Part shown: one piece after another, positions 1 to 64,000 of the stretch | Position numbering within the stretch: the stretch's first letter is position 1 | How the letters are laid out: each line of letters starts with the position of its first letter | Assembly (NCBI RefSeq): GCF_032884065.1 | Contig: NC_088867.1 | Span: forward strand, 27,136,232 to 27,200,231 | Direction of reading: 5' to 3' | DNA length: 64,000 nucleotides | Origin: Artemia franciscana | Taxonomy: Eukaryota > Arthropoda > Branchiopoda > Anostraca > Artemiidae | Notes under the pieces: model-generated | The model's input: only the letters and a program-made list of their open reading frames with translations | What the model was told of the DNA's origin: nothing | The model's database searches: none | Position numbers and translations under genes: made by a program

Positions 1-58
1 CTCCTCTTCATTTTCCTATCTCCCCATCTTCTTGCTTTACTTTTTTATGAAATGCAAG

Positions 59-120
59 CAAGTTCTACCTCCACTTGTTGTGAGAGAGCATCAGCAGTAC
101 TTTTCAGGGCTATTTAGCAT
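59..120 (+). CDS. Possible internal exon cut by the window edge
   Basis: A strong splice donor (gtaagtat) begins at 121. The frame before it is open from the window start and includes VLPPLVVREHQQYFSGLF. A pyrimidine-rich stretch at about 22-47 precedes an AG at 57-58, so the exon could be 59-120 (62 nt), ending two bases into a codon. I do not recognise the protein. The peptide looks protein-like against an AT-rich background and the donor is a close consensus match, but a single short exon cannot be proven from sequence alone. The rest of such a gene would lie outside the window or beyond a long intron. Confidence 0.28.
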
Positions 121-2500
121 GTAAGTATTATAAAGTAAAAAAGCAGAATATTACCTGTAGCCAAATATAAGGAGAAAATGTAAAATCCAAGTAGCCTAGA
201 TGTATTTTTCCTGGTAAAGAAATGAACTTTACTATCCTAGTTTAGGAGCCAGAAGAGTACAGATTAAACAAAAAATTAAATTTGAAAAACGAAAGGAAAG
301 GGTAAATTAACTTAAAGCAACCAACACATAACATTTATTCGAGAGGGCATTCATACATCTTAGCCTACCACTAATTGTTGAAAAGTCATACTGATTAAAT
401 TCCATACATAATCTGGCTATTAGCCATGTCAGTGTCAAAATGAATTTTTTACCAGGAGCATATATAGAATTAATGTTTGGGAAGGGCACAAACGAAAATT
501 GGGCTCCCCCATTGGTATTTTCCGCCACTACTTCCTGCATTTAGTAAAACTTACTGGCGAAGGTACACATACCCCTAAAACTAACACTTGGATCCACCCC
601 TTTATGTAATAAGAGGAAACTTAAATTAACAAATATTACAATGAAAAAATCTGGGCAGCTTTGTTTTGCCTGGACAAGGATTTTTTTTGGATTTAGGAGT
701 CAGAAAAAAATAAACATAAGCCTCAATTAAATGCAAAAAGGTTCAATTTCAAATTAAATGAAGTAAAGTGTACTTCAACCTAAAATAACCAAAAATGAAC
801 GTTTATTGAAGGAGAAGGGGTATTCACACCATTTAGCCACCTTAATGTGTTAGTGAAACATATTGATAAAATAACTAACTGAATTTGGCAAACAATCTGA
901 ATAAGTAATTGTATCAGAGCCAGGAAAGTAAGGCAACATCAGGATTGGTGATAAGTTTTCCCTGTCTGCACCATAATTTTTTTTTGATGTTCTTAAACCA
1001 CTCCCAGGGATAAGCAATTACTTTTTGGATGCTATTTTCTCCAACATTTAAAAACAAATAGTTCAGCTACAAGATTTTTCAAGGTTTTTGGAAATGGTTA
1101 TTTTGGCTGACTTTTGAGATTTTTATGCACCTATATTAACTACTCTATAGCAATATTCAGAAAATAAGTCAGAAAAGCAATTAGTTACCCTGTCTTTAAT
1201 TAATTTATAAAAAAACATTGTTAAAACCACCTAGCAATGCCATTGAATGCTAATTTCAAGCTTTAAATAGAGCAGTTTCCTCTGTTTAGAGTCACTTCAA
1301 AGCAAGCTAGAAGACAAAATTGGGTACAGTAATATTTTAGAAAATGATTTTTTTTTTTCAATCTTGGAAAGTAGTTGAGATGGGTGAGAGAAGCTTCTTA
1401 AAAATTTGTTCCTAGTTTTGGATTAATTTGTTTTTATGTGAGTGTAAGCTTTAAAAACACCATTCCAGTGATTTCAGCAGGGTTTCAATATGCACAGGGA
1501 TGTTTTTTTTAATTTAAGACAAATTCTTTAAAACCTAATAATTCAGGATAGCAAGATATAAGGCATAAAACACCTTCCTTGATTGTGTGTCCTTTGTACA
1601 GGCAATGAATTCAAGTAAAACCATCAAAAATACTTCCTAGAGAATAATTTAGACTCTAAATCTACTTTTGAAAGTTTAAGTTACCTATCTCATCTGCTTT
1701 CTAAGAGTGCAAAAAGTCTATGATCTATAATTTTATCTTTTGTTCTAGTCAGGACTATAATTTTCACAGAATATTTCAAACCTTGCATGTAAAGAAGAAG
1801 TAAAGGATTGAAATGCCTTCCTAGTCCTAATGTTGGCTGTTGATCCATTCCATAATTTTTTTTTTTTTTTATTTTATAGCTTGTCTCCTTTTCTAAAAAG
1901 AGAAGTTACAAAACATATGCGTCTTTACCTTAGCCTGTATTGCAGGCTTAAATCCCTTAAACATTACAGAGAACACCCTCTAAATAAAAAAAAGTAAATA
2001 GACTTTACTTGGTTCCTTAAAACTAGTTTAAAGGTTCAGTCTATTAAAGTCCTTTTCAACATGTTATGCTATTAAAACAATTGGAAACAAAATTTCAACT
2101 GCTATCTTTTTATTAGTATTATTTTTTTTAATGGCAGATCATTAGGAAAAAATTTATTGAAAATGGCAAAAATTCAAAATACTTTAGCCAGTGACCACCA
2201 AAAATTCAAATAAAAGGAAGGTACAAATGAAAGAAATTTTCATGAAGTAATATGCCCTTTGATTGGCTATTTAATGCTCTGGAAATATTGTACACGATAA
2301 TATTTTTTCTGTCTTGGAAAACACTTGAATGTAGTGAATGAAACTTTCAGGAATGGATATAAAACTAAATTATGCATGTTTTCAAGCTCCAATCCTTACT
2401 TTTTTCCTATTCCTAAAGCTTAGTAGGTTACATTGAAGATACCTATACTTAAGCAAAAAGATAGCACCTTACTCTATGGGTTCCTCTGACGACAACACAA
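121..2500. other. No gene seen; old repeat pair at 275-420 and 745-900
   Basis: This stretch is AT-rich with many short A and T runs and no convincing coding frame. Segments 275-420 and 745-900 resemble each other (both have a block like aacrtttattg followed by a related ~100-bp stretch), so they look like old copies of one interspersed repeat. The 77-codon minus-strand frame at 307-540 falls in the first copy and has no recognisable domain. Confidence 0.5.
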
Positions 2501-2501
2501 A

Positions 2502-2815
2502 AATAACAAAAGAGTAGTTCCCCAATCAACAGTCTTTCCAAATTTTAGGATTGATACCATGTCAACTATGCTTCATCCCCCCCAATTGTGCCAGATATTG
2601 CCCTAAATAATATGTTTATCAATTGTTTTTTATATTTTGAATTGTCCTTGGTCTTGTTGCTAATGAGCATTTGATCCTTAACCTAGTCTACTGTCATATC
2701 ACTGTGAAATAGTGAGAATAGTTGGATTAAAACATTATTTAAAAATGATTTAAAAACAAAAATGAAAATCTGATGAATAGAAACTTTCCATATATTATAA
2801 GGCAATAATTTTATT
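2502..2815. repeat. Interspersed repeat family R1, copy 1
   Basis: About 310 bp that aligns by eye with 3543-3862. Shared blocks in the same order are agagtagt, a cttcatccccc/ctccatccccc tract followed by a near-identical tgccaratat block, a catrtcartgtgaaa block, and a terminal block around atagaaacttnc...attataa. Copies are strongly diverged and no coding capacity is visible. Confidence 0.55.
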
Positions 2816-3233
2816 ATTGCTATAGTATTTTCTTGTAGCTTTCCATATAGCCTAGGGCTATATTTCCCCCATTAGGGAGGGGGTGTGCTTGGTCATAGTG
2901 GAAAGAGTATTGATTGGGGAATTGAGTGGTATTACTCTTCTGTTACTATATTATTTCCAGATTGTCCCAGGACATTAAACTTTTTCTTTTACTTATTCAA
3001 CTACTTTTCACTCTATAAATTTAGCATATAATCCTATAAGAATTATCAGAATTGTGCTCTTCAGCTTAGAGTCAAACAAAAGCAGACGTCAGCTTTTCCT
3101 GTCTTCTTTGCAATTCTCTAAGCCTTAAAATAGGGATGAAATCGATATAGGAGCTTAAAGATGTCTTTCCGAAGAAGTATTTAGGATCCAACTTAGTACC
3201 AGTGCAGTGCACTCGCTCTTCTGAAGCTTAATC

Positions 3234-3525
3234 ATTTTTTTTTTGTATGAAGACAAATGCATAGCATAGGTACCAATCTCCTGAGTCTCTGCCTTCAGCC
3301 AGGATTGCTATGTAGGGTTAGGGACAAATCATCCAAAGTTTCCTTTGTTTTCCTCAAGATTCCTCCAGATACCCATCCGGAGCTGGGTCAGCCCTGGCTG
3401 AGCTTATAATCACACTAACCCTGTCCCAAACAAAGCAATCAGTGGCCACCAGGATTTGAACACCCAGCCTAAAGAAAATAGGATTGCAAATCCAGTGTAA
3501 CAAACCACTTGGTAGGGTGGTTTCC
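3234..3525 (-). mobile_element. tRNA-derived SINE
   Basis: Read on the minus strand, the head has an A-box-like taccaagtggt (about 3504-3514) and a B-box-like gtgttcaaatcc (about 3452-3463), spaced as in a tRNA with a long variable arm. The loop between them resembles a serine-type tRNA, but the anticodon stem is mismatched, so this is not a working tRNA gene. A ~200-bp body follows, ending in an A-rich tail seen as the T run near 3234-3244. Head, body and A tail are the standard plan of a tRNA SINE transcribed by RNA polymerase III. A ttctgaag motif near both ends might be a target-site duplication, but its spacing is not clean. Confidence 0.55.
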
Positions 3526-3542
3526 TTCTGAAGGAAACACTA

Positions 3543-3862
3543 TAATAAAAAAAGAGTAGTGTTGTTTGAAGCTCCAGTCAACATTTTCCCCAAATATAAT
3601 TGTAACTACTGTGATAATATACTCCATCCCCCAGTGGTGCCAAATATAGTCTTACAAAATGCACTTCCCTGTTATTTTTCATTATCTAATATGACATATT
3701 TCTTTATTAGAATTTAGAGTCTTAAAACGCTGTTGGTATCATGTCAGTGTGAAAGAACTGAGGTCAATTGGACAGATATATTTCATTCAAAGGGGATAAA
3801 ATGGGAGGAAACAGGATAATGTCATTAATAGAAACTTGCTGCACATTATAAAGTAAGTTTTT
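3543..3862. repeat. Interspersed repeat family R1, copy 2
   Basis: Second copy of the ~310-bp family seen at 2502-2815; the SINE at 3234-3525 lies between them. A third, more distant relative is at about 27560-27840. No coding capacity. Confidence 0.55.
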
Positions 3863-3879
3863 TGAAAAACCATTAAAAT

Positions 3880-5040
3880 TACAGACAAGAAAATAAAAAA
3901 TTCAGTGTGGTGGATGAACCTGGTGGGTTTCTACCAATCTAGCTACATCAGGTTCAATGTTGGGGAGTAGCAACCTTAAAATCTCTGTGTTTGTTGATCT
4001 TCTAAGGGTTTCTTTGTTTCCTCAAAATGTTTTGTAACCACACTACAGCTTTTTACTGACTAGGAATGATGATGGAAAAGCAGTACAGTAAGGTATTTTT
4101 CAGCTATGTTTTAAAATTCATAATAGTTTGTTTCAATGTTGTGCTGCCATGAGAATTTCTGATATCCTTAGTTGAACTTCTGGTTAAGCTCCTCATCTGT
4201 CCTGATTGTGATTTACTTTGTCATATTTACTTTTTCTATGTGACACTGTACATATTTAGTATCTACTGAAGAACATATTTTAACAATAAAGGTTGATTTT
4301 CAGACATTATTGACACCCCCCCCCACAAAAAACTACTCAGTTGCTGTTTATGTTGACCTCTCGGAAACTTGTTTTGACTCCAAGAGGTTAATATTGATCA
4401 CTTTGGAAATTTCTGCTCTAAATGCATCTTTGCAAGTTTTAGAAAGCTGTGGAGTACAGCAAAAATAGTAGCAAATAAACCATTTGATTTTTTAGCCTAT
4501 TCAATGGTTTGGTATAATTCTAAAAGAGGGCTTTTCTTGGAAAGAAATTTAGGAAGGTGAATAAAACTATCTGGAATTGATTCATAGCCTCAACAATCCC
4601 CTAGGAAGATATTTTCGATTAGTTTTCTTACCTCCAACCCTTCCCCTCCAAAGGACACCAACGTTTTACAATCTTTGTTATAAAAGCTAAATCTGAGAAA
4701 TAGATGCACTGTTTAAATGAGGCATAAGGAAATTGTTTTGAGCTTTCTACTTTTGCTTAATCCTGATTCATAAAGTTTTTGGGCTTCATAGCAACAGCAG
4801 GATTTCGGACCTTTCTTGACAGCAGATGTCACTTAGGTCCCATTCAATGGTTTCTAAATACATCATCCTGGAAGGTTGAAAGTAGTAAGGAAAGGCTGAG
4901 TTGCCTCCCAAAGCTAAAATTGGTAATCAATAATTACAAATTTCACTAATTTTGTCTCACATTAATAAATATCATCCACCAAGTTTAAATAACACACTAG
5001 ATTATATCTTCTTGTCTGATCCTAAGTTTTGTAAAAACTG
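3880..5040. other. No gene seen
   Basis: AT-rich sequence with no supported frame. The end nearest 5040 probably contains the 3' untranslated tail of the minus-strand LINE that begins at 5046, but I could not find its exact end or a tail repeat. Confidence 0.5.
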
Positions 5041-5045
5041 AATTA

Positions 5046-7247
5046 CTAGTCAAAGAATTTGTATGTTAAGTTTTTCATCAGCCACTCCTCCCAAAGAAGG
5101 TTGATATTACATTTTATGAAATTCTGAGTAAGGAACTTTACAAAACTTTGTCTTTGATGTTGACAATTATCACAATCTAGAAGAACATATGCAGTTGTCT
5201 CTTTATTGTTACAATATGTGCAATATTCATCCTCTCGAAAAAATATTTCATGATAGGATTGAACCCCTGCATGTTGAGATCTTAGACAAAACATATTAAC
5301 TCCCCCTTTTCTTGTTAGTTTGTAATATATTTTTAATTCTCGACTCCTTGTGGTTTTATAGGTGACAAAATAGTTGCCTGACAAGTTCCATTCTTCCTCA
5401 AAAGAACATTTATCTAGACTCTTTTTCACTTTGTCAATCATCTTAACTTCCATAGGGGAATCAAATTTAGTAAAGGGGCCTGTCATTTTTGTGGCCTGCT
5501 ATGCAGCTCTGTCTGCTCTTTCATTACCATCAATCCCAACATGAGCTGGCACCCATTGTAGAATTACTTTGTGTTTTTTACAGACAGATGTAAACATAGA
5601 ATAACAAGCAATTACTTCCATAGTGGGCATCCTATTTCTGTTTAACACTACTGATGGCATCTATAGAGGCTTTAGAGTCTGAACATATTAAGTATCTTAG
5701 GATAGTTTTGAAGATTGGTTCCTATATATTCCAATGCTTTCTTAATAGCAATAACTTCTGCTTGGAATACAGATGTTTCAACAGGTAACTTGAATTGATT
5801 TATAATTTGCAGCTTAGGGATTACAAATGCAGCCCCAGCTGGTGTGTCATGTCCAATTTTTGATCCATTGGTATATATATGAACAAAGTTGCTATATAAG
5901 TTGGCCATGTGTAATCTAAAGCTGATTGCAAGATTGAACCAGGATATTTCACCAATGAAATATTCACAATCATGACGACTCTGTTCCCAAGGTGGTAATG
6001 GTAGGATTTCTGGGACCTCAGTCCCTTAGCATATCAGTTATTTTTAAACTGTAATCAAATTGAGAGCAGAGTTCAATGACTTTTTCAAAAATATTTTTTT
6101 CTGATTACGTTTCTTTTGACTGTTGTCTGTGATAAAGATACCTGGTTTTACTATTCTTGGTTTTTCTGGATGTGTTCTTTCAGCCGCCCATAGTTTCCTG
6201 ATATATTTAAATAGTGACGTACTTCTTCTTGTTTCAAGGTCTTCCAGGCAGCTGACAGCAGGAATGGTATTGGTGTTGTGTTCCTTGCACCAAAGGAAAT
6301 CCACTTAGCTGAATTCTGGATTGTATCTAATCTTTTAAGGGTTGATTGTGGAGCTGATTGATAAATTGCTGCAGCATATTCAAGCTTTGATCAAGCATAT
6401 TTTTTATAAAGCTCAATCTGGAATTTGGCTCTATTGTCCCAAGAGGCCCTTGTTAGTGATTTCATGACATTTAGTCTCTGTACATTTTCAATGAGCCTCA
6501 CATCTTGTCAATAAGAAAGACCAGCAAGACAGATGCCAAAATCAAGATGGGGTCTGATGAGAGAGAGCCTTATATAGTTTTAGAAATATAGATGCCTGTC
6601 TGCTGTTGATATTTATAAATGGATGTTATACTTGCTATGTTAGGGCTGGCCATAACCAGGTCAATTGTAGTTTCAACTTGGGAAAAGGGATTACATCTGA
6701 TAGGAAGTCCTTTAGGTGTTATAGGTATACATTGGTATTCAATAGCAACTTTTCCAAGCTTCTTCTAGAAAGGTTAATCAAATCACACTTGTACCATACT
6801 TTATGGTGGGTGTTAAAATCACCCAATATAATAAGGACCTCATTACTTGGGATCAGTTTGTGTAGATTTTTCATTATGTCTCCAACAATGGGATTGCTTC
6901 CATTGGCATTGTAAACATTGAATATATTTAAAAAAAACTATCATTACCTTGAATCATTTTACATCCAATAATTTCCAAATTCCATTGATGGTTTTCTTCT
7001 ATTTTTGGCTGAATTCTAGTAAAATTAATGTTATTTTTTAAACAAATAATTACCCCTACTTTGGTGCCATTAATTTTGTCTTTCCTGATAGCATTATAGT
7101 TTCTAAAGTTCATTCTTATATGGGGTTGTAGCCAAGTTTCCTGGATACATATTATATCTATATAATTTTCCTGGCAATGGTCTAGAATAATATCCGTTTT
7201 TCTTTACCTATAGATTGAGCATTCCAAGACAGTATTTTAAGGGCCAT
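5046..7247 (-). pseudogene. LINE ORF2: endonuclease, RT thumb, RNase H, zinc knuckle
   Basis: The start reads MALKILSWNAQSIG, the usual first endonuclease motif. Around 7070 a KVGVIICLKNN strand and around 6820 the catalytic ILGDFNTHH motif follow; TIDLVMASPNIA near 6650 closes the domain. The next recognisable segment, LIRPHLDFGICLAGLSY near 6540, belongs to the RT thumb, so the catalytic RT core is gone. RNase H lies at 5672-5908 with IYTNGSK where TDGSK is usual, so one catalytic Asp is Asn. The last 146 codons (5046-5486) hold a CTYC...H...C-type knuckle (CTYCNNKETTAYVLLDC). Several frameshifts and stops separate these pieces. Confidence 0.8.
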
Positions 7248-9059
7248 GGTGGCTACCTAATAAAGCTTTATTAAGTAGACAAACACTTGAAATCTTTTGT
7301 TGATTAAAGTCCCCTAAATTTAATTCTTTTACCAATTTGCAGAATTTTTCAATTTGAGCTGGTAAGCATAGGCTTGATAAATTCATAAGATATGGACTGC
7401 ATAAAAGACCAATTACTAACCTTTCTGCTAAATCTGTTTTTTGACAATGCAACAAGTCTTTCAGTAGTTTGGTCTAGTGAGGTCTGATTAAAATGATCAT
7501 TATGTAATCTCCTTTTATTTAGTAACTCTACATAGCTTTTATAGGGTACCTGTGCCATATGGAGCCCTATTTGATATTTTTCAGCCACTTGGAAGATTCC
7601 TTGGTTTTGTTGTCTTACTGGGCATAAGTTGGATGTTGATGAGTGACTTCCACCATAATTGGCATATGTATATGATTTTGTCTAATTGGTGGGTCTATTG
7701 TTTTGAATGGGAACTGGTCTAATTAGTGTTTTTCTGAGCACCTCAAACAGACTGACTCTTTAGCTCTGCATTCTTTTTGAGTGTGTCCATATTTCCAACA
7801 CTTGTGGCACTGAAGAACTATGCAATAGTACTGATCTAATTCTCTTTTTCTTCCAAAGCACCAAACATTTGGTGGTAGGGTTCTACCCTGAAATATAATT
7901 AACATTGTAAGACTGTCTTTCAAATTTTTTGGATTCTTTATTGTATCTTTTCTGTCTTATGGCATCTTGTACAGTTGTAGGGGATTGTAAGCTCTCCTTG
8001 ATTTTCTCTATTGATAGGTTTAGAGGGATACCTTTAATTATTCCTTTTACTGTGTGTTTGATTTGTTTAGTTATTAGAGAGATATTGCAGAGTGTGCTAA
8101 TGGAAAGGGTAAATTTATGAAAGTTCATATAACTAATTTACCAACAAAGTGAACATACAATTCAATGCTCTTTTTATGTTCTTTATAAGTATAATAATTG
8201 CTTCTATTGCAGACTCAAATTCAAGCACTTTTTAGCCTAACCTAACCCAACCTTATTATAAATAATTTTAGCACTAGGAAAAGGTAGTATTATTTTTCTG
8301 AAAATGACCAAGAAAAGATGGTGCTGGAAAAATGTACTATTATTTTATCAAAAACAAGCAATAACTTATACTTTAATTGAAAATTTGTCATTTTTAAGAG
8401 CTCAAAAAGTGCTTCAATTTGAATTTATGGTAGAAGCAATTATTATACTTGTAAAGAACATAAAAAGGCATAAAGTGGTATGTTCATTTTATTGGCAAGT
8501 CAGTTATATGAGCTGTCATCATTTTTTGAAAAATTGATCATTTTTAAGAGCTTAAAAAGTGCTTAAATTTGAGCTTGCAGTAGAAGCAATTATTATTTTC
8601 ATAAATAACATAAAAAATGGCAGTTTAGTTATATGACAGTTCAGTTATATGAACTGTCCTACTTTTACCATGGAAAAAATATTTTCATAATCATTCACCC
8701 ATTGTAGATATAAAAACATGTTCTTTCTTTCTTTCTTAACTCCAAGCTCAAATTTGAATTTTTCAACGTTGTCTGGATTGACTGTACTACTTCATGATCA
8801 GGGGGAAATGTTTTCCCAGTGTCTGCAATTACAATTTCTATTAACACTTTATACTGTTCTTGTTCTGGGAAGCTTGGTGTAGCTTTGTTATTGTAGTCTG
8901 CTTGAGGTGTTGCAGCTTCCCTTTGTTTCTACTTTGCAGCAGCACCATTTTCACTATCTGGGGACAAGTCTCTCTACTTTTTTCACTAATGTTTTGATTT
9001 TGTCTAGGTCTTGGTAATACTGATCCATTGTCATGCATTATCATACCTTCTATTTCCAT
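7237..9059 (-). pseudogene. LINE ORF1 (gag-like, CCHC zinc knuckle)
   Basis: Nucleic-acid-binding protein that would coat LINE RNA. The N-terminal part (8841-9059) starts MEIEGMIMHDNG; a stretch reading YKVLIEIVIADTGKTFPPDH near 8820 resembles the conserved gag region before the RNA-binding motif. The knuckle is at 7723-7923: CHKCWKYGHTQKEC (CX2CX4HX4C), followed by a second half-knuckle CLRCSEKH. The C-terminus (7237-7455) ends GSHHGP just past the ORF2 start. The reading frame is cut by a foldback insertion at 8118-8660 and by frameshifts. Confidence 0.7.
8118..8660. mobile_element. Foldback (MITE-like) insertion inside LINE ORF1
   Basis: Segment 8118-8245 and the reverse complement of 8395-8520 match over ~120 bp (shared blocks such as tttatgttctttayaagtataataattgcttct). 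A third copy at 8537-8660 is in the same orientation as the second. The ends carry agttcatataact. The block interrupts the gag-like frame, so it inserted after the LINE. No protein is encoded, as expected for a non-autonomous palindromic element. Confidence 0.65.
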
Positions 9060-9585
9060 TGGATTTCTATATATATATGGTTAAGCTGAGCTCCTCTAGA
9101 GATCTGCTGGCAGTGCTGGCATGTATATTGTTAAACTTTATCCGTTAGGGAGGATTACAATTAGTTGTTGAGAGTAGGGAAATGGACATTTTGGGTAGGA
9201 CCAGGTAGACCCTGGTTAAGTAACTGAAGCATTCAGTTGCAATCACAATCGTCTAATGTGTAAATATGGTAGAATAATCAAAGAAATACAAAGAGTCACC
9301 AATACTCACAAGATAATTACAACTTGAAGCAAAAAACTTTATATCTTTTCTTCACTCTTTCTGAGCTTTGGATTCGCACATGCAGAAATTTTGAAGTTTT
9401 CGATTCTCGGTATTTTTGTCATTGTTGTAACATCGAAAGTTTTTCTCCATGGTAAAAGTACCGAGCGTTAGAAGTACAAATAATAGGTTTATTAGAGAAG
9501 GCTAAATTCCGATAACAAACTATTTAATTATTTTTAAGGTTAAAAAGTTAAATTTTTTATATTCTTTAAATTAGCACCATTTCCT
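9060..9585. other. No gene seen; likely 5' region of the LINE
   Basis: Lies upstream of ORF1 on the minus strand and may include the LINE 5' untranslated region. At 9441-9460 there is a near-perfect inverted match (19 of 20) to 8661-8680. No coding frame is visible. Confidence 0.4.
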
Positions 9586-10395
9586 CAATTGAGCCACGAA
9601 TATGTCAAGTAGCCCCTCATTATGAAGCTTTCTCCTTATGGGTTTCAGAAATCATTGTCAGAAAATAAAAGTTTGGGGTATGGGAATGTACGAGGGACAC
9701 AAGGCAGGGTTCACATTTTTTTAAATGAGCGGTCATTGTGAAGCTCCTCTTGGGTTTCTGCAATTATGGTTAGAGAGGGTGAAGTTTTGCACTGTTTAAG
9801 AACCACAGGCCAGGGATCACTTTTTCATTTTAAGTAAAAGAGAATTCATTTCTAAGTTTAACTATACTTTAAATTTGGAACATCAGATGTAATTGTATTT
9901 CTGAGTTGTATAATCACATTATAATGGAAAATGCTCTTTCTTTAGCTGATTTCATGTATTCAAAATAATTTCAAGGAGGGAATAGGTTTTAAAAGTAATT
10001 GTAACCTTTATATATTTATAAAACACTGAATGATTAATATAATTTTCTAATTCTAAATAGTAATTTTTTATAGTCTTCTAGTTAGTCTTATTCCCTCAGC
10101 TGGACCCTGATTATATCAAGTGACTCTTCATTTTGGAACTTCATCCTTCTGGGCTTCAGGAATCGCAGTCAGAAAATGCAAGGTTTGGTTATGGGGTTGT
10201 TCAAGGACCAGGAGTCGGGTCAGGACCCAGTTATTTCAAGTGATCCCCCATTTGAAGCTATATCCTCTTGAGTTTCTTCAATTATGGTCAGAAAAGGTTA
10301 GCTCTTGTTTGAAAATACTCTCTTTTACAGTTTAGCAAATATTTTAAAGTTGGGAAATCAGAATTGCATTTTTGAGTAGTGACTAGAGTATTATA
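9585..10395. repeat. Diverged direct duplication with internal sub-repeats
   Basis: About 9585-9925 and 10095-10395 are diverged direct copies. Each contains two related ~60-70-bp subunits (for example a gaagctttctcctt...gtttcag block and a gaagctcctcttgggtttct block), giving four subunits in all. The copies also share the tail with ttcatttctaag/ttaaagttggg-like sequence. The 71-codon plus-strand frame at 10120-10335 is an accident of the repeat. Confidence 0.6.
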
Positions 10396-10503
10396 AAAGG
10401 GATTCGTTCAAGTTGTTTTTTAATTAAAACTATGGGGGATGAACACTGACAATACTGAACTTATGTGATGTGAAATGGCCAAAGCATAATAGAAACAACT
10501 TTC

Positions 10504-11398
10504 CCTCCGGGAGCCTTTCTCAACGGGAAAAAAAAAAACAAAAAAAAAAAACAAAAAGGGAGAAAATTACAACAATACACAGCAGAATTTAAAAAATAGG
10601 CTACAGCAACACAAATATGCGATAGATTGCTCGCTAAGACAAAATAAAAAACCTGATACTTTTGAATCCGCTATAGCTGGTCACGTGTATAATTTTCCTC
10701 ATCATAGTATTTTATTTGATCAGACAAAAATTATTGATAAGTCTGTAGGACTTTTACAAAGTTTCAGAGAAATTATAGAAATAAAAAAGATTATCTATGG
10801 GGGTATTAGTATCAATAGAGATGAGGGGGAATTTAAAATAAATTCAATTTATAATAGTTTAATTAAAGACCAGTCAAAAACTTCAATGAGTATTGGTTTG
10901 CATAATTGTCCTGAAACAAGTAATAACCTTGCGAACGGAGGTCAAAGCATGGTAAATGCTGTAAGAAGTCAACGGACGGCAGCTAAAATAGCAAATGAAA
11001 AAATCCATTCAATTTATAATTCATAATTGTGTTTCATTAACCTGTAAGATTTTGATTGGATTTGGGGGTTGGGTGACCTCTTTTTCGTATTGTTACAAGT
11101 ATTTATATTTTTCATTTTTGATAGATCCCCATTTATACAGCGATTGTGGCAGAGGAAAGTGCCAATAGAAACAATTATTGCAGTTTTTTCTAAAGTTACA
11201 GTCAAGTGCGGGAGTGTTTGTTTTAAAAATGTGAGTTCTTGTTTCTTTTATGTTTGATTGTTTATATTTTTAGTTTGGTTTAGTTGTCGTGGCATTTTTT
11301 TAAAATGTCTTAAAAATAGTCTTAAATTGTTGTAATTTTCTCCCTTTTTGTTTTTTTTTTTTGTTTTTTTTTTTCCCGTTGAGAAAGGCTCCCGGAGG
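10504..11398 (+). mobile_element. Penelope-like element 3' fragment with perfect 72-bp terminal inverted repeats
   Basis: 10504-10575 is the exact reverse complement of 11327-11398 over 72 nt, including the lengths of two homopolymer runs (11 and 12). Inside is plus-strand coding for the C-terminal part of a PLE GIY-YIG region. PLEs are known to carry terminal repeats in direct or inverted orientation, often derived from a 5'-truncated second copy. Perfect identity of A/T runs suggests a recent origin or recent repair against each other. Sequence beyond 11398 (gtggggccgaaatattcgg and on) looks like continuing PLE 3' sequence present on one side only. Confidence 0.75.
10583..11026 (+). pseudogene. 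PLE GIY-YIG region, C-terminal part
   Basis: The frame opens near 10583 with QNLKNRLQQHKYAIDC, continues through a SAIAGH-like step and HHSILFDQTKIIDK, then LLQSFREIIEIKKI and ISINRDEGEFKINS. This order (RL..H..AI, H.I.F/W....I, R...E...I, N.D.G) matches the end of the GIY-YIG endonuclease of PLEs, which nicks the target DNA. The domain start and the reverse transcriptase are absent, so it is a 5'-truncated piece. The open frame ends at 11026. The last ~45 codons have no recognised motif. Confidence 0.7.
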
Positions 11399-11430
11399 TG
11401 GGGCCGAAATATTCGGAGTATTTTTATTTT
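11372..11430 (+). other. Hammerhead-ribozyme-like fold at PLE 3' end (degenerate)
   Basis: GGCTCC at 11388 can pair with GGGGCC at about 11400-11405 around a short loop; it is followed by GAAA and then by ATA...TAT, the order of helix II, GAAA and helix III of a hammerhead. The expected CUGAUGA before helix II reads TTGAGAA, so the core is not intact. Hammerheads are known in PLE terminal repeats. The left inverted repeat stops inside the helix II loop. Confidence 0.3.
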
Positions 11431-11604
11431 TTGTTAGTTAAAGTGTAGTTTTTATTTTATTTTGTTGTCACTGCTTTATTTAAAAAAATTAAACCCGTTT
11501 TTTCTTCAATTATTTGTTTCGTAAATGGAAAAGCAGTGTGGTCTAAGAAATTATTTGGACCTTTAAGTCCAGTAAAACTATAAAAAAAAAGCCAGAAATC
11601 GAGA

Positions 11605-12285
11605 TATGAACTACAGAAATGTTTTTGGCTGCAAGTTTTGAGACGAGTTCACTTAATAACTCGAAATCACTCGTACAGAAATATTCCAATTTTATGGAAA
11701 AGTGGGAGGGTAATCTCTAATTTCGGTTTCTGCGCTATTTTCTGGATTTAAAGGTCGTTCCCTATTAATTCAAGCCCGGGGTGAACTAACATAGCATCAG
11801 AATTGGAAAATTCCATCATTAGTACCCATTACCACTCAAAGCGAGGTAAGAGGGCGATGGAAAATTGAAATCTTAGCTTGTGCAGCTTTTGCACACAAAT
11901 GAACACCTAAATGCTCTGAAAAAATTGCTTAATAACATGTCTCAAATCGCTTGAAAGCACCCATGTAGAAATACCCCTTTTTCAGGTAAAAGATGGGAAA
12001 ATGTCGAATTTTAATTTGTGCAATATTTTTTGGATTAAAAGGTCGGTAATTTCAGTTCAGGGACAAAATGACACCAGAAAAAAGAATTCCCTTACCTAGT
12101 AATTCATTTCCACCCTAAGCGGAGGCAGAAGGAGTAAAAAATTATTATATGTTTTAATTTGAACAGCATTTAACTGGAATTTCGTCCTCAAGAAATCAAA
12201 TCTGAACTGTGGATTCTTCTCTTTTATTCTCAACCTGATTTTGTCACGAGTCCCCCCCCCTTGACAAATATCCCCTCTCCTTCAA
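11605..12285. repeat. Left arm of a ~4-kb inverted-repeat unit
   Basis: Matches the reverse complement of about 14955-15635 in several blocks, such as aatttctgcaatattttytggat, ggaaaattccatca and caaatctgaac. It contains two tandem, diverged ~270-bp versions of the same sequence (about 11605-11865 and 11870-12150). Divergence is moderate, so the unit is old. Confidence 0.6.
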
Positions 12286-12780
12286 TTTATTTCCAGCGCA
12301 CAGTGACTGCTACCTCAACTTCAAATCCCGCACAAATATAGACTGCGTCATCTGATGTCATCTTAAAAGCAAACAATGGATTATGATCAATATTCTTGCT
12401 GGTAAGTCAATTTTGAAAATATTAGACGCATTCCAAACCGAATAGGATATGCGTGGGTGATGCGGTTAGACATATTTAAATAAGAGCTCATTTTCAATGA
12501 TATGATAAAGATGGATGTTTCATTCTTTTAAGCAAAGGCATCTAGTTTTTGATATTGGCAGTGATTAACCAAAAAAATCTATTTTTTTTCAACTGAAAGT
12601 AAGCCATTATATGAAAAACAAACGCCCAGAAGTTATTCCGTATATGAGCGAGGGCCGTCCCTTCCTCAACCCTTGTCCTTTGCACTAAAGTTTTAAAGGT
12701 CTTTGAGAATACTTCTCATTCAAATCCTACTTTTCTAAGGATAAGCCTACAGTCAATTGATTTACTTCACTATTATTTTA
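12285..12780. other. Interior of inverted-repeat unit, no gene recognised
   Basis: Lies between the left arm and the pseudogene. Around 12640-12700 there is a tatgagcgagggccgtcccttcctcaacc block related in style to the cctcgctcttt repeats near 34.5-35.2 kb. No coding frame is supported. Confidence 0.4.
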
Positions 12781-14740
12781 ACGCCTCTATACTGTGGCGT
12801 CAACAAATGGTTTGCATCTAATCGATACGCTAAAATACGAGGCATAAACATCCCCAACTGCCGTATTCGAGTCTCATGAAGTCATTTGCCGGCGGATAAG
12901 GCTGTGCTTGCCGCTTGTATACGGAAGCAGCACAAACCTGAGGTTCAACTAATGCCAACACAAACATGCCACTATTTCTAGGATGACGGTTGTCCACTTC
13001 ATTCGGTACGATATGGCACTTTAACCACAAAGGGAGAGGTAGCTTTTTCTTACGTGGCCTTTGCACAGGAGTATTCCACATTAGCTGACGTCATTTTTGA
13101 TGGCTATGCAAGTAAGCCGACCATCAAAGATCCCGCCCATCGGAAGCGAACAAAAGCAAAAATGTGTCCAGCCTTCAGATCTACTTCAACCACAAAACTT
13201 GCTTGGAAGAAAGCAGACTTTCTCAACAACTCAGACAATCAGTTGAACATCCTAAAACTGATAGCTGGAAAAACGTGGAAGCCGGGTGTCAAGTACAAGG
13301 AGTCAAAGGCGATGCAGCTGTTTTAGTGCAAAAACCGGACTTGCTTCAGCCAAAAAGAGGGAGACCAGTTTGATTGGAAATGATACCAACTTGTTGGTTT
13401 TCAATATGCAAAATCCGAGCAGACACCTCTTTATTTCCAGACTCAAGTTCCTGATGACCCTGTAAAGAACCTGACAGAACGGAATTTAAAGAGGGAGTTA
13501 CCATCAGAGGTTACAATGAATGAAGTATTTTTAACTTACGAACGGGTGATCGGATCTTAATGAAATTTGATATTTAGAAGGATATCGTGTCTCAGAGCTC
13601 TTATTTTCAATCCCGACCGGATCCGGTGACATTGGGGGGAGTTGGGAGCGGGGACCTAAAATTTTGGAAAACGCTTAGAGTGGAGGGGATCGGGATGAAA
13701 CTTGGTGGGAAAAGTAAGCACAAGTCCTAGATACGTGATTGACATAACCGGAACGGATCCGCACTCTTTGGGGGAGTTGGGGGGATGAGGATTAATTCTG
13801 AAAAATCAGATAAAATTAGATATTTTTAGCTTACGAAGGAGTGATCAGATTTTAATGAAATTTTATATTTATAAGGACCTCGTAACTCAGATCTCTTATT
13901 TTGAATCCCGACAGGATCCAGTGTCATTGGGGGGACCAGAAATCTTGGAAATGGCTTAAAGTGGAGGGATCGGGATGAAACTTGGTGGAAAAACAAAGCA
14001 CAAGTCCTAGATACGTGATTGACATAACCGGAACGGATCCGCTCTCTTTGGGGGGAGGATTAATTCTGAAGAATTAGAAAAAACGAAGTATTTTTAACTT
14101 ACGAGGGAGTGATCGGATCTTAATGAAATTTCATACTTAGAAGGACCTTGTAACTCAAAGTCACTGTTATTGGTCTACGCCTTTTCAGGATATGAACTAC
14201 ATCGCGAATAATTGGTGTTGGCAAAGCTTTAGTATTGAAAACCATAGCTGATGCCATGTTTTTGAAGCCAGTTAGATGTTTTACTGCTCTTCAGCGAATA
14301 AGGAAGAACTAATTGCAGCAGGCGACCAGACACTTCAACACTTGTAAAGAGCTAGATCTGACGAATCCTTAACTGAACTCCAATACTGTCTGTTCATGTT
14401 GAAAGTAGCCATTGTAGCTAGTTTTGCCCACCCTGAACACTTACCACCCACGCCTGCTGATGCAAACTAAAGTACCACTACCTGCGTGTTTATTTTCAAG
14501 TGATGACATGGTTATGCTCAGCAATAGTTCTAGTACCTGAAGACTAGAGCTGGAAACTTCCGTCAAACATTTTTTATACCCATAATGACTGATATACTGC
14601 CTGCTTCTGAAAGCTATCTGACACTGATTCACTGCGGCTGTAAAGGTGACTGCGATAGCCTTCGATACGCTTGCACCACTATTGCTTGTAGCCAGTACCA
14701 TGGTACAAGCTACCTCAACGTTTCTCTGGATCAATATGAT
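12780..14740 (+). pseudogene. Degraded Cys-tailed PIN/XPG-I-like protein family member
   Basis: I recognise the pattern of a large, mostly uncharacterised arthropod protein family. The N-terminal part has LADVIFDGYASKPTIKD followed by AHRKRTKAK (13080-13160), then GNDTNLLVF near 13380, where a GxDTDLLVLL step is usual. After a 640-bp repeat insertion the frame resumes with TTSRIIGVGKALVLK (14205-14250), EELIAAGDQTLQHL and ASFAHPEHLPPTPADAN. The C-terminal region has FIPIMTDILPASESYL, then CGCKGDCDSLRYACTTIACS (about 14630-14690), a Cys-rich tail. Acidic residues around the VFDGY and DTD steps suggest a PIN-like nuclease fold, which is inference. Multiple frameshifts and stops make it non-functional. 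Confidence 0.65.
13524..14162 (-). repeat. Tandem block of repeat family X inside the pseudogene
   Basis: Two full units (about 13524-13815 and 13816-14083) and one partial unit (to 14162), each ~270-290 bp. Each begins with a tttttarcttacgarng-gtgatc block and ends with cataaccggaacggatccg. Relatives occur at 52693-53220 and 59990-60815 in the opposite orientation and at 53978-54306 in this orientation. The block splits the protein frame, so it arrived later. Confidence 0.75.
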
Positions 14741-14954
14741 GACTAATGTGATTAGGCCAAATTTTGTGTTTCATTCAATAGCTTCTTAATCAAAACGAAT
14801 GTTTGGTTGAAGTGTTCCTGTTTGCTCGTTTTCTTTACTTTTCATGTTTTTTACAATGATAACCAGATTTTTCAAATTCAGGAACGAAGTTAAAAATGAC
14901 AATCTTCTGATGTTCTCGTCCACCCCCTCCAGTGGTAAAGGATGGGGGTGAAAA

Positions 14955-15635
14955 AAAGAGTGGAGATCAAGACAGACTTTAAAGAGAAGTTGAAGAAAAT
15001 CTTCTGTTCAGATTTGCGCTCTTTAGCCCTGAAAAAAGGAATAAGCTTCTAGCCACAAATATCGTTGCAAGCAAAATTGCCCACCCCACCTCTGAAGTCA
15101 GGTTGAGATTAACAAAGAGGGCAAACATTATTACATAGTTGTGGTCACTGGCGTGAAATTGCATAGAAGCGTCGTTAAAATCAAAAGTAGGCCAATAGCA
15201 AAAGGGTCCTTTCACTCCACTCTGATCTTGCTTAAGGTGGACAAGGACTAGTAAATGATGGAATTTTTCAATTCTAACGTCACCTGCTGACCCTCCACAC
15301 TTGATATAGAGGAAGCAACCTTTCAGTCCACCAAATACTGCCATAAATGAGATTCTGATTTTTCAGCTCTTTCTGACCTTGCTGCATCTCTCTCTCTGAG
15401 CATGTAACTGATGGGGATACTGATGGAATTTTCCATTTTAGATGTCATTATTGTTCTCCCTGGACTTAAGATATTATAAAACGACATTTCAATCCAGAAA
15501 ATATTGCAGAAATTAAAATTTGACATTTGTTTGCTGAAAAAAGGGTTATTTCTGAACGGGCGATTTCAAATGATTTTGGACATGTTACCAAGCGGATTTC
15601 TATGAACATTTTGGTGCCAAAAACATATCTGTTGA
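14955..15635. repeat. Right arm of the ~4-kb inverted-repeat unit
   Basis: Reverse-complement counterpart of 11605-12285. Minus-strand frames here (14979-15344 and 15323-15526) are carried by the arm, show no domain and are not conserved as frames in the left arm, so I do not call them genes. Confidence 0.6.
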
Positions 15636-15639
15636 TCAA

Positions 15640-18060
15640 ATGCCGGGTGAAAACCGGATTTTTACTTGACTATTCGTCAATTTAAAGGACAAACTTTGGA
15701 TTTTGTTATCATACCTGAAATCAATTTTCTTGATCTAAAAGTTTCCACGTCGGGCCCACGAGATCCTCACCGGAACTATGTCTCTATACAGGATGCGTGG
15801 GGAACACCTGGCATAGCCTAGTTAGTATATCACTGCCTAATCTATTAATGCTGAAGCTATGGATGAAGATAACGTAACTCAGTTATGCTATGTGTTGCTA
15901 CAACAGATATACCGTATCTTAATTTGAAATTAGCAATGACGAAGAAGAAAACTTTCCTGTGGTTTGACGTTAAAATATAGGCATTAGCACAAAGAAGTCA
16001 CACCTTCTTGTTTTCCATATTGACAATAACTGTCCTACATTCTGACTAGAGTCCTACACAAACATTAGTTAAGTGTCCTTGAATTTTATCTATTTGCTTA
16101 GCAAAAATATAACACAAGAAATATAACACTTTATTAATACTCTGACAGCACTACCAAACTACAAAGAATTATGTACAGTGGATCTATATAAAACTAATCC
16201 AATATAAAAATGTATTCGGTAAGAATAAACAAAGTGACTGTTTTATTAAATCAAAGAAGAAAGCACATTAAGATAAACTAGGTTCTATCTGTGAATCAGA
16301 AAGGAAACGGTTGACAATTGTAAACCTTACGCGTAGGTGCCAAAGCACAAAAAAAGTGGTTGGAAGAGTGTCTGAAATGGCAAACATGTGGACTGATTCT
16401 GAGAGAGTTTGTCCCTACAAGTTCTGTACATAGGTATGGCTGTAAACAGAACATAAAATAATGTAACTCAATCTATGAAAGAACGTTAGAATTTTAATTG
16501 CAGTAGAAGACTATATGCTACAGCACATTTTTTCTAAAGAACGGTTTTAGCGTTCGTTGTTTATATAATAGAAATGATTAATATTCTGAATTATTTAGAC
16601 TTGGTTCTCTGATCTGGAATTTCAAACCTGAATTTAGCTAAAGTATTTGGTATGTTTATTTTAAAATATGATATCACTCAAAATAATTTGTCTACGTTTG
16701 AAGTTGTCACTTTTTAAAGTGTCTGCAATACATATTACAAGCCTGGTATGTTGATACTGAAAGCAATTTTATGGTGTCTAAAATTGCCGGTACTATCATT
16801 TTCGTATTTCTGATGGAAAAAGTCGACATTCAAAGTTGCTTAATCTATGTTCTTAAGACCCTTGAATTAAAAATAAATTGTGACACCTTTTGCAGTCGTA
16901 TTTCTGGGGGGAAGCCCCATTTTTGGGGCGTGTTTTAGATCATATTCCTCTCTTATGCAAGATTCCCGAATGCCCACTACCTCTCCTCCAGTCAACTGAC
17001 CCTTGCAGGTCCTTTTACCCCAATCAGACCCTCCATCAATATTTCTAACAAATATTCTTCCCCAACACACATCCGCTAGCAACTCTAATTCTCTCCTAAT
17101 TACCAAGACGCTGCCAGCTGGTTTGGGCCTTCATCTTTCACTTGCAAAAATAAACCCAACCCCTCTCCTCCCTACTTTCCTTTTCCAGCACTATCTGGAA
17201 ACTGTAGTTTAGAAGAGCCCTCCACCCCAAAGATAGCTTGGTTTCTACCAAACCAGCATAATACTAGAATAATATTCATAGCCATCGCCAGCCACCTCTC
17301 CCCCTTTCATCTTGGTATCTAAATTTTACCTATAGTTTTACAAGTGAGACAAGAAATAAAACAATTCAAAAGCCAGAAAGAAGGAATAAAATAAGCCTTA
17401 AGAAGGACCTTCATTAAAACAGAAATAGAAGGCTGAATCCCATTTTAGTGAGCACGACAACGACAGTGATGATATACCCTAATCCTTTAGGGCATTTATT
17501 AAAGACTTTTAGGCTAAAGGATATTCATTAGAAGATAAAAACAAAGCTGAGCTCAATTCTCATAAGGACGATGATGACAATGATAATGATGACCCTCGAG
17601 AACCTTCATCAAGTGTCCCCAGTAGGTGGAATTAGGTGCCTAAAGTAGAGGGCACCTACTAAAGGACGATGCGGTTAGTATTTACTCTTTTCTCCCCTAG
17701 CCAATTCGTTTAGAAGGGGTAGTCTCAAAAGCCTAAGAGTAGGTTTGTTTGATTAAAAATTCAAAGTTCTAATGCCATTTTAAAAATTCAAAAGGGATTA
17801 GATTACAAGAAAATGTGATTTTTCACAAACAAACTGCACTTTTCATGATACGGAGGTAAATTCCAAGAAGAAATAGTAACGTGCTATTTACTGGGCTCAC
17901 AGCTAAGGTAGAAATAAAGTAAAACAACAAAAAAATAGAATCTACCCCCTCCTCCCTTCTAAAAATTGAAATAATTAGAGTACATCTTGAAATATTAAAC
18001 TACTACTAGTGTAAAATGAGATAAGGCAAGTCAAATTCAGTTAAAAAATAAACTATCCTT
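15640..18060. other. No gene seen; small diverged duplication at 17398-17600
   Basis: AT-rich sequence without a supported gene. About 17398-17490 and 17513-17600 are diverged copies of a ~90-bp unit containing gacaaygayrrtgatgay-like runs. The C-rich stretch 16980-17210 is open on both strands (69 and 79 codons), but neither frame shows a domain or splice context that decides between them. Confidence 0.45.
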
Positions 18061-18165
18061 ACTCGGATTTTAAATTATTACAATCTGTATACATAGCTGA
18101 TGTAAATACGGCACATTTCTTTCCTCTTTAGACATTTTCTCCTTTAGACATGTTCTGTACAGTCG

Positions 18166-18171
18166 TTTATT
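18166..18171 (-). promoter_or_regulatory. Candidate poly(A) signal of the BTB-BACK gene
   Basis: AATAAA on the minus strand, about 125 nt after the stop codon of the BTB-BACK gene (stop at 18298-18296). It is the first clear hexamer found downstream, but in AT-rich DNA this match could be chance. Confidence 0.35.
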
Positions 18172-18295
18172 TGTTAATAAAAAATAACTGTAACAACAAT
18201 TTTTCTTAGCGAAAAAATAAATAAAAATAAGAGAGGCAGAGAGATGCAAACCTTTAAAACGACAAATAAAGAAAATCACAGAATGACAAGAAATA

Positions 18296-19480
18296 TTACG
18301 ACAATAGCCAGAGTTTTAAGGTAAAATAGCAAAATCCACCTTCAACAAATGACTCCATAAAATGTTCATAGCTTACTCCTAAAGGAATTGTTCTCATAAT
18401 TTGATTTCTACAAAACGTAAAAGTAAAACATTCCGATTTAAGATTATTTGATGGGTTTTCATTATGAAATAGTTCAAGTTCGAAACGAAGGCGAACGGGA
18501 TTAAACTGACTTGGGGCTAGTCTTAGTTCTTCATTTGTAATATGCCGATAAATAGCTCCAACAATGAATTGTCGGCAATCAGAAAGACGAATATTTGCAA
18601 ACCACGTCGAGTCAGCAAAGGCAATGTCAATCATACTTTGTTTACCATCTTTTAAGATCTCTGGAATATTACCGTAAGTGCAAAATACAGTTCGGTGAGG
18701 AAAAGTTGGCCAATTGGTTGGTAACATTCCAGAGCAGTACATCTTTGCCAAATTGACGATTATATCCAGCCATTTACTATGGTGGCCTTGAATGAACTTG
18801 GATTCGATGACTTGCGTAACTAGTTCATCTCCGCGTAATTTATGCAAGTCAAAGTAGTCGAGGACTTTGGCAACGTATTCATTTCTCTTTTCTTTGTAAG
18901 AAAGCCATTTCATAACAGCTTGAAAAACTTCAGTCTCAAGAAAAGTGAACGATTCTTTAAGGTTCTGAAGAATAAGCAGAATGTGTTCAATGTCCAAGAG
19001 CAAAAATTCTTCTGTTACTTCTTCTGTAAACAAATTTCTCATTACTTGTAATGAAGCAAAAATCAATACTTGCAAGTTACACTGTTTAGCTACAATCATC
19101 ATTGATATACAATTTTCCACACATAGCTTCTGTTTCATGAAGGTTACACAGTTATCCATGAGACACTGAATCTGGTACATATCAGCAAATTGAAGGAGAG
19201 TGCACACATTTTCAGAATCCAAATGAATTTCTTGAGCATACAAGAAAGACAATATATTTGAAAAAACTTCAGCATCAATTTCCTTTAGCTCAATTAAACC
19301 CAGTTTGCTTTCTCTGTAATGATCTTGTAGCATTGCAGCAAATACAGGACTTCTTGCAGCAAGGATACAACGATGTGCATAAAATATTCTGTTTCCAATA
19401 TGAATGCTAACATCACAAAATTGATTATTCTTCCTTTGTTCTTGCAAAGCTCGAAGCAGACCGGAACTTGATAAGTTCAT
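18296..19480 (-). CDS. BTB-BACK domain protein without kelch repeats
   Basis: An intact 394-residue frame and the clearest host gene here. BTB domain at about residues 15-117 (FCDVSIHIGN, FYAHRCILAARSPVF, ELKEIDAEVFSNILSFLYAQ); BACK domain at about 118-230 (ENCISMMIVAKQCNL, EVFQAVMKWLSYKEKR). BTB-BACK proteins usually serve as Cullin-3 ubiquitin-ligase adaptors, with BTB for dimerisation and Cul3 contact. The C-terminal ~165 residues, where kelch repeats would sit, lack the kelch double-Gly pattern and are of a type I do not recognise, perhaps a beta-rich substrate-binding domain. The start has a good context (accaaaATGaac). An acceptor-like ttgtcag lies just upstream, so a 5' untranslated exon is possible. 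No internal intron is seen, so an old retrocopy cannot be excluded. Confidence 0.88.
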   Translation of the reverse strand: MNLSSSGLLRALQEQRKNNQFCDVSIHIGNRIFYAHRCILAARSPVFAAMLQDHYRESKLGLIELKEIDAEVFSNILSFLYAQEIHLDSENVCTLLQFADMYQIQCLMDNCVTFMKQKLCVENCISMMIVAKQCNLQVLIFASLQVMRNLFTEEVTEEFLLLDIEHILLILQNLKESFTFLETEVFQAVMKWLSYKEKRNEYVAKVLDYFDLHKLRGDELVTQVIESKFIQGHHSKWLDIIVNLAKMYCSGMLPTNWPTFPHRTVFCTYGNIPEILKDGKQSMIDIAFADSTWFANIRLSDCRQFIVGAIYRHITNEELRLAPSQFNPVRLRFELELFHNENPSNNLKSECFTFTFCRNQIMRTIPLGVSYEHFMESFVEGGFCYFTLKLWLLS

Positions 19481-19499
19481 TTTGGTCTACTGACAATCC

Positions 19500-20784
19500 T
19501 AGAAAGAAACAAGGAGAATTGAAGCTAAACAGCTATTTGCCAACTGAGAGGACATATACTTAAAGCAGAAAGCAACAGAAAAACTAGTTGCCTATATTTC
19601 TGTATTACAACACAACTAAATACAACAAACTACAGTCGGAAACGTGTGCAGATACTTATTTCGAGGGGTATTATTACAGGCACAACTTATGGCAAAAATC
19701 AGAAACTAGGAAAAAATTAAATTTAAATTAAAAAATTAAATTAAAAATTAATATTGACATTTTTGTTACAAATACAACTGAAAATGTTTGATTTTTAACT
19801 CTTGATTTTCACAACAAATGGTTAGAGCAGGTTCGATTCTTAATGTACAACTGCGTGAATCTACCCCTGTAAAAAGTCAGAATTACGAATCTAGGCATAA
19901 AATATTGCAAAAAGGAAAACGAGAGTCATAGTAGTTCCTTATTGCAAAAATTATACTACTCTTAATGTTTATTAATGTATTTTATAGGTTCGAGAAGTTC
20001 AAAATTACAAAAAAAAAGGGCGATTCAAACCCCAAAACGAACTTTTGAAGTATAAGGTGATTCGCCCCATAAGGAAGCCCAAATCTCCTTCTAAAGGACT
20101 AGTATGAATTTTGCAAAGACTGTACGTAGGCCTACAACCATTAAATGAAGTTTTCAAATGATTGTTCTTCCAAAGCAAAAATATTACAGAGACTTCAAAA
20201 AATTTTCCAAAGAAATGCGTCATAGCTTATTGCAGTGTTTCCTTGGAAACTGGAAAATTATATAGTTGGCATTTTGATGCCAACTCGAAAATTCAACGTT
20301 TCATGCACTATAGTAATCAAAACTCAAAACTATAGTAATAGAAACTTCCGATTAACAATAGTGTACTGTAAACAATCTTTTGGGTGGGTGATGGTGAATT
20401 TCATATAAGCTCGGCTTTTTTTTGCCATCTTCACCACTAATATTAAAGTGCCGGTCCTCCTTCCACTTCCCCCAGTTCCTGCGCCCAGCACAGGAAACTA
20501 AATCTTGCAGTTGAACAACACAATATACCAACTGTCCAGTGCATCGCATCATTTAGTTGCATGCGATTTGAAAATGCACAGAACACCAAAAAGTACAACC
20601 CTTGAATCGCCTTTGTCGAAACTTTATACAGGGCCCCTTATTGAACAAGAAGGAAAATCGCTCTTTTTGCATGGGCAATACTGATATGTTCTCTTTTTTC
20701 TGCTGCTTTTTTTCTTCGTTACTATCAGGGCACTGGAAAATTATAGAGAACTGTTTATGGGCTCATTTACAAGCTAATTCTGAA
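19500..20784. other. No gene seen upstream of the BTB-BACK gene
   Basis: Would contain the promoter and any 5' untranslated exon of the BTB-BACK gene, but I found no convincing TATA box or initiator. Short frames at 20005-20223 and 20352-20552 (minus) show no domain. Confidence 0.4.
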
Positions 20785-21617
20785 ATTTTATCGTTTTTTT
20801 TTTAAATTTGACACGATAGAGCCATCATAAAGTGCCATATGGTACCCTAAAAGTGTAATTTGGGGGACATCCATGGGATAGAAAGAGTGGGCCAGACACA
20901 TTTCATAGAGAGCTAATTATTGGCTCAATTATAAACTATTTTTCATATTTAGTTGCTAAAACTTAGTAAGGCAATCATAAAGTATCATATGGCACCTAAG
21001 AAATGCACTCTAGGTTTGTCCGTTTTTTCGTTTAAAAAAATGAAAATAACAAAAGGTAGTCTTGTCCACTGAATTCTCCTCCACAGAAAATTACCCCAGA
21101 TATAGATCTGAATAATCCTTGGCAGCATTGATGCAGAAACCTTGGATTAATTAAAAGTTACCAGGAATACCAAAAAGAGAGGAAAACTTGACACCTACAG
21201 TTTGAAAATTATCTTCCCCTTGTATCTTTGTTCAGAAAATTTTCTTTTTTCTTTGTTTAGAAATTTTTTTGTTGTTTGAATCTAGAAAAATTACACAAAA
21301 GTTTTTTCTGATGTAAATCAGGATGTGGAGCTAAACATTTCCAGAGGGAGGGGGGTTGACTGAATATTGTTTCTTTGTCTAAAATTTCCTTTACCAAGCA
21401 AAGCTTGGTACTTGGTCCCCTAGTACTGCATATTAAAACTGATAACAATAGAAAAAGAGTATGGATTGACACTTCTTATATGTGCATAAACAATTTTTAA
21501 ATGTGAGAAAAACACACATATAATGTCTGAATTCATTTTATCACACTTGCAGCAGATATTGCATGCAGCATGCTGATACAGAGATAAATGTCCCCACAAG
21601 TAGCGCTGGTGTTACGT
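20785..21617. repeat. Left arm of a ~4.6-kb inverted-repeat unit
   Basis: Matches the reverse complement of 24482-25415. Landmarks in order: ttatcgttttttt, cataaagtgccayatgg, a second cataaagt..ca.atggcacc block, ttgtatctttgtt, gttatcagttttaatatgca, cagcatgctg and acaagtagcrctgg. Arms are ~0.83 and ~0.93 kb and clearly diverged. Each arm itself holds two copies of the cataaagtg..atgg block. Confidence 0.7.
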
Positions 21618-24481
21618 AAAATGCGATTAATTTCAGTAATAATCCTTAGTACATTTATGCCAAATGTTTTTTTCGGAGCTGGGTAAAAGAAATACAGCAT
21701 ACAGAAAAGCAAAAATAACAAGAAGTCAGCATAGTATTATAAATAGAAGCAATTCTACACTTACGGATTACTATATGAATCAAAAACATAAAGAATAGGA
21801 TGTTATCAGTATTTATTAAGTGTTTCAATCACAAATAAGAGAATTTGGAGCATTATTGGAGTTTTTGACTAAATATTAGAAATGAAAATTAAAACAACTA
21901 AATGATTCCTGGAGGAGACCCCCCCCTCCTTAATCCCTAACGACTTCCATAATCAAACTGCGACCAATTTGACCAACTGAGCATTAGTACAAATATTAAT
22001 AAAAAAAAACGGCTAAATATATTTTTGTTATTCAATGATTTTTTTCATTCAGAAATTTATATTTACTGTATATCTATCTTCTTATTTTTCAATGGTTCGA
22101 TTCCTGTTTGATTTACAAATGTAGAGGGTATACTCATGCCCACTTTCGATAACTTTAAAACAAGAAAATCTAATCTTGACCTGATAGATTTTAGGGAGTA
22201 AAACAACCTTCAATATCAGGAAGAAACGTGACCTGAGCAAATGTTGGAAAACAGTAAGTATAGAATATTTTCAAAATTTTGCCATTAACTAGACTCACCT
22301 ACTTTCTTAATGATGAGATTCTGTGGTCTATCGTGGGGAGCTGAAAGTTTCAAAGGCGGTATATTTGCATAAATGTTAATGTAGAGCATATTGTGAAGTG
22401 CAATGGATCCCTGTTTTTTGCGTTTTTTATATTAAAAACAAGCATGTATTAGATATTTTTTTATTAATTATCTACTGGAAGTAATGAGCAAAGATGAGAC
22501 TTATATGGTCCATTGATTTTAGAGTTACTTAACAAATTATAGTTTCCTTCCAAAGTATCAGGGGGACCCCCCCCCCCCAAAAAAAAAAACGACATCTGGT
22601 TCTAGGTACCAGACCAAGTCTGTCAAAAATTTAAAAAAAGAAAAAGCCACTTAAAAGCCTTTAAAAAGCCTTTGTATATACACCCAGTGGACAACATCCA
22701 ATGCTTATTTTTAAATGAGTCTAATGGCTTAGTGAAAACTTTCTTTACTTAAACTATTGCTACCTCATTTGGAATAAGGAGTTCTATCAATTTTAAATTT
22801 GCTTAATTCTGACTTAGAGCTTGACTCCATGTCAATTAAAGTAAATGAAAATAGAATTATATCACAAATTCATAAAGCTTTACAAATAAGAGGGATTCAA
22901 CTCTTCTCATTTTGACGACTGGATGAACATAAGAGTCTTTTGGTTTACCTCTGCTCCCTCCCTTACCTCAGAATTTGAGGTCATATCAGCAAGTTTCAAC
23001 TCAACCAGTTCATAGAAAACAGCAGACATACATGACATCTTTTGATTTACTCAGCTATGTGGTTCCCTTTCAGAGTATAATCCTAAGCAAAAGTTTGATT
23101 TCTTGGCCTAGCAAATGATCCTTAGAAGCGTCTAGCAGATAAGATAACCAAAAATTAAGCATGGCCATTTTTCTGCCATTATACAAAAATTAACAAATAT
23201 TATCACATGAAAGTAAAGAGCCACATCAAACTCTAAAATGAGCAGAATATATTCTGAACAGGGAAGGGCGGGCTCCCCCCTCTTCAACGCCACTTGTGGT
23301 TGTAGAAGCTTTTTTAAATGTTTGTTTGGTTGTAAATTCAGAGTTCTAGTCCCAATCAAATGTGATTGGAGGGCAACCAGCCCCATCCTAGAACCTTCCT
23401 TGATATCCAGTCCTCCTTTAACCTCTTAGGACGTCTAATAAACGTTCCAAGGTAGCCATTTTGTTAATCAGAATAGTTGAAAATATTAATAAATATACAA
23501 CCAAGGATGATATAACTCCCAGAGGCCCTGATAAGGGTCATAAATCATGTAAACTGTCAATTCTTTATATATAATTTTTTTTTGAGTGAAAAGAGGGGGG
23601 TATGTTTGATCTTAGGAGATCAGTAGTGGCGTTGTTGAGGAGGGGGGCAAGGGGGACTGTGACTCGTTTTAACTTTCAACTTTGTTCTTTACTTTGAGCA
23701 GATTTTTTATTATTATTAAGAAATCCTCATTTTTAATATAAGAAATGCAAAAAAAGGGTACATTACACTTCCTAATATATTCCACATTAATATTTATACA
23801 AATATACAGCCTTCAAAACTTTATTATCAAGTAAATAGGTGAGCATATTTAATGGCAAAATTGTGAAAATGTACTATACTTCCTGTTTCACCACATTTGC
23901 TCTTGTCAAATTGTTTCCCTTGACAGGTAAGGGTCTTTTACTTCTTAAAATCTATCAATTCAATATAAGATTTTCTTGTTTTAAAGCCATCCAAAATGGA
24001 TATAAATACACCCTCTACATCTGCAAATAAGACAAAATGGAATCACTGAAAAACAAGAAATCATTGAAAACTAGAATTTTTTGATTGAAAAACATGAAAA
24101 GAGATCATCAATAAAAGAAAATAAGACTTAGTATTTTTTACAATAATATTTGTACTGTAGCTAGATAGTTCAAATCGGTTGCAGTTTAGTCATAAAAGTT
24201 AGTAGGGGGAGGGATCAGTTCCAAGAATGATTTAATTGTTTTTCCTTTTTTACTTCCAATATTTAAATCAAAACTATAATATAGCTCCAAATTCTCTTAA
24301 ATGTAACTGAAACGTCTAGTGAGAATTGATAACGTCCTATTCCTTGCTGTTGGGATTCACACACTAACCCATAAATGTAGAACTGCCTCTATTTCCAATA
24401 TCGTGCTGAGTTCTTGCTATTTTTGATTTTCTAGACATTTCTTTTAACCATCCTCTAAAAAAAAAAGAATTGACATGCCAC
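21618..24481. other. Interior of the inverted-repeat unit, no gene recognised
   Basis: 2.9 kb of AT-rich DNA with no supported frame. A nested inverted pair, ccccctcttcaacgccac near 23276 and gtggcgttgttgaggagggg near 23626, lies ~350 bp apart. A C9-13/A10 run is at about 22566-22590. If the unit is a transposon, its transposase is lost or unrecognisable. Confidence 0.5.
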
Positions 24482-25415
24482 ATAACGCCAGTGCTACTTG
24501 TGTGACATTTATCTCTGCGTCAGCATGCTGTACGAAATGTCAGAAGGATAAAGCGAATCCAAGAAATATATGCATATTTTTCTAACAAATAAGAAATTTA
24601 ATGCTCACAAATAAGCAGTACCAGTCCATACTCTTTATTTATTGTTATCAGTTTTAATATGCAGCACTAGAAGACCAAGCTTCACTTGGTGAAGGGAATT
24701 AAAAAAAATATTCAGGGCCCCCTCCCCCTTCTGGAAATCTACACCCCCCATACTCTGATTTACAAAAAAAAAACTTTTGTATAATTTTTAGATTTCGTTT
24801 TTTAACAAAGATACAAAAGGGAAGTAATTTTAAAACTCTAGGAGTTGATTTTTTCTATCTGATTGACATCCCTGGTAAGTTTTAATTAATGTAAGGTTCC
24901 TACAACAATGTTGCCAAGAATCGTTCAGATTTTCTGGATATTCTTAATCAAACAGTGCTCAACGAATATATTAGTAATTCACACGTTTTTTTTTAAATTC
25001 ATTAAATTAAAAATACTATCGCTATTTCAAATGTAAGGGACATTTTCAGAGGTATTTTTCATAGAAGAGAATTTCTGCAGCAGTTGGGGGGAAATTTATG
25101 TGCCAAGTTTTTTCATTGGAAAACACCCTTTTTTGTTATTATTTATTTTTAAAAGAAAACACAACCCAAAGCGCACTCTTTGGGTGCCATGTGTCACTTT
25201 ATGATTGCCTTATAGTCAAATTTATAGAGAGCAATGAAATAAAAAATAAGAACAGTTTATAAATAAGCCCACAATTTTGCTTTCAATGACGTCCAAATGT
25301 CCAGCCCAGCCTTACCATTCCAAAAAAAGTCACCCAAATTGCACTTTTAGCACACCATGTGGCACTTTATGACAGCCTTATTGATCCTAGGCATATAAAA
25401 AAACGATAAGATATA
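24482..25415. repeat. Right arm of the ~4.6-kb inverted-repeat unit
   Basis: Reverse-complement partner of 20785-21617. It ends within ~35 bp of the beginning of the RTE-like remnant at 25451, so the unit may have inserted into that older LINE. Confidence 0.7.
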
Positions 25416-25450
25416 AGATGTATCTTTTATGAATAAGTGAAATTGAAAAG

Positions 25451-26010
25451 CTGACGTTAGCCAACGAAATGATTGATCAGGTGGCCAGCTTTTGTAGCTT
25501 TTTTTTTTAGTAAAGATGGTGGGAGCTCTGAAGATGTTAAAAGTTGAATAGCCACGGCTCAGGGTGTTTTTTCACAGTTAAAAATAAGTTTGGAAGAATA
25601 GGAAGATAAGTGTCCAAACCAAGATTAGAGCATTGCAAGCTATAGTGATGACAGTTTTCAAGTATGGCTCTGAAACGTGGACGCTCCAAAAAGCAGATGA
25701 AGATTTGCTAGATGTTTTCGAAAGAAATTACCTATGGATTGTTCTGGGTACCTGGATGACTGACCATATTAAAAACAGTAGGCTGTATGAAAAGTGTGGT
25801 TCAATCCCACTTTCTAAAGCTATAATGAAAGAAAGGTTGAGACAGCTAGTGCATGTTCAGTAGATGAAGGATGATAGATTGCCAAAGATTGTCTAGGGCT
25901 AAACAGAAAGTAGGTTGTCCATGATTGGGGTAAGAGGATGTCATAAAGAAAGATTTGAGTGAAACGGAAACTTCCTGGGAGGGTGTAAAGAGGGAGACTT
26001 TAAATCAGCA
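25451..26010 (+). pseudogene. RTE-like LINE, C-terminal reverse transcriptase remnant
   Basis: In successive frames the sequence reads SKDGGSSEDVKS, IATAQGVFSQLK, VWKNRKISVQTKIRALQA, then the open segment 25633-25863 with VFKYGSETWTLQKADEDLLD, GSIPLSKAIMKERLRQLVHV, then MKDDRLPKIV and a TSWEGVKRE tail. This is the typical C-terminal region after the RT palm of RTE-type elements, where YGSETW and a W/LGHV step are hallmarks. Stops and frameshifts interrupt it, and the endonuclease and RT catalytic core are absent. Confidence 0.75.
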
Positions 26011-27555
26011 GTCAGGGAACCAGGGTAAATTACCCCAAATGGATAAAAGTGAAATTTTTGGGAATAAGAATAAAACTTTTATGAGTAAAAAGTATATATT
26101 TTTAATTTGCTATTTTATAAACCTGTTAGTATTTTCTCAACTTAAAAAATTTAGCAACATATGCAGGCCAAACCACCTCACTCCCCACCACTAGAGTATT
26201 CTTGAGTTAAATCTTTGCACATGGGTTGGAAAGGGGGCACTCACTGAGAAAAGGGTTGAGGGGGCACTCACCCCGGGCACAAAATTTTAGGGGCGTAAAT
26301 TTGAAATAAATAATCTAACATTTATAATCATTTTGTGGTTTTTAAATTTGTCTTGGTTAAAAGAAAGTAGAATTTGCAGTTGGCAGTAAGCTAGTTACTT
26401 ACTGTAATATTTATATAATAATATCTGATTCTTACTGTAAGAAAAGCAACTTGAAGAGACCAGAACCACCACTGCTTTCCCCTGAAGGATGACTTGTGCT
26501 TATTAACTATCTGGAGGTGGACTCCTCTTGCCCCCCCCCCCCAAAAAAAATGCTGAAACTACACTCCTTGAGGTCAGTGGTGTAAAATCTTCAGGGATTA
26601 TTTCCTTGGTCAAAATGATCATCAGTGTTTTGCTGTAGGAAGAGGCAGGCATTAGGGGCCCAGAAATTAGTAATAATTTTTTTTTCTCTGACAAATTTGA
26701 AACTTACTGTTGCAAGTCCTTGGGCCAAGAGAACTAATATAATACTCAAGAAAGGGCTATTTTTTTTATTGGACTGAAACTTATATAAAACCTTGAGGTA
26801 AGGGGACCCCAATACAGAGGGAAAATATAAAAAAACATTTTTGCTACCCCTCAAAATGCAACCCCAAAAATGACCAAAAAAGTGGCCCAAAACTTTTCCC
26901 ATCCCCTTCAAATTGAAGGAGCTTCCTTAGAAACTTAGGAGGGGGCTCATATGACTATAAATTGAAAGTTCTTGTGTCCTTTTTAAAGGCAAAAAGCTGC
27001 TGGAGGGTATTTCTACTGGTTAGAGGAAGTCATCTAGCCTTCCTCTAATCCATATGATAACAAATCAGAATTTTGAGACATCTGTTTTGTTCAAAAACTT
27101 ATAAGTGTCTAATAAAAATGCAGTTAGGGTTGATATAAACCAAACAGCCTCAGTGTTAACCTTCATTTTACCCTGTTATGATTACTCAATCCCCAAAAAC
27201 ATGAAAAAAAGAATTAAAATAAAAATCTAAAAATAAACCCCATACAATATTCTACATCTCATATTCTTCCTATATGTTGGAATAATGGTAAAATATTCCA
27301 AAATCCACTCTTTTCTTCATTATTTTTATTTTCCATACTTTCTCTGTGGCTGCTAAATTGTTCATGTCATTCCACCAGAAAATTTTTCATGGGGGGAATA
27401 CACCTAGTACCCAATTTTAGAGTGCTAGTTTTATACTTTTTTTGTGGTTATGGTTGAGTTTGTGGCAATGCATCCCTAGCCCTTCCCCCTACATAGCATT
27501 AGACTATAGACAAAACTAACAGAAAATAAAAATAATATCATTATATTCCTTATTT
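26011..27555. other. No gene seen
   Basis: AT-rich with several C/G homopolymer runs (for example the C run near 26530). A short tandem duplication of a ggggcactcac motif lies at about 26234-26275. The 106-codon minus-strand frame at 26591-26911 has no recognisable feature and lies in low-complexity sequence. Confidence 0.45.
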
Positions 27556-27559
27556 TATG

Positions 27560-27840
27560 TTTTTTTTTCACCATAATAGTCATTACCTTGACCATGGACC
27601 CAACCCCTGATGGACACTTACATAGAGCTAATTATATATTTGTTGGTCATTTTTTCTATTGATTGCTCTATTGTAAAACAGTTTATGTTGTTTAGAATTG
27701 ACATATCTAATTCAGCCGAGGAATTGTACCAAATACTGGATAAAATATATTATTTCAAATCAGTTAAAATGCACATAATAATAGAAGGAAACAGGCTAAT
27801 CTGACTAATATAAATATGCCCCATGTTATAAAGTAAGAAT
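27560..27840. repeat. Interspersed repeat family R1, distant copy
   Basis: The right end resembles the R1 copies at 2502-2815 and 3543-3862 (an ggaaacaggntaat..ctaat block, then attataaagtaag). The left side is only weakly similar. Confidence 0.35.
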
Positions 27841-27999
27841 TTAATTTTCTTGTTTCTTTTTTAGTTAGATTGCCTATATTGCTGGCCCCTGATACCATGC
27901 TGATTTATAGAATAGAATATGATTAATTGGCTAAAATAGCACACAAGCTAGCATAAGCATGTTAGAACAATTACAATGATAAAACAGATATTAAGGGAA

Positions 28000-29566
28000 A
28001 AACATAATCACAAAGTTGAATGAATTATTAAAATGCAAAACAAAATAGAGAACAAAAGAGTTTTTGTACCTCATGGTCAACATTTGGGGACACAAGTCAA
28101 GTTGTTTATTTGGAGCTCTATAAGCATTAAGTCTTGTATTAGGAAGGATTGGGGGATTTTCTTTGAAGGGGTTGAAGAAGACGTCAATGATAGTCAGAAC
28201 TAAGGCACGTGTGCCCAAAGTTCATGGCAAGAATGTGATGTTTTGATTCCAATGTAGTAAGTTCAAGTCTAGCCAAACCTTCATCATGAGTAGCATAGGA
28301 TATCCCCAGTATAATTTTTATTGCTCTTTTTTGAATTCTTTCAGTTTTAGAACATTGGGCATTGGCCAACCCAGGGTGCCAGACAGGGCAAGCATATTCA
28401 AGACAGGGTCTTATATATGAGCAATAAATTATTTTAATGTTCTGGATTGATATGGAGAACTGTTTGAGAAAGGAGAAAGATTTACAGAGAAAACTACTAG
28501 ATTTAAACAAGTGAAAAGTATGGGACTTTCATTTATGGTAATTGTCCAACTGCAAACCAGGCAGTATAACTGTATTTAAATTTAGTATTCAAAGGTAATT
28601 ATTGATTGGGGGTATGTTTTTTTTTTAAAAAAAAGAGAATAGTACTAAACTGCTTTTAGGTATGCTTAGGTTGAATTTAACATTATCAAGATCATTCTTT
28701 AAGTTGTAAAGTTTAACAGCCAAAGTATTTGAGGTTAAGTAATGCCAAACCATCTGCAAATTTAAAAGTGTTGTCAAAATTTGGTAAAACATTGTTAAAA
28801 ACAATTAAAAATGCTAAATGACCTAATTTAGTCCCTTGGGGTGCTCCACAGGAAATTGAGGTAGAACCTGGTGAATCTCCATTAGGGAGGACTACACATA
28901 CATCATGACCAGACAAAAAAAAATAGCAACCATATGTAAAACAAAATCTCTGACACCTAAAGCCCTTGCATTATCAATAACTGTCTGATGATCTAAGTTG
29001 TCAATAGCTTTGCTAATATCAGCAAAAACAGCCTCAACATAGGAACTATTTAATTCAAGATGTTTGAAAACTGTGTCAAGTATATAAACTGAGCAATGTG
29101 TGGTTCTATGATTTGGCTAAAAGCTAAACTGATTTGGGTTGATTTATGTTGGATATTGTCAAAGAGGAAAAGCAAATAAAAATTTCAAAAATTTTAGAGA
29201 AAATAGAGGTTTTTGATATGGGTTTTAAGTCAGAGGGAACTTTTGGGGTCTTATTTTTTGGGATAGGTGATATAATAGTTTGTTTAAAACACACTGGAAA
29301 AATACAATGTACAAAACATTGGTTAAAAATTGCAGTTAGAGGTACACTTAAATACTGGGCAAATTTCAAAATCAATTTGGTAGGAATATCACCAGATTTT
29401 TTAGTTTAAGCTGGGTTTGATGTGTTTCAATCACAGGAATGTCACTCACTGTACTTTTGGCCATTTGGAGTGGTGGGTGAGTTTTACAAATTGAAGCAAA
29501 ATAAATATAGGTAGCATGCCAATGATGAAGATACCACAATATGGAAAAATTTTTGGCAGCATGCAT
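28000..29566 (-). pseudogene. CR1-like LINE reverse transcriptase, 5'-truncated and broken
   Basis: Read on the minus strand: RT fingers at 29124-29375 (IISPIPKNKTP, LKPISKTSIFSKIFE), palm at 28713-28916 (SISCGAPQGTKLGHLAFLIV, then FKFADGLALL), thumb at 28184-28510 (YIRPCLEYACPVWHPGL, QKRAIKIILG), and a C-terminal RYKNSFVLYF..FNNS end near 28030. The spacing and the R/K-SF-P/L-YF end fit CR1-type elements. The second catalytic Asp of the F-x-D-D box is Gly, so it could not polymerise DNA. Frameshifts separate the segments, and the endonuclease and ORF1 are absent. Confidence 0.8.
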
Positions 29567-29569
29567 CTG

Positions 29570-31680
29570 GTCTGTCTACATTTTGCCTGGTGGTTTGCAG
29601 TGATTTTGGTGTGCTAAGTAACTAATGCACTAAGTAGCTTTGTAAAAGTCTACCTATATAGATTTCTAAATAGAAAATGGGAATAAGAGCTAACAGACAG
29701 AGTAGAAAGTGGCTGACTTAAAGGGGCCAGGAGGCCTGCCCCTCCCCCAGAAATTTTCTTAAAGAGCTTATTGTCTTGCTTGCATCAGTCCTCTTGGTTT
29801 CTTGCAGTGTAGTTTGATAATTTATTTGAAGTGGCTCACAACAATAAAAATTTTTCCATTTTTCATTGACAAAATTTGACTCATTATGTCATGAAGTGGT
29901 AAAATATTTTGAATTTAGAGGATTATAAAGTTTTTGTTTTTGTGAAATTTTTCTTCCTTCATAAAACAACACCACAATGTCATGTATTGGCAAATTATTT
30001 GAACTGCTTGGATCTACAATAGAATTGAAAAAGCCAGCATTTTTCATTTTCTTTAATTTTTATATACAAAAAACTTGTGGATTAATAGTACCTTCAATTG
30101 TTATTTTTGTTCTGAAACACATTTGAAAACTTTAGCTCAGACCAACAATTTTAAGTTAAGAATATTTCTAAAAAGCTATGAGTTGAAAGTATATTTTTGA
30201 ACTCTTGCTGCCAAGGCCATATGTTGCTTATTTTATTGCTTGCTATTTAACTTTGGCAAATAAAGATAGAAAATAAAAGAGGTCAAACAAATGCAAAAGC
30301 ATTTGTAAATTTTGTAAAGTAATAGCTTATTTTGGGTCAGAAACAGATTTTACTTTTTTTAGTTCAAATTGGGTGGGTTTGGCAATTATAAAAATTAGTA
30401 CCTTGGTATGATAAAAGGTATCATGAAAACACAGACACAGATGGAAGCAAATGCTACTATTTATTGAACAGCAAGACATTAAAAAGTCTCAAAAAGACAC
30501 TTGATTCTATACACATTTTTGATTGAACAAGCTGAAGCTCTCAACACTTGTGTACAGGGATCAAAGGGGAGATGTCATAATAACTTGTAAGGTTTTGAAT
30601 GCTGAACCCTCTGATCAAAATCTATTTCAGTTTGATGAATACCAAAGTCTATAGCCACTACTTCTTTAGCAGAGTGATTACTCATTAGAACAATCTTCCT
30701 GATACTGCTGTAATTACTCTATCCAGTGCTGCCTTTAAGATTACTGATGACAAGGGCTGGTCTATTAAGCCATGGAAGACTGACTGGGATGCAATTGTAT
30801 CAATGGCTCCTCATTATCACTAACCAGCAACTCTACAGGATTTTCTTTTCCTTATTTTGCAGGACAATGTAACTTAAGGTAATTTTATGTTTTTGAGTAT
30901 TGTTGCTAGTGTTTTCATTGAATTTATATATCATTATGTAGTATGTGTCTTCAGAGTTCTATAGGCCTTTAAAGACTTGACTATTTATTCAGATTTGAAC
31001 AAATATAGGCTATCCTGAGGTTATATATGGGACCATCAGGGGTGTTGGGGATAAATTTTTCAAAAATTGCTATAACTATAAAACAGCATAAAATTAGCAA
31101 TCTAAGAATGGCTCTTTTTTGTTCTAGCATGTTTTCTTCAGTAGAGCTTCTATTCTGCAATATTATAGAATTCAATAGAGATAACAGGAATTGCATTTTC
31201 AAAAACTAAAGGCAACAAAAAATATATCAAAGTAGATAAGCCTAAAACAGACCTGTAGAGAAGGAAAACATGCTAAGAAAACAATTCAGACTCCATAATG
31301 TGCAGTATAATTGTAGATGATACATTTTGAATGCAGGCCTGCTATACTTTACCCTATCTCCCATGTACAAATAGCCTATGTCACCCTAATTATATAGCCT
31401 AGGCTATGTCTAATGCGTTCTTCTACTCATCACTTGTTTTTCCCATTCTTGTTTCATCACAGTTTATTCAATTTAACTGACAATTCTACACATTACCTGT
31501 CCATAAAACAACTTGTAGTCAAATTGCCTAATTACCTTTGGTTTATTCTGGTATTTATTCGAAGTCACACTCTTATATGGCAAAGCACAAGCTTTCCTTG
31601 CTTCCACACTTCAAAACAAATTGCTTGACTTACGATTAGGGTTGCCAAATATTAAAAAAGATTTCGTAATGTCCAAGCGC
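29570..31680. other. No gene seen
   Basis: AT-rich sequence. Plus- and minus-strand frames around 30981-31209 overlap each other and show no domain. No clear repeat structure was found. Confidence 0.45.
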
Positions 31681-31682
31681 AC

Positions 31683-32275
31683 AAAATCTAGAATGACACT
31701 TTATTCCCTCACAAGAAAAATAAAAATAAACAGCCCATACCCTTAAATTGATCTTTGGTCACCTTTCCCAAAGAAAATCCCAAAGAATATGTACGAATAA
31801 GAAAAATGCCTATGTATAGGAAACATTTTGGTCAAGCTCTGCCAAGGTGCACCTGGATTTGTCATTGATTTGCCAATAACGCATTTTTGTCAATCTCCGC
31901 CAAGGTGCGCCTTAATTAATTGCAACCCTTTTTCGTTTATACAACATACATAGTCGTGCATTAACAGTGTCCGAGTTGATTAAGTTGTAATTTGGCCTTT
32001 TTTCTCGAGTAACTTTAAATCACACTTTATTCCTGCGCAAGAGAAATAAAAATAAACATACCGTTTACAAAAAGAAATAAAAATAAACATACCATTTACA
32101 ACAACCATCGTACCATTAAATTGATCTTCACTTACCTTTTCTAAACAAAATCCCCGAGAATGTGGAAGAATGAAACAAACCAAGTGCGTATACATAAGAC
32201 GCACTTCGTTCAAGCTCTGCCAAGGTGCACCTTGGCAGATTTGGATTTGTCATTGAATTGGACGACAATTTGAAT
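31683..32275. repeat. Diverged direct duplication (~250-bp unit)
   Basis: About 31683-31905 and 32018-32275 are direct copies sharing a cactttattc block, aaataaaaataaaca, ttaaattgatctt and tcaagctctgccaaggtgca. In the second copy an internal ~30-bp piece (aaataaaaataaacatacc) is duplicated in tandem. Confidence 0.65.
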
Positions 32276-32279
32276 TTGT

Positions 32280-33580
32280 CATTGATTTGGATGTAATTTG
32301 GGATACTAGGAAGCAAAAGGCAAGAAAATATTGCATTTTATTTAGCAAAATCTAGGTTAACATCTCCAAAAGATAATCATTCTGGATTTAATTTTAAACT
32401 AATTATCAGACATGACGTGTTAGATCCTCATGCAGCAAAGTAACAAAATCAATTCAGGAGCTTGGTCAACATTTAGTCTTTTCATTTTCTTGCTTTTCTT
32501 GCAGCAATATCCTGGGTCTCCCAAAAACTTGAGTCAGGAATCAGTCTTGTGATATGGATAAGCTCAGAAATGGTTTTCGGATTGAGTCTATTTCGTACCA
32601 GGGTATTTACTATTTTAACTCAGTACACTGAGGCTCTGCTCCAGCACTGGAATTGGGTAGATACGTTAATGTCAATAAAAACTTTGGATAAAACTGTAAT
32701 GAAGAAATGTCAGCTTCATTTTCAAATCGGTAATATACTTTCAATAATTAACTAGAGACGGAGTAAAATTTAAATCTGCCCCACTTATTGTAAAAGGAAG
32801 TGGTCTCGAATCTTTGTTTAACTCCTTAAGATCAACATGAAGAAAGCAGACACTTAACACTTGACTTTACTTGCCTGGACTTTGCGACGCTTTGAGAAAA
32901 ACCTTTGACTAAATCAAATAAAAGGCCTTTAAGTTGATTTGCAATTGTATTTCGGTTAGGAGCTTGATGTAAAATGCTAAACGGCTTGATTTTACCTTTC
33001 GTACTTGGTGTTCCTCGACACCATTCTTTTTGATGCTTTCAAGCTCGTATAGTTGAAATTCTGCACCAAAATGTATATCTTGTATATAAGGCCGTTCCTA
33101 AATTTAGGTGCACCTGGAGGAAAACTAATTACAGCCCCCTGTCTAGACTCAAATGTAGGGAAAAAAATGCCGAATAAAATTGAAAAATTAGAAAAAAGTA
33201 GGAATTGTCCCACATTCCCTCCCCAAGCTACGGAGCCTGGGGTAACTTCCATGCCCCCCCCCCTGGAACGGCTCTGCTTGTATAGTCCTAATGCTTCGAG
33301 GATCTGGAAAATCTTTAGAAAATGGAAAGGTTTTCCAGATCTCAAATAATTTTTACTAATGAAGTTGGCTCCTATTTGTTGAAAAGAGTACCAAACACTA
33401 GACTTTAATTTATTGAAACTTACGTCCATGCTCTGGAAATCGAGAATTAGTCTTTCAACAATGGGTAAAATGTATTTAAGAAATAAGTAAAATAAATTTA
33501 TTTTTTGATTGACCAGACCCAAATAGAGATTGACGTATGTCCTTTCTTTCTAAAAAAAACTCAGTAAGTTCAACCCATAG
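32280..33580. other. No gene seen; possible small MITE at 33091-33275
   Basis: Between 33091 and 33275 the sequence is flanked by gccgttcc and ggaacggc (8-bp inverted match) and is much more C-rich than its surroundings, as for a short MITE. The long overlapping frames at 32992-33522 (minus) and 33053-33349 (plus) cross this block and show no domain. Confidence 0.4.
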
Positions 33581-33585
33581 TTAGA

Positions 33586-33962
33586 TCAAGCAGTCGTCAA
33601 CTGATCCAAACACCAACTATTATTTTGCAGTTGCTCTACAACCTGTAGAAAATACTGAAATTTTTTCAGCTCTGCGTCTCGCATCTCACTTCCTGAAATA
33701 TAATTATAGTTGTCATGACTGAATTCCACGATGTCAGATGGAACTTAATGCGGGTGGCTAAAGAACAGGGCAGGAACATATGACAGAAACAACCAATTAC
33801 GACAAACCAAGGTAAACCATATTTAATTAATGTGGCCGGACCGTTCTGTTTGCCTAGCATTATACTGGCAATGTCCTGAAACTGCATTTCGTCAGAGTCG
33901 ATGTCGCAGAAACTCATGTTAACAAAGAAGAATGTCATCACGAGAACACAACCATGAAACAT
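33586..33962 (-). CDS. Predicted two-exon gene for a small secreted protein
   Basis: Exon 1 (33962-33818, 48 codons plus one base) begins with a hydrophobic signal-like segment, CVLVMTFFFVNMSF, then the acidic DIDSDEMQFQD. It can splice at G|gtttac to an acceptor atatttcag, with exon 2 at 33692-33586. The phase fits: one base from exon 1 plus GA makes a Gly codon, and exon 2 stays open to a TGA, reading SEMRDAELKKFQYFLQVVEQ near its start. The 125-nt intron is short. The predicted product is 83 residues with a cleavable signal and a charged, helix-prone mature part, reminiscent of a small secreted or precursor protein. I do not recognise the family. Codons are more GC-rich than the flanks. 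The donor is non-consensus after GT, which is the main weakness; the unspliced alternative is a 98-codon frame ending at 33666. Confidence 0.42.
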
Positions 33963-33969
33963 GTTTCTA

Positions 33970-34470
33970 AAGTTACATCTGGGACCCTTAGAGGGGGATC
34001 ACAATTTCAGAGAGGGGACCATTTTATTTGTATATAGCATACCGTAAGTTACAGAAATTCCAGCCTAACTACACACCTCCCCCCTCAATGCTTGGGTATA
34101 GTATTGGTTATAACGGAAAATTGGCTCATTGTGACAGTTTCAACTATTTTATCAGTTCAAGCAGTTCATAATACCAAATAAAACAACAAGTTTTTTTCCT
34201 GACCTGATAGTATGTTTAATCCTTCAGAACGGGGGGGGGGTGTTACCCAAATAAAAATATATCTCTTTTCTTATAATCATTTACTTAAAACAAAATTACA
34301 AGGAAAATGTATTCTATTATTATTTATCTGTGTTTTATTATATATGTTTCTTTCTGACTTCAAACTATTCCTCTGAGTAATACATGTATGACTATTTACA
34401 GAACAATACTCAGCTGATTCACAATGAAAGCTTTTGATTGTTTTAAAAAGCAGAATTGTGGCAAAGAGTC
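33970..34470. other. No gene seen
   Basis: Upstream side of the predicted small secreted-protein gene. AT-rich with a G9 run near 34230. No TATA box that I would defend. Confidence 0.4.
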
Positions 34471-36107
34471 AAACTTTAGCGTAAAGAGCGAGGGATTGCG
34501 GAGGGGACAACGTATTTCATATACGGAGTAATTTCTGTTCGTTTTAAGTTTTAATGTCGCTCCTTACTTTCAGTTAAAAAACTAGTTTTTTTTATTTAAT
34601 TTCTGAACGTTTTTGAATTAATGCATGTTTGGTTTTTGCTCTCCGCACATAAATTATTAAAATGAAATTTTAATATTAATTTTTTTTTACTAAATGGCTT
34701 TCTCTTAGTTGTGATCAGAAGATTTTGAGAAATAAGGGGTGGGGAAGGAAGCCAAGTTGCGTTCCAGTTTTTCGGTTACTTAAAAAGGCAACAAGAACTT
34801 ATAATTTTTAACGAACGTTTTTATTAGTAAAAATTATACGTAACTTAAGAATCAACTTACGTAACAAACTTTTATATTCTTATATTTTTATTATGTATAT
34901 GAGGGGGTTTGTCCCCTCGTTAATACCTCGCTCTTTACACTAAATCTTAAGTTTTGTCCCAATTCTTTAAGAATAACCCCTGAATCAGAAAGGCCGTAGA
35001 ATAAATAGTTTAAATTACTAAAAATACTTTAGCATAAAGAGCGAGGTATTTATCTTCTCCTAAATACCTCGCTCTTTATGCTAAAGTATTTTTAGAACCC
35101 CTCATATGCTTAATAATCTCTGTTCGTTTTAAGTTTTAATGCTACTCCTTAATTTCAATTAAAAAACTTTTTCATGTTTATTTTTTCATTGTTTTTTTTT
35201 TTTTTTTTACAGTAATGCTAGAAAATCCCGCGCCCATTTCATTGAGCTTCTTTTCCTTCATGACATATTCCTCCAAGGAAAGATCCTCCTACATAACCCC
35301 CTCCCCTCAACCCCACCCCAAACCAAAAAAATCCCCCTGAAAACGTCTGAAAGCTTCTTAATAACCATTATTGTATGTAAAGACTGGTCAAAGTTTTAAC
35401 TTGCAGCCTCTCCCCCAGAGACTGTGGAGGGTAAGTCATCCCCAAAGACATAGTTTTTATGGTTTTTGACTATGCGGAACAAAATAGCAATCTCAAAATT
35501 TTGATCCGTTGACTTCGGGAAAAAAATGAGCGTGAGAGGGGGCCTAGGTGCCCTCCAATTTTTTCGGTCACTTAAAAAGGGCACTAGAACTTTTCATTTC
35601 TGTTAGAATGAGCCATCTTGCAACATTCTAGGACCACTTGGTCGATACGATGACCCCTGGGAAAAAAAAAAAAAAAAAAAAAAAAAAACAACAAATAAAC
35701 ACGCACCCGTGATCGGTCGTCTGGCAAAAAATACGAAATTCCACATTTTTGTAGATAGGAGCTTGAAATTTTTGATATAGCGTTCTCTGATACGCTGAAT
35801 GCGATGGTGTGATTTTCGTTAACATTATATGACTTTTAGGGGGTGTTTCCCCCTATTTTCAAAAATAAGGCAAATTTTCTCAGGCTCGTAACTTTTTATG
35901 ACAAAAACTAAATTTGATGAAGCTTATATATTTAAAATCAGCATGAAAATCCGATTCTTTTGATGTATCTTTTAGCATCAAAATTCCGTTTTTTAGAGTT
36001 TTGTTTACTATTTAGCCGGGTCGCTCCTTACTACAGTTCGTTACCACGAACTGTTTGAAATGTTCTTCCAAATTTCGGAAGCCCCTTCTAATTAGGTAAC
36101 TCAGAAT
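34470..36107. repeat. Repeat-rich block with cctcgctcttt family and poly(A/T) runs
   Basis: Holds at least two copies of a family whose core reads gttcgttttaagttttaatg followed by yrctcctta (34540-34570, 35120-35150). Relatives are at 37930-37980, 56055-56100 and 57035-57065. The family's cctcgctctttayrctaaa motif occurs in both orientations. A T run is near 35195-35210 and an A run of about 28 at 35660-35687. Minus-strand frames here are short and repeat-borne. Confidence 0.6.
35018..35095. repeat. Perfect 35-bp hairpin with 8-nt loop
   Basis: 35018-35052 is the exact reverse complement of 35061-35095; the loop is tcttctcc. The arm contains the cctcgctctttatgctaaag motif of the surrounding family, so this looks like two copies fused head to head. 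Perfect pairing suggests recent formation or ongoing conversion between arms. Confidence 0.9.
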
Positions 36108-38232
36108 AGCTTCGGGCTTATCGGAGTAGTTTTCCAAAGAAAATTTTTTAAGCTACTGTGTTAAAACATTAAATAAAAACATGAATTTTTCCGAGGGTGG
36201 GTGGGGGGTTCACATAAACAAAAAAACAACTAATAACGACAAAAATGTGCTTATATCCATTTTTGTTATGTTTTTACGAGTCAGAAAACATTTCGGGGGA
36301 GGGGAGGGGTTCAAACCCCAAAACCTAGCCTGGATTTCAAAACCTAACCCAATTTCAAGAATGTAATTCGAATTAATAATTACAAATATTGATATGCTGG
36401 TACATTTTATTCTAGAAAAAAATTGAAAAGATAAAAATAAGCACCCGAAAAAGGTAAATAAAATCTATTCACAAAAAGAATGTTCCACTGATATTTATTT
36501 GAGCCTAATTGCCAGTTTTAAGCGCATTGATTTTTGGTTTCAGCCATACATTTCAATGGCTGAATGTATTTCTAATGATTTGAATCATACTATTCGCTAT
36601 GCATTGCTTCAAACGTAAAATGCATACTAGGTTTTTTACGACTGCAAGATTTTGGAAAACAAGATTTTAATTACAACCATAACTAAAATAGCGCTGTTAC
36701 TGGGCCTTTTATGCAAGGCTGTTACATCCAAGAAACAGGTGAATTGGGCTGTTACAACCGTTAAACGGAATGTTTCCGAAGATTATACGTCAGCAATTCT
36801 CTTTGCATTGATTGGTGCAAATATCTAAGAGCTATGTCGTTCATTAATATAAGGAAATGAATTCGTTAAAACTTTCCAGTTGTGAAACTTACTTACATCA
36901 AGCAACAACATAATAGATATTAACATGGATCAAAGTTTTGAATTAGAAATATCTTTTTATTGTGACCGTGCGATTTGTAAAGGCCATTACCACGACTTTA
37001 GCAATTCTTATGAGAGAGTAATACAGCAAATTTAGAAACAGTGGAAAATGGAATAGACGAGGATAATTTGGAAGAAATGAGGCGAAGAATCTTGTCTGAA
37101 ATAGAGAGAAATTTACTCAGGGCAGGCTCATCAATTTCTGCAGTGGAAGAGAGTGACCAATATCACAAGAAACAATACAAACAAAGGACACCCTCTCCAT
37201 TCCAAGGAAAGTATCGCAAACGAAGGTTGGATATGGCAGAAAAGGAAGAGGAAGGTCGAAAGAAGAGACACAGAATAGATGGATCTCCCAAAAGGGATAG
37301 CTCACGGTCTTCAAGAAAAAGGAGAGAAGACAGCTATGAGAGAAGAAGAAAATATGAGGCTCCAAAATCTTTCTGGAGGAGACCATAGGTTTTATAACAA
37401 TTTTCTGCTTTAGATGCTGATATGCTTTTTACAGGATTGCAGTTTGGAAAATTCTCGTTTTCTAGATATCAAAATTACTTTTTCCTTAGGCTAGTTTTAA
37501 ATTTTTGTAAGTTAGTTTTATATTATGCTTGTTTTTCTTGAAGATGATCTTTTTGCCTCGAATTTGGATAAATATATAGAGAGAGAAAAAAAACATCTTC
37601 CCAGTTCTTTTTTGTCACAGAAAATGGTAATTTTAGCAAAACCGGGCGACAATGAGTGAAGGTGGCCCCTTCATGAAACCCCTGTCGGCTGAGCAGATAA
37701 TACTCGCTTCAAAGTAAGCGAGGGGGACTTGGGAGCTTGCTAAAACTACCATAATATGAGTGAGTATGTCCCTTCCACAACCTTCAGTCTTTATGTTAAA
37801 ATCTTAATCTTCTTTAGAAATACGTCCATTAAAAATTAAACGGCCCTTCTGTTCCATCAATCTCCTAAAAGCATTGTGACAAAAAGTAAAACAAAAAAGG
37901 AAGATTGAGCAAGGGAGCAGTCCCCCTCATATATAGAATAATTTCTGCTTGTTTTAATTTTTAATACTGCTCCTTACTTTTAAGTCAAAATTTTTTTTTG
38001 AAATTTCTGACCCTTACTTAAATCTTGCAAAGAAGTCCCCTTTCATTCCCCTGGGAATGTTATCCCCATGAAAAACACCCCCCCCACCCAAAAAAACATG
38101 TATATTTCCCAATAACAAATACTATAGCCTATATGAACAATGGGCAAATTACATATCTTACAGCCCTTTCCTCGGGGACTATAGGGGTCAATACCATCTC
38201 CAGAGGCATAGTTAAAGGACCTTTTAACTATA
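36108..38232. repeat. Segmental duplication, copy A, left block
   Basis: Aligns nearly continuously with 54307-56345, with few substitutions and small indels. Starts at the agcttcgggcttatcgg block and ends at gaccttttaacta, where a LINE tail follows in A but not in B. A ~70-bp segment at about 36560-36630 is missing from B. Confidence 0.85.
36925..37388 (+). pseudogene. Frameshifted copy of the 153-codon unknown gene
   Basis: Same gene as the intact one at 55048-55509. The start codon (36925) and first 29 codons are present, but the sequence reads gagagagtaat at about 37012 where the intact copy has gagagtaat. This 2-nt gain shifts the frame into a stop. From the in-frame ATG at 37041 the remaining 115 codons are open again to the same RRP end. 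A shorter product starting there is possible but would lack the Cys/His segment. Confidence 0.7.
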
Positions 38233-38930
38233 ATAATAATAATAATAATTTATTCCAGAAAAAGCCCGTGGGCCATAGGAAAATTACATAACAACAAACA
38301 AACAACAAATTAACTACATTAAATTAATACTATTTAAAGAAAACGCTCCCGATGTGCCGCTGCAATCCTTACAAATCTTGCTATCCTTTTAATACTCAGG
38401 AAATTTGTTTCTTTCATACTATCTAGGATCCATGTCTCATTCAATTTTTCTTTACCATACATCTCTCGCCTCCAATCATTCAATTCGACACATTCACATA
38501 AAAAATGTATTAAACTTTCATCCTGAGATCCACACATAGGACAAGCAATAGATTCTACCTTCTCCCCTTTTCTCCCTTGATACTTTCTTTTCTCCCCAAT
38601 CAAAAATCCATTTCCCCCCCCAATCCAAATAAGCCTTCAAATCCTCTCTACTTAACCCAACCTTTCAAAATACCTCCTCCCCAACTACCCTTTATCTGTC
38701 TATACAATTTTAACGACCCTGAACGATCCAGACTTGCCCACCATATCTGTATTTCTTGGTTCTTCAACCTCTCTTGTACCTCCCTTATTACTATTTCCTC
38801 TATACCCATAATCCCCTTTCCTTCATTCCACCATTCCCCTAATCCGCACTTATCTAAGATATCCTTAATCTCCGCCGGCCATCCTGTTTTACTATTCTGT
38901 CTCAACGCCTCTAAGTATGCTTTTTCAAAA
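38224..38930 (-). mobile_element. 5'-truncated LINE 3' end with (TAA)n-type tail
   Basis: Minus-strand coding for a LINE C-terminus: 38648-38925 contains NSKTGWPAEIKDILDKCGLG, and 38334-38603 contains CPMCGSQDESLIHFLCEC, a zinc knuckle typical after the RT domain. The 3' untranslated end reads cccacgggctttttctggaataaa, then an (att)n tract at 38228-38250. The copy is truncated at its 5' side near 38930, where it meets a plus-strand LINE. Its tail abuts gaccttttaacta, and copy B continues past that point without the insertion. Confidence 0.75.
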
Positions 38931-38934
38931 AGCG

Positions 38935-39881
38935 AATTTTGGGCGAAGGTTGCGCCAAATGATAATTGCCCCCGGCGCATCGGTGCGAAAGCTTTTGCGA
39001 ACAATGTGAAAGATATTCTTGATTTTATTAAGAAACTGGACTCTGAGGAGGTATCAACTCCGATTTATGTGATCAAGTCTCCAACCGAGGTCCCGGTTTT
39101 GCCCGCAGTTGCGTATTCTAGGCTGTCAACAAAGGTGAATCGCGTGGAACAACTACTCAAGGTTGTTGCCACCAAGCTGGATGCTTATGAACTGAATTAC
39201 CCGCAACTGCCGAAACCTGCAATTCCCGACTCGTATGCTACTATTGTTGTGTCGAACCTTCCATCTACCCTTTCGGACCCAATAAAACGAAAAGATCTGA
39301 TAGATCAGATTGATGGACACGAATCAATCACTAGCATTCGCCCTGTTCGTGACAAACTTTTTATCAATATAGATAAGTCAGTTGCTGAAGATTTCCGCTT
39401 ATCGGTGACTAGTGCGTTTACTGGCTCTTCTGCGAAAGTTCTAACCAAGAAGTTTTACAGACTCCTGAAGGGAATCCCGCCTGATTTTGAACTGTCCCAC
39501 CTGATATCGTGCCCTGGTGTTTCTGGTGCCTCTAGGCTAGGGAAATCGCTTGCAGTAAAACTTGAATTCTCTGATGCAACATCAAGAGTCGAAGCATTTA
39601 GATATGGTCTCAAAGTTGGATACGAAATCCTAAGTGTTTATGAGTTCAAAGCGATTCCCCGGTGCTGTAACAATTGCCGATCCCCTGACCATCTCCAGTC
39701 GTCTTGTCCCAGTGTTACACCAAAATGTGTGCGATGTGCCGGTCCTCATGTTTCAGATAGAGACTCGCCTTGCAATTTGTCACCTAAGTGCGCAAACTGT
39801 GGAGGTGATCATGTTTCGTTTAGCCTCACTTGCCCTAAATTGAAAGCAATTGTCAGTCGCAAGTTACCGAAAACAAACTAA
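38935..39881 (+). CDS. LINE ORF1, gag-like with three zinc knuckles (5'-partial)
   Basis: RNA-binding chaperone-type protein of the LINE. The frame is open from 38577, but the part before ~38935 is antisense to the inverted LINE and is not ORF1. LINE-like coding starts at about SEFWAKVAPNDN and continues to 39881. The C-terminus holds three knuckles: CCNNCRSPDHLQSSC, CVRCAGPHVSDRDSPC and CANCGGDHVSFSLTC. The stop codon overlaps the next start as TAATG (39879-39883), which suggests ORF2 is translated by termination-reinitiation. The true N-terminus is missing. Confidence 0.8.
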
Positions 39882-42531
39882 TGTCTGAATTAGTATCACT
39901 CGTGTCCTTCAATATTAATGGGACGAAAAACAAGGACCTGACCATTGATGAACTGTACAGTAAGTTTGACATTGTATGCTTTCAGGAACATCTTTTGACC
40001 GCAACGAGTGTTAATTTCCTGCGCCGTAGTTCCGCCCACTTTGTTTTCACAACAAATGCTAAATCTACTTTTGGAAGGCCTTCAGGGGGTTTAGCATGTA
40101 TTATAAAACAAAAGCTCAGCTTTCTGTCCCCGTTATGCTATTTCTTTGATGAACATTTATTGGCTATAAGACTTGGTAAAACCGTATTGATAAACACCTA
40201 CCTGCCTCACGATGGGAAGAATATGACATCGCTTAATAAATTCTCTAAAGCATGCTCTAGTTTGAAAACTCTCCTTCAAAGTATAAGCGAAAATGGGTAC
40301 GAATTTATTATTATTGGAGATATGAACACTGATGTAAAACGTGATTCCGCTCGTACTGTGAACCTACTTGATTGTCTCCCTGATTACAGAATAATTGCAA
40401 AGGATAAACCCTTCTCGTATGTGCATAATTCCGGCAGCTTATCGGATATTGATCACGTGATTTGTTCCCCGTTCATTACATCTTCAACAGTGCATGTCCA
40501 CGAAGATGAGCAAGATATTGATCACCTTCCTTTATCGCTATGCTTTTCGATTAGAAAAGATAGTACTGACCAGGCTTGTGCTCCTGCCTCTAAATGGTTT
40601 GTGCGGAGTAATTGGAAAAATGTTAATATGCCATTATATATTTCAACCCTGGCCATTCTCCTTGGTTCTTTACGAGTACCTTTTCATCTACTCCAGCTGA
40701 GTGTTAGTCCTACTAAAAGTAATTACGATCTGAATCATTATTACAACCAAATCGTGTGGTGTTTAAAACGCGCTGAGGAGGTTGCTGTCCCTCAGGAGCG
40801 AGTGAGGAAAAGTACAAGGAAACCAACCTGGTCGTGTGACCCTGAGCTGAAAAGTGTGAAAAATAAAGCCAAATTGTGGCTGCGTATATGGGTTGCTAAC
40901 GGTCGACCATTAGCTGGAATGTGTTTGAAATAAAACAAAAAACTAAGCGTGAGTTCAAGAAATGTCTGTGATCGAGCCGTTACAAAGGGTTAGAATATCC
41001 TACCAATAAGAAAGAATGGGACAAAGTGATTAATTCAGCTAATTTAAATAACTCGGCAAATCCTAATTGCCCCATTACGCCTTCTGCATGGTCTGACCAC
41101 TATTCAGTTATATTTTGCAAAGTGAATTATGCAGTGCACGCGCTTTATTCGAAACTGCTTGATTCGGTTCTCCCGCCTTCCCTGACTCAGGCACAAGTTA
41201 TTCCCGTTTCAGTTGACGCTGTAATTGCATCTGTTAAGAAATTGAAATCAAGTTCTCTTGATATTGACGGTATCAGTGCTTGTCATCTAAAAATAAATTG
41301 CCCGTCTTTGTTTTTCCATTTGCAGTTGTTTTTCCAAATGTGCCTTTGTTGTTCCCTCGTTCCTGACAGCTTTTTGTGTGGAACTGTCACTTCTGTACTT
41401 AAACGAGGTAAGACTCCTTTGGATTGTTCTTCTTACAGGCCTATCACGGTTGCTTGTAATTTTAGTAAAATCCTTGAACACATCCTACTTCCTTTCATAA
41501 GTATGAATGCTAATTTCGGGGAGAATCAGTTTGGTTTTCGGTCTGGCATCGGGTGCCAGCACGCTCACCGTGCTCTTGCTTTCCTTCTTAAAGATGCTTC
41601 GGCTAAAGGGTATGGTCTTCATATTTGTGCTCTTGATCTTTCTAAGGCTTTCGATAGTGTTGTACATAGTCAGGCTCTTTACTCTCTTTATAGTCACGGT
41701 ATTAACCTTTCAGTTATTTTTCTTCTAAAGTTTTGGTATAGTAATTCTTATCTTCGAATTAAAACTAATGGTGCCCTTTCATCTTCTAATGTTCTTGTTC
41801 GTCGGGACGTACGGCAGGGTGGAATGTTATCTCCTAGTATTTTCAAATTTTGTATCTCTGGTATTCTTGAGAATATTTCTTCTATGTGTTTTGTTGGTTT
41901 GAGTGATATTTCTTACCTTGCTTATGCTGATGACATTCTTCTAATTAGCCGATCTAAACTCAGTCTATCGCAGATGGTTCATAAAGTTTCTTCTTCTTTT
42001 AATAAAATCGGTCTTTCGCTTAATGTTGATAAATGTGAGTATCTTTCTTTCAATGTTCCCTGTTCTCCTAGGCCTCTAATTTTTCAAAATTTTTCTATCC
42101 CTCATGTAGATTCGATCCGGTGGTTGGGTATTACAATTACAAAAAATCTTAAAACTCTTCGGGAGCGTGCTGTCTGGGATGCTAGAGTGAAAATCCAGAT
42201 TGGTTACTCTAAAATTGTAGCCAATCGAGGGAAATACAATCGTATTGCCCTTGGTAAGCTTTATTCTACTTTTTCCGATCATTCTGTTCTTTACCTTTCT
42301 GGGCTTTACCCTATATTTAAGAAAAAAGATATTAGCGATATTCGATCCTCTTATTTCCGTTTCTGTAAATTTCTTCTCTATCTTCCTCTGTGGTATAAGA
42401 ATCGAAAGATAATCAAAAAGTTCCATCTTCCGAACATTACTGAGAAGCTGACTGATCTACACAAAAAGCTCTCAGAAACGGCGTATCGGCGTTTGTCGCC
42501 TCACCACGGTCTGATCCGTTTGTATGATTAA
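39881..42531 (+). pseudogene. LINE ORF2, endonuclease plus reverse transcriptase (one frameshift)
   Basis: The first 350 codons (39881-40933) are an apurinic-type endonuclease: LVSFNINGTKNKDL, CFQEHLL, FIIIGDMNTD, SDIDHVI and a DHLPLSL end. It nicks target DNA to prime reverse transcription. After a frameshift near 40920 and a stop near 40970, the RT frame is open from 41026 to 42531: SYRPITVACNFSKILE, ALDLSKAFDSV (catalytic Asp), DVRQGGMLSP and AYADDILLIS (catalytic YADD, about residue 300 of that frame). All catalytic motifs are present, so the element died recently. The C-terminus has no RNase H and no obvious knuckle. Confidence 0.85.
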
Positions 42532-42661
42532 TGTCTATTGTTGACTCTCGTTTTTTTGTTATTTGTTTTTTTATTTTGTTATTTGTTTTCCGTTTTTCTT
42601 CAAGTTTTTACTCCACTATTTATCTTTTTGATGTATGTGGGTTAGAAATAAATATTATTAT

Positions 42662-42666
<5 letters not shown>

Positions 42667-42717
<51 letters not shown>
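42667..42717. repeat. (TA)n microsatellite at LINE/Helitron junction
   Basis: About 25 TA units, directly before the CTAG end of the Helitron. Helitrons insert between A and T, so a TA tract is a natural target. Confidence 0.95.
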
Positions 42718-42719
<2 letters not shown>

Positions 42720-42723
42720 TAGC

Positions 42724-42818
42724 TGTTGGGGTGGCGCTTCGCGCCACCCCAACACCTAGTTGGTGGGGGCGCTTCGCGCCCCCCCCAAGCCCCCCCGCGC
42801 GCGTAAGTCGTTACGCGC
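42724..42818 (-). repeat. Helitron 3'-terminal hairpins
   Basis: Three perfect stems: a 14-bp stem with a ttc loop at 42724-42754 (next to CTAG); an 8-bp GC stem with a ttc loop at 42765-42783; and an 8-bp stem, gcgcgtaa/ttacgcgc, with a gtcg loop at 42799-42818. A GC hairpin just inside the 3' CTRR end is the termination signal for Helitron rolling-circle transposition. Confidence 0.85.
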
Positions 42819-42875
42819 CATAATAGTTTCGCGCCATTGTAGTTGTGTCCCTATGTCCCACCTGTGAATATAGAT

Positions 42876-42999
<124 letters not shown>

Positions 43000-43002
43000 T
43001 TT

Positions 43003-43200
43003 TAACTACGTAAAACTTGCGAATATACAACATTCTTTGCTGTCTCATTGTCTTTGCATATAAATAGATTGTCAGGTTTACCGACTCTTGAACATGCAAC
43101 ATATAATGGTCCATGGGAAAACAATCTGTATTCAGATCTATACCTCATGATTCTAATTATTGCCCTTGAGCTTTGTTGATGGTGATTGCTAATCGACCAT
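43003..43200 (-). pseudogene. Helitron helicase, C-terminal remnant
   Basis: Minus-strand frames read LAITINKAQGQ, then GIDLNTDCF, then, after a shift, [18 protein letters not shown] and [10 protein letters not shown]. This is motif VI and the end of the PIF1-like helicase of Helitrons. At least one stop and one frameshift are present. The part before AITINKAQGQ is replaced by the DDRDTG-type minisatellite. Confidence 0.75.
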
Positions 43201-43207
43201 TCCCTGT

Positions 43208-43727
43208 CCCGGTGTCCCGGTCGTCATTTACATCCCCCTGTTTCCCCCGGTGTCCCCGTTGTAGTTGTGTCCCTGTGTCCCGGTCGTCATTTATATTCCC
43301 TGTGTCCCGGTCGTCATTTGTATCCCGGTCTGTATATACATTCGTTTTTTAGTTTTGTTTTTCTCCTTTATTTTTTTCCTTTTTTTTCTTTTTTAGCTTA
43401 TTTAGATTTTTAGATTTTTTAGTTTTTTTATTAGTTTTTAGTTTTTTTTTCTTTTTAGTTTTTTTGTCCCGGTCGTCATTTATATCCCCCTGTTTCCCCC
43501 GGTGTCCCCGTTGTAGTTGTGTCCCTGTGTCCCGGTCGTCATTTATATTCCCTGTGTCCCGGTCGTCATTTGTATCCCGGTGTACCGGTCTGTATATACA
43601 TTCGTTTTTTAGTTTTGTTTTTCTCCTTTATTTTTTTCCTTTTTTTTCTTTTTTAGTTTATTTAGATTTTTAGATTTTTTAGTTTTTTTATTAGTTTTTA
43701 GTTTTTTTTTCTTTTTAGTTTTTTTGT
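43208..43727. repeat. Tandem pair of ~260-bp units with gtcccggtcgtcattta minisatellite
   Basis: 43209-43466 and 43467-43727 are nearly identical. Each begins with several gtcccggtcgtcattta repeats, which on the minus strand read as NDDRDTG-like peptides, and ends in T-rich ttttagttttt sequence. The plus-strand 69-75-codon frames here are artefacts of the repeats. Confidence 0.9.
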
Positions 43728-44610
43728 AGTTTTTACCTTCTTTTTAGTTTTGTTAATTTTTTTTTTTACTTATGTCCTGGTCGTCATTTATACTCCCTGT
43801 GTCCCGGTGCTTTGTTGATTGCTAATCGAACATTCCTTTTGTCCTGGTCGCTTTCTCTTTGAGTGTCGTCATTTATTTTTTTCTTTTTTAGTTCTTTTAG
43901 TTTTTACCTTTTTTAGTTTTTTTTAGTTTTTTAGATGAAAATTTTTTTTAGTTTTTTCCTTTTTTTCTTTTTAGTTTTTTATTGGTTTTTACCTTTATGT
44001 TAGCTTATTTTTCAGTTTTTTCCCTTTTTTTAGTTTTTTTTTATTTTTTATTTTTTTTAGTTTTTTACCTTTTTTTAGTTTTTTTAGTTTTTTTAGTTTT
44101 TTTAGTTTTTTAGCTTTTTTACTTTTTTTATTAGTTTTTAGTTTTTTTGTAGTTTTTGCCTTTTTTTAGTTTTTTCAGTTTTTTTTAGTTTTTTATTGGT
44201 TTTTACCTTTATATTAGCTTATTTTTCAGTTTTTTCCTTTTTTTTAGTTTTTTTTAGTTTTTAGTTTTTTTAGTTTTTTACCTTTTTTTAGTTTTTTTAG
44301 TTTTTTTAGTTTTTTAGCTTTTTTATTTTTTTTTTTTTTAGTTTTTAGTTTTTTTAGTTTTTTACCTTTTTTTAGTTTTTTTAGTTTTTTAGCTTTTTTA
44401 TTTTTTTTATTAGTTTTTAGTTTTTTTTTGTAGTTTTTGCCTTTTTTTAGTTTTTTTAGTTTTTTAGCTTTTTTATTAGTTTTTAGTTTTTTTTGTAGTT
44501 TTTGCCTTTTTTTAGTTTTTTTAGTTTTTTAGCTTTTTTATTTTTTTTATTAGTTTTTAGTTTTTTTTTGTAGTTTTTGCCTTTTTTTAGTTTTTTCAGT
44601 TTTGACGTCA
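43728..44610. repeat. T-rich (ttttttag)n minisatellite
   Basis: About 0.9 kb of variable ttttttag, tttttacc and ttttagc units. On the minus strand it reads as Lys/Leu-rich low complexity. It occupies the place of the missing Helitron coding region. Confidence 0.9.
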
Positions 44611-44685
44611 CCTAATCCAGTTTTTTCAGGTGACGTCACCTGACACATCCATCCACACATCCACAGACAGACAGACAACTTATTT

Positions 44686-44695
44686 TTATATATAT

Positions 44696-44748
<53 letters not shown>
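44686..44748. repeat. (TA)n microsatellite between Helitron and PLE
   Basis: About 30 TA units with one interruption (tagata near 44694). Confidence 0.95.
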
Positions 44749-44752
<4 letters not shown>

Positions 44753-45039
44753 GAAAAGAGAAATCACCAATGCAACAGCACAGACTCATAAAAAAAAGAC
44801 AGAAGGAGAAAAGGAAGACGGTTTTCTAAATTAGTGATTAATATAGACCAGCACTTGAATGAGGCCTTAACCCTACTCATCCATACAATCACATAGGTCA
44901 AACAGCATAGCCATACACAATCAACCATAAAGAATAATCCATGGACAGGCAGTCATGTCGTCAATAAGTATAAGTCGTCATTTACCAAACAATAGAAACA
45001 ATAAAGACAAATAATTCAGAGGCAACAACCCAACACAAG

Positions 45040-45078
45040 GGCTCATCGGGAGAATACACTTGCCTATAGGGTTTCGCC
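45040..45078 (-). other. Hammerhead-like motif in PLE 3' region
   Basis: On the minus strand GGCGAAACC is followed ~20 nt later by CCGATGAGCC. GGC can pair with GCC, and the order GAAA ... (C)GATGA matches a permuted hammerhead with one core change (CCGATGA for CUGAUGA). Helix III is short and the cleavage base is unclear. PLE terminal regions are known to carry hammerheads, but this match is only suggestive. Confidence 0.25.
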
Positions 45079-45479
45079 ACATTAAATTCTCTATCCAGTC
45101 AAGTGTTGTGGCTACCACAGAATATCCATGGCATCCCCGTGCCAGGTATCACCCCCAAAATACATGCCTATGAAAAAAAAAACAAAAAAAAACAGCAAAT
45201 GTAAAACAACCAAGTAACACCAAAATAAGCTTATCCTGTTAATATATCCCTCTTTTTAGCAACAATAGGTAAACTAAATATGATAAATTTTACCAAATCA
45301 CAAATATTAACACATTGCAAAAAACCTGAATGAACTAAACAATTATAGAATTCATCTTTACCATGTGGTTATTTTTTGTTAAAAAAAATCCGCTCTATTA
45401 GAAACACAAGTCAAAATAAATGGCACTGCATCATCATTTCTCGAACCTCCGAAATTAGTTTAAAATTTCTTTAAGTATT

Positions 45480-47196
45480 TCCAGATAATTCTTTTGATTT
45501 TATTTAAAAGTTCGTTATAATGAAAGCTAAATTTTTTAAATTGTCAAGTTAATTTATTTGCAGAAAAACCTCTTGATATCAATTTTTGGCTTAAGATTTT
45601 ACAACTATTTTTAAAATCAATATAATTACTACAAATCCTTGCATAACGATGTAACTGTGAGAAAAACGCCGAATATGTGATATTTGAGTGTATATTACTT
45701 TCAGGGAATGGGAAACTAATCACTTCAAAATCAAAATCATCCGTTTTATTATACATTTTAAAACTTAATTTATTATTATCACAAATATTAATATTTAAAT
45801 CTAAGAAATGATCTTCATGACCAGCGCCATGACTAGGTTCAAGAGTAAGCTCTGATGGATATATATTTTTAGAAATATCAATGAAATCCTTACAATTTAA
45901 GAACAAAATATCATCTAAATATCTTTTATTATTTGACAAAACATGTTTTAAATTATTTGGGTTATTCTTATCCATTATATATTTATCTTCTAGTTGACTT
46001 AAAAACAAGTCAGCTATAAATGGGCTGGCATTCCCCCCCCCCCCCCCATGGGAATTCCCACGATTTGCTTGTACAAATCACCACCAAATCTTATATAAGT
46101 ATTGTATAAAACAAATTCTAATAACTCAAAAATCATATCCAAGCTGTAACATCTCAAGTTAACTGTAGTATTAAAGCAATTTGTCCATATAGCTTTTTTA
46201 TTATAAGTGTCTATTTTTAAGAACCTTTTACTAGATAAGAGGAAAGATTTCTTGATAACAGTTTTCAAATTATCTAACACTACATTAAGTGATAAATTAG
46301 TATACATTGTCGCAAAATCGAAAGACTCAATTCTTTTAGCTGAAACCATTGTTAAAGAATCTATTAACCTGCAGTGAATTATTAACACTCCAATATGGAT
46401 TAAAATTCGAAAATTTTTTAATATCAGAACAATAGGTTTTAAGTTTATTTACAATTTCCTTTAAAATTGAAGAGAGGCCAGTAGCAGCAATGCGGGTTGG
46501 ACATTTAGCTGCTCCAGCAATAAACCGTGGTTTAGGGGGATTCTTATGAAATTTTACAGTCCAATATAGGAAAGGGAACTTTTTATCATTGTCATTTATT
46601 TTAATATTAAAATTTTTAAAAAGTATTTCTTCAGTCTTTTCAATTAAATTCTCATCCTCTAAATTTACCTTTTCGTAAACATTTATTGTTCATAATTCCC
46701 TTTTTAAGATATCACAATACAGTTTCTGACAAATTATGGCAAAATTAATATTAGCTTTATCCACTGGCACAATTACAAATTCATTCTGTAGATTAGCAAT
46801 TGCTTGTTTAATCTTCGCATTATAGAATAATGATTTAGTGTTACTATTTTTTAAGTTAGAATATATTTTATTTCTTATTCTACTAATAATTAAATTCTTC
46901 CAACTTTGAAAACTCTCTTTATTTTTATTCTCTTTCTTACACCACTTACCAATAAATAAATCAAAATCATTTTCCAAGCCATCAAGAACACTCGATGGTT
47001 TCAGATGATGAGAAAGACGGAAATTAGCCCCTTTATTTATTATAATTTGAAGATCATTTTGCTTTATTATTGACAAGTCCCCTGTTATAACATGTTTGTA
47101 AGTAGGATTTACAACTGGGCCAAGTTGCTTACAATTACAAATCGGTTTCCAATTTATATCACTATCTAATCTTTTAAGTATTAAATTATACTCATA
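45480..47196 (-). pseudogene. PLE reverse transcriptase
   Basis: N-terminal PLE region at 46690-47196 (FVIVPVDKANINFAIICQK). Next come FPFLYWTVKFHKNPPKPRF and GLSSILKEIVNKLK near 46560-46450, then RT motifs FDFATMYTNLSLN (catalytic Asp, near 46310) and VGIPMG near 46055, followed by a 15-G run that shifts the frame, NASPFIADLFLSQLEDKY and KRYLDDILFL (catalytic Asp pair, near 45915). HEDHFLDLNI and a YNELLNKIKRIIWKYL end follow. PLE RTs are telomerase-like. The poly-G run (46033-46047) and a few stops break the frame, but most catalytic residues remain. Confidence 0.82.
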
Positions 47197-47213
47197 AAAC
47201 CCAAAACAATTAC

Positions 47214-47935
47214 CTCAGGCGATAATTTGCTGAGCTTCATTGATGGCTTCATCATTCCAATATTTTTAGAGCCTTTTGACAGTTTAATCCAATTATCATT
47301 TTTCACACTCTTTACACTAGATTTTTCATTCCCTACAATTTTCACAACTCTATTGCCATCAACAATTACTCTGGCGAATTTCTATATAGTGTTTTCTTCA
47401 ACCAAAATTGGACTTTATCCTTTGTCCTTTTGAAGTTTGTTTTTTGGTCTTTTTCTTAAGGCAGTTTATCAGGGATTTTTTTTTCATTTAAAATACGGAT
47501 TTGCTCACTAGCACTGTACAAAACAGGATTTTGAACTTCTTTAGGACTACATTCAACTGAAGGAGGCTAAGCGAGCACCTGTTCAAAATGAGGTTCATTG
47601 ACTGTTGTCAAAGTTTGTGACCAAGGTAAATAGCCGTCCGTTTTATTGACATTTACCTTCTGACATTTGGTAGGTTGCATTTTCACATTGTTTGGTATAA
47701 CCTGCACTGGTGAGCCAACACTACTTGGAATCACAACTGGAAGATATTTGTGTGAAATCTACTCATGTGTTTGCGCTGGGAGCGTTGAGTCTGAGATGGA
47801 TGAATGGTAGTTTGTGACATTGGACTTTGGTGTGAAGTCCCTACACTCAAAGTAACAGAGGCATGAGATGGTGGCGAAAACCCTGGAGACTGCATTGGGG
47901 CATATGAGCTCACTTGTTGCATTATCTGAAAGGTC
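47214..47935 (-). pseudogene. Ser/Pro/Gln-rich exon, broken (copy A)
   Basis: The block is bounded on the minus strand by an acceptor, cctttcag, and a donor, ctgag|gtaatt. The first ~65 codons are open and low in complexity but protein-like: IMQQVSSYAPMQSPGFSPPS, SVGTSHQSPMSQTTIHPSQ. After one frameshift it continues LPVVIPSSVGSPVQVIPNN, DGYLPWSQTLTTVNEPHFEQ and KDKVQFWLKKTLYRNS, and after another, VIVDGNRVVKIV and MKPSMKLSKLSPE. The composition suggests a transcriptional coactivator or adaptor, but I do not recognise it. The same stops and frameshifts occur in copy B, so it was already broken before the duplication. Confidence 0.5.
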
Positions 47936-47989
47936 AAGTTAAACAGTTCAAAACGAAAATAAAGAAAAAAAGGAAACCAAAAATTTCAA

Positions 47990-48175
47990 AAAAGAAAGCA
48001 AAACAAAATAATTAGCTTCATTCGACGTTGCACTTTGATCTAGAATGATCTTCCTGAAGAAGTTATCCCTAAAAGTTTTTTCTGTTTGCTCTTTCAAAAG
48101 AAGGTTCATTAGTCTACTAAAACCTTGACATAGGACTAGTGACAAATACCTAACAATACCTTGGACCGCAAACTA
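47990..48175 (-). pseudogene. Possible upstream exon of the same pseudogene (copy A)
   Basis: An acceptor-like tttttttag near 48177 is followed by an open stretch including GFSRLMNLLLKEQTEKTFRD and IILDQSATSNE, then gaagctaatt where copy B has a donor-like aagtaatt. The frame is also largely open in copy B with small changes. The exit phase does not match the 47935 exon cleanly, so it may be unrelated. Confidence 0.3.
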
Positions 48176-48589
48176 AAAAAAAATAATACTAAAAAAAAAT
48201 TATTTACTATACATACTAAAATCAAAAAGCACAGGAGATATTTAACACTATTAAAAGAGAAGCAGTATGAGCTGGGTATAGCGTATTTCAGACTAAAATC
48301 AGCCGTATTTATTCAACAATAAAAACTGAAGTTAAAAGCTTTCAAACAAAAAACAATTTCTCAATGCTTATTTTAAACACGTTTTAAGGCTAGATTAAGA
48401 GTTTGAGTCAATAAAACAGAAACAAACAATTTATAAGTTCTTAATTATGAGGCCAAAAAAGGACAGATATTATGACTATTAATATAAGTATTACAAAATA
48501 CTTTTTACTGAAAGTTGCTAAAAAGTCATGAAATTTCTTATGCAAAAATCAGCCGTGTTTATTCAAAATTCGAAAAAAATATCAATTCA

Positions 48590-49075
48590 ATATTCTTTCT
48601 TGCCATTTTGAACACAAATTACTAATTAATTGCCACAGGCAAGTTTCAGAATAGTTTCTCTTTAAACGTGTTGCTTAGTGAATGCAGTTTACACATATAA
48701 GTCTTGATGACTCATCCTCTTTGTCCCGTTTCTGGAAGGGATTATGTTGGAAAGAGGGGAGTTGGGGTTTCAATTTCCTAAATTTTGTGGGGAGGGGGGG
48801 GGGGGGTAATGACAACAACAAAAAAAGTCAACTTTCAAACAGTTTTCTAAATTGAAATGTAACTATATATTGAGCATTCCAAGGCTTTAAGTAGCGAAAA
48901 AAAAAAGAATATTTACAAAGATGTTAGATACACCCCTTCCCCTAGGATGGTAAATCTTTCTCCACTGTTCAATGTATAGGTCATCTCCCACCAGTCAGAT
49001 TTTTTACTCCCCTCCAAGATTTAAAATAAAATACCCTTTTTGGTATTTCGTTGAAAAAAAGAAAACAGAAAAATA
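48590..49075. other. No gene seen
   Basis: Unique sequence after the duplication block, AT-rich with a G-run near 48790-48805. Confidence 0.4.
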
Positions 49076-49345
49076 GACAAATTGCTCCCCTCCCAGATTT
49101 AATGAATATTGTCCCCTCAACCCAACATTTAAATTGGTTGAATTGCCGCCATTGGTTGTTCATACAAGGATGGTTGTTCATACAATGATGGTTAGTCATA
49201 CAAGGATGGTTGTTCATACAAGTATAGATGTTCCCAGATTTAATAAATTTTGTCACCTCAACCCAACATTTAAAATGATTGAATAGGTGCCATAGGCTGT
49301 CATACAAGGATGATTGTTCATACAAGGATGGTATTCATACCAGTG
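49076..49345. repeat. Minisatellite of ttcatacaaggatggt units within a duplication
   Basis: About eight imperfect 15-16-bp units in two clusters, each preceded by a copy of tcaacccaacatttaaa. The 114-codon minus-strand frame at 48981-49325 with repeated MNNHPC is a translation of this repeat. Confidence 0.85.
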
Positions 49346-49968
49346 TCGACCACATTTTTTAAAGCCACAAATAGGGTCATCATTATTTTCAAATGATAAT
49401 CAAAATTCTTGTAACCAGCCTACTTTCTGTTAGTGCTGAAGTGGTTAGCTTTTCAGAGATTTCTTGAACAGGATCTCGTTTGCAAATACCAGGATGTCGT
49501 TGCAATCAGGTTTTGAGTCCAGATAACGCAAAGCCAGTTAAATAAAAATTTTATTTAAACAATCTGAAGTTAAAAAATTATCGAAACGCTTGTAGTCTAA
49601 AAAAAAACTTAGCCGGCATAATCTTAATATTATCTTGATTGAATAAAAAATGAGACTTCCAACAATTTCCACTCAATGAATAGATAAAAAAAAAGAGTCC
49701 AATGTTAACAAAATCCGCAGTATAATAAACGAATCAAATTTTTAAATTAAATTAAAAGCTGGATAATAATATGCTACAGTTTGTTGTTTACCTCTTTTGC
49801 AAGTTCACCAAATTAAAATGTAACTAAGCATCGAGGTTTCCGAATCTTATAGTCACAAAAAAAAAACACAAAAAGGATAAGGACAGTTATTAACAATGAC
49901 GTCCTTTAACAATTATCTCCTATCTTATACAACTAAATTACATTCAACAGATTTAGAAATTAGCTTAC
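49346..49968. other. No gene seen; possible intron
   Basis: AT-rich sequence lying between two exon-like blocks on the minus strand (49969-50198 and 47214-47935). No other feature found. Confidence 0.35.
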
Positions 49969-50198
49969 TGGGTAGAGGCAGGGTGACTGATGACCAATTA
50001 TCAAAGGATTGGGTGGCGAGACATTAGGAAGCTGATTTATAATGTGAGGTGGAAGAGCACCAGATATGGGCTATGCATACACTAAGCATGTCTTAGACTG
50101 CACCATCCGCTGGATACTACTCCTTGATGGTATTCCTCTTAGCATCATCTGACAGAAGGACTGTACCATTGGTGTTTGATTTTGACCATTTCAGCAAC
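49969..50198 (-). pseudogene. Exon-like block, Pro/Gln/Ser-rich, probably same gene as 47214-47935
   Basis: The block ends in a strong donor, CCA|gtaagc, in phase 0, and the 47935 exon begins in phase 0. The frame includes MVQSFCQMMLRGIPSRSSIQ, one TAG, then PISGALPPHIINQLPNVSPP and LIIGHQSPCLYP. Either the TAG is a lesion, or the tatgcatag before PISG is the acceptor and the exon is only 49969-50070. The style matches the next block, so both probably belong to one gene. An additional TGA sits near the outer acceptor at 50199-50200. Confidence 0.42.
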
Positions 50199-50456
50199 CT
50201 ATAAATATCACTCATAATGGAAACTCATTTTCAAATAAATATCTGCAATTTATTATTTATTTATGAAAAACTCGTTGTAACAAAAAAGACAGAGATATGT
50301 ATTTGTCAAACCATTCATTTACAGAAGACAAAAACAAAAGCAAGAATAATAAAATATTACCGTTGTTTTGAGAGGGCCTTTTTTAATTTAGTGTTTCCCT
50401 TGTTTCAATATGTCCTTAGCAATTTCATTGGTATATTCTCTTTACTGTTTATTTAC

Positions 50457-50599
50457 TTTGGTGCAATGAGGACGGTCGAGCAAAGGTCTCCACGGGAATG
50501 TCTGCACATTCATCCTTCCTTTCTTCACTGGCTGTAATTATCCTCGTTATTCTTCGAAAGAAACTTTCTTTCAATTTTGTCAAGAATAGCTGGACTGGT
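50457..50599 (-). CDS. Possible exon on the minus strand
   Basis: Open stretch reading PVQLFLTKLKESFFRRITRI, then SEERKDECADIPVETFARPS, ending at a donor, caaa|gtaaat, and preceded by ctctaag. It is more GC-rich than its surroundings. The acceptor lacks a pyrimidine tract and the exit phase (1) does not match the next block, so assignment to the same gene is uncertain. Confidence 0.27.
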
Positions 50600-50677
50600 C
50601 TTAGAGATTATTTATCATTGTAATACTAACGTCAATAACGTAGAGCAATCATAGTAGAGTGGATGCCACACAGAACT

Positions 50678-50765
50678 TGCGGTCCTATGTCCTTTGGAAT
50701 GACATATTAGCTTGATATATGACATATTACTTGCGGTCCTATGTCCTTTGGAATGACAGTCAATT
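50678..50765. repeat. Direct 29-bp repeat, 53-bp period
   Basis: cttgcggtcctatgtccttt and its continuation occurs at 50678 and again at 50731, a small recent tandem duplication. Confidence 0.9.
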
Positions 50766-50919
50766 AGCTTTACACAAGCGACTCTACTGTTACTTTTTTT
50801 TAGATATCATACAAATAAGAAAACCTTCCGATGTCATTTTTTTTCTTTTTTTGCAAAGAGGTATGACTAAAATCAATTATGAAACTGGACACAAATATAC
50901 AGACAAACAATTAAATATG

Positions 50920-51640
50920 TGATTAAGGGAATATATTTGCTGACAACTTGAATTTAGTCACATTCCTAGATTTAAGTAGCAGCAGGCCAGAATGGGTGGC
51001 AACAGGAATGGTAAGTGGTGAACATCAACACAAAACGTAAGTCTTAAGTTATAATCAAATAATTTAACAATTAATTTTGTAACTATATCAGGCCACACCG
51101 ATTGCCAAAAGGAGGTGGTAGGTGATAAAAATTGAGTCCACCAAATCTGAGTCTTGGAGATAATTAATTCATTTTGTGGCAAAGAGGTTAGATTTGCTGA
51201 CAACTTGACTTCAATTTTATTATAATTTTAGTTTGATGCAGAATCATGTCACGTGGGTGGCCATTAGAGGTGGTAAGTTGTAAACATCAGCACCTTCACA
51301 TGTAAGTCTTAGAGATAATTAATTAACTTAACAAATAACTTTGTGACTATGGGAATAAACTTGTTGGCAACCTGGCTTCAATGTAACTATGGTTCTAGTT
51401 AAATGCCTCATCAGGCCACACCGGTTGGCCATGAGAAGTGGTAAAAATACAAACCACCAAATCTAAGTCTTGAAGATAATTAAATACATAACGGAATTCA
51501 TGAGAAAGGAATAGATTTGCAGACAACTTGATTTCAATTTAACTTTGGTTCTAGTTTGATGCAGCATCAGGCCACTATGGGTAGCCGTAGAATGTGGCAG
51601 TTGGGAGGTATCAAAACATTTAAATGGAAGTCTCGGATGT
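50920..51640. repeat. Diverged satellite-like tandem repeat, ~165-bp period
   Basis: At least four units marked by ttgctgacaacttg (near 50938, 51191, 51365, 51516), a catcaggccac block, a gaggtggtaagt block and aagtcttrgagataattaa. Units are old and diverged. The 81-codon minus frame at 50958-51203 is inside it. Confidence 0.75.
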
Positions 51641-52028
51641 AAACATTAACATTGACACCTGAGTCACAGCTTTCATTTAGAGATGTATAAACTTCTTAGA
51701 CCAAACTTCCTAACCATTTATACTCAAAACAAAATGAAAATATATTAATGGGTAAAACCTCTAACTAAGAAGGAGAATATCAGTCTTAATTAAAAAGTTT
51801 ACCTGCTAATATTTGTTTTTCATTTCACTTTAATTAGTTTTTAGAAATAAATACTTCGCTGTAATGTTAATAGTTAAAAATGCAATTTACTGATTTTATT
51901 CAAAATTTTCAATTATCTGCTACTCATAAAAAGGATACCCACACATGCCCTATATCAAATGGAAATAACGGGATTTCCCTGATAAAAAATGCCCGGCATT
52001 AAAAGTTATGCCCCGTAGCGTTCTTTAA
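51641..52028. other. No gene seen
   Basis: AT-rich sequence between the satellite block and the poly(T) tract. Confidence 0.4.
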
Positions 52029-52488
52029 TTTTTTTTTTTTTTTTTTTTTTTTTAGACTAAGACTAACATGTAATAAGCAAAGATTGCACATAAAAATGGG
52101 AAATATGAAGAATGAGACATGAGAATGGAGGATAAAAAGAGTGAGAAATATGAAATGAGACATGAGAGTGAACAGTTAAAATACAAAGAATAAGCACAGA
52201 AGAATTAAAAATGTATAATAACCTTGTTTAGGACCAGCAAAACAGTTGAAAAACTTTTCAAAAGCACGGGTCTTCAAGGTTCATGCACAGCTCCCTCAGT
52301 CCCATCATTTAGTTGAATAGCATCGGAAGAGCTCAAAGCCAGAGTCTGAATCAGCTCTTGATTCATCTGTTCATCTCCAGAGCTTGACAATTGTTTCTGA
52401 GATCCTTTCCCAATCCGTTGATTAAAGAGAATGGTCTTCTCTCTGGGATGAGCTGTAAAAGCTGTTGTAAGTGGAAGTTGAGGCAGTA
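52029..52488 (-). pseudogene. Poly(A)-tailed terminal exon or retrocopy fragment
   Basis: On the minus strand, after an acceptor-like ttttcccag at 52489-52490, 70 codons are open to a TGA at 52276-52274: LPQLPLTTAFTAHPREKTIL, SSSGDEQMNQELIQTLALSS, DAIQLNDGTEGAVHEP. A ~220-bp AT-rich trailer ends in 25 A's (seen as T's at 52029-52053). An ORF, trailer and poly(A) tract without an intron is what a truncated processed copy of an mRNA looks like. No AATAAA sits just before the tract. The protein is unrecognised. Confidence 0.4.
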
Positions 52489-52780
52489 CTGGGAAAATTA
52501 AAAGATTAATTACTAGAACCTAAATTTGCTTTTAAGATACTGACAGCTCAAGAAGCTGAAGTTGCAAGGACCTTAAAAGTTAAGTTGGAAGTTTAGGCAG
52601 CACTGACAGCACTAAAAGATCAATTACTAGAAACTAAATTTACCAATAAGATAGAAAAAGTCACAGAAGTTGAACTTGAGGAACTAATTGAACAAGAGCT
52701 AAGAGCTCAGATGGCACTTGTGACGAGGCCGGAAGAGCCAAGAGCTCATATGGTAAGAGCTCTAGCAAATTTCTAAAAAT
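52480..52780 (+). pseudogene. Coiled-coil-like coding remnant with duplicated segment
   Basis: The plus strand reads EVEAVLGKLKD, LLEPKFAFKILTAQEAEVAR, then AALTALKDQLLETKFTNKIE, KVTEVELEELIEQELRAQMA with two stops. LKD.LLE.KF..KI occurs twice, showing a ~125-nt internal duplication. The end runs into repeat family X, whose copies elsewhere begin with the same ELRAHMALVTR-like reading. Unknown family. Confidence 0.4.
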
Positions 52781-53220
52781 CGATAGATTGATTTAAAAAA
52801 AAAAATCAGAGGCTTGATGCCGGTCGGGATTTAAAATATGAGCTCTGAGTCACGAGGTCCTTCTAAATATGAAAATTCATTAAGATCTGATCACCCACTC
52901 GTAAATTAAAAATACCTAATTTTTTCTCTCCCTTCAGCCCCCCAGAGGGTTGAATCGGGGAAAACGAAGTTATCAAGTCAATTTGTGCAGCTCCCTGACA
53001 CATCTACCAATTTGCATCGTCCTCGCACGTCCAGAAGCACCAAACTCGCCAAAGTACTGAACACCACCCACTAACTCCACCAAAATAAGAGCGGATCCAT
53101 TTCGGTTACGTCAATCACGTATCTAAGACAATTGCTTATCCTATCCACCAAGTTTCATCCCGATCTCTCCACTCTAAACATTTTCCAAGATTTCTGGTTT
53201 CCCCCTCTAACTCCCATAAA
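52693..53220 (+). repeat. Repeat family X copy
   Basis: Contains agagctcagatggcacttgt, a gatcacccactcgtaa block, ctgacacatctaccaattt and ccaccaagtttcatcccgat, shared in order with 59990-60815. Joins directly to an inverted fragment of the duplication at 53221. Confidence 0.75.
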
Positions 53221-53365
53221 AGGCCCAGTAACAGCGCTATTTTAGTTATGGTTGTAATTAAAATCTTGTTTTCCAAAATCTTACAGTCGTAAAAAACCTA
53301 GTATGCATTTTACGTTTGAAGCAATGCATAGCAAATAGTATGATGCAAATCATTAGAAATACATT
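53221..53365 (-). repeat. Inverted fragment of the segmental duplication
   Basis: Reverse complement of about 36560-36707 in copy A, including the ~70 bp that copy B lacks (ctattcgctatgcattgctt and neighbours). It therefore preserves the longer ancestral version. Confidence 0.85.
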
Positions 53366-53977
53366 CAGCCTGAACTATTTATTCTGGCTGCATACCAACA
53401 AGTTGGTTTTAATCATATGTTTGTTTACATCCTGTGACACATGTGATCTTCTCTCAGCCAAAGATAGAAACACGTTTTCATCGTAATCACGTGTTTTTGT
53501 TTGTCAATGAGTTTATTATTTCCATGTATTCAAATTTATTTTGCATACAAAACACTTTATTTGTCTTGTACTTTAAAGAGGGGTTTATTCCGGATTTTTT
53601 TTTTTATTATAATTATTTTTATGGTAATTTTTAAAAAAATAAAACACAACATTTGAAAAGATTATTTAATTTAAATGACTTAAAAATAATACAATTTATT
53701 TTATGTAGATAGGGTAAATGAACTAGGACACAATGGTCCTATAATGTAGGGAGAGGGCTCATTGTCAAAATTCTGAGATGGCCATTTTGTTAGCATAGTT
53801 GAAAAGTTCAATAACTATGTCTTTGGGTATAACTTCAATCCCCAACAGCCGGGAAAAGGGTATAAGCTTTAAAATGTGCCTATAGTTTACGCATAGCAGT
53901 TGTTATGGGAGGTAAAAGTTTGTTTATTACTAGTTTGTAGCAGATGATACATCCATTAAAACATGAGAAACCATTTT
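53366..53977. other. No gene seen
   Basis: AT-rich sequence. The 66-codon plus frame at 53434-53634 is Phe/Tyr-rich with no recognisable domain. Confidence 0.4.
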
Positions 53978-54306
53978 TATGGCACTTGGTATCTACCAAG
54001 TGACATGTAGCGATCACAAATCCTGTCGGTCTGTCTGTCTTTCTGTCCCGGTTATTCTAGTTTAGTACTTCCAGGTAATCTAGGACGATGAAATTTGGCA
54101 GGCGTATTAGGAACTAGGCCAGATTTAAATCATAAATTGTCGTTTCCCCGATTCCGCCTTCTGGAGGGGGGTGAGTGGGGGGACGGATAAATCGGAAAAA
54201 TTAGAAAAAATGACGTATTCTTAACTTACGAACAGGTGACCGGATCTTAATGAAATTTGATATTTAGATGGAAATCATGTCTCAGAGCTCTTATTTTAAA
54301 TCCCGA
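53978..54306 (-). repeat. Repeat family X copy with terminal hairpin
   Basis: Starts with atggcacttgg and a hairpin, cacttggta-tc-taccaagtg (53983-54002), followed by ctgtctgtctttctg. Ends at aaatcccgacc, where duplication copy B begins. The same end, reversed, closes the family-X insertion at 60815. Confidence 0.75.
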
Positions 54307-56345
54307 CCAGCTTTGGGCTAATCGGAGTAGTTTTTCCAAGAAAATGTTTTAAGCTACTGTGTTAAAACATTAAATAAAAACATGAATTTTTCCGAGGGTG
54401 GGTGGGGGGTTCACACAAACAAAAAAACAACTAATAACGACAAAAATGTGCTTATATCCATTTTTGTTATGTTTTTACGAGTCAGAAAACATTTCGGGGG
54501 AGGGGAGGGGTTCAAACCCCAAAACCTAACCTGGATTTCAAAACCTAACCCAATTTCAAGAATGTAATTCGAATTAATAATTACAAATATTGATATGCTG
54601 GTACATTTTATTCTAGAAAAAAATTAAAAAGATACAAATAAGCACCCAAAAAAGGTAAATAAGTTCTATTCACAAAAAGAATGTTCCACTGATATTTATT
54701 TGAGCCTAATTGCCAGTTTTGAGCGCATTGATTTTTGGTTTCAGCGACTGTTTGGTTTTTACGACTGTAAGATTTTGGAAAACAAGATTTTAATTACAAC
54801 CATAACTAAAATAGCGCTGTTACTGGGCCTTTTATGCAAGGCTGTTACATCCAAGAAACAGCTGAATTGGGCTGTTACAACCGTTAAACGGAATGTTTCC
54901 GAAGACCATACGTCAGCAATTCTCTTTGCATTGATTGGTGCAAATATCTAAGAGCTATGTCGTTCATTAATATAAGGAAATGAAATCGTTAAAACTTTCC
55001 AGTTGTGAAACTTACTTACATCAAGCAACAACATAATAGATATTAACATGGATCAAAGTTTTGAATTAGAAATATCTTTTTATTGTGACTGTGCGATTTG
55101 TAAAGGCCATTACCACGACTTTAGCAATTCTTATGAGAGTAATGCAGCAAATTTAGAAACAGTGGAAAATGGAATAGACGAGGATAATTTGGAAGAAATG
55201 AGGCGAAGAATCCTGGATGAAATGGAGAGAAAATTACTTAGGGCAGGCTCATCAATTTCTGCAGTGGAAGAGAGTGACCAATATCACAAGAAACAATACA
55301 AACAAAGGACACCCTCTCCATTCCAAGGAAGGTATCGCAAACGAAGGTTGGATATGGCAGAAAAGGAAGAGGAAGATCGAAAGAAAAGGCACAGAAAAGA
55401 TGGATTTCCCAACAGGGATAGCTCACGGTCTTCAAGAAATAGGAGAGAAGACAGTTATGAGAGAAGAAGGAAATATGAGGCTCCAAAATCTTTCTGGAGG
55501 AGACCATAGGTTTTATAACAATTTTCTGTTTTAGATGCTGATATGCTTTTACAGGATTACAGTTTGGAAAATTCTCGATTTCTAGATATCAAAATTACTT
55601 TTTCCTTAGGCTAGTTTTAAATTTTTCGTAAGTTAGTTTTATATTATGATTGTTTTTCTTGAAGATGATCTTTTTGCCTCGAATTTGAATATATATATAT
55701 ATATATAGAGAGAAAAAGAACATCTTCCCATTTCGTTTTTGGCACAGAAAATGGTAATTTTAGCAAAACCGGGCGACAATGAGTGAAGGTGGCCCCTTCA
55801 TGAAACCCCTGTCGGCCGAGCAGATAATACTCGCTTCAAAGTAAGCGAGGGGGACTTGGGAGCTGGCTAAAACTACCATAATATGAGTGAATCTGCCCCT
55901 TCCTCAACCTTCAGTCTTTATGTTAAAAATCTTTATCTTCTTTAGAAATACGTCCATTCAAAATTAAACGGCCCTTCTGTTCGATCAATCTCCTAAAAGC
56001 ATTGTGACAAAAAAGAAAGATTGAGCAAGGGAGCAGTCCCCCTCATATATAGATTAATTTCTGCTTGTTTTAATTTTTAATACTGCTCCTTACTTTTAAG
56101 TAAAAAAACTTTTTTTTAATTTCTGACCCTTACTCATATCTTGCCAAAAAATCCCTTTTCATTCCCCTTGGAACGTTTTCCCCTATGAAAAACACCCCAC
56201 CCCACCCCAAAAAAAATGTATATTTCCCAATAACAAATAGTATAGCCTATATGAACAATGGGCAGATTACATATCTTACAGCCCTTTCCTCAGGGATTAC
56301 AGGGGTCAATCCCATCTCAAGAGGCATAGTTAAAGGACCTTTTAA
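54307..56345. repeat. Segmental duplication, copy B, left block
   Basis: Partner of 36108-38232. It continues past the point where copy A has a LINE (ttttaacta then acctccattggg), so it shows that site without the LINE. Confidence 0.85.
55048..55509 (+). CDS. Unknown 153-residue protein, Cys/His N-terminus and Arg/Ser/Glu-rich C-terminus
   Basis: Intact frame starting MDQSFELEISFYCDC. Residues 13-23 (CDCAICKGHYH) form a compact Cys/His cluster that could bind a metal. Residues ~38-65 are acidic and helix-prone (NGIDEDNLEEMRRRI); residues ~85-153 are rich in Arg, Lys, Glu and Ser with SR pairs, ending KSFWRRP. This layout fits a small nuclear or nucleic-acid-associated protein, but I do not recognise a family. 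The start has a favourable aacATGg context. A second copy at 36925-37388 differs by substitutions and a 2-nt frameshift. About 95 nt upstream, a conserved open stretch ends in a TAA in both copies (54818-54951, LCKAVTSKKQ...ALIGANI). The gene may belong to the duplicated unit rather than to a host locus. Confidence 0.5.
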   Translation: MDQSFELEISFYCDCAICKGHYHDFSNSYESNAANLETVENGIDEDNLEEMRRRILDEMERKLLRAGSSISAVEESDQYHKKQYKQRTPSPFQGRYRKRRLDMAEKEEEDRKKRHRKDGFPNRDSSRSSRNRREDSYERRRKYEAPKSFWRRP

Positions 56346-56477
56346 CTAACCTCCATTGGGAGTGTGGGAGGGACAGGAGACTTGAAAGAGTGCTAGAAAT
56401 TATACAGCTAAAAAAAAATATGGATTAGTTATGCACTGTTTTCATTTCAAGAGGGGGGAGGGGTAAACGTAAACTGA

Positions 56478-56633
56478 AGAAAAAACTCATCAGAAAACAA
56501 CGAGGGAAATAAGACACAGGAAACCTCAAAGATCTCGGGATATTGGGGATTGGGGGTTGAGACTGTCCAAACGCCTGGTTTCAAAGCCGATGCTGGCTGT
56601 ACTGATGACAAAGAACAAAAAGATAAACTTGCA
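56478..56633 (+). CDS. Possible plus-strand exon in copy B
   Basis: 52 open codons after a TGA, reading NNEGNKTQETSKISGYWGLG, VETVQTPGFKADAGCTDDKE, ending at a good donor, gca|gtaagaa, in phase 0. The overlapping 69-codon minus-strand frame (56447-56656) is the alternative reading; the charged, non-repetitive plus reading and the donor favour plus. The acceptor is unclear. Confidence 0.27.
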
Positions 56634-56639
56634 GTAAGA

Positions 56640-58799
56640 AAAAAAAGTGCTGACACCTACACAAAACCTTTGCTAATCCATCTTTAGTGAACAATGTAGG
56701 CTTCAAAAATACTGAAAAAATGACAATACAAAATTGACGAATCAAAAAAGCTAACAATGGAAGTCATGGAGAACAAAACTAACAAACATCGAATCAACCC
56801 AAAAGATACATAAATAGTAGTAATCCTTCTTGTTTTGTCAATAATAGAAGTTAAGATTACCAAAAATTTTTCTATTTGTCTTGTCAGACTTTCAACTTTT
56901 CGTTTACTAGCATATGTATCTAATTTACTTGTGCCAATTTAGCGATTAGAAAAACAACAACAAGTTATTCAGTGCTGAAGACTTTAGCGTATAGATCAAG
57001 GTATTGAGGACCCCTTCATATGTGGAATAATTTCCGTTCGTTTTCAGTTTTAATGTTGCTCCTTTCTTTAAAGGAGCTTTAAAGTTGCTCCTTTCTCATA
57101 ATTTTTTAAAAATTATGAAAAATATAAATAGCCTATTATTGAAATCAAAAATTATATTGCAATTGAGGTATCGGGTTGAATTGAACCTGCCTCCTCTTGT
57201 ATTCTAATTTATTATTTTCAATGCAATTAGTTTATACTTGGATTCGTCAAACGAAAAAATAGATGAATTTACAAGGAAATTAGAAAGGTTAATAAAAGGA
57301 CATAAAGGAGGTAAATGGTTCATCTCCCCTTAGGTTTTATGCTAACCTCACCACCCAAATATATACAATAATGTACAGAGATTGAAAAGGTTAACAAAAA
57401 ACAAAGAGGGGGTAATCCAAAACTAATGATTTATCCTGCGCCCCCTATCGGAAGAGGGGAAAAACATTTCGGCTGATTCCAGAGAAATTCTAATATGATA
57501 AAACAATGGTATACACATCCTTCTTATCAATGAGAATTGAGACACTGTAATTAGAATTAGAACTAAAACAATTAATTAAGTCATTAAATAACTAATAATT
57601 ATTAATTATCATTATTCTCAACATTAAATCCAGTTATACTCTTGTTGAATTGTTTCAACAATTGTGGTACAACACTAAGTCCTTGGTTATAATCACTGCG
57701 TCTCTGATAAAGTCCATTAAAGAATAAAGTCATTTTTTTTACTTATATGCCCACAAAATGCAGGCAGGATTAAATAGGCTACAACACAGTCTTTTGAAAG
57801 ACAAAATATTAGGATAGAGTCTCTCTCCATTTAACTGCATAGATCCATAGTTATGTTTAATAGACTTTAACTAGATATGTATGTAAAATCTATTTCTGAC
57901 TAAATTCCTTATATTCTTTTGCCTCTTACATTACCAAAAAACCCTCTTCCTTGTTATTTATTCCATTTACCTCATCAACCCCCTTTTTGTTCACTAGTTT
58001 AATTTCTTTTTAAATTCTGCGAGTTTTTTTTTTTATGTTTCCAATGTTTGTAACATGTCAACTTATCAATCTGTCTTATTCTTGATCAATATTACCATAT
58101 TTCTCTTTTTTATTGTCTTTGTTTTGTTTCTGAATTGTGAATTGGCTTATTTTGACTTAGGATAAGTCATTTTCTAAGATATAAATCTTATCTAAGTCAA
58201 CGCATACTAGGAGTGTCCATTCACAAAACTTTAGGGAGAGGGGAGTAAATATGTTTCTCCAAATCTAGGGGTTAATTTTGTTGTTTTTTCGACTGTCCTT
58301 ACCGCTCTCCCCCTCCCCGTCAATTTATATGTCTAACACAGATCCATCTTGAGGACTGAACAGCGGGATGGGGAAGTGTATCTGCGACAGAGGCAGTTTT
58401 CAGAAGTTTTCAGAAAAATACAAGGAAATTTGCAAGAATCTCCCCCCCCCCCCCCCATCTTGGAAAGTGAATCTCAAAAATAAATTTGTCCCAAAACTTC
58501 AGTATTGTTTTTGGGAGGAAGGGTCTTTCGATTAACCAGATTCAAAGAACAATTAGGGGAGAATAACAGGTCTAGATATATCCTGATAAAAGCAAATTTC
58601 AAAGTATTACATGTTAACCAAGACAAACCTAATTACCTTGACCTTGCTTGTTTACTATTAGACCTATAGTTTACTATACTGTGTAAGTGTTAAGCAATGA
58701 TTAAGCACTGTATACTTACTTTTTTGGCAGAATTAAATAAATAAAGTAATAGGAATGATAATAAAATATTATCGAAAGTAACATAAATAATATTTATAG

Positions 58800-58800
<1 letters not shown>
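56640..58800. other. No gene seen; one cctcgctcttt-family copy
   Basis: Unique to copy B. A relative of the gttcgttttaagttttaatg family lies at 57035-57070, with a small duplication gttgctcctttct nearby. A C15-16 run is at about 58441-58456. No coding frame is supported. Confidence 0.45.

Positions 58801-58802
<2 letters not shown>

Positions 58803-58876
<74 letters not shown>
58803..58876. repeat. (TA)n microsatellite
   Basis: About 37 TA units. Confidence 0.95.
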
Positions 58877-58877
<1 letters not shown>

Positions 58878-58991
58878 GATATGAATAAATAATATTATAA
58901 TAAATTAAAATAAAAGGTTTAATAAAAGAGTGTAAAATAATTAAAGATAAATAAAAAAGTAAAAACTACTCATAAAACCCCAAAAAATTAC

Positions 58992-59703
58992 CTCAGGCGA
59001 TATTTTGCTGAGCTTCATTGATGGCTTCATCATTCAAATATTCTTAGAGCCTTTTGGCAGTTTAATCCAATTATCAGTTTTTACACTCTTTACACTAGAT
59101 TTTTCATTCTCTACAATTTTCACAACTCTATCACCATCAACAATTACTGTGCCGAATTTCTATATAATGTTTTCTTCAGCCAAAATTGGACTTTATCCTT
59201 TGTCCTTTTGATGTTAGTTTTTTGGTCTTTTTCATGAGGCCCTTTATAAGGGATTTTTTTGTCATTTAAAATATGGATTTGCTCACTAGCACTGTACACA
59301 ACAGGATTTTGAACTTCTTTAGGACTACATTCAACTGATGGAGGCTAAGGGAGCGCCTGTTCAAAATGAGGTTCATTCACTGTTGTCAAAGTTTGTGACC
59401 AAGGTAAATGACCGTCCTTTTTATTGACATTTACCTTCTAACATTTGGTAGTTTGCATTTTCACATTGTTTGGTATAACCTGCACTGGTCAGCCAACACT
59501 ACTTGGAATCACAACTGGAAGATATTTGTGTGAAATCTACTCATGTGTTTGTGCTGGGAGCGTTGAGTCTGAGATGGATGAATGGTAGTTTGTGACATTG
59601 GACTTTGGTGTGAAGTCCCTACACTCAAAGTAACAGAGGCATGAGATGGTGGCGAAAACCCTGGAGACTGCATTGGGGCATATGAGCTCACTTGTTGCAT
59701 TAT
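58992..59703 (-). pseudogene. Ser/Pro/Gln-rich exon, broken (copy B)
   Basis: Same block as 47214-47935 with the same acceptor (cctttcag) and donor (ctgag|gtaatt). Open start IMQQVSSYAPMQSPGFSPPS, then the shared frameshift and shared TAG stops, plus private changes (for example another stop after SSVG). The first part up to the shared frameshift is almost unchanged between copies. Confidence 0.5.
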
Positions 59704-59989
59704 CTGAAAGGTCAAGTTAAACAGATCAAAACAAAAATAAAGAAAAAAAGAAAACAAAATTTCAAAAAAACAAAACAAACAATTACTTTCATTTGACGTT
59801 ACACTTTGATCTAGAATGATCTTCCTGAAGAAGTTATCCCTAAAATTTTTTTTTCTGTTTGCTCTTTCGAAAGAAGGTTCATTAGTCTACTAAAACCTTC
59901 ATAAAGGACTAGTGACAAATATTTAACAATACCTTGGACCACAAACTAAAAAAAATAACAATAAAAAAAATTTTATACTATACATACTA

Positions 59990-60815
59990 AAATCAACAAG
60001 AGCTAAGAGCTCATATGGCACTTGTGACGAGGCAAGAAGAGCTAAGAGCCAAGAGATCATATGGTATGAGATCTAACAAAATTCTATGAATCAATAGATA
60101 CATTTAAAAAGGAATAAGAGGCTTAATGCCGGTCAGGATTTAAAACAAAAGTTCTGAGTCACGATGTCCTTCTAAATATCAAAATTCATTAAGATCCGAT
60201 CACCCACTCGTAAGTTATAAATACCTAATTTTTCCTCTCCCTTTAGCCCCCTAAATAGTCGAATCTGGGAAAACGACTCTATCAAGTCAAATTTTGCAGC
60301 CCCCTGACACGCCTACCAATTTTCATCGTCCTAGCACGTCCAGAAGCACCAAACTCGCCAAACCACTGAACCCCTCCCCCCAACTCCTCCAAAGAGAGCG
60401 AATCCAGTACGACTTTTTCAATCACGCATAAAGGACATTTGTTTATTCTATCCACCAAGCTTCATCCCGATTCCTCCAATCCCAGTGTTTTCCCAAGATT
60501 TCCCCCTCCAACTCCCCCCAATGTCATCAGATCCGGTCGGGATTTAAAAAAAGAGCTCTGAGACACAATATCATTCCAAACATCAAATTTCACTAAGATC
60601 CCATCACCCGCTCATAAGTTAAAAATACTTCATTTTTTCTATTTTTTCCAAATTAACCGCCCCCCCCCCAGATGGTCAAATCTGGGAAACGACTATTTCT
60701 GATTTAATCTGGTCAGGTCCCTGATACGCTTGCCAAATTTCATCGTCCTAGCTTACCTGGAAGTGCCTAAAGTAGCAAAACCGGGACCGACAGACAGACT
60801 GACAATACCAAGTGC
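59990..60815 (+). mobile_element. Repeat family X insertion
   Basis: Copy A reads aaaatcaaaaagcacagg where copy B has ~830 bp between aaaatca and aaaagcacagg, so the insertion is defined against an empty site. The ends carry tatggcacttg near 60014 and caagtgccata near 60810, a terminal inverted repeat. Internally it holds the tandem-type units seen at 13524-14162. No protein domain is recognised, so it is probably non-autonomous. Confidence 0.7.
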
Positions 60816-61225
60816 CATAAAAAGCACAGGAGATATTTAACAGCATTAAAAGATAAACTGTGCAAAATATTTTTGCTGATATATGAGCTGGATATAGCGT
60901 ATTTCAGACTAAAATCAGCCGTATTTATTCAACAATAAAAACTGAAGTTAAAGGCTTTCAAAAAAAAAAAAACAATTTGTCAATGCTTATTTTAAAATCG
61001 TTTTATGGCTAACTTTTTAAGATTAAGAGTTTGAGTCAGTAAAACAGAAACAAACAATTCATAAGTTCTTAATTATGAAGCCAAAAAAGGACAGATATTA
61101 TGACTATTAATAGAAGTATTACAAAATACTTTTAACTGAAAGTTGCTAAAAAGTCATGAAATTTCTTATGCAAAAATCAGCCGTGTTTATTCGAAATTCG
61201 AAAAAAAAAAATTCAATTCAATATG

Positions 61226-64000
61226 TACAGAAAATTCAGAAAAGAATTCCAACAATCTTGCAATTTTTGGGAAATACACATATGGGGGAGAAGGGTACAC
61301 ACCCACGAAAACATTTAAGAGGGCAAATAAAAGAAATGGCAAGAAATTCCGATTTGATGATTACTATTTGATGTTGCTTCATTTCATATATAATCTTTTT
61401 AATGGTTGACTTGAATATATACAGCTTTATGTGACGCAAAATACAAATTCCATAGCCATTACTAAACAAAATCTTGTTTGATATATAGGATTGTATATAA
61501 ATAAACACATAAAATTACTCCAAGCAGCATTTTTGATATTGTCTCTTTCCCCTCCTCTAACAGTAATAGTTTTAAAGTCTATTCCGTCACTTGCATTTTA
61601 CTGAAAACTTTTTCAGTCGATGTTTTTCAAAACATCGACGAATAATAAACGAAAATCACTAGAATAATCATGATGAATGAAAAGAACTAATGAAAATCAA
61701 CTGAATATTTAATATATAAGAATATTAATCCCACAAAACTCAGCAATTCAAGATTTTTTTGATTTTTTCGTTTCATTTTTTTCCAAAATTATAATTATAA
61801 TCATAAGAAATGTATATAATATAATTTGTTTTCAAAACGCACGAATGAAGTAACAGGCTTTAGAACATTTGCATTTAGAGGAGGGGGAAGGGGGCAGTAG
61901 CTAAACTCCAGCTTGAATTAAATTTGCTCATTCTAAGTTTGACTTCAATATCCAATTTAGCTTTTACTCTTTTTAAGATTTACTAATTCATCATCTATAT
62001 CAGTATCTATAATATTTATGTTTGATATAATTATTTGTTTTAATTTCTGGTCATTTCAAGTTTAAATTACTATTGGACTTTACTTAAGCTGATCTTAAGT
62101 TTAATATGGCTCTTTGCTTTTAAAAACTTCTTCTTTTTACTACATTATTATCTGTTAATTTTTTGATTGCCAAAGTTTATTATTGGTTAATATAGTGAAT
62201 ATTTCTAAGTTATCATGTCTTTGGCTTAAAAATAAAAATTTTCTATTTTAATCTAGTAGGGCTAATTAGTGTATTTTTATTTATTTTAATAGCCCCATCA
62301 ACGTTCCCTGAACGGGGATGTTTAATATTTTTTAGTGTCTTTCAACAGAGAACTGAAAATTAAAGAGAATTAATTAATAAAAAAAACAAAAAAAAAACAA
62401 TTCATACAAAGAACCACTATTCGCACCTATTCATAAAATAATATAATTATTCAAAATTATCAGTTGTGGTGAAAGATAAATTTGTTTCATTTAGTTTTCA
62501 TTTTAAAGCCAACATGTTTTACTTTTAACACAAGTTAAACCATGGACAAACAGTAAATTTAAGAGCGCCATCTATTTTCAAACAAAGATAACTTTTTCAA
62601 GATTTGAAGCACAGAATAACAAAGTGGTGTCTTTCTTGCCGTTGATAGCATCGTGTCGTTTATTTGTAGCTTTCCGTTTTGGATATTTTGCAAGACAGCT
62701 TAAATCATTTGTACAACATATCCTCTTCAATGGGAGCTGTTTTGCCTTGTACGTAAAGTGCTGTTAAAAATTACGCCCATATTCCATTTTAGTTTTGTCT
62801 GACATCTACAATTTTTATTTATTAATAACGTGTTGGCCTGCTGTCGGTTATTCCATGGACATTGATAAGGTTTCAAGGTTGTGGGATTAATATTTGGCGA
62901 TGTTTGACAAAAAACGCCTTTCCATATCTCATTTGGATCTTTCTGCTCTGGATTTTTTTTTTTAAGATTAAAATGATTCTCTTGTAATACAATCTACGCT
63001 AACTGATATTTTTAGGGCAAGCCAAAGCTAGTGGAATATTATGTTGGTACGCTTTCAAAATCAGACAGACATACTTTGAAAACCAAGTATGGACTCTTGA
63101 ACATATAAGGCTAATCATGCTGTAAGCTTTACATAAAACACTGAAAATGGTCACTGTTGAAGATCAATGACCTTCCCTGAAAAATCAACATAAAAACATT
63201 CAAAGGAGAAAAAGAGATATCAAGGGGGGTCTGTTTAATGCTTAAAATCTTAAAACCTTTTTAATGGTTATGACAAGAGACATTTGTTGAAAATATATAT
63301 TGTTTTCAGCAATAGTATAATCAAGGCAAGGCCTGTAGCTTTGGGGGTTACAGGGGATAGTAGCTCAAATCTCATTTGTGATAATTTTCTTGTTCAAAGT
63401 TTGGCAAGAATAATTTCTAATTGTTAAGGTTTCACTTTTCGAATCTCTTCTTTTTCAACTTAGGAAATTAAAATGTAATTTGCAGCGATTACTTATTGCT
63501 GCAAATTAGTGCCTGTGAAACATTCTTTTTACGAGCTGTATTTAGTTCTTTTAGGTTTTATTTTTCAGTGCCTGTTTTTATTTAATGTTTTAGTTGTAGG
63601 TAGTCTAAAATATTGTCTTCGGAAAACTATTCTGATTAGCCCGAAATTATTCTAGTTTACTTATTTGAAGGGGTTGCCGAAGTCTGAAAGAACATTTTGC
63701 TGTATGAATTGTGAGTTGTGAATTTAAGAATGTGTCCTTGTGTGGAGTTGTAGGCTTAGGCTGAAGCCCTCTTCACCAAAATAAATGTGAAGGGAAGTAA
63801 TGGACTAGCAAAGCAGATGTATTGCGAGGCCACCCCCACCCTCTCTTCTTCAGCGTTACTGTTGCGCGTATAGTTACGACCCCATTAGGTTATTTATTTG
63901 AAGTTTTCTGGCCCTTAAATTTGTATGGTCGATGTAAGTGCCCCCCCCCCACTTAAAGCCAAAATTGAAAATACCTAGGGAGAAGTCGAATTAACAAGCA
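61226..64000. other. No supported gene
   Basis: AT-rich sequence. Frames at 61143-61508 overlap on both strands and lack domains. A gcgccatctat motif at about 62566, like an arthropod promoter element, is followed by less AT-rich sequence to 62930, but I could not define an exon. A C10 run is at about 63942. Confidence 0.4.

Follow-up and report, generated by a model that had tools for sequence, protein, structure and literature searches.

The unit of about 4 kb described here, which occupies positions 11565..15672 on the plus strand of a 64,000-nucleotide stretch of the Artemia franciscana genome (hereafter, the window), is very probably the dead remains of a cut-and-paste DNA transposon of the AcademX type, a non-autonomous copy with an internal deletion that was most likely moved in trans. 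The feature is genuine and was correctly spotted in the initial annotation of the sequence, and the kind of element to which it belongs is most likely already known. It spans 4108 bp, of which roughly 0.9 kb consists of later insertions. Its limits had been placed at 11605 and 15635, some 40 bp too far inward at either end: a terminal motif, (T/A)AGTC(C/A)AGTAAAA, is present at both 11565 and 15672, and slightly altered versions of it mark the ends of further arm copies, including those at loci L010, L016, L020 and L026. In the relative at L010, the element's own end aligns at window position 15672. The central region, the presumed transposase core, is absent and the nuclease half and tail that are left are frameshifted; without a complete transposase, the window copy is filed as a non-autonomous derivative. 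The trinucleotide TTT on the left flank (11562..11564) and TTC on the right (15673-15675) agree at two of three positions and may represent a decayed target-site duplication, which is weak when taken alone. The flanks of L010, judged by eye, do not match between sides.

The unit is bounded by a left terminal inverted arm at 11565..12362 on the plus strand and a right one at 14903..15672 on the minus strand, the inner edge of each being approximate. Local alignment of the left arm (11904-12204) with the reverse complement of the right arm gives a score of 83, with 220 of 287 positions identical, while the maximum in 100 shuffles was 24. The inverted arms proposed initially are therefore real, although they do not form a single simple palindrome of 680 bp; each measures about 0.8 kb and they are 59-75% alike in pieces. 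The internal duplication proposed for the left arm holds, with two units at 11655-11866 and 11945-12143 that are 65% alike and that both match the right arm. Elsewhere in the genome, the left arm gave 69 matches at 40 scored loci (the best 40 of 201 candidates) and the right arm 57 matches (40 scored of 264 candidates).

The coding sequence between the arms is a degraded gene in two parts on the plus strand. The first remnant (12767..13516) contains the linker and first half of a FEN1/XPG-like nuclease, frameshifted, with tblastn matches to intact proteins at E values down to 1e-14. Within it lies the longest open piece (12982..13323), which carries DDG, VIFDGY and KDPAHRKR and ends in a change of frame, followed at 13382..13399 by DTNLLV, a remnant of a DTDLLVLL motif whose intact form is present in relatives. 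The second remnant (14163..14746), which also matches the intact proteins by tblastn, holds the end of the nuclease, LPPT at 14441-14452 and a Cys-rich tail at 14633-14689. The gene is degraded in the way that the initial annotation described. The description of the protein as PIN-like was close, FEN1/XPG-like being the more exact term according to the predicted fold. Pfam returned no useful match for the window pieces or the nuclease alignment; PHROGs, and a PDB sequence search with the window piece, likewise gave none.

Two segments within the unit appear to have arrived later. A tandem-type repeat with GGATCC sites occupies 13517..14155, and five relatives (L010, L011, L013, L014 and L021) align on either side of this segment while lacking it. 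Copies of the same repeat, in units of approximately 290 bp, are also found at 52813-54332 and 60129-60670 of the window and at L020, L022 and L023. A second, probable insertion extends over approximately 12508..12763. At L009, L010 and L011 just 0.1 kb or so separates the equivalents of window positions 12356-12366 and 12764-12811; since L021 tracks the window up to 12507 and L013 joins 12415 to 12795, the edges of this insertion are uncertain. It contains a dispersed repeat (12559-12724) that matches L010, L012, L013, L019, L020, L023, L025 and L027 as well as window positions 34441-34605. This repeat, some 135-165 bp in length, often occurs as inverted pairs (L012, L013, L019, L020 and L025), an arrangement that resembles the arms of a small foldback element.

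Several other features populate the same window. Directly left of the element, an open frame at 10493-11026 (+) reads like the GIY-YIG end of a Penelope-like element, and perfect 73-bp inverted repeats (10504-10576 and 11326-11398) lie beside it. Long frames at 38514-42528 (+) look like those of a non-LTR retrotransposon (zinc-knuckle protein, endonuclease and reverse transcriptase), and an uninterrupted 396-aa frame at 18299-19486 (-) resembles a BTB-domain protein. Two very similar frames with arginine/serine-rich ends, at 37014-37385 and 55009-55506 (+), are apparently the product of a duplication.

Arms and gene travel together in the genome. The association was assessed with all 20 protein matches of at least 40% identity, the window included, from a search with the window's open piece in which 150 of 435 candidates were scored. 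For eleven of the 20 a scored arm is found no more than 4 kb away, and in every case arm and gene have the window's order and orientation (chance expectation, 0.01); nine copies of the lineage have no scored arm nearby. Two of the loci concerned, L013 (C13:18447800-18457700) and L014 (18376200-18386100), are near-identical arm and nuclease copies in opposite orientation, 72 kb apart, that probably represent a duplicated segment and not two insertions, which reduces the count to 10 of 19 independent matches. Given that only the best candidates were scored in each of the arm, protein and family searches, the linkage is a lower bound. It rules out a host gene that repeats happen to adjoin.

The reciprocal view comes from the best 20 other loci among the 39 of the left-arm search, which were fetched. 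Coding remnants are present in 12 of these 20, with nuclease or tail remnants at 11 (L009, L010, L011, L013, L014, L015, L021, L023, L024, L027 and L028) and a central-region remnant at one, L012. Arms that usually occur without the gene had been named at the outset as a finding that would refute the proposed link between the protein family and the element; eight of the 20 loci are without a coding remnant, and such gene-less arms are the usual picture for deletion derivatives. At L016 (4323-5232), and also at L017 and L018, the arms form a 0.9-kb element by themselves, bounded by terminal motifs and devoid of a gene; the three agree in the flanks compared and represent one arm-only element, and a weak tail match lies about 1.2 kb outside it.

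Open frames with lengths from 400 to 1463 aa and an identity of 30-35% were also numerous in the protein search, and the relatives fall into families designated A, B and C. In family A (L029, L030) the element measures 6.5 kb and, like the window copy, has tandem subunits in its arms. Deletion forms of family A that keep the nuclease, 3.7 kb in length and 99.5% identical, occur at two places (L033, L034); the frame with the nuclease in this shortened family-A version has 559 aa. Two further elements, L031 (5.43 kb) and L032 (5.44 kb), are 99.4% identical; each has one frame of 1463 aa and no second frame of at least 200 aa inside the element. An equal set of parts recurs in family C (L038, L043), with frameshifts in the single copy inspected. 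The family-B central region, used as a query, yielded 1706 candidates, and most of the 75 loci scored are at least 95% identical, so that this family probably spread recently.

These relatives carry the marks of transposition. The terminal inverted repeats measure 427-564 bp at 91-94% identity in family A and 123 bp at 80% in family B, and the ends of five elements (L029, L031, L032, L033 and L034) begin with TAGT. All five are flanked by perfect 3-bp target duplications (TAT, TTA, TAC, TTT and TAA), whereas at most 10 of 15 positions matched in a control with slid ends; the count covers elements with both ends, L030 being excluded for its incomplete right end. Target-site duplications had been expected next to intact copies bearing the window's own arms. 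The duplications exist, but beside elements with terminal repeats of their own: a scored window-type arm occurs within 4 kb of none of 40 open, stop-free hits of at least 400 aa, hand-picked from families A and C with none from B, and within 8 kb of none of the 75 family-B loci. On these sampled loci, the proposal that the window's arms also flank intact copies is rejected. For one additional A-type hit, an arm match in opposite orientation lies at a distance of 5.0 kb.

A relationship between the terminal repeats was sought over approximately 130 bp, with 2773 random 130-bp pieces of the window as controls. The ends of the arm lineage and those of family B are alike over this length. L020 outscores all controls against both family B ends and one L016 end does so against one of them, while for the L010 end and the other L016 end one control was equally good. 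The window's own two ends show no significant likeness to family B (17-367 of the 2773 controls were as good) or to family A (24-2029). The arm lineage is weakly like family A, with at least seven controls as good in each case, and the ends of A and B resemble each other (0, 0, 0 and 4 controls as good). The window-type arms thus look like one family's own variant of a shared kind of terminal repeat, a reading shown for the lineage against family B and not for the window copy alone.

In full-length relatives, one large protein comprises N-terminal Cys clusters, a central region presumed to be the transposase core, a flap nuclease of the FEN1/XPG type and a Cys-rich tail. The nuclease model matches a FEN1/XPG-like fold in the VIA-align structure match list for the predicted structure. 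Compared with the Rad2/XPG nucleases FEN1, EXO1, XPG and GEN1, identity is just 6-19%, and unlike them the nuclease forms part of a transposon protein, with a Cys-rich tail behind it. The full protein P0001 matched no Pfam family, helicases included, and a PDB sequence search found nothing of note for its central region, for which the predicted model has a pLDDT of 38.1. Acidic positions of this region are conserved between families A and B and also in pieces of C. Because the protein to which it belongs is the sole long one found in an element whose movement is clear, the central region would have DDE chemistry. Sequence scans of viral (viral_contigs) and prokaryote (genome_contigs) collections returned no relative.

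The form found in the window would have arisen through loss of the central region from a subfamily that kept its arms and the nuclease half. Behind the left arm of L009, L010, L011, L013/L014 and the window, similarity to the family-A protein becomes recognisable only between residues 760 and 813, past the central region, and the gap from arm to linker is 0.1 to 0.4 kb. In a laxer search the matches of L009 and L011 begin inside the arm, at P0002 residues 624 and 713, which is taken as over-extension. The sequence across the junction of arm and nuclease is common to L009, L010 and L011 (scores of 74-101; the maximum in 100 shuffles was 20), which means that this deletion form multiplied as such. 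Just past the left arm, the window, L013 and L021 have another common continuation that is missing from L009, L010 and L011; either one form was altered later or there were two deletions. The notion of one junction for all nuclease-only copies was dropped, as it holds for L009, L010 and L011 only. Central-region remnants do persist in two copies of the arm lineage, at L012 and C7:23386225, each close behind a left arm.

The pattern of substitution bears on what happened to these copies after landing. Differences between the window and four relatives are even over the codon positions (137, 138 and 137, of 545 each), while in the intact families most differences, 0.53-0.61, fall at third positions (179-191 aligned positions). 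An earlier count with a slight excess at third positions used protein-chosen segments and was biased by that choice. Given the flat distribution, selection on nuclease-only copies during their spread is rejected, and the copies decayed freely after landing; each stands about 12% from its source if the divergence is split evenly. In the simplest account, the transposase that mobilised the window copy in trans would have come from a full-length relative bearing arms of this type, after which the copy would have decayed and received further insertions. The nuclease may trim strands during excision or integration.

Whether the nuclease is cargo or the mobilising enzyme was left open by the initial annotation. 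That it is cargo of an unrelated element with terminal inverted repeats, the transposase being encoded elsewhere, is very improbable. The arms accompany the nuclease half alone in the window, L009, L010, L011 and L013/L014, as such cargo might; the cargo reading is largely refuted by L031 and L032, in which the nuclease forms the C-terminal part of the single 1463-aa frame, and two loci hold arm-lineage copies with the central region. The evidence points instead to part of a mobilising enzyme. It is equally hard to credit that the flap nuclease and Cys tail are the subfamily's sole mobilising enzyme and that the nuclease-only element moves itself. The common junction of L009, L010 and L011 does mean that a short form multiplied, and in family A another deletion form that retains the nuclease is nearly identical at two places, but the flat codon positions give no sign that the short form stayed coding while it spread, and full-length helpers of a related family are abundant. 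A further reading, considered quite unlikely, is that nuclease-only derivatives are a recurrent functional form, having arisen at least twice (in the arm lineage and in family A) and spread, in which the nuclease half may act separately as a helper or repressor of the full element. Neutral decay counts against this in the window's lineage. The apparent preference for nuclease-keeping forms may also be a search effect, since both examples were found by a nuclease probe or beside arms first examined for nuclease.

Mobilisation in trans by an AcademX-type relative is the preferred reading, and its class assignment has to be weighed in turn. AcademX elements carry a nuclease of the XPG type, and families A and B combine the AcademX hallmarks of terminal inverted repeats, 3-bp duplications and an encoded nuclease. 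Membership of Academ is most likely on the strength of architecture and duplication length, as opposed to alignment with a named Academ element. It is unlikely that the elements represent another, perhaps unnamed, superfamily in which a transposase and flap nuclease were joined and 3-bp duplications are made. In favor of this alternative, the full protein is matched by no family model and the Academ case is built on architecture and duplication length. Against it, both duplication length and nuclease agree with AcademX, for which Kojima (2023, PMC10045372), in the portion available, gives duplications of 3 or 4 bp as opposed to 9 or 10 bp in AcademH and ties that length to an encoded nuclease or helicase, respectively. 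The size of 5.4-6.5 kb is likewise compatible with the mean of 5565 bp given for Academ in bivalves in the accessible text of PMC10294476.

A multicopy orphan protein, previously described as PIN-like and Cys-tailed, is now placed as the flap nuclease at the C-terminal end of a transposon protein that is most likely of Academ type. As initially suggested, it belongs to a transposon with terminal inverted repeats, which explains its copy number. The family had been called poorly described in arthropods, although the wider superfamily Academ is listed in whitefly (PMC9143410) and Daphnia (PMC8594854) in the available parts of these reports. Near-identical copies of the element are numerous in the genome and a good part of them are open, so that it probably moved recently. 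The system offers a tractable means to ask why a transposase carries a flap nuclease and whether the 3-bp length of the duplications depends on that nuclease. In genome annotation, such proteins belong with the masked transposon sequences and not in the list of host genes.

Among known systems, AcademH shares with these elements the superfamily by name only. Its duplications of 9-10 bp and its helicase (PMC10045372, as far as the available text extends) contrast with the 3 bp found in five of five elements and the lack of a helicase family match for P0001, and membership in AcademH was rejected on these grounds. The intact relatives have in common with AcademX an element of 5.4-6.5 kb with terminal inverted repeats, a nuclease in the same protein, 3-bp duplications and a predicted flap-nuclease fold; the window copy differs as a dead derivative that lacks the central region and whose arms, about 0.8 kb long, contain tandem units. 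Kolobok transposons duplicate TTAA at their targets. The composite-like KolobokP transposons, which have a His-Me finger homing endonuclease, also unite a DDD/E transposase and a nuclease in one element according to the accessible part of PMC9587614, a DDD/E core that here would be the central region. The nuclease in KolobokP is of another type (PMC9587614, same portion), whereas the flap nuclease of the Artemia elements is accompanied by duplications of 3 bp that vary in sequence.
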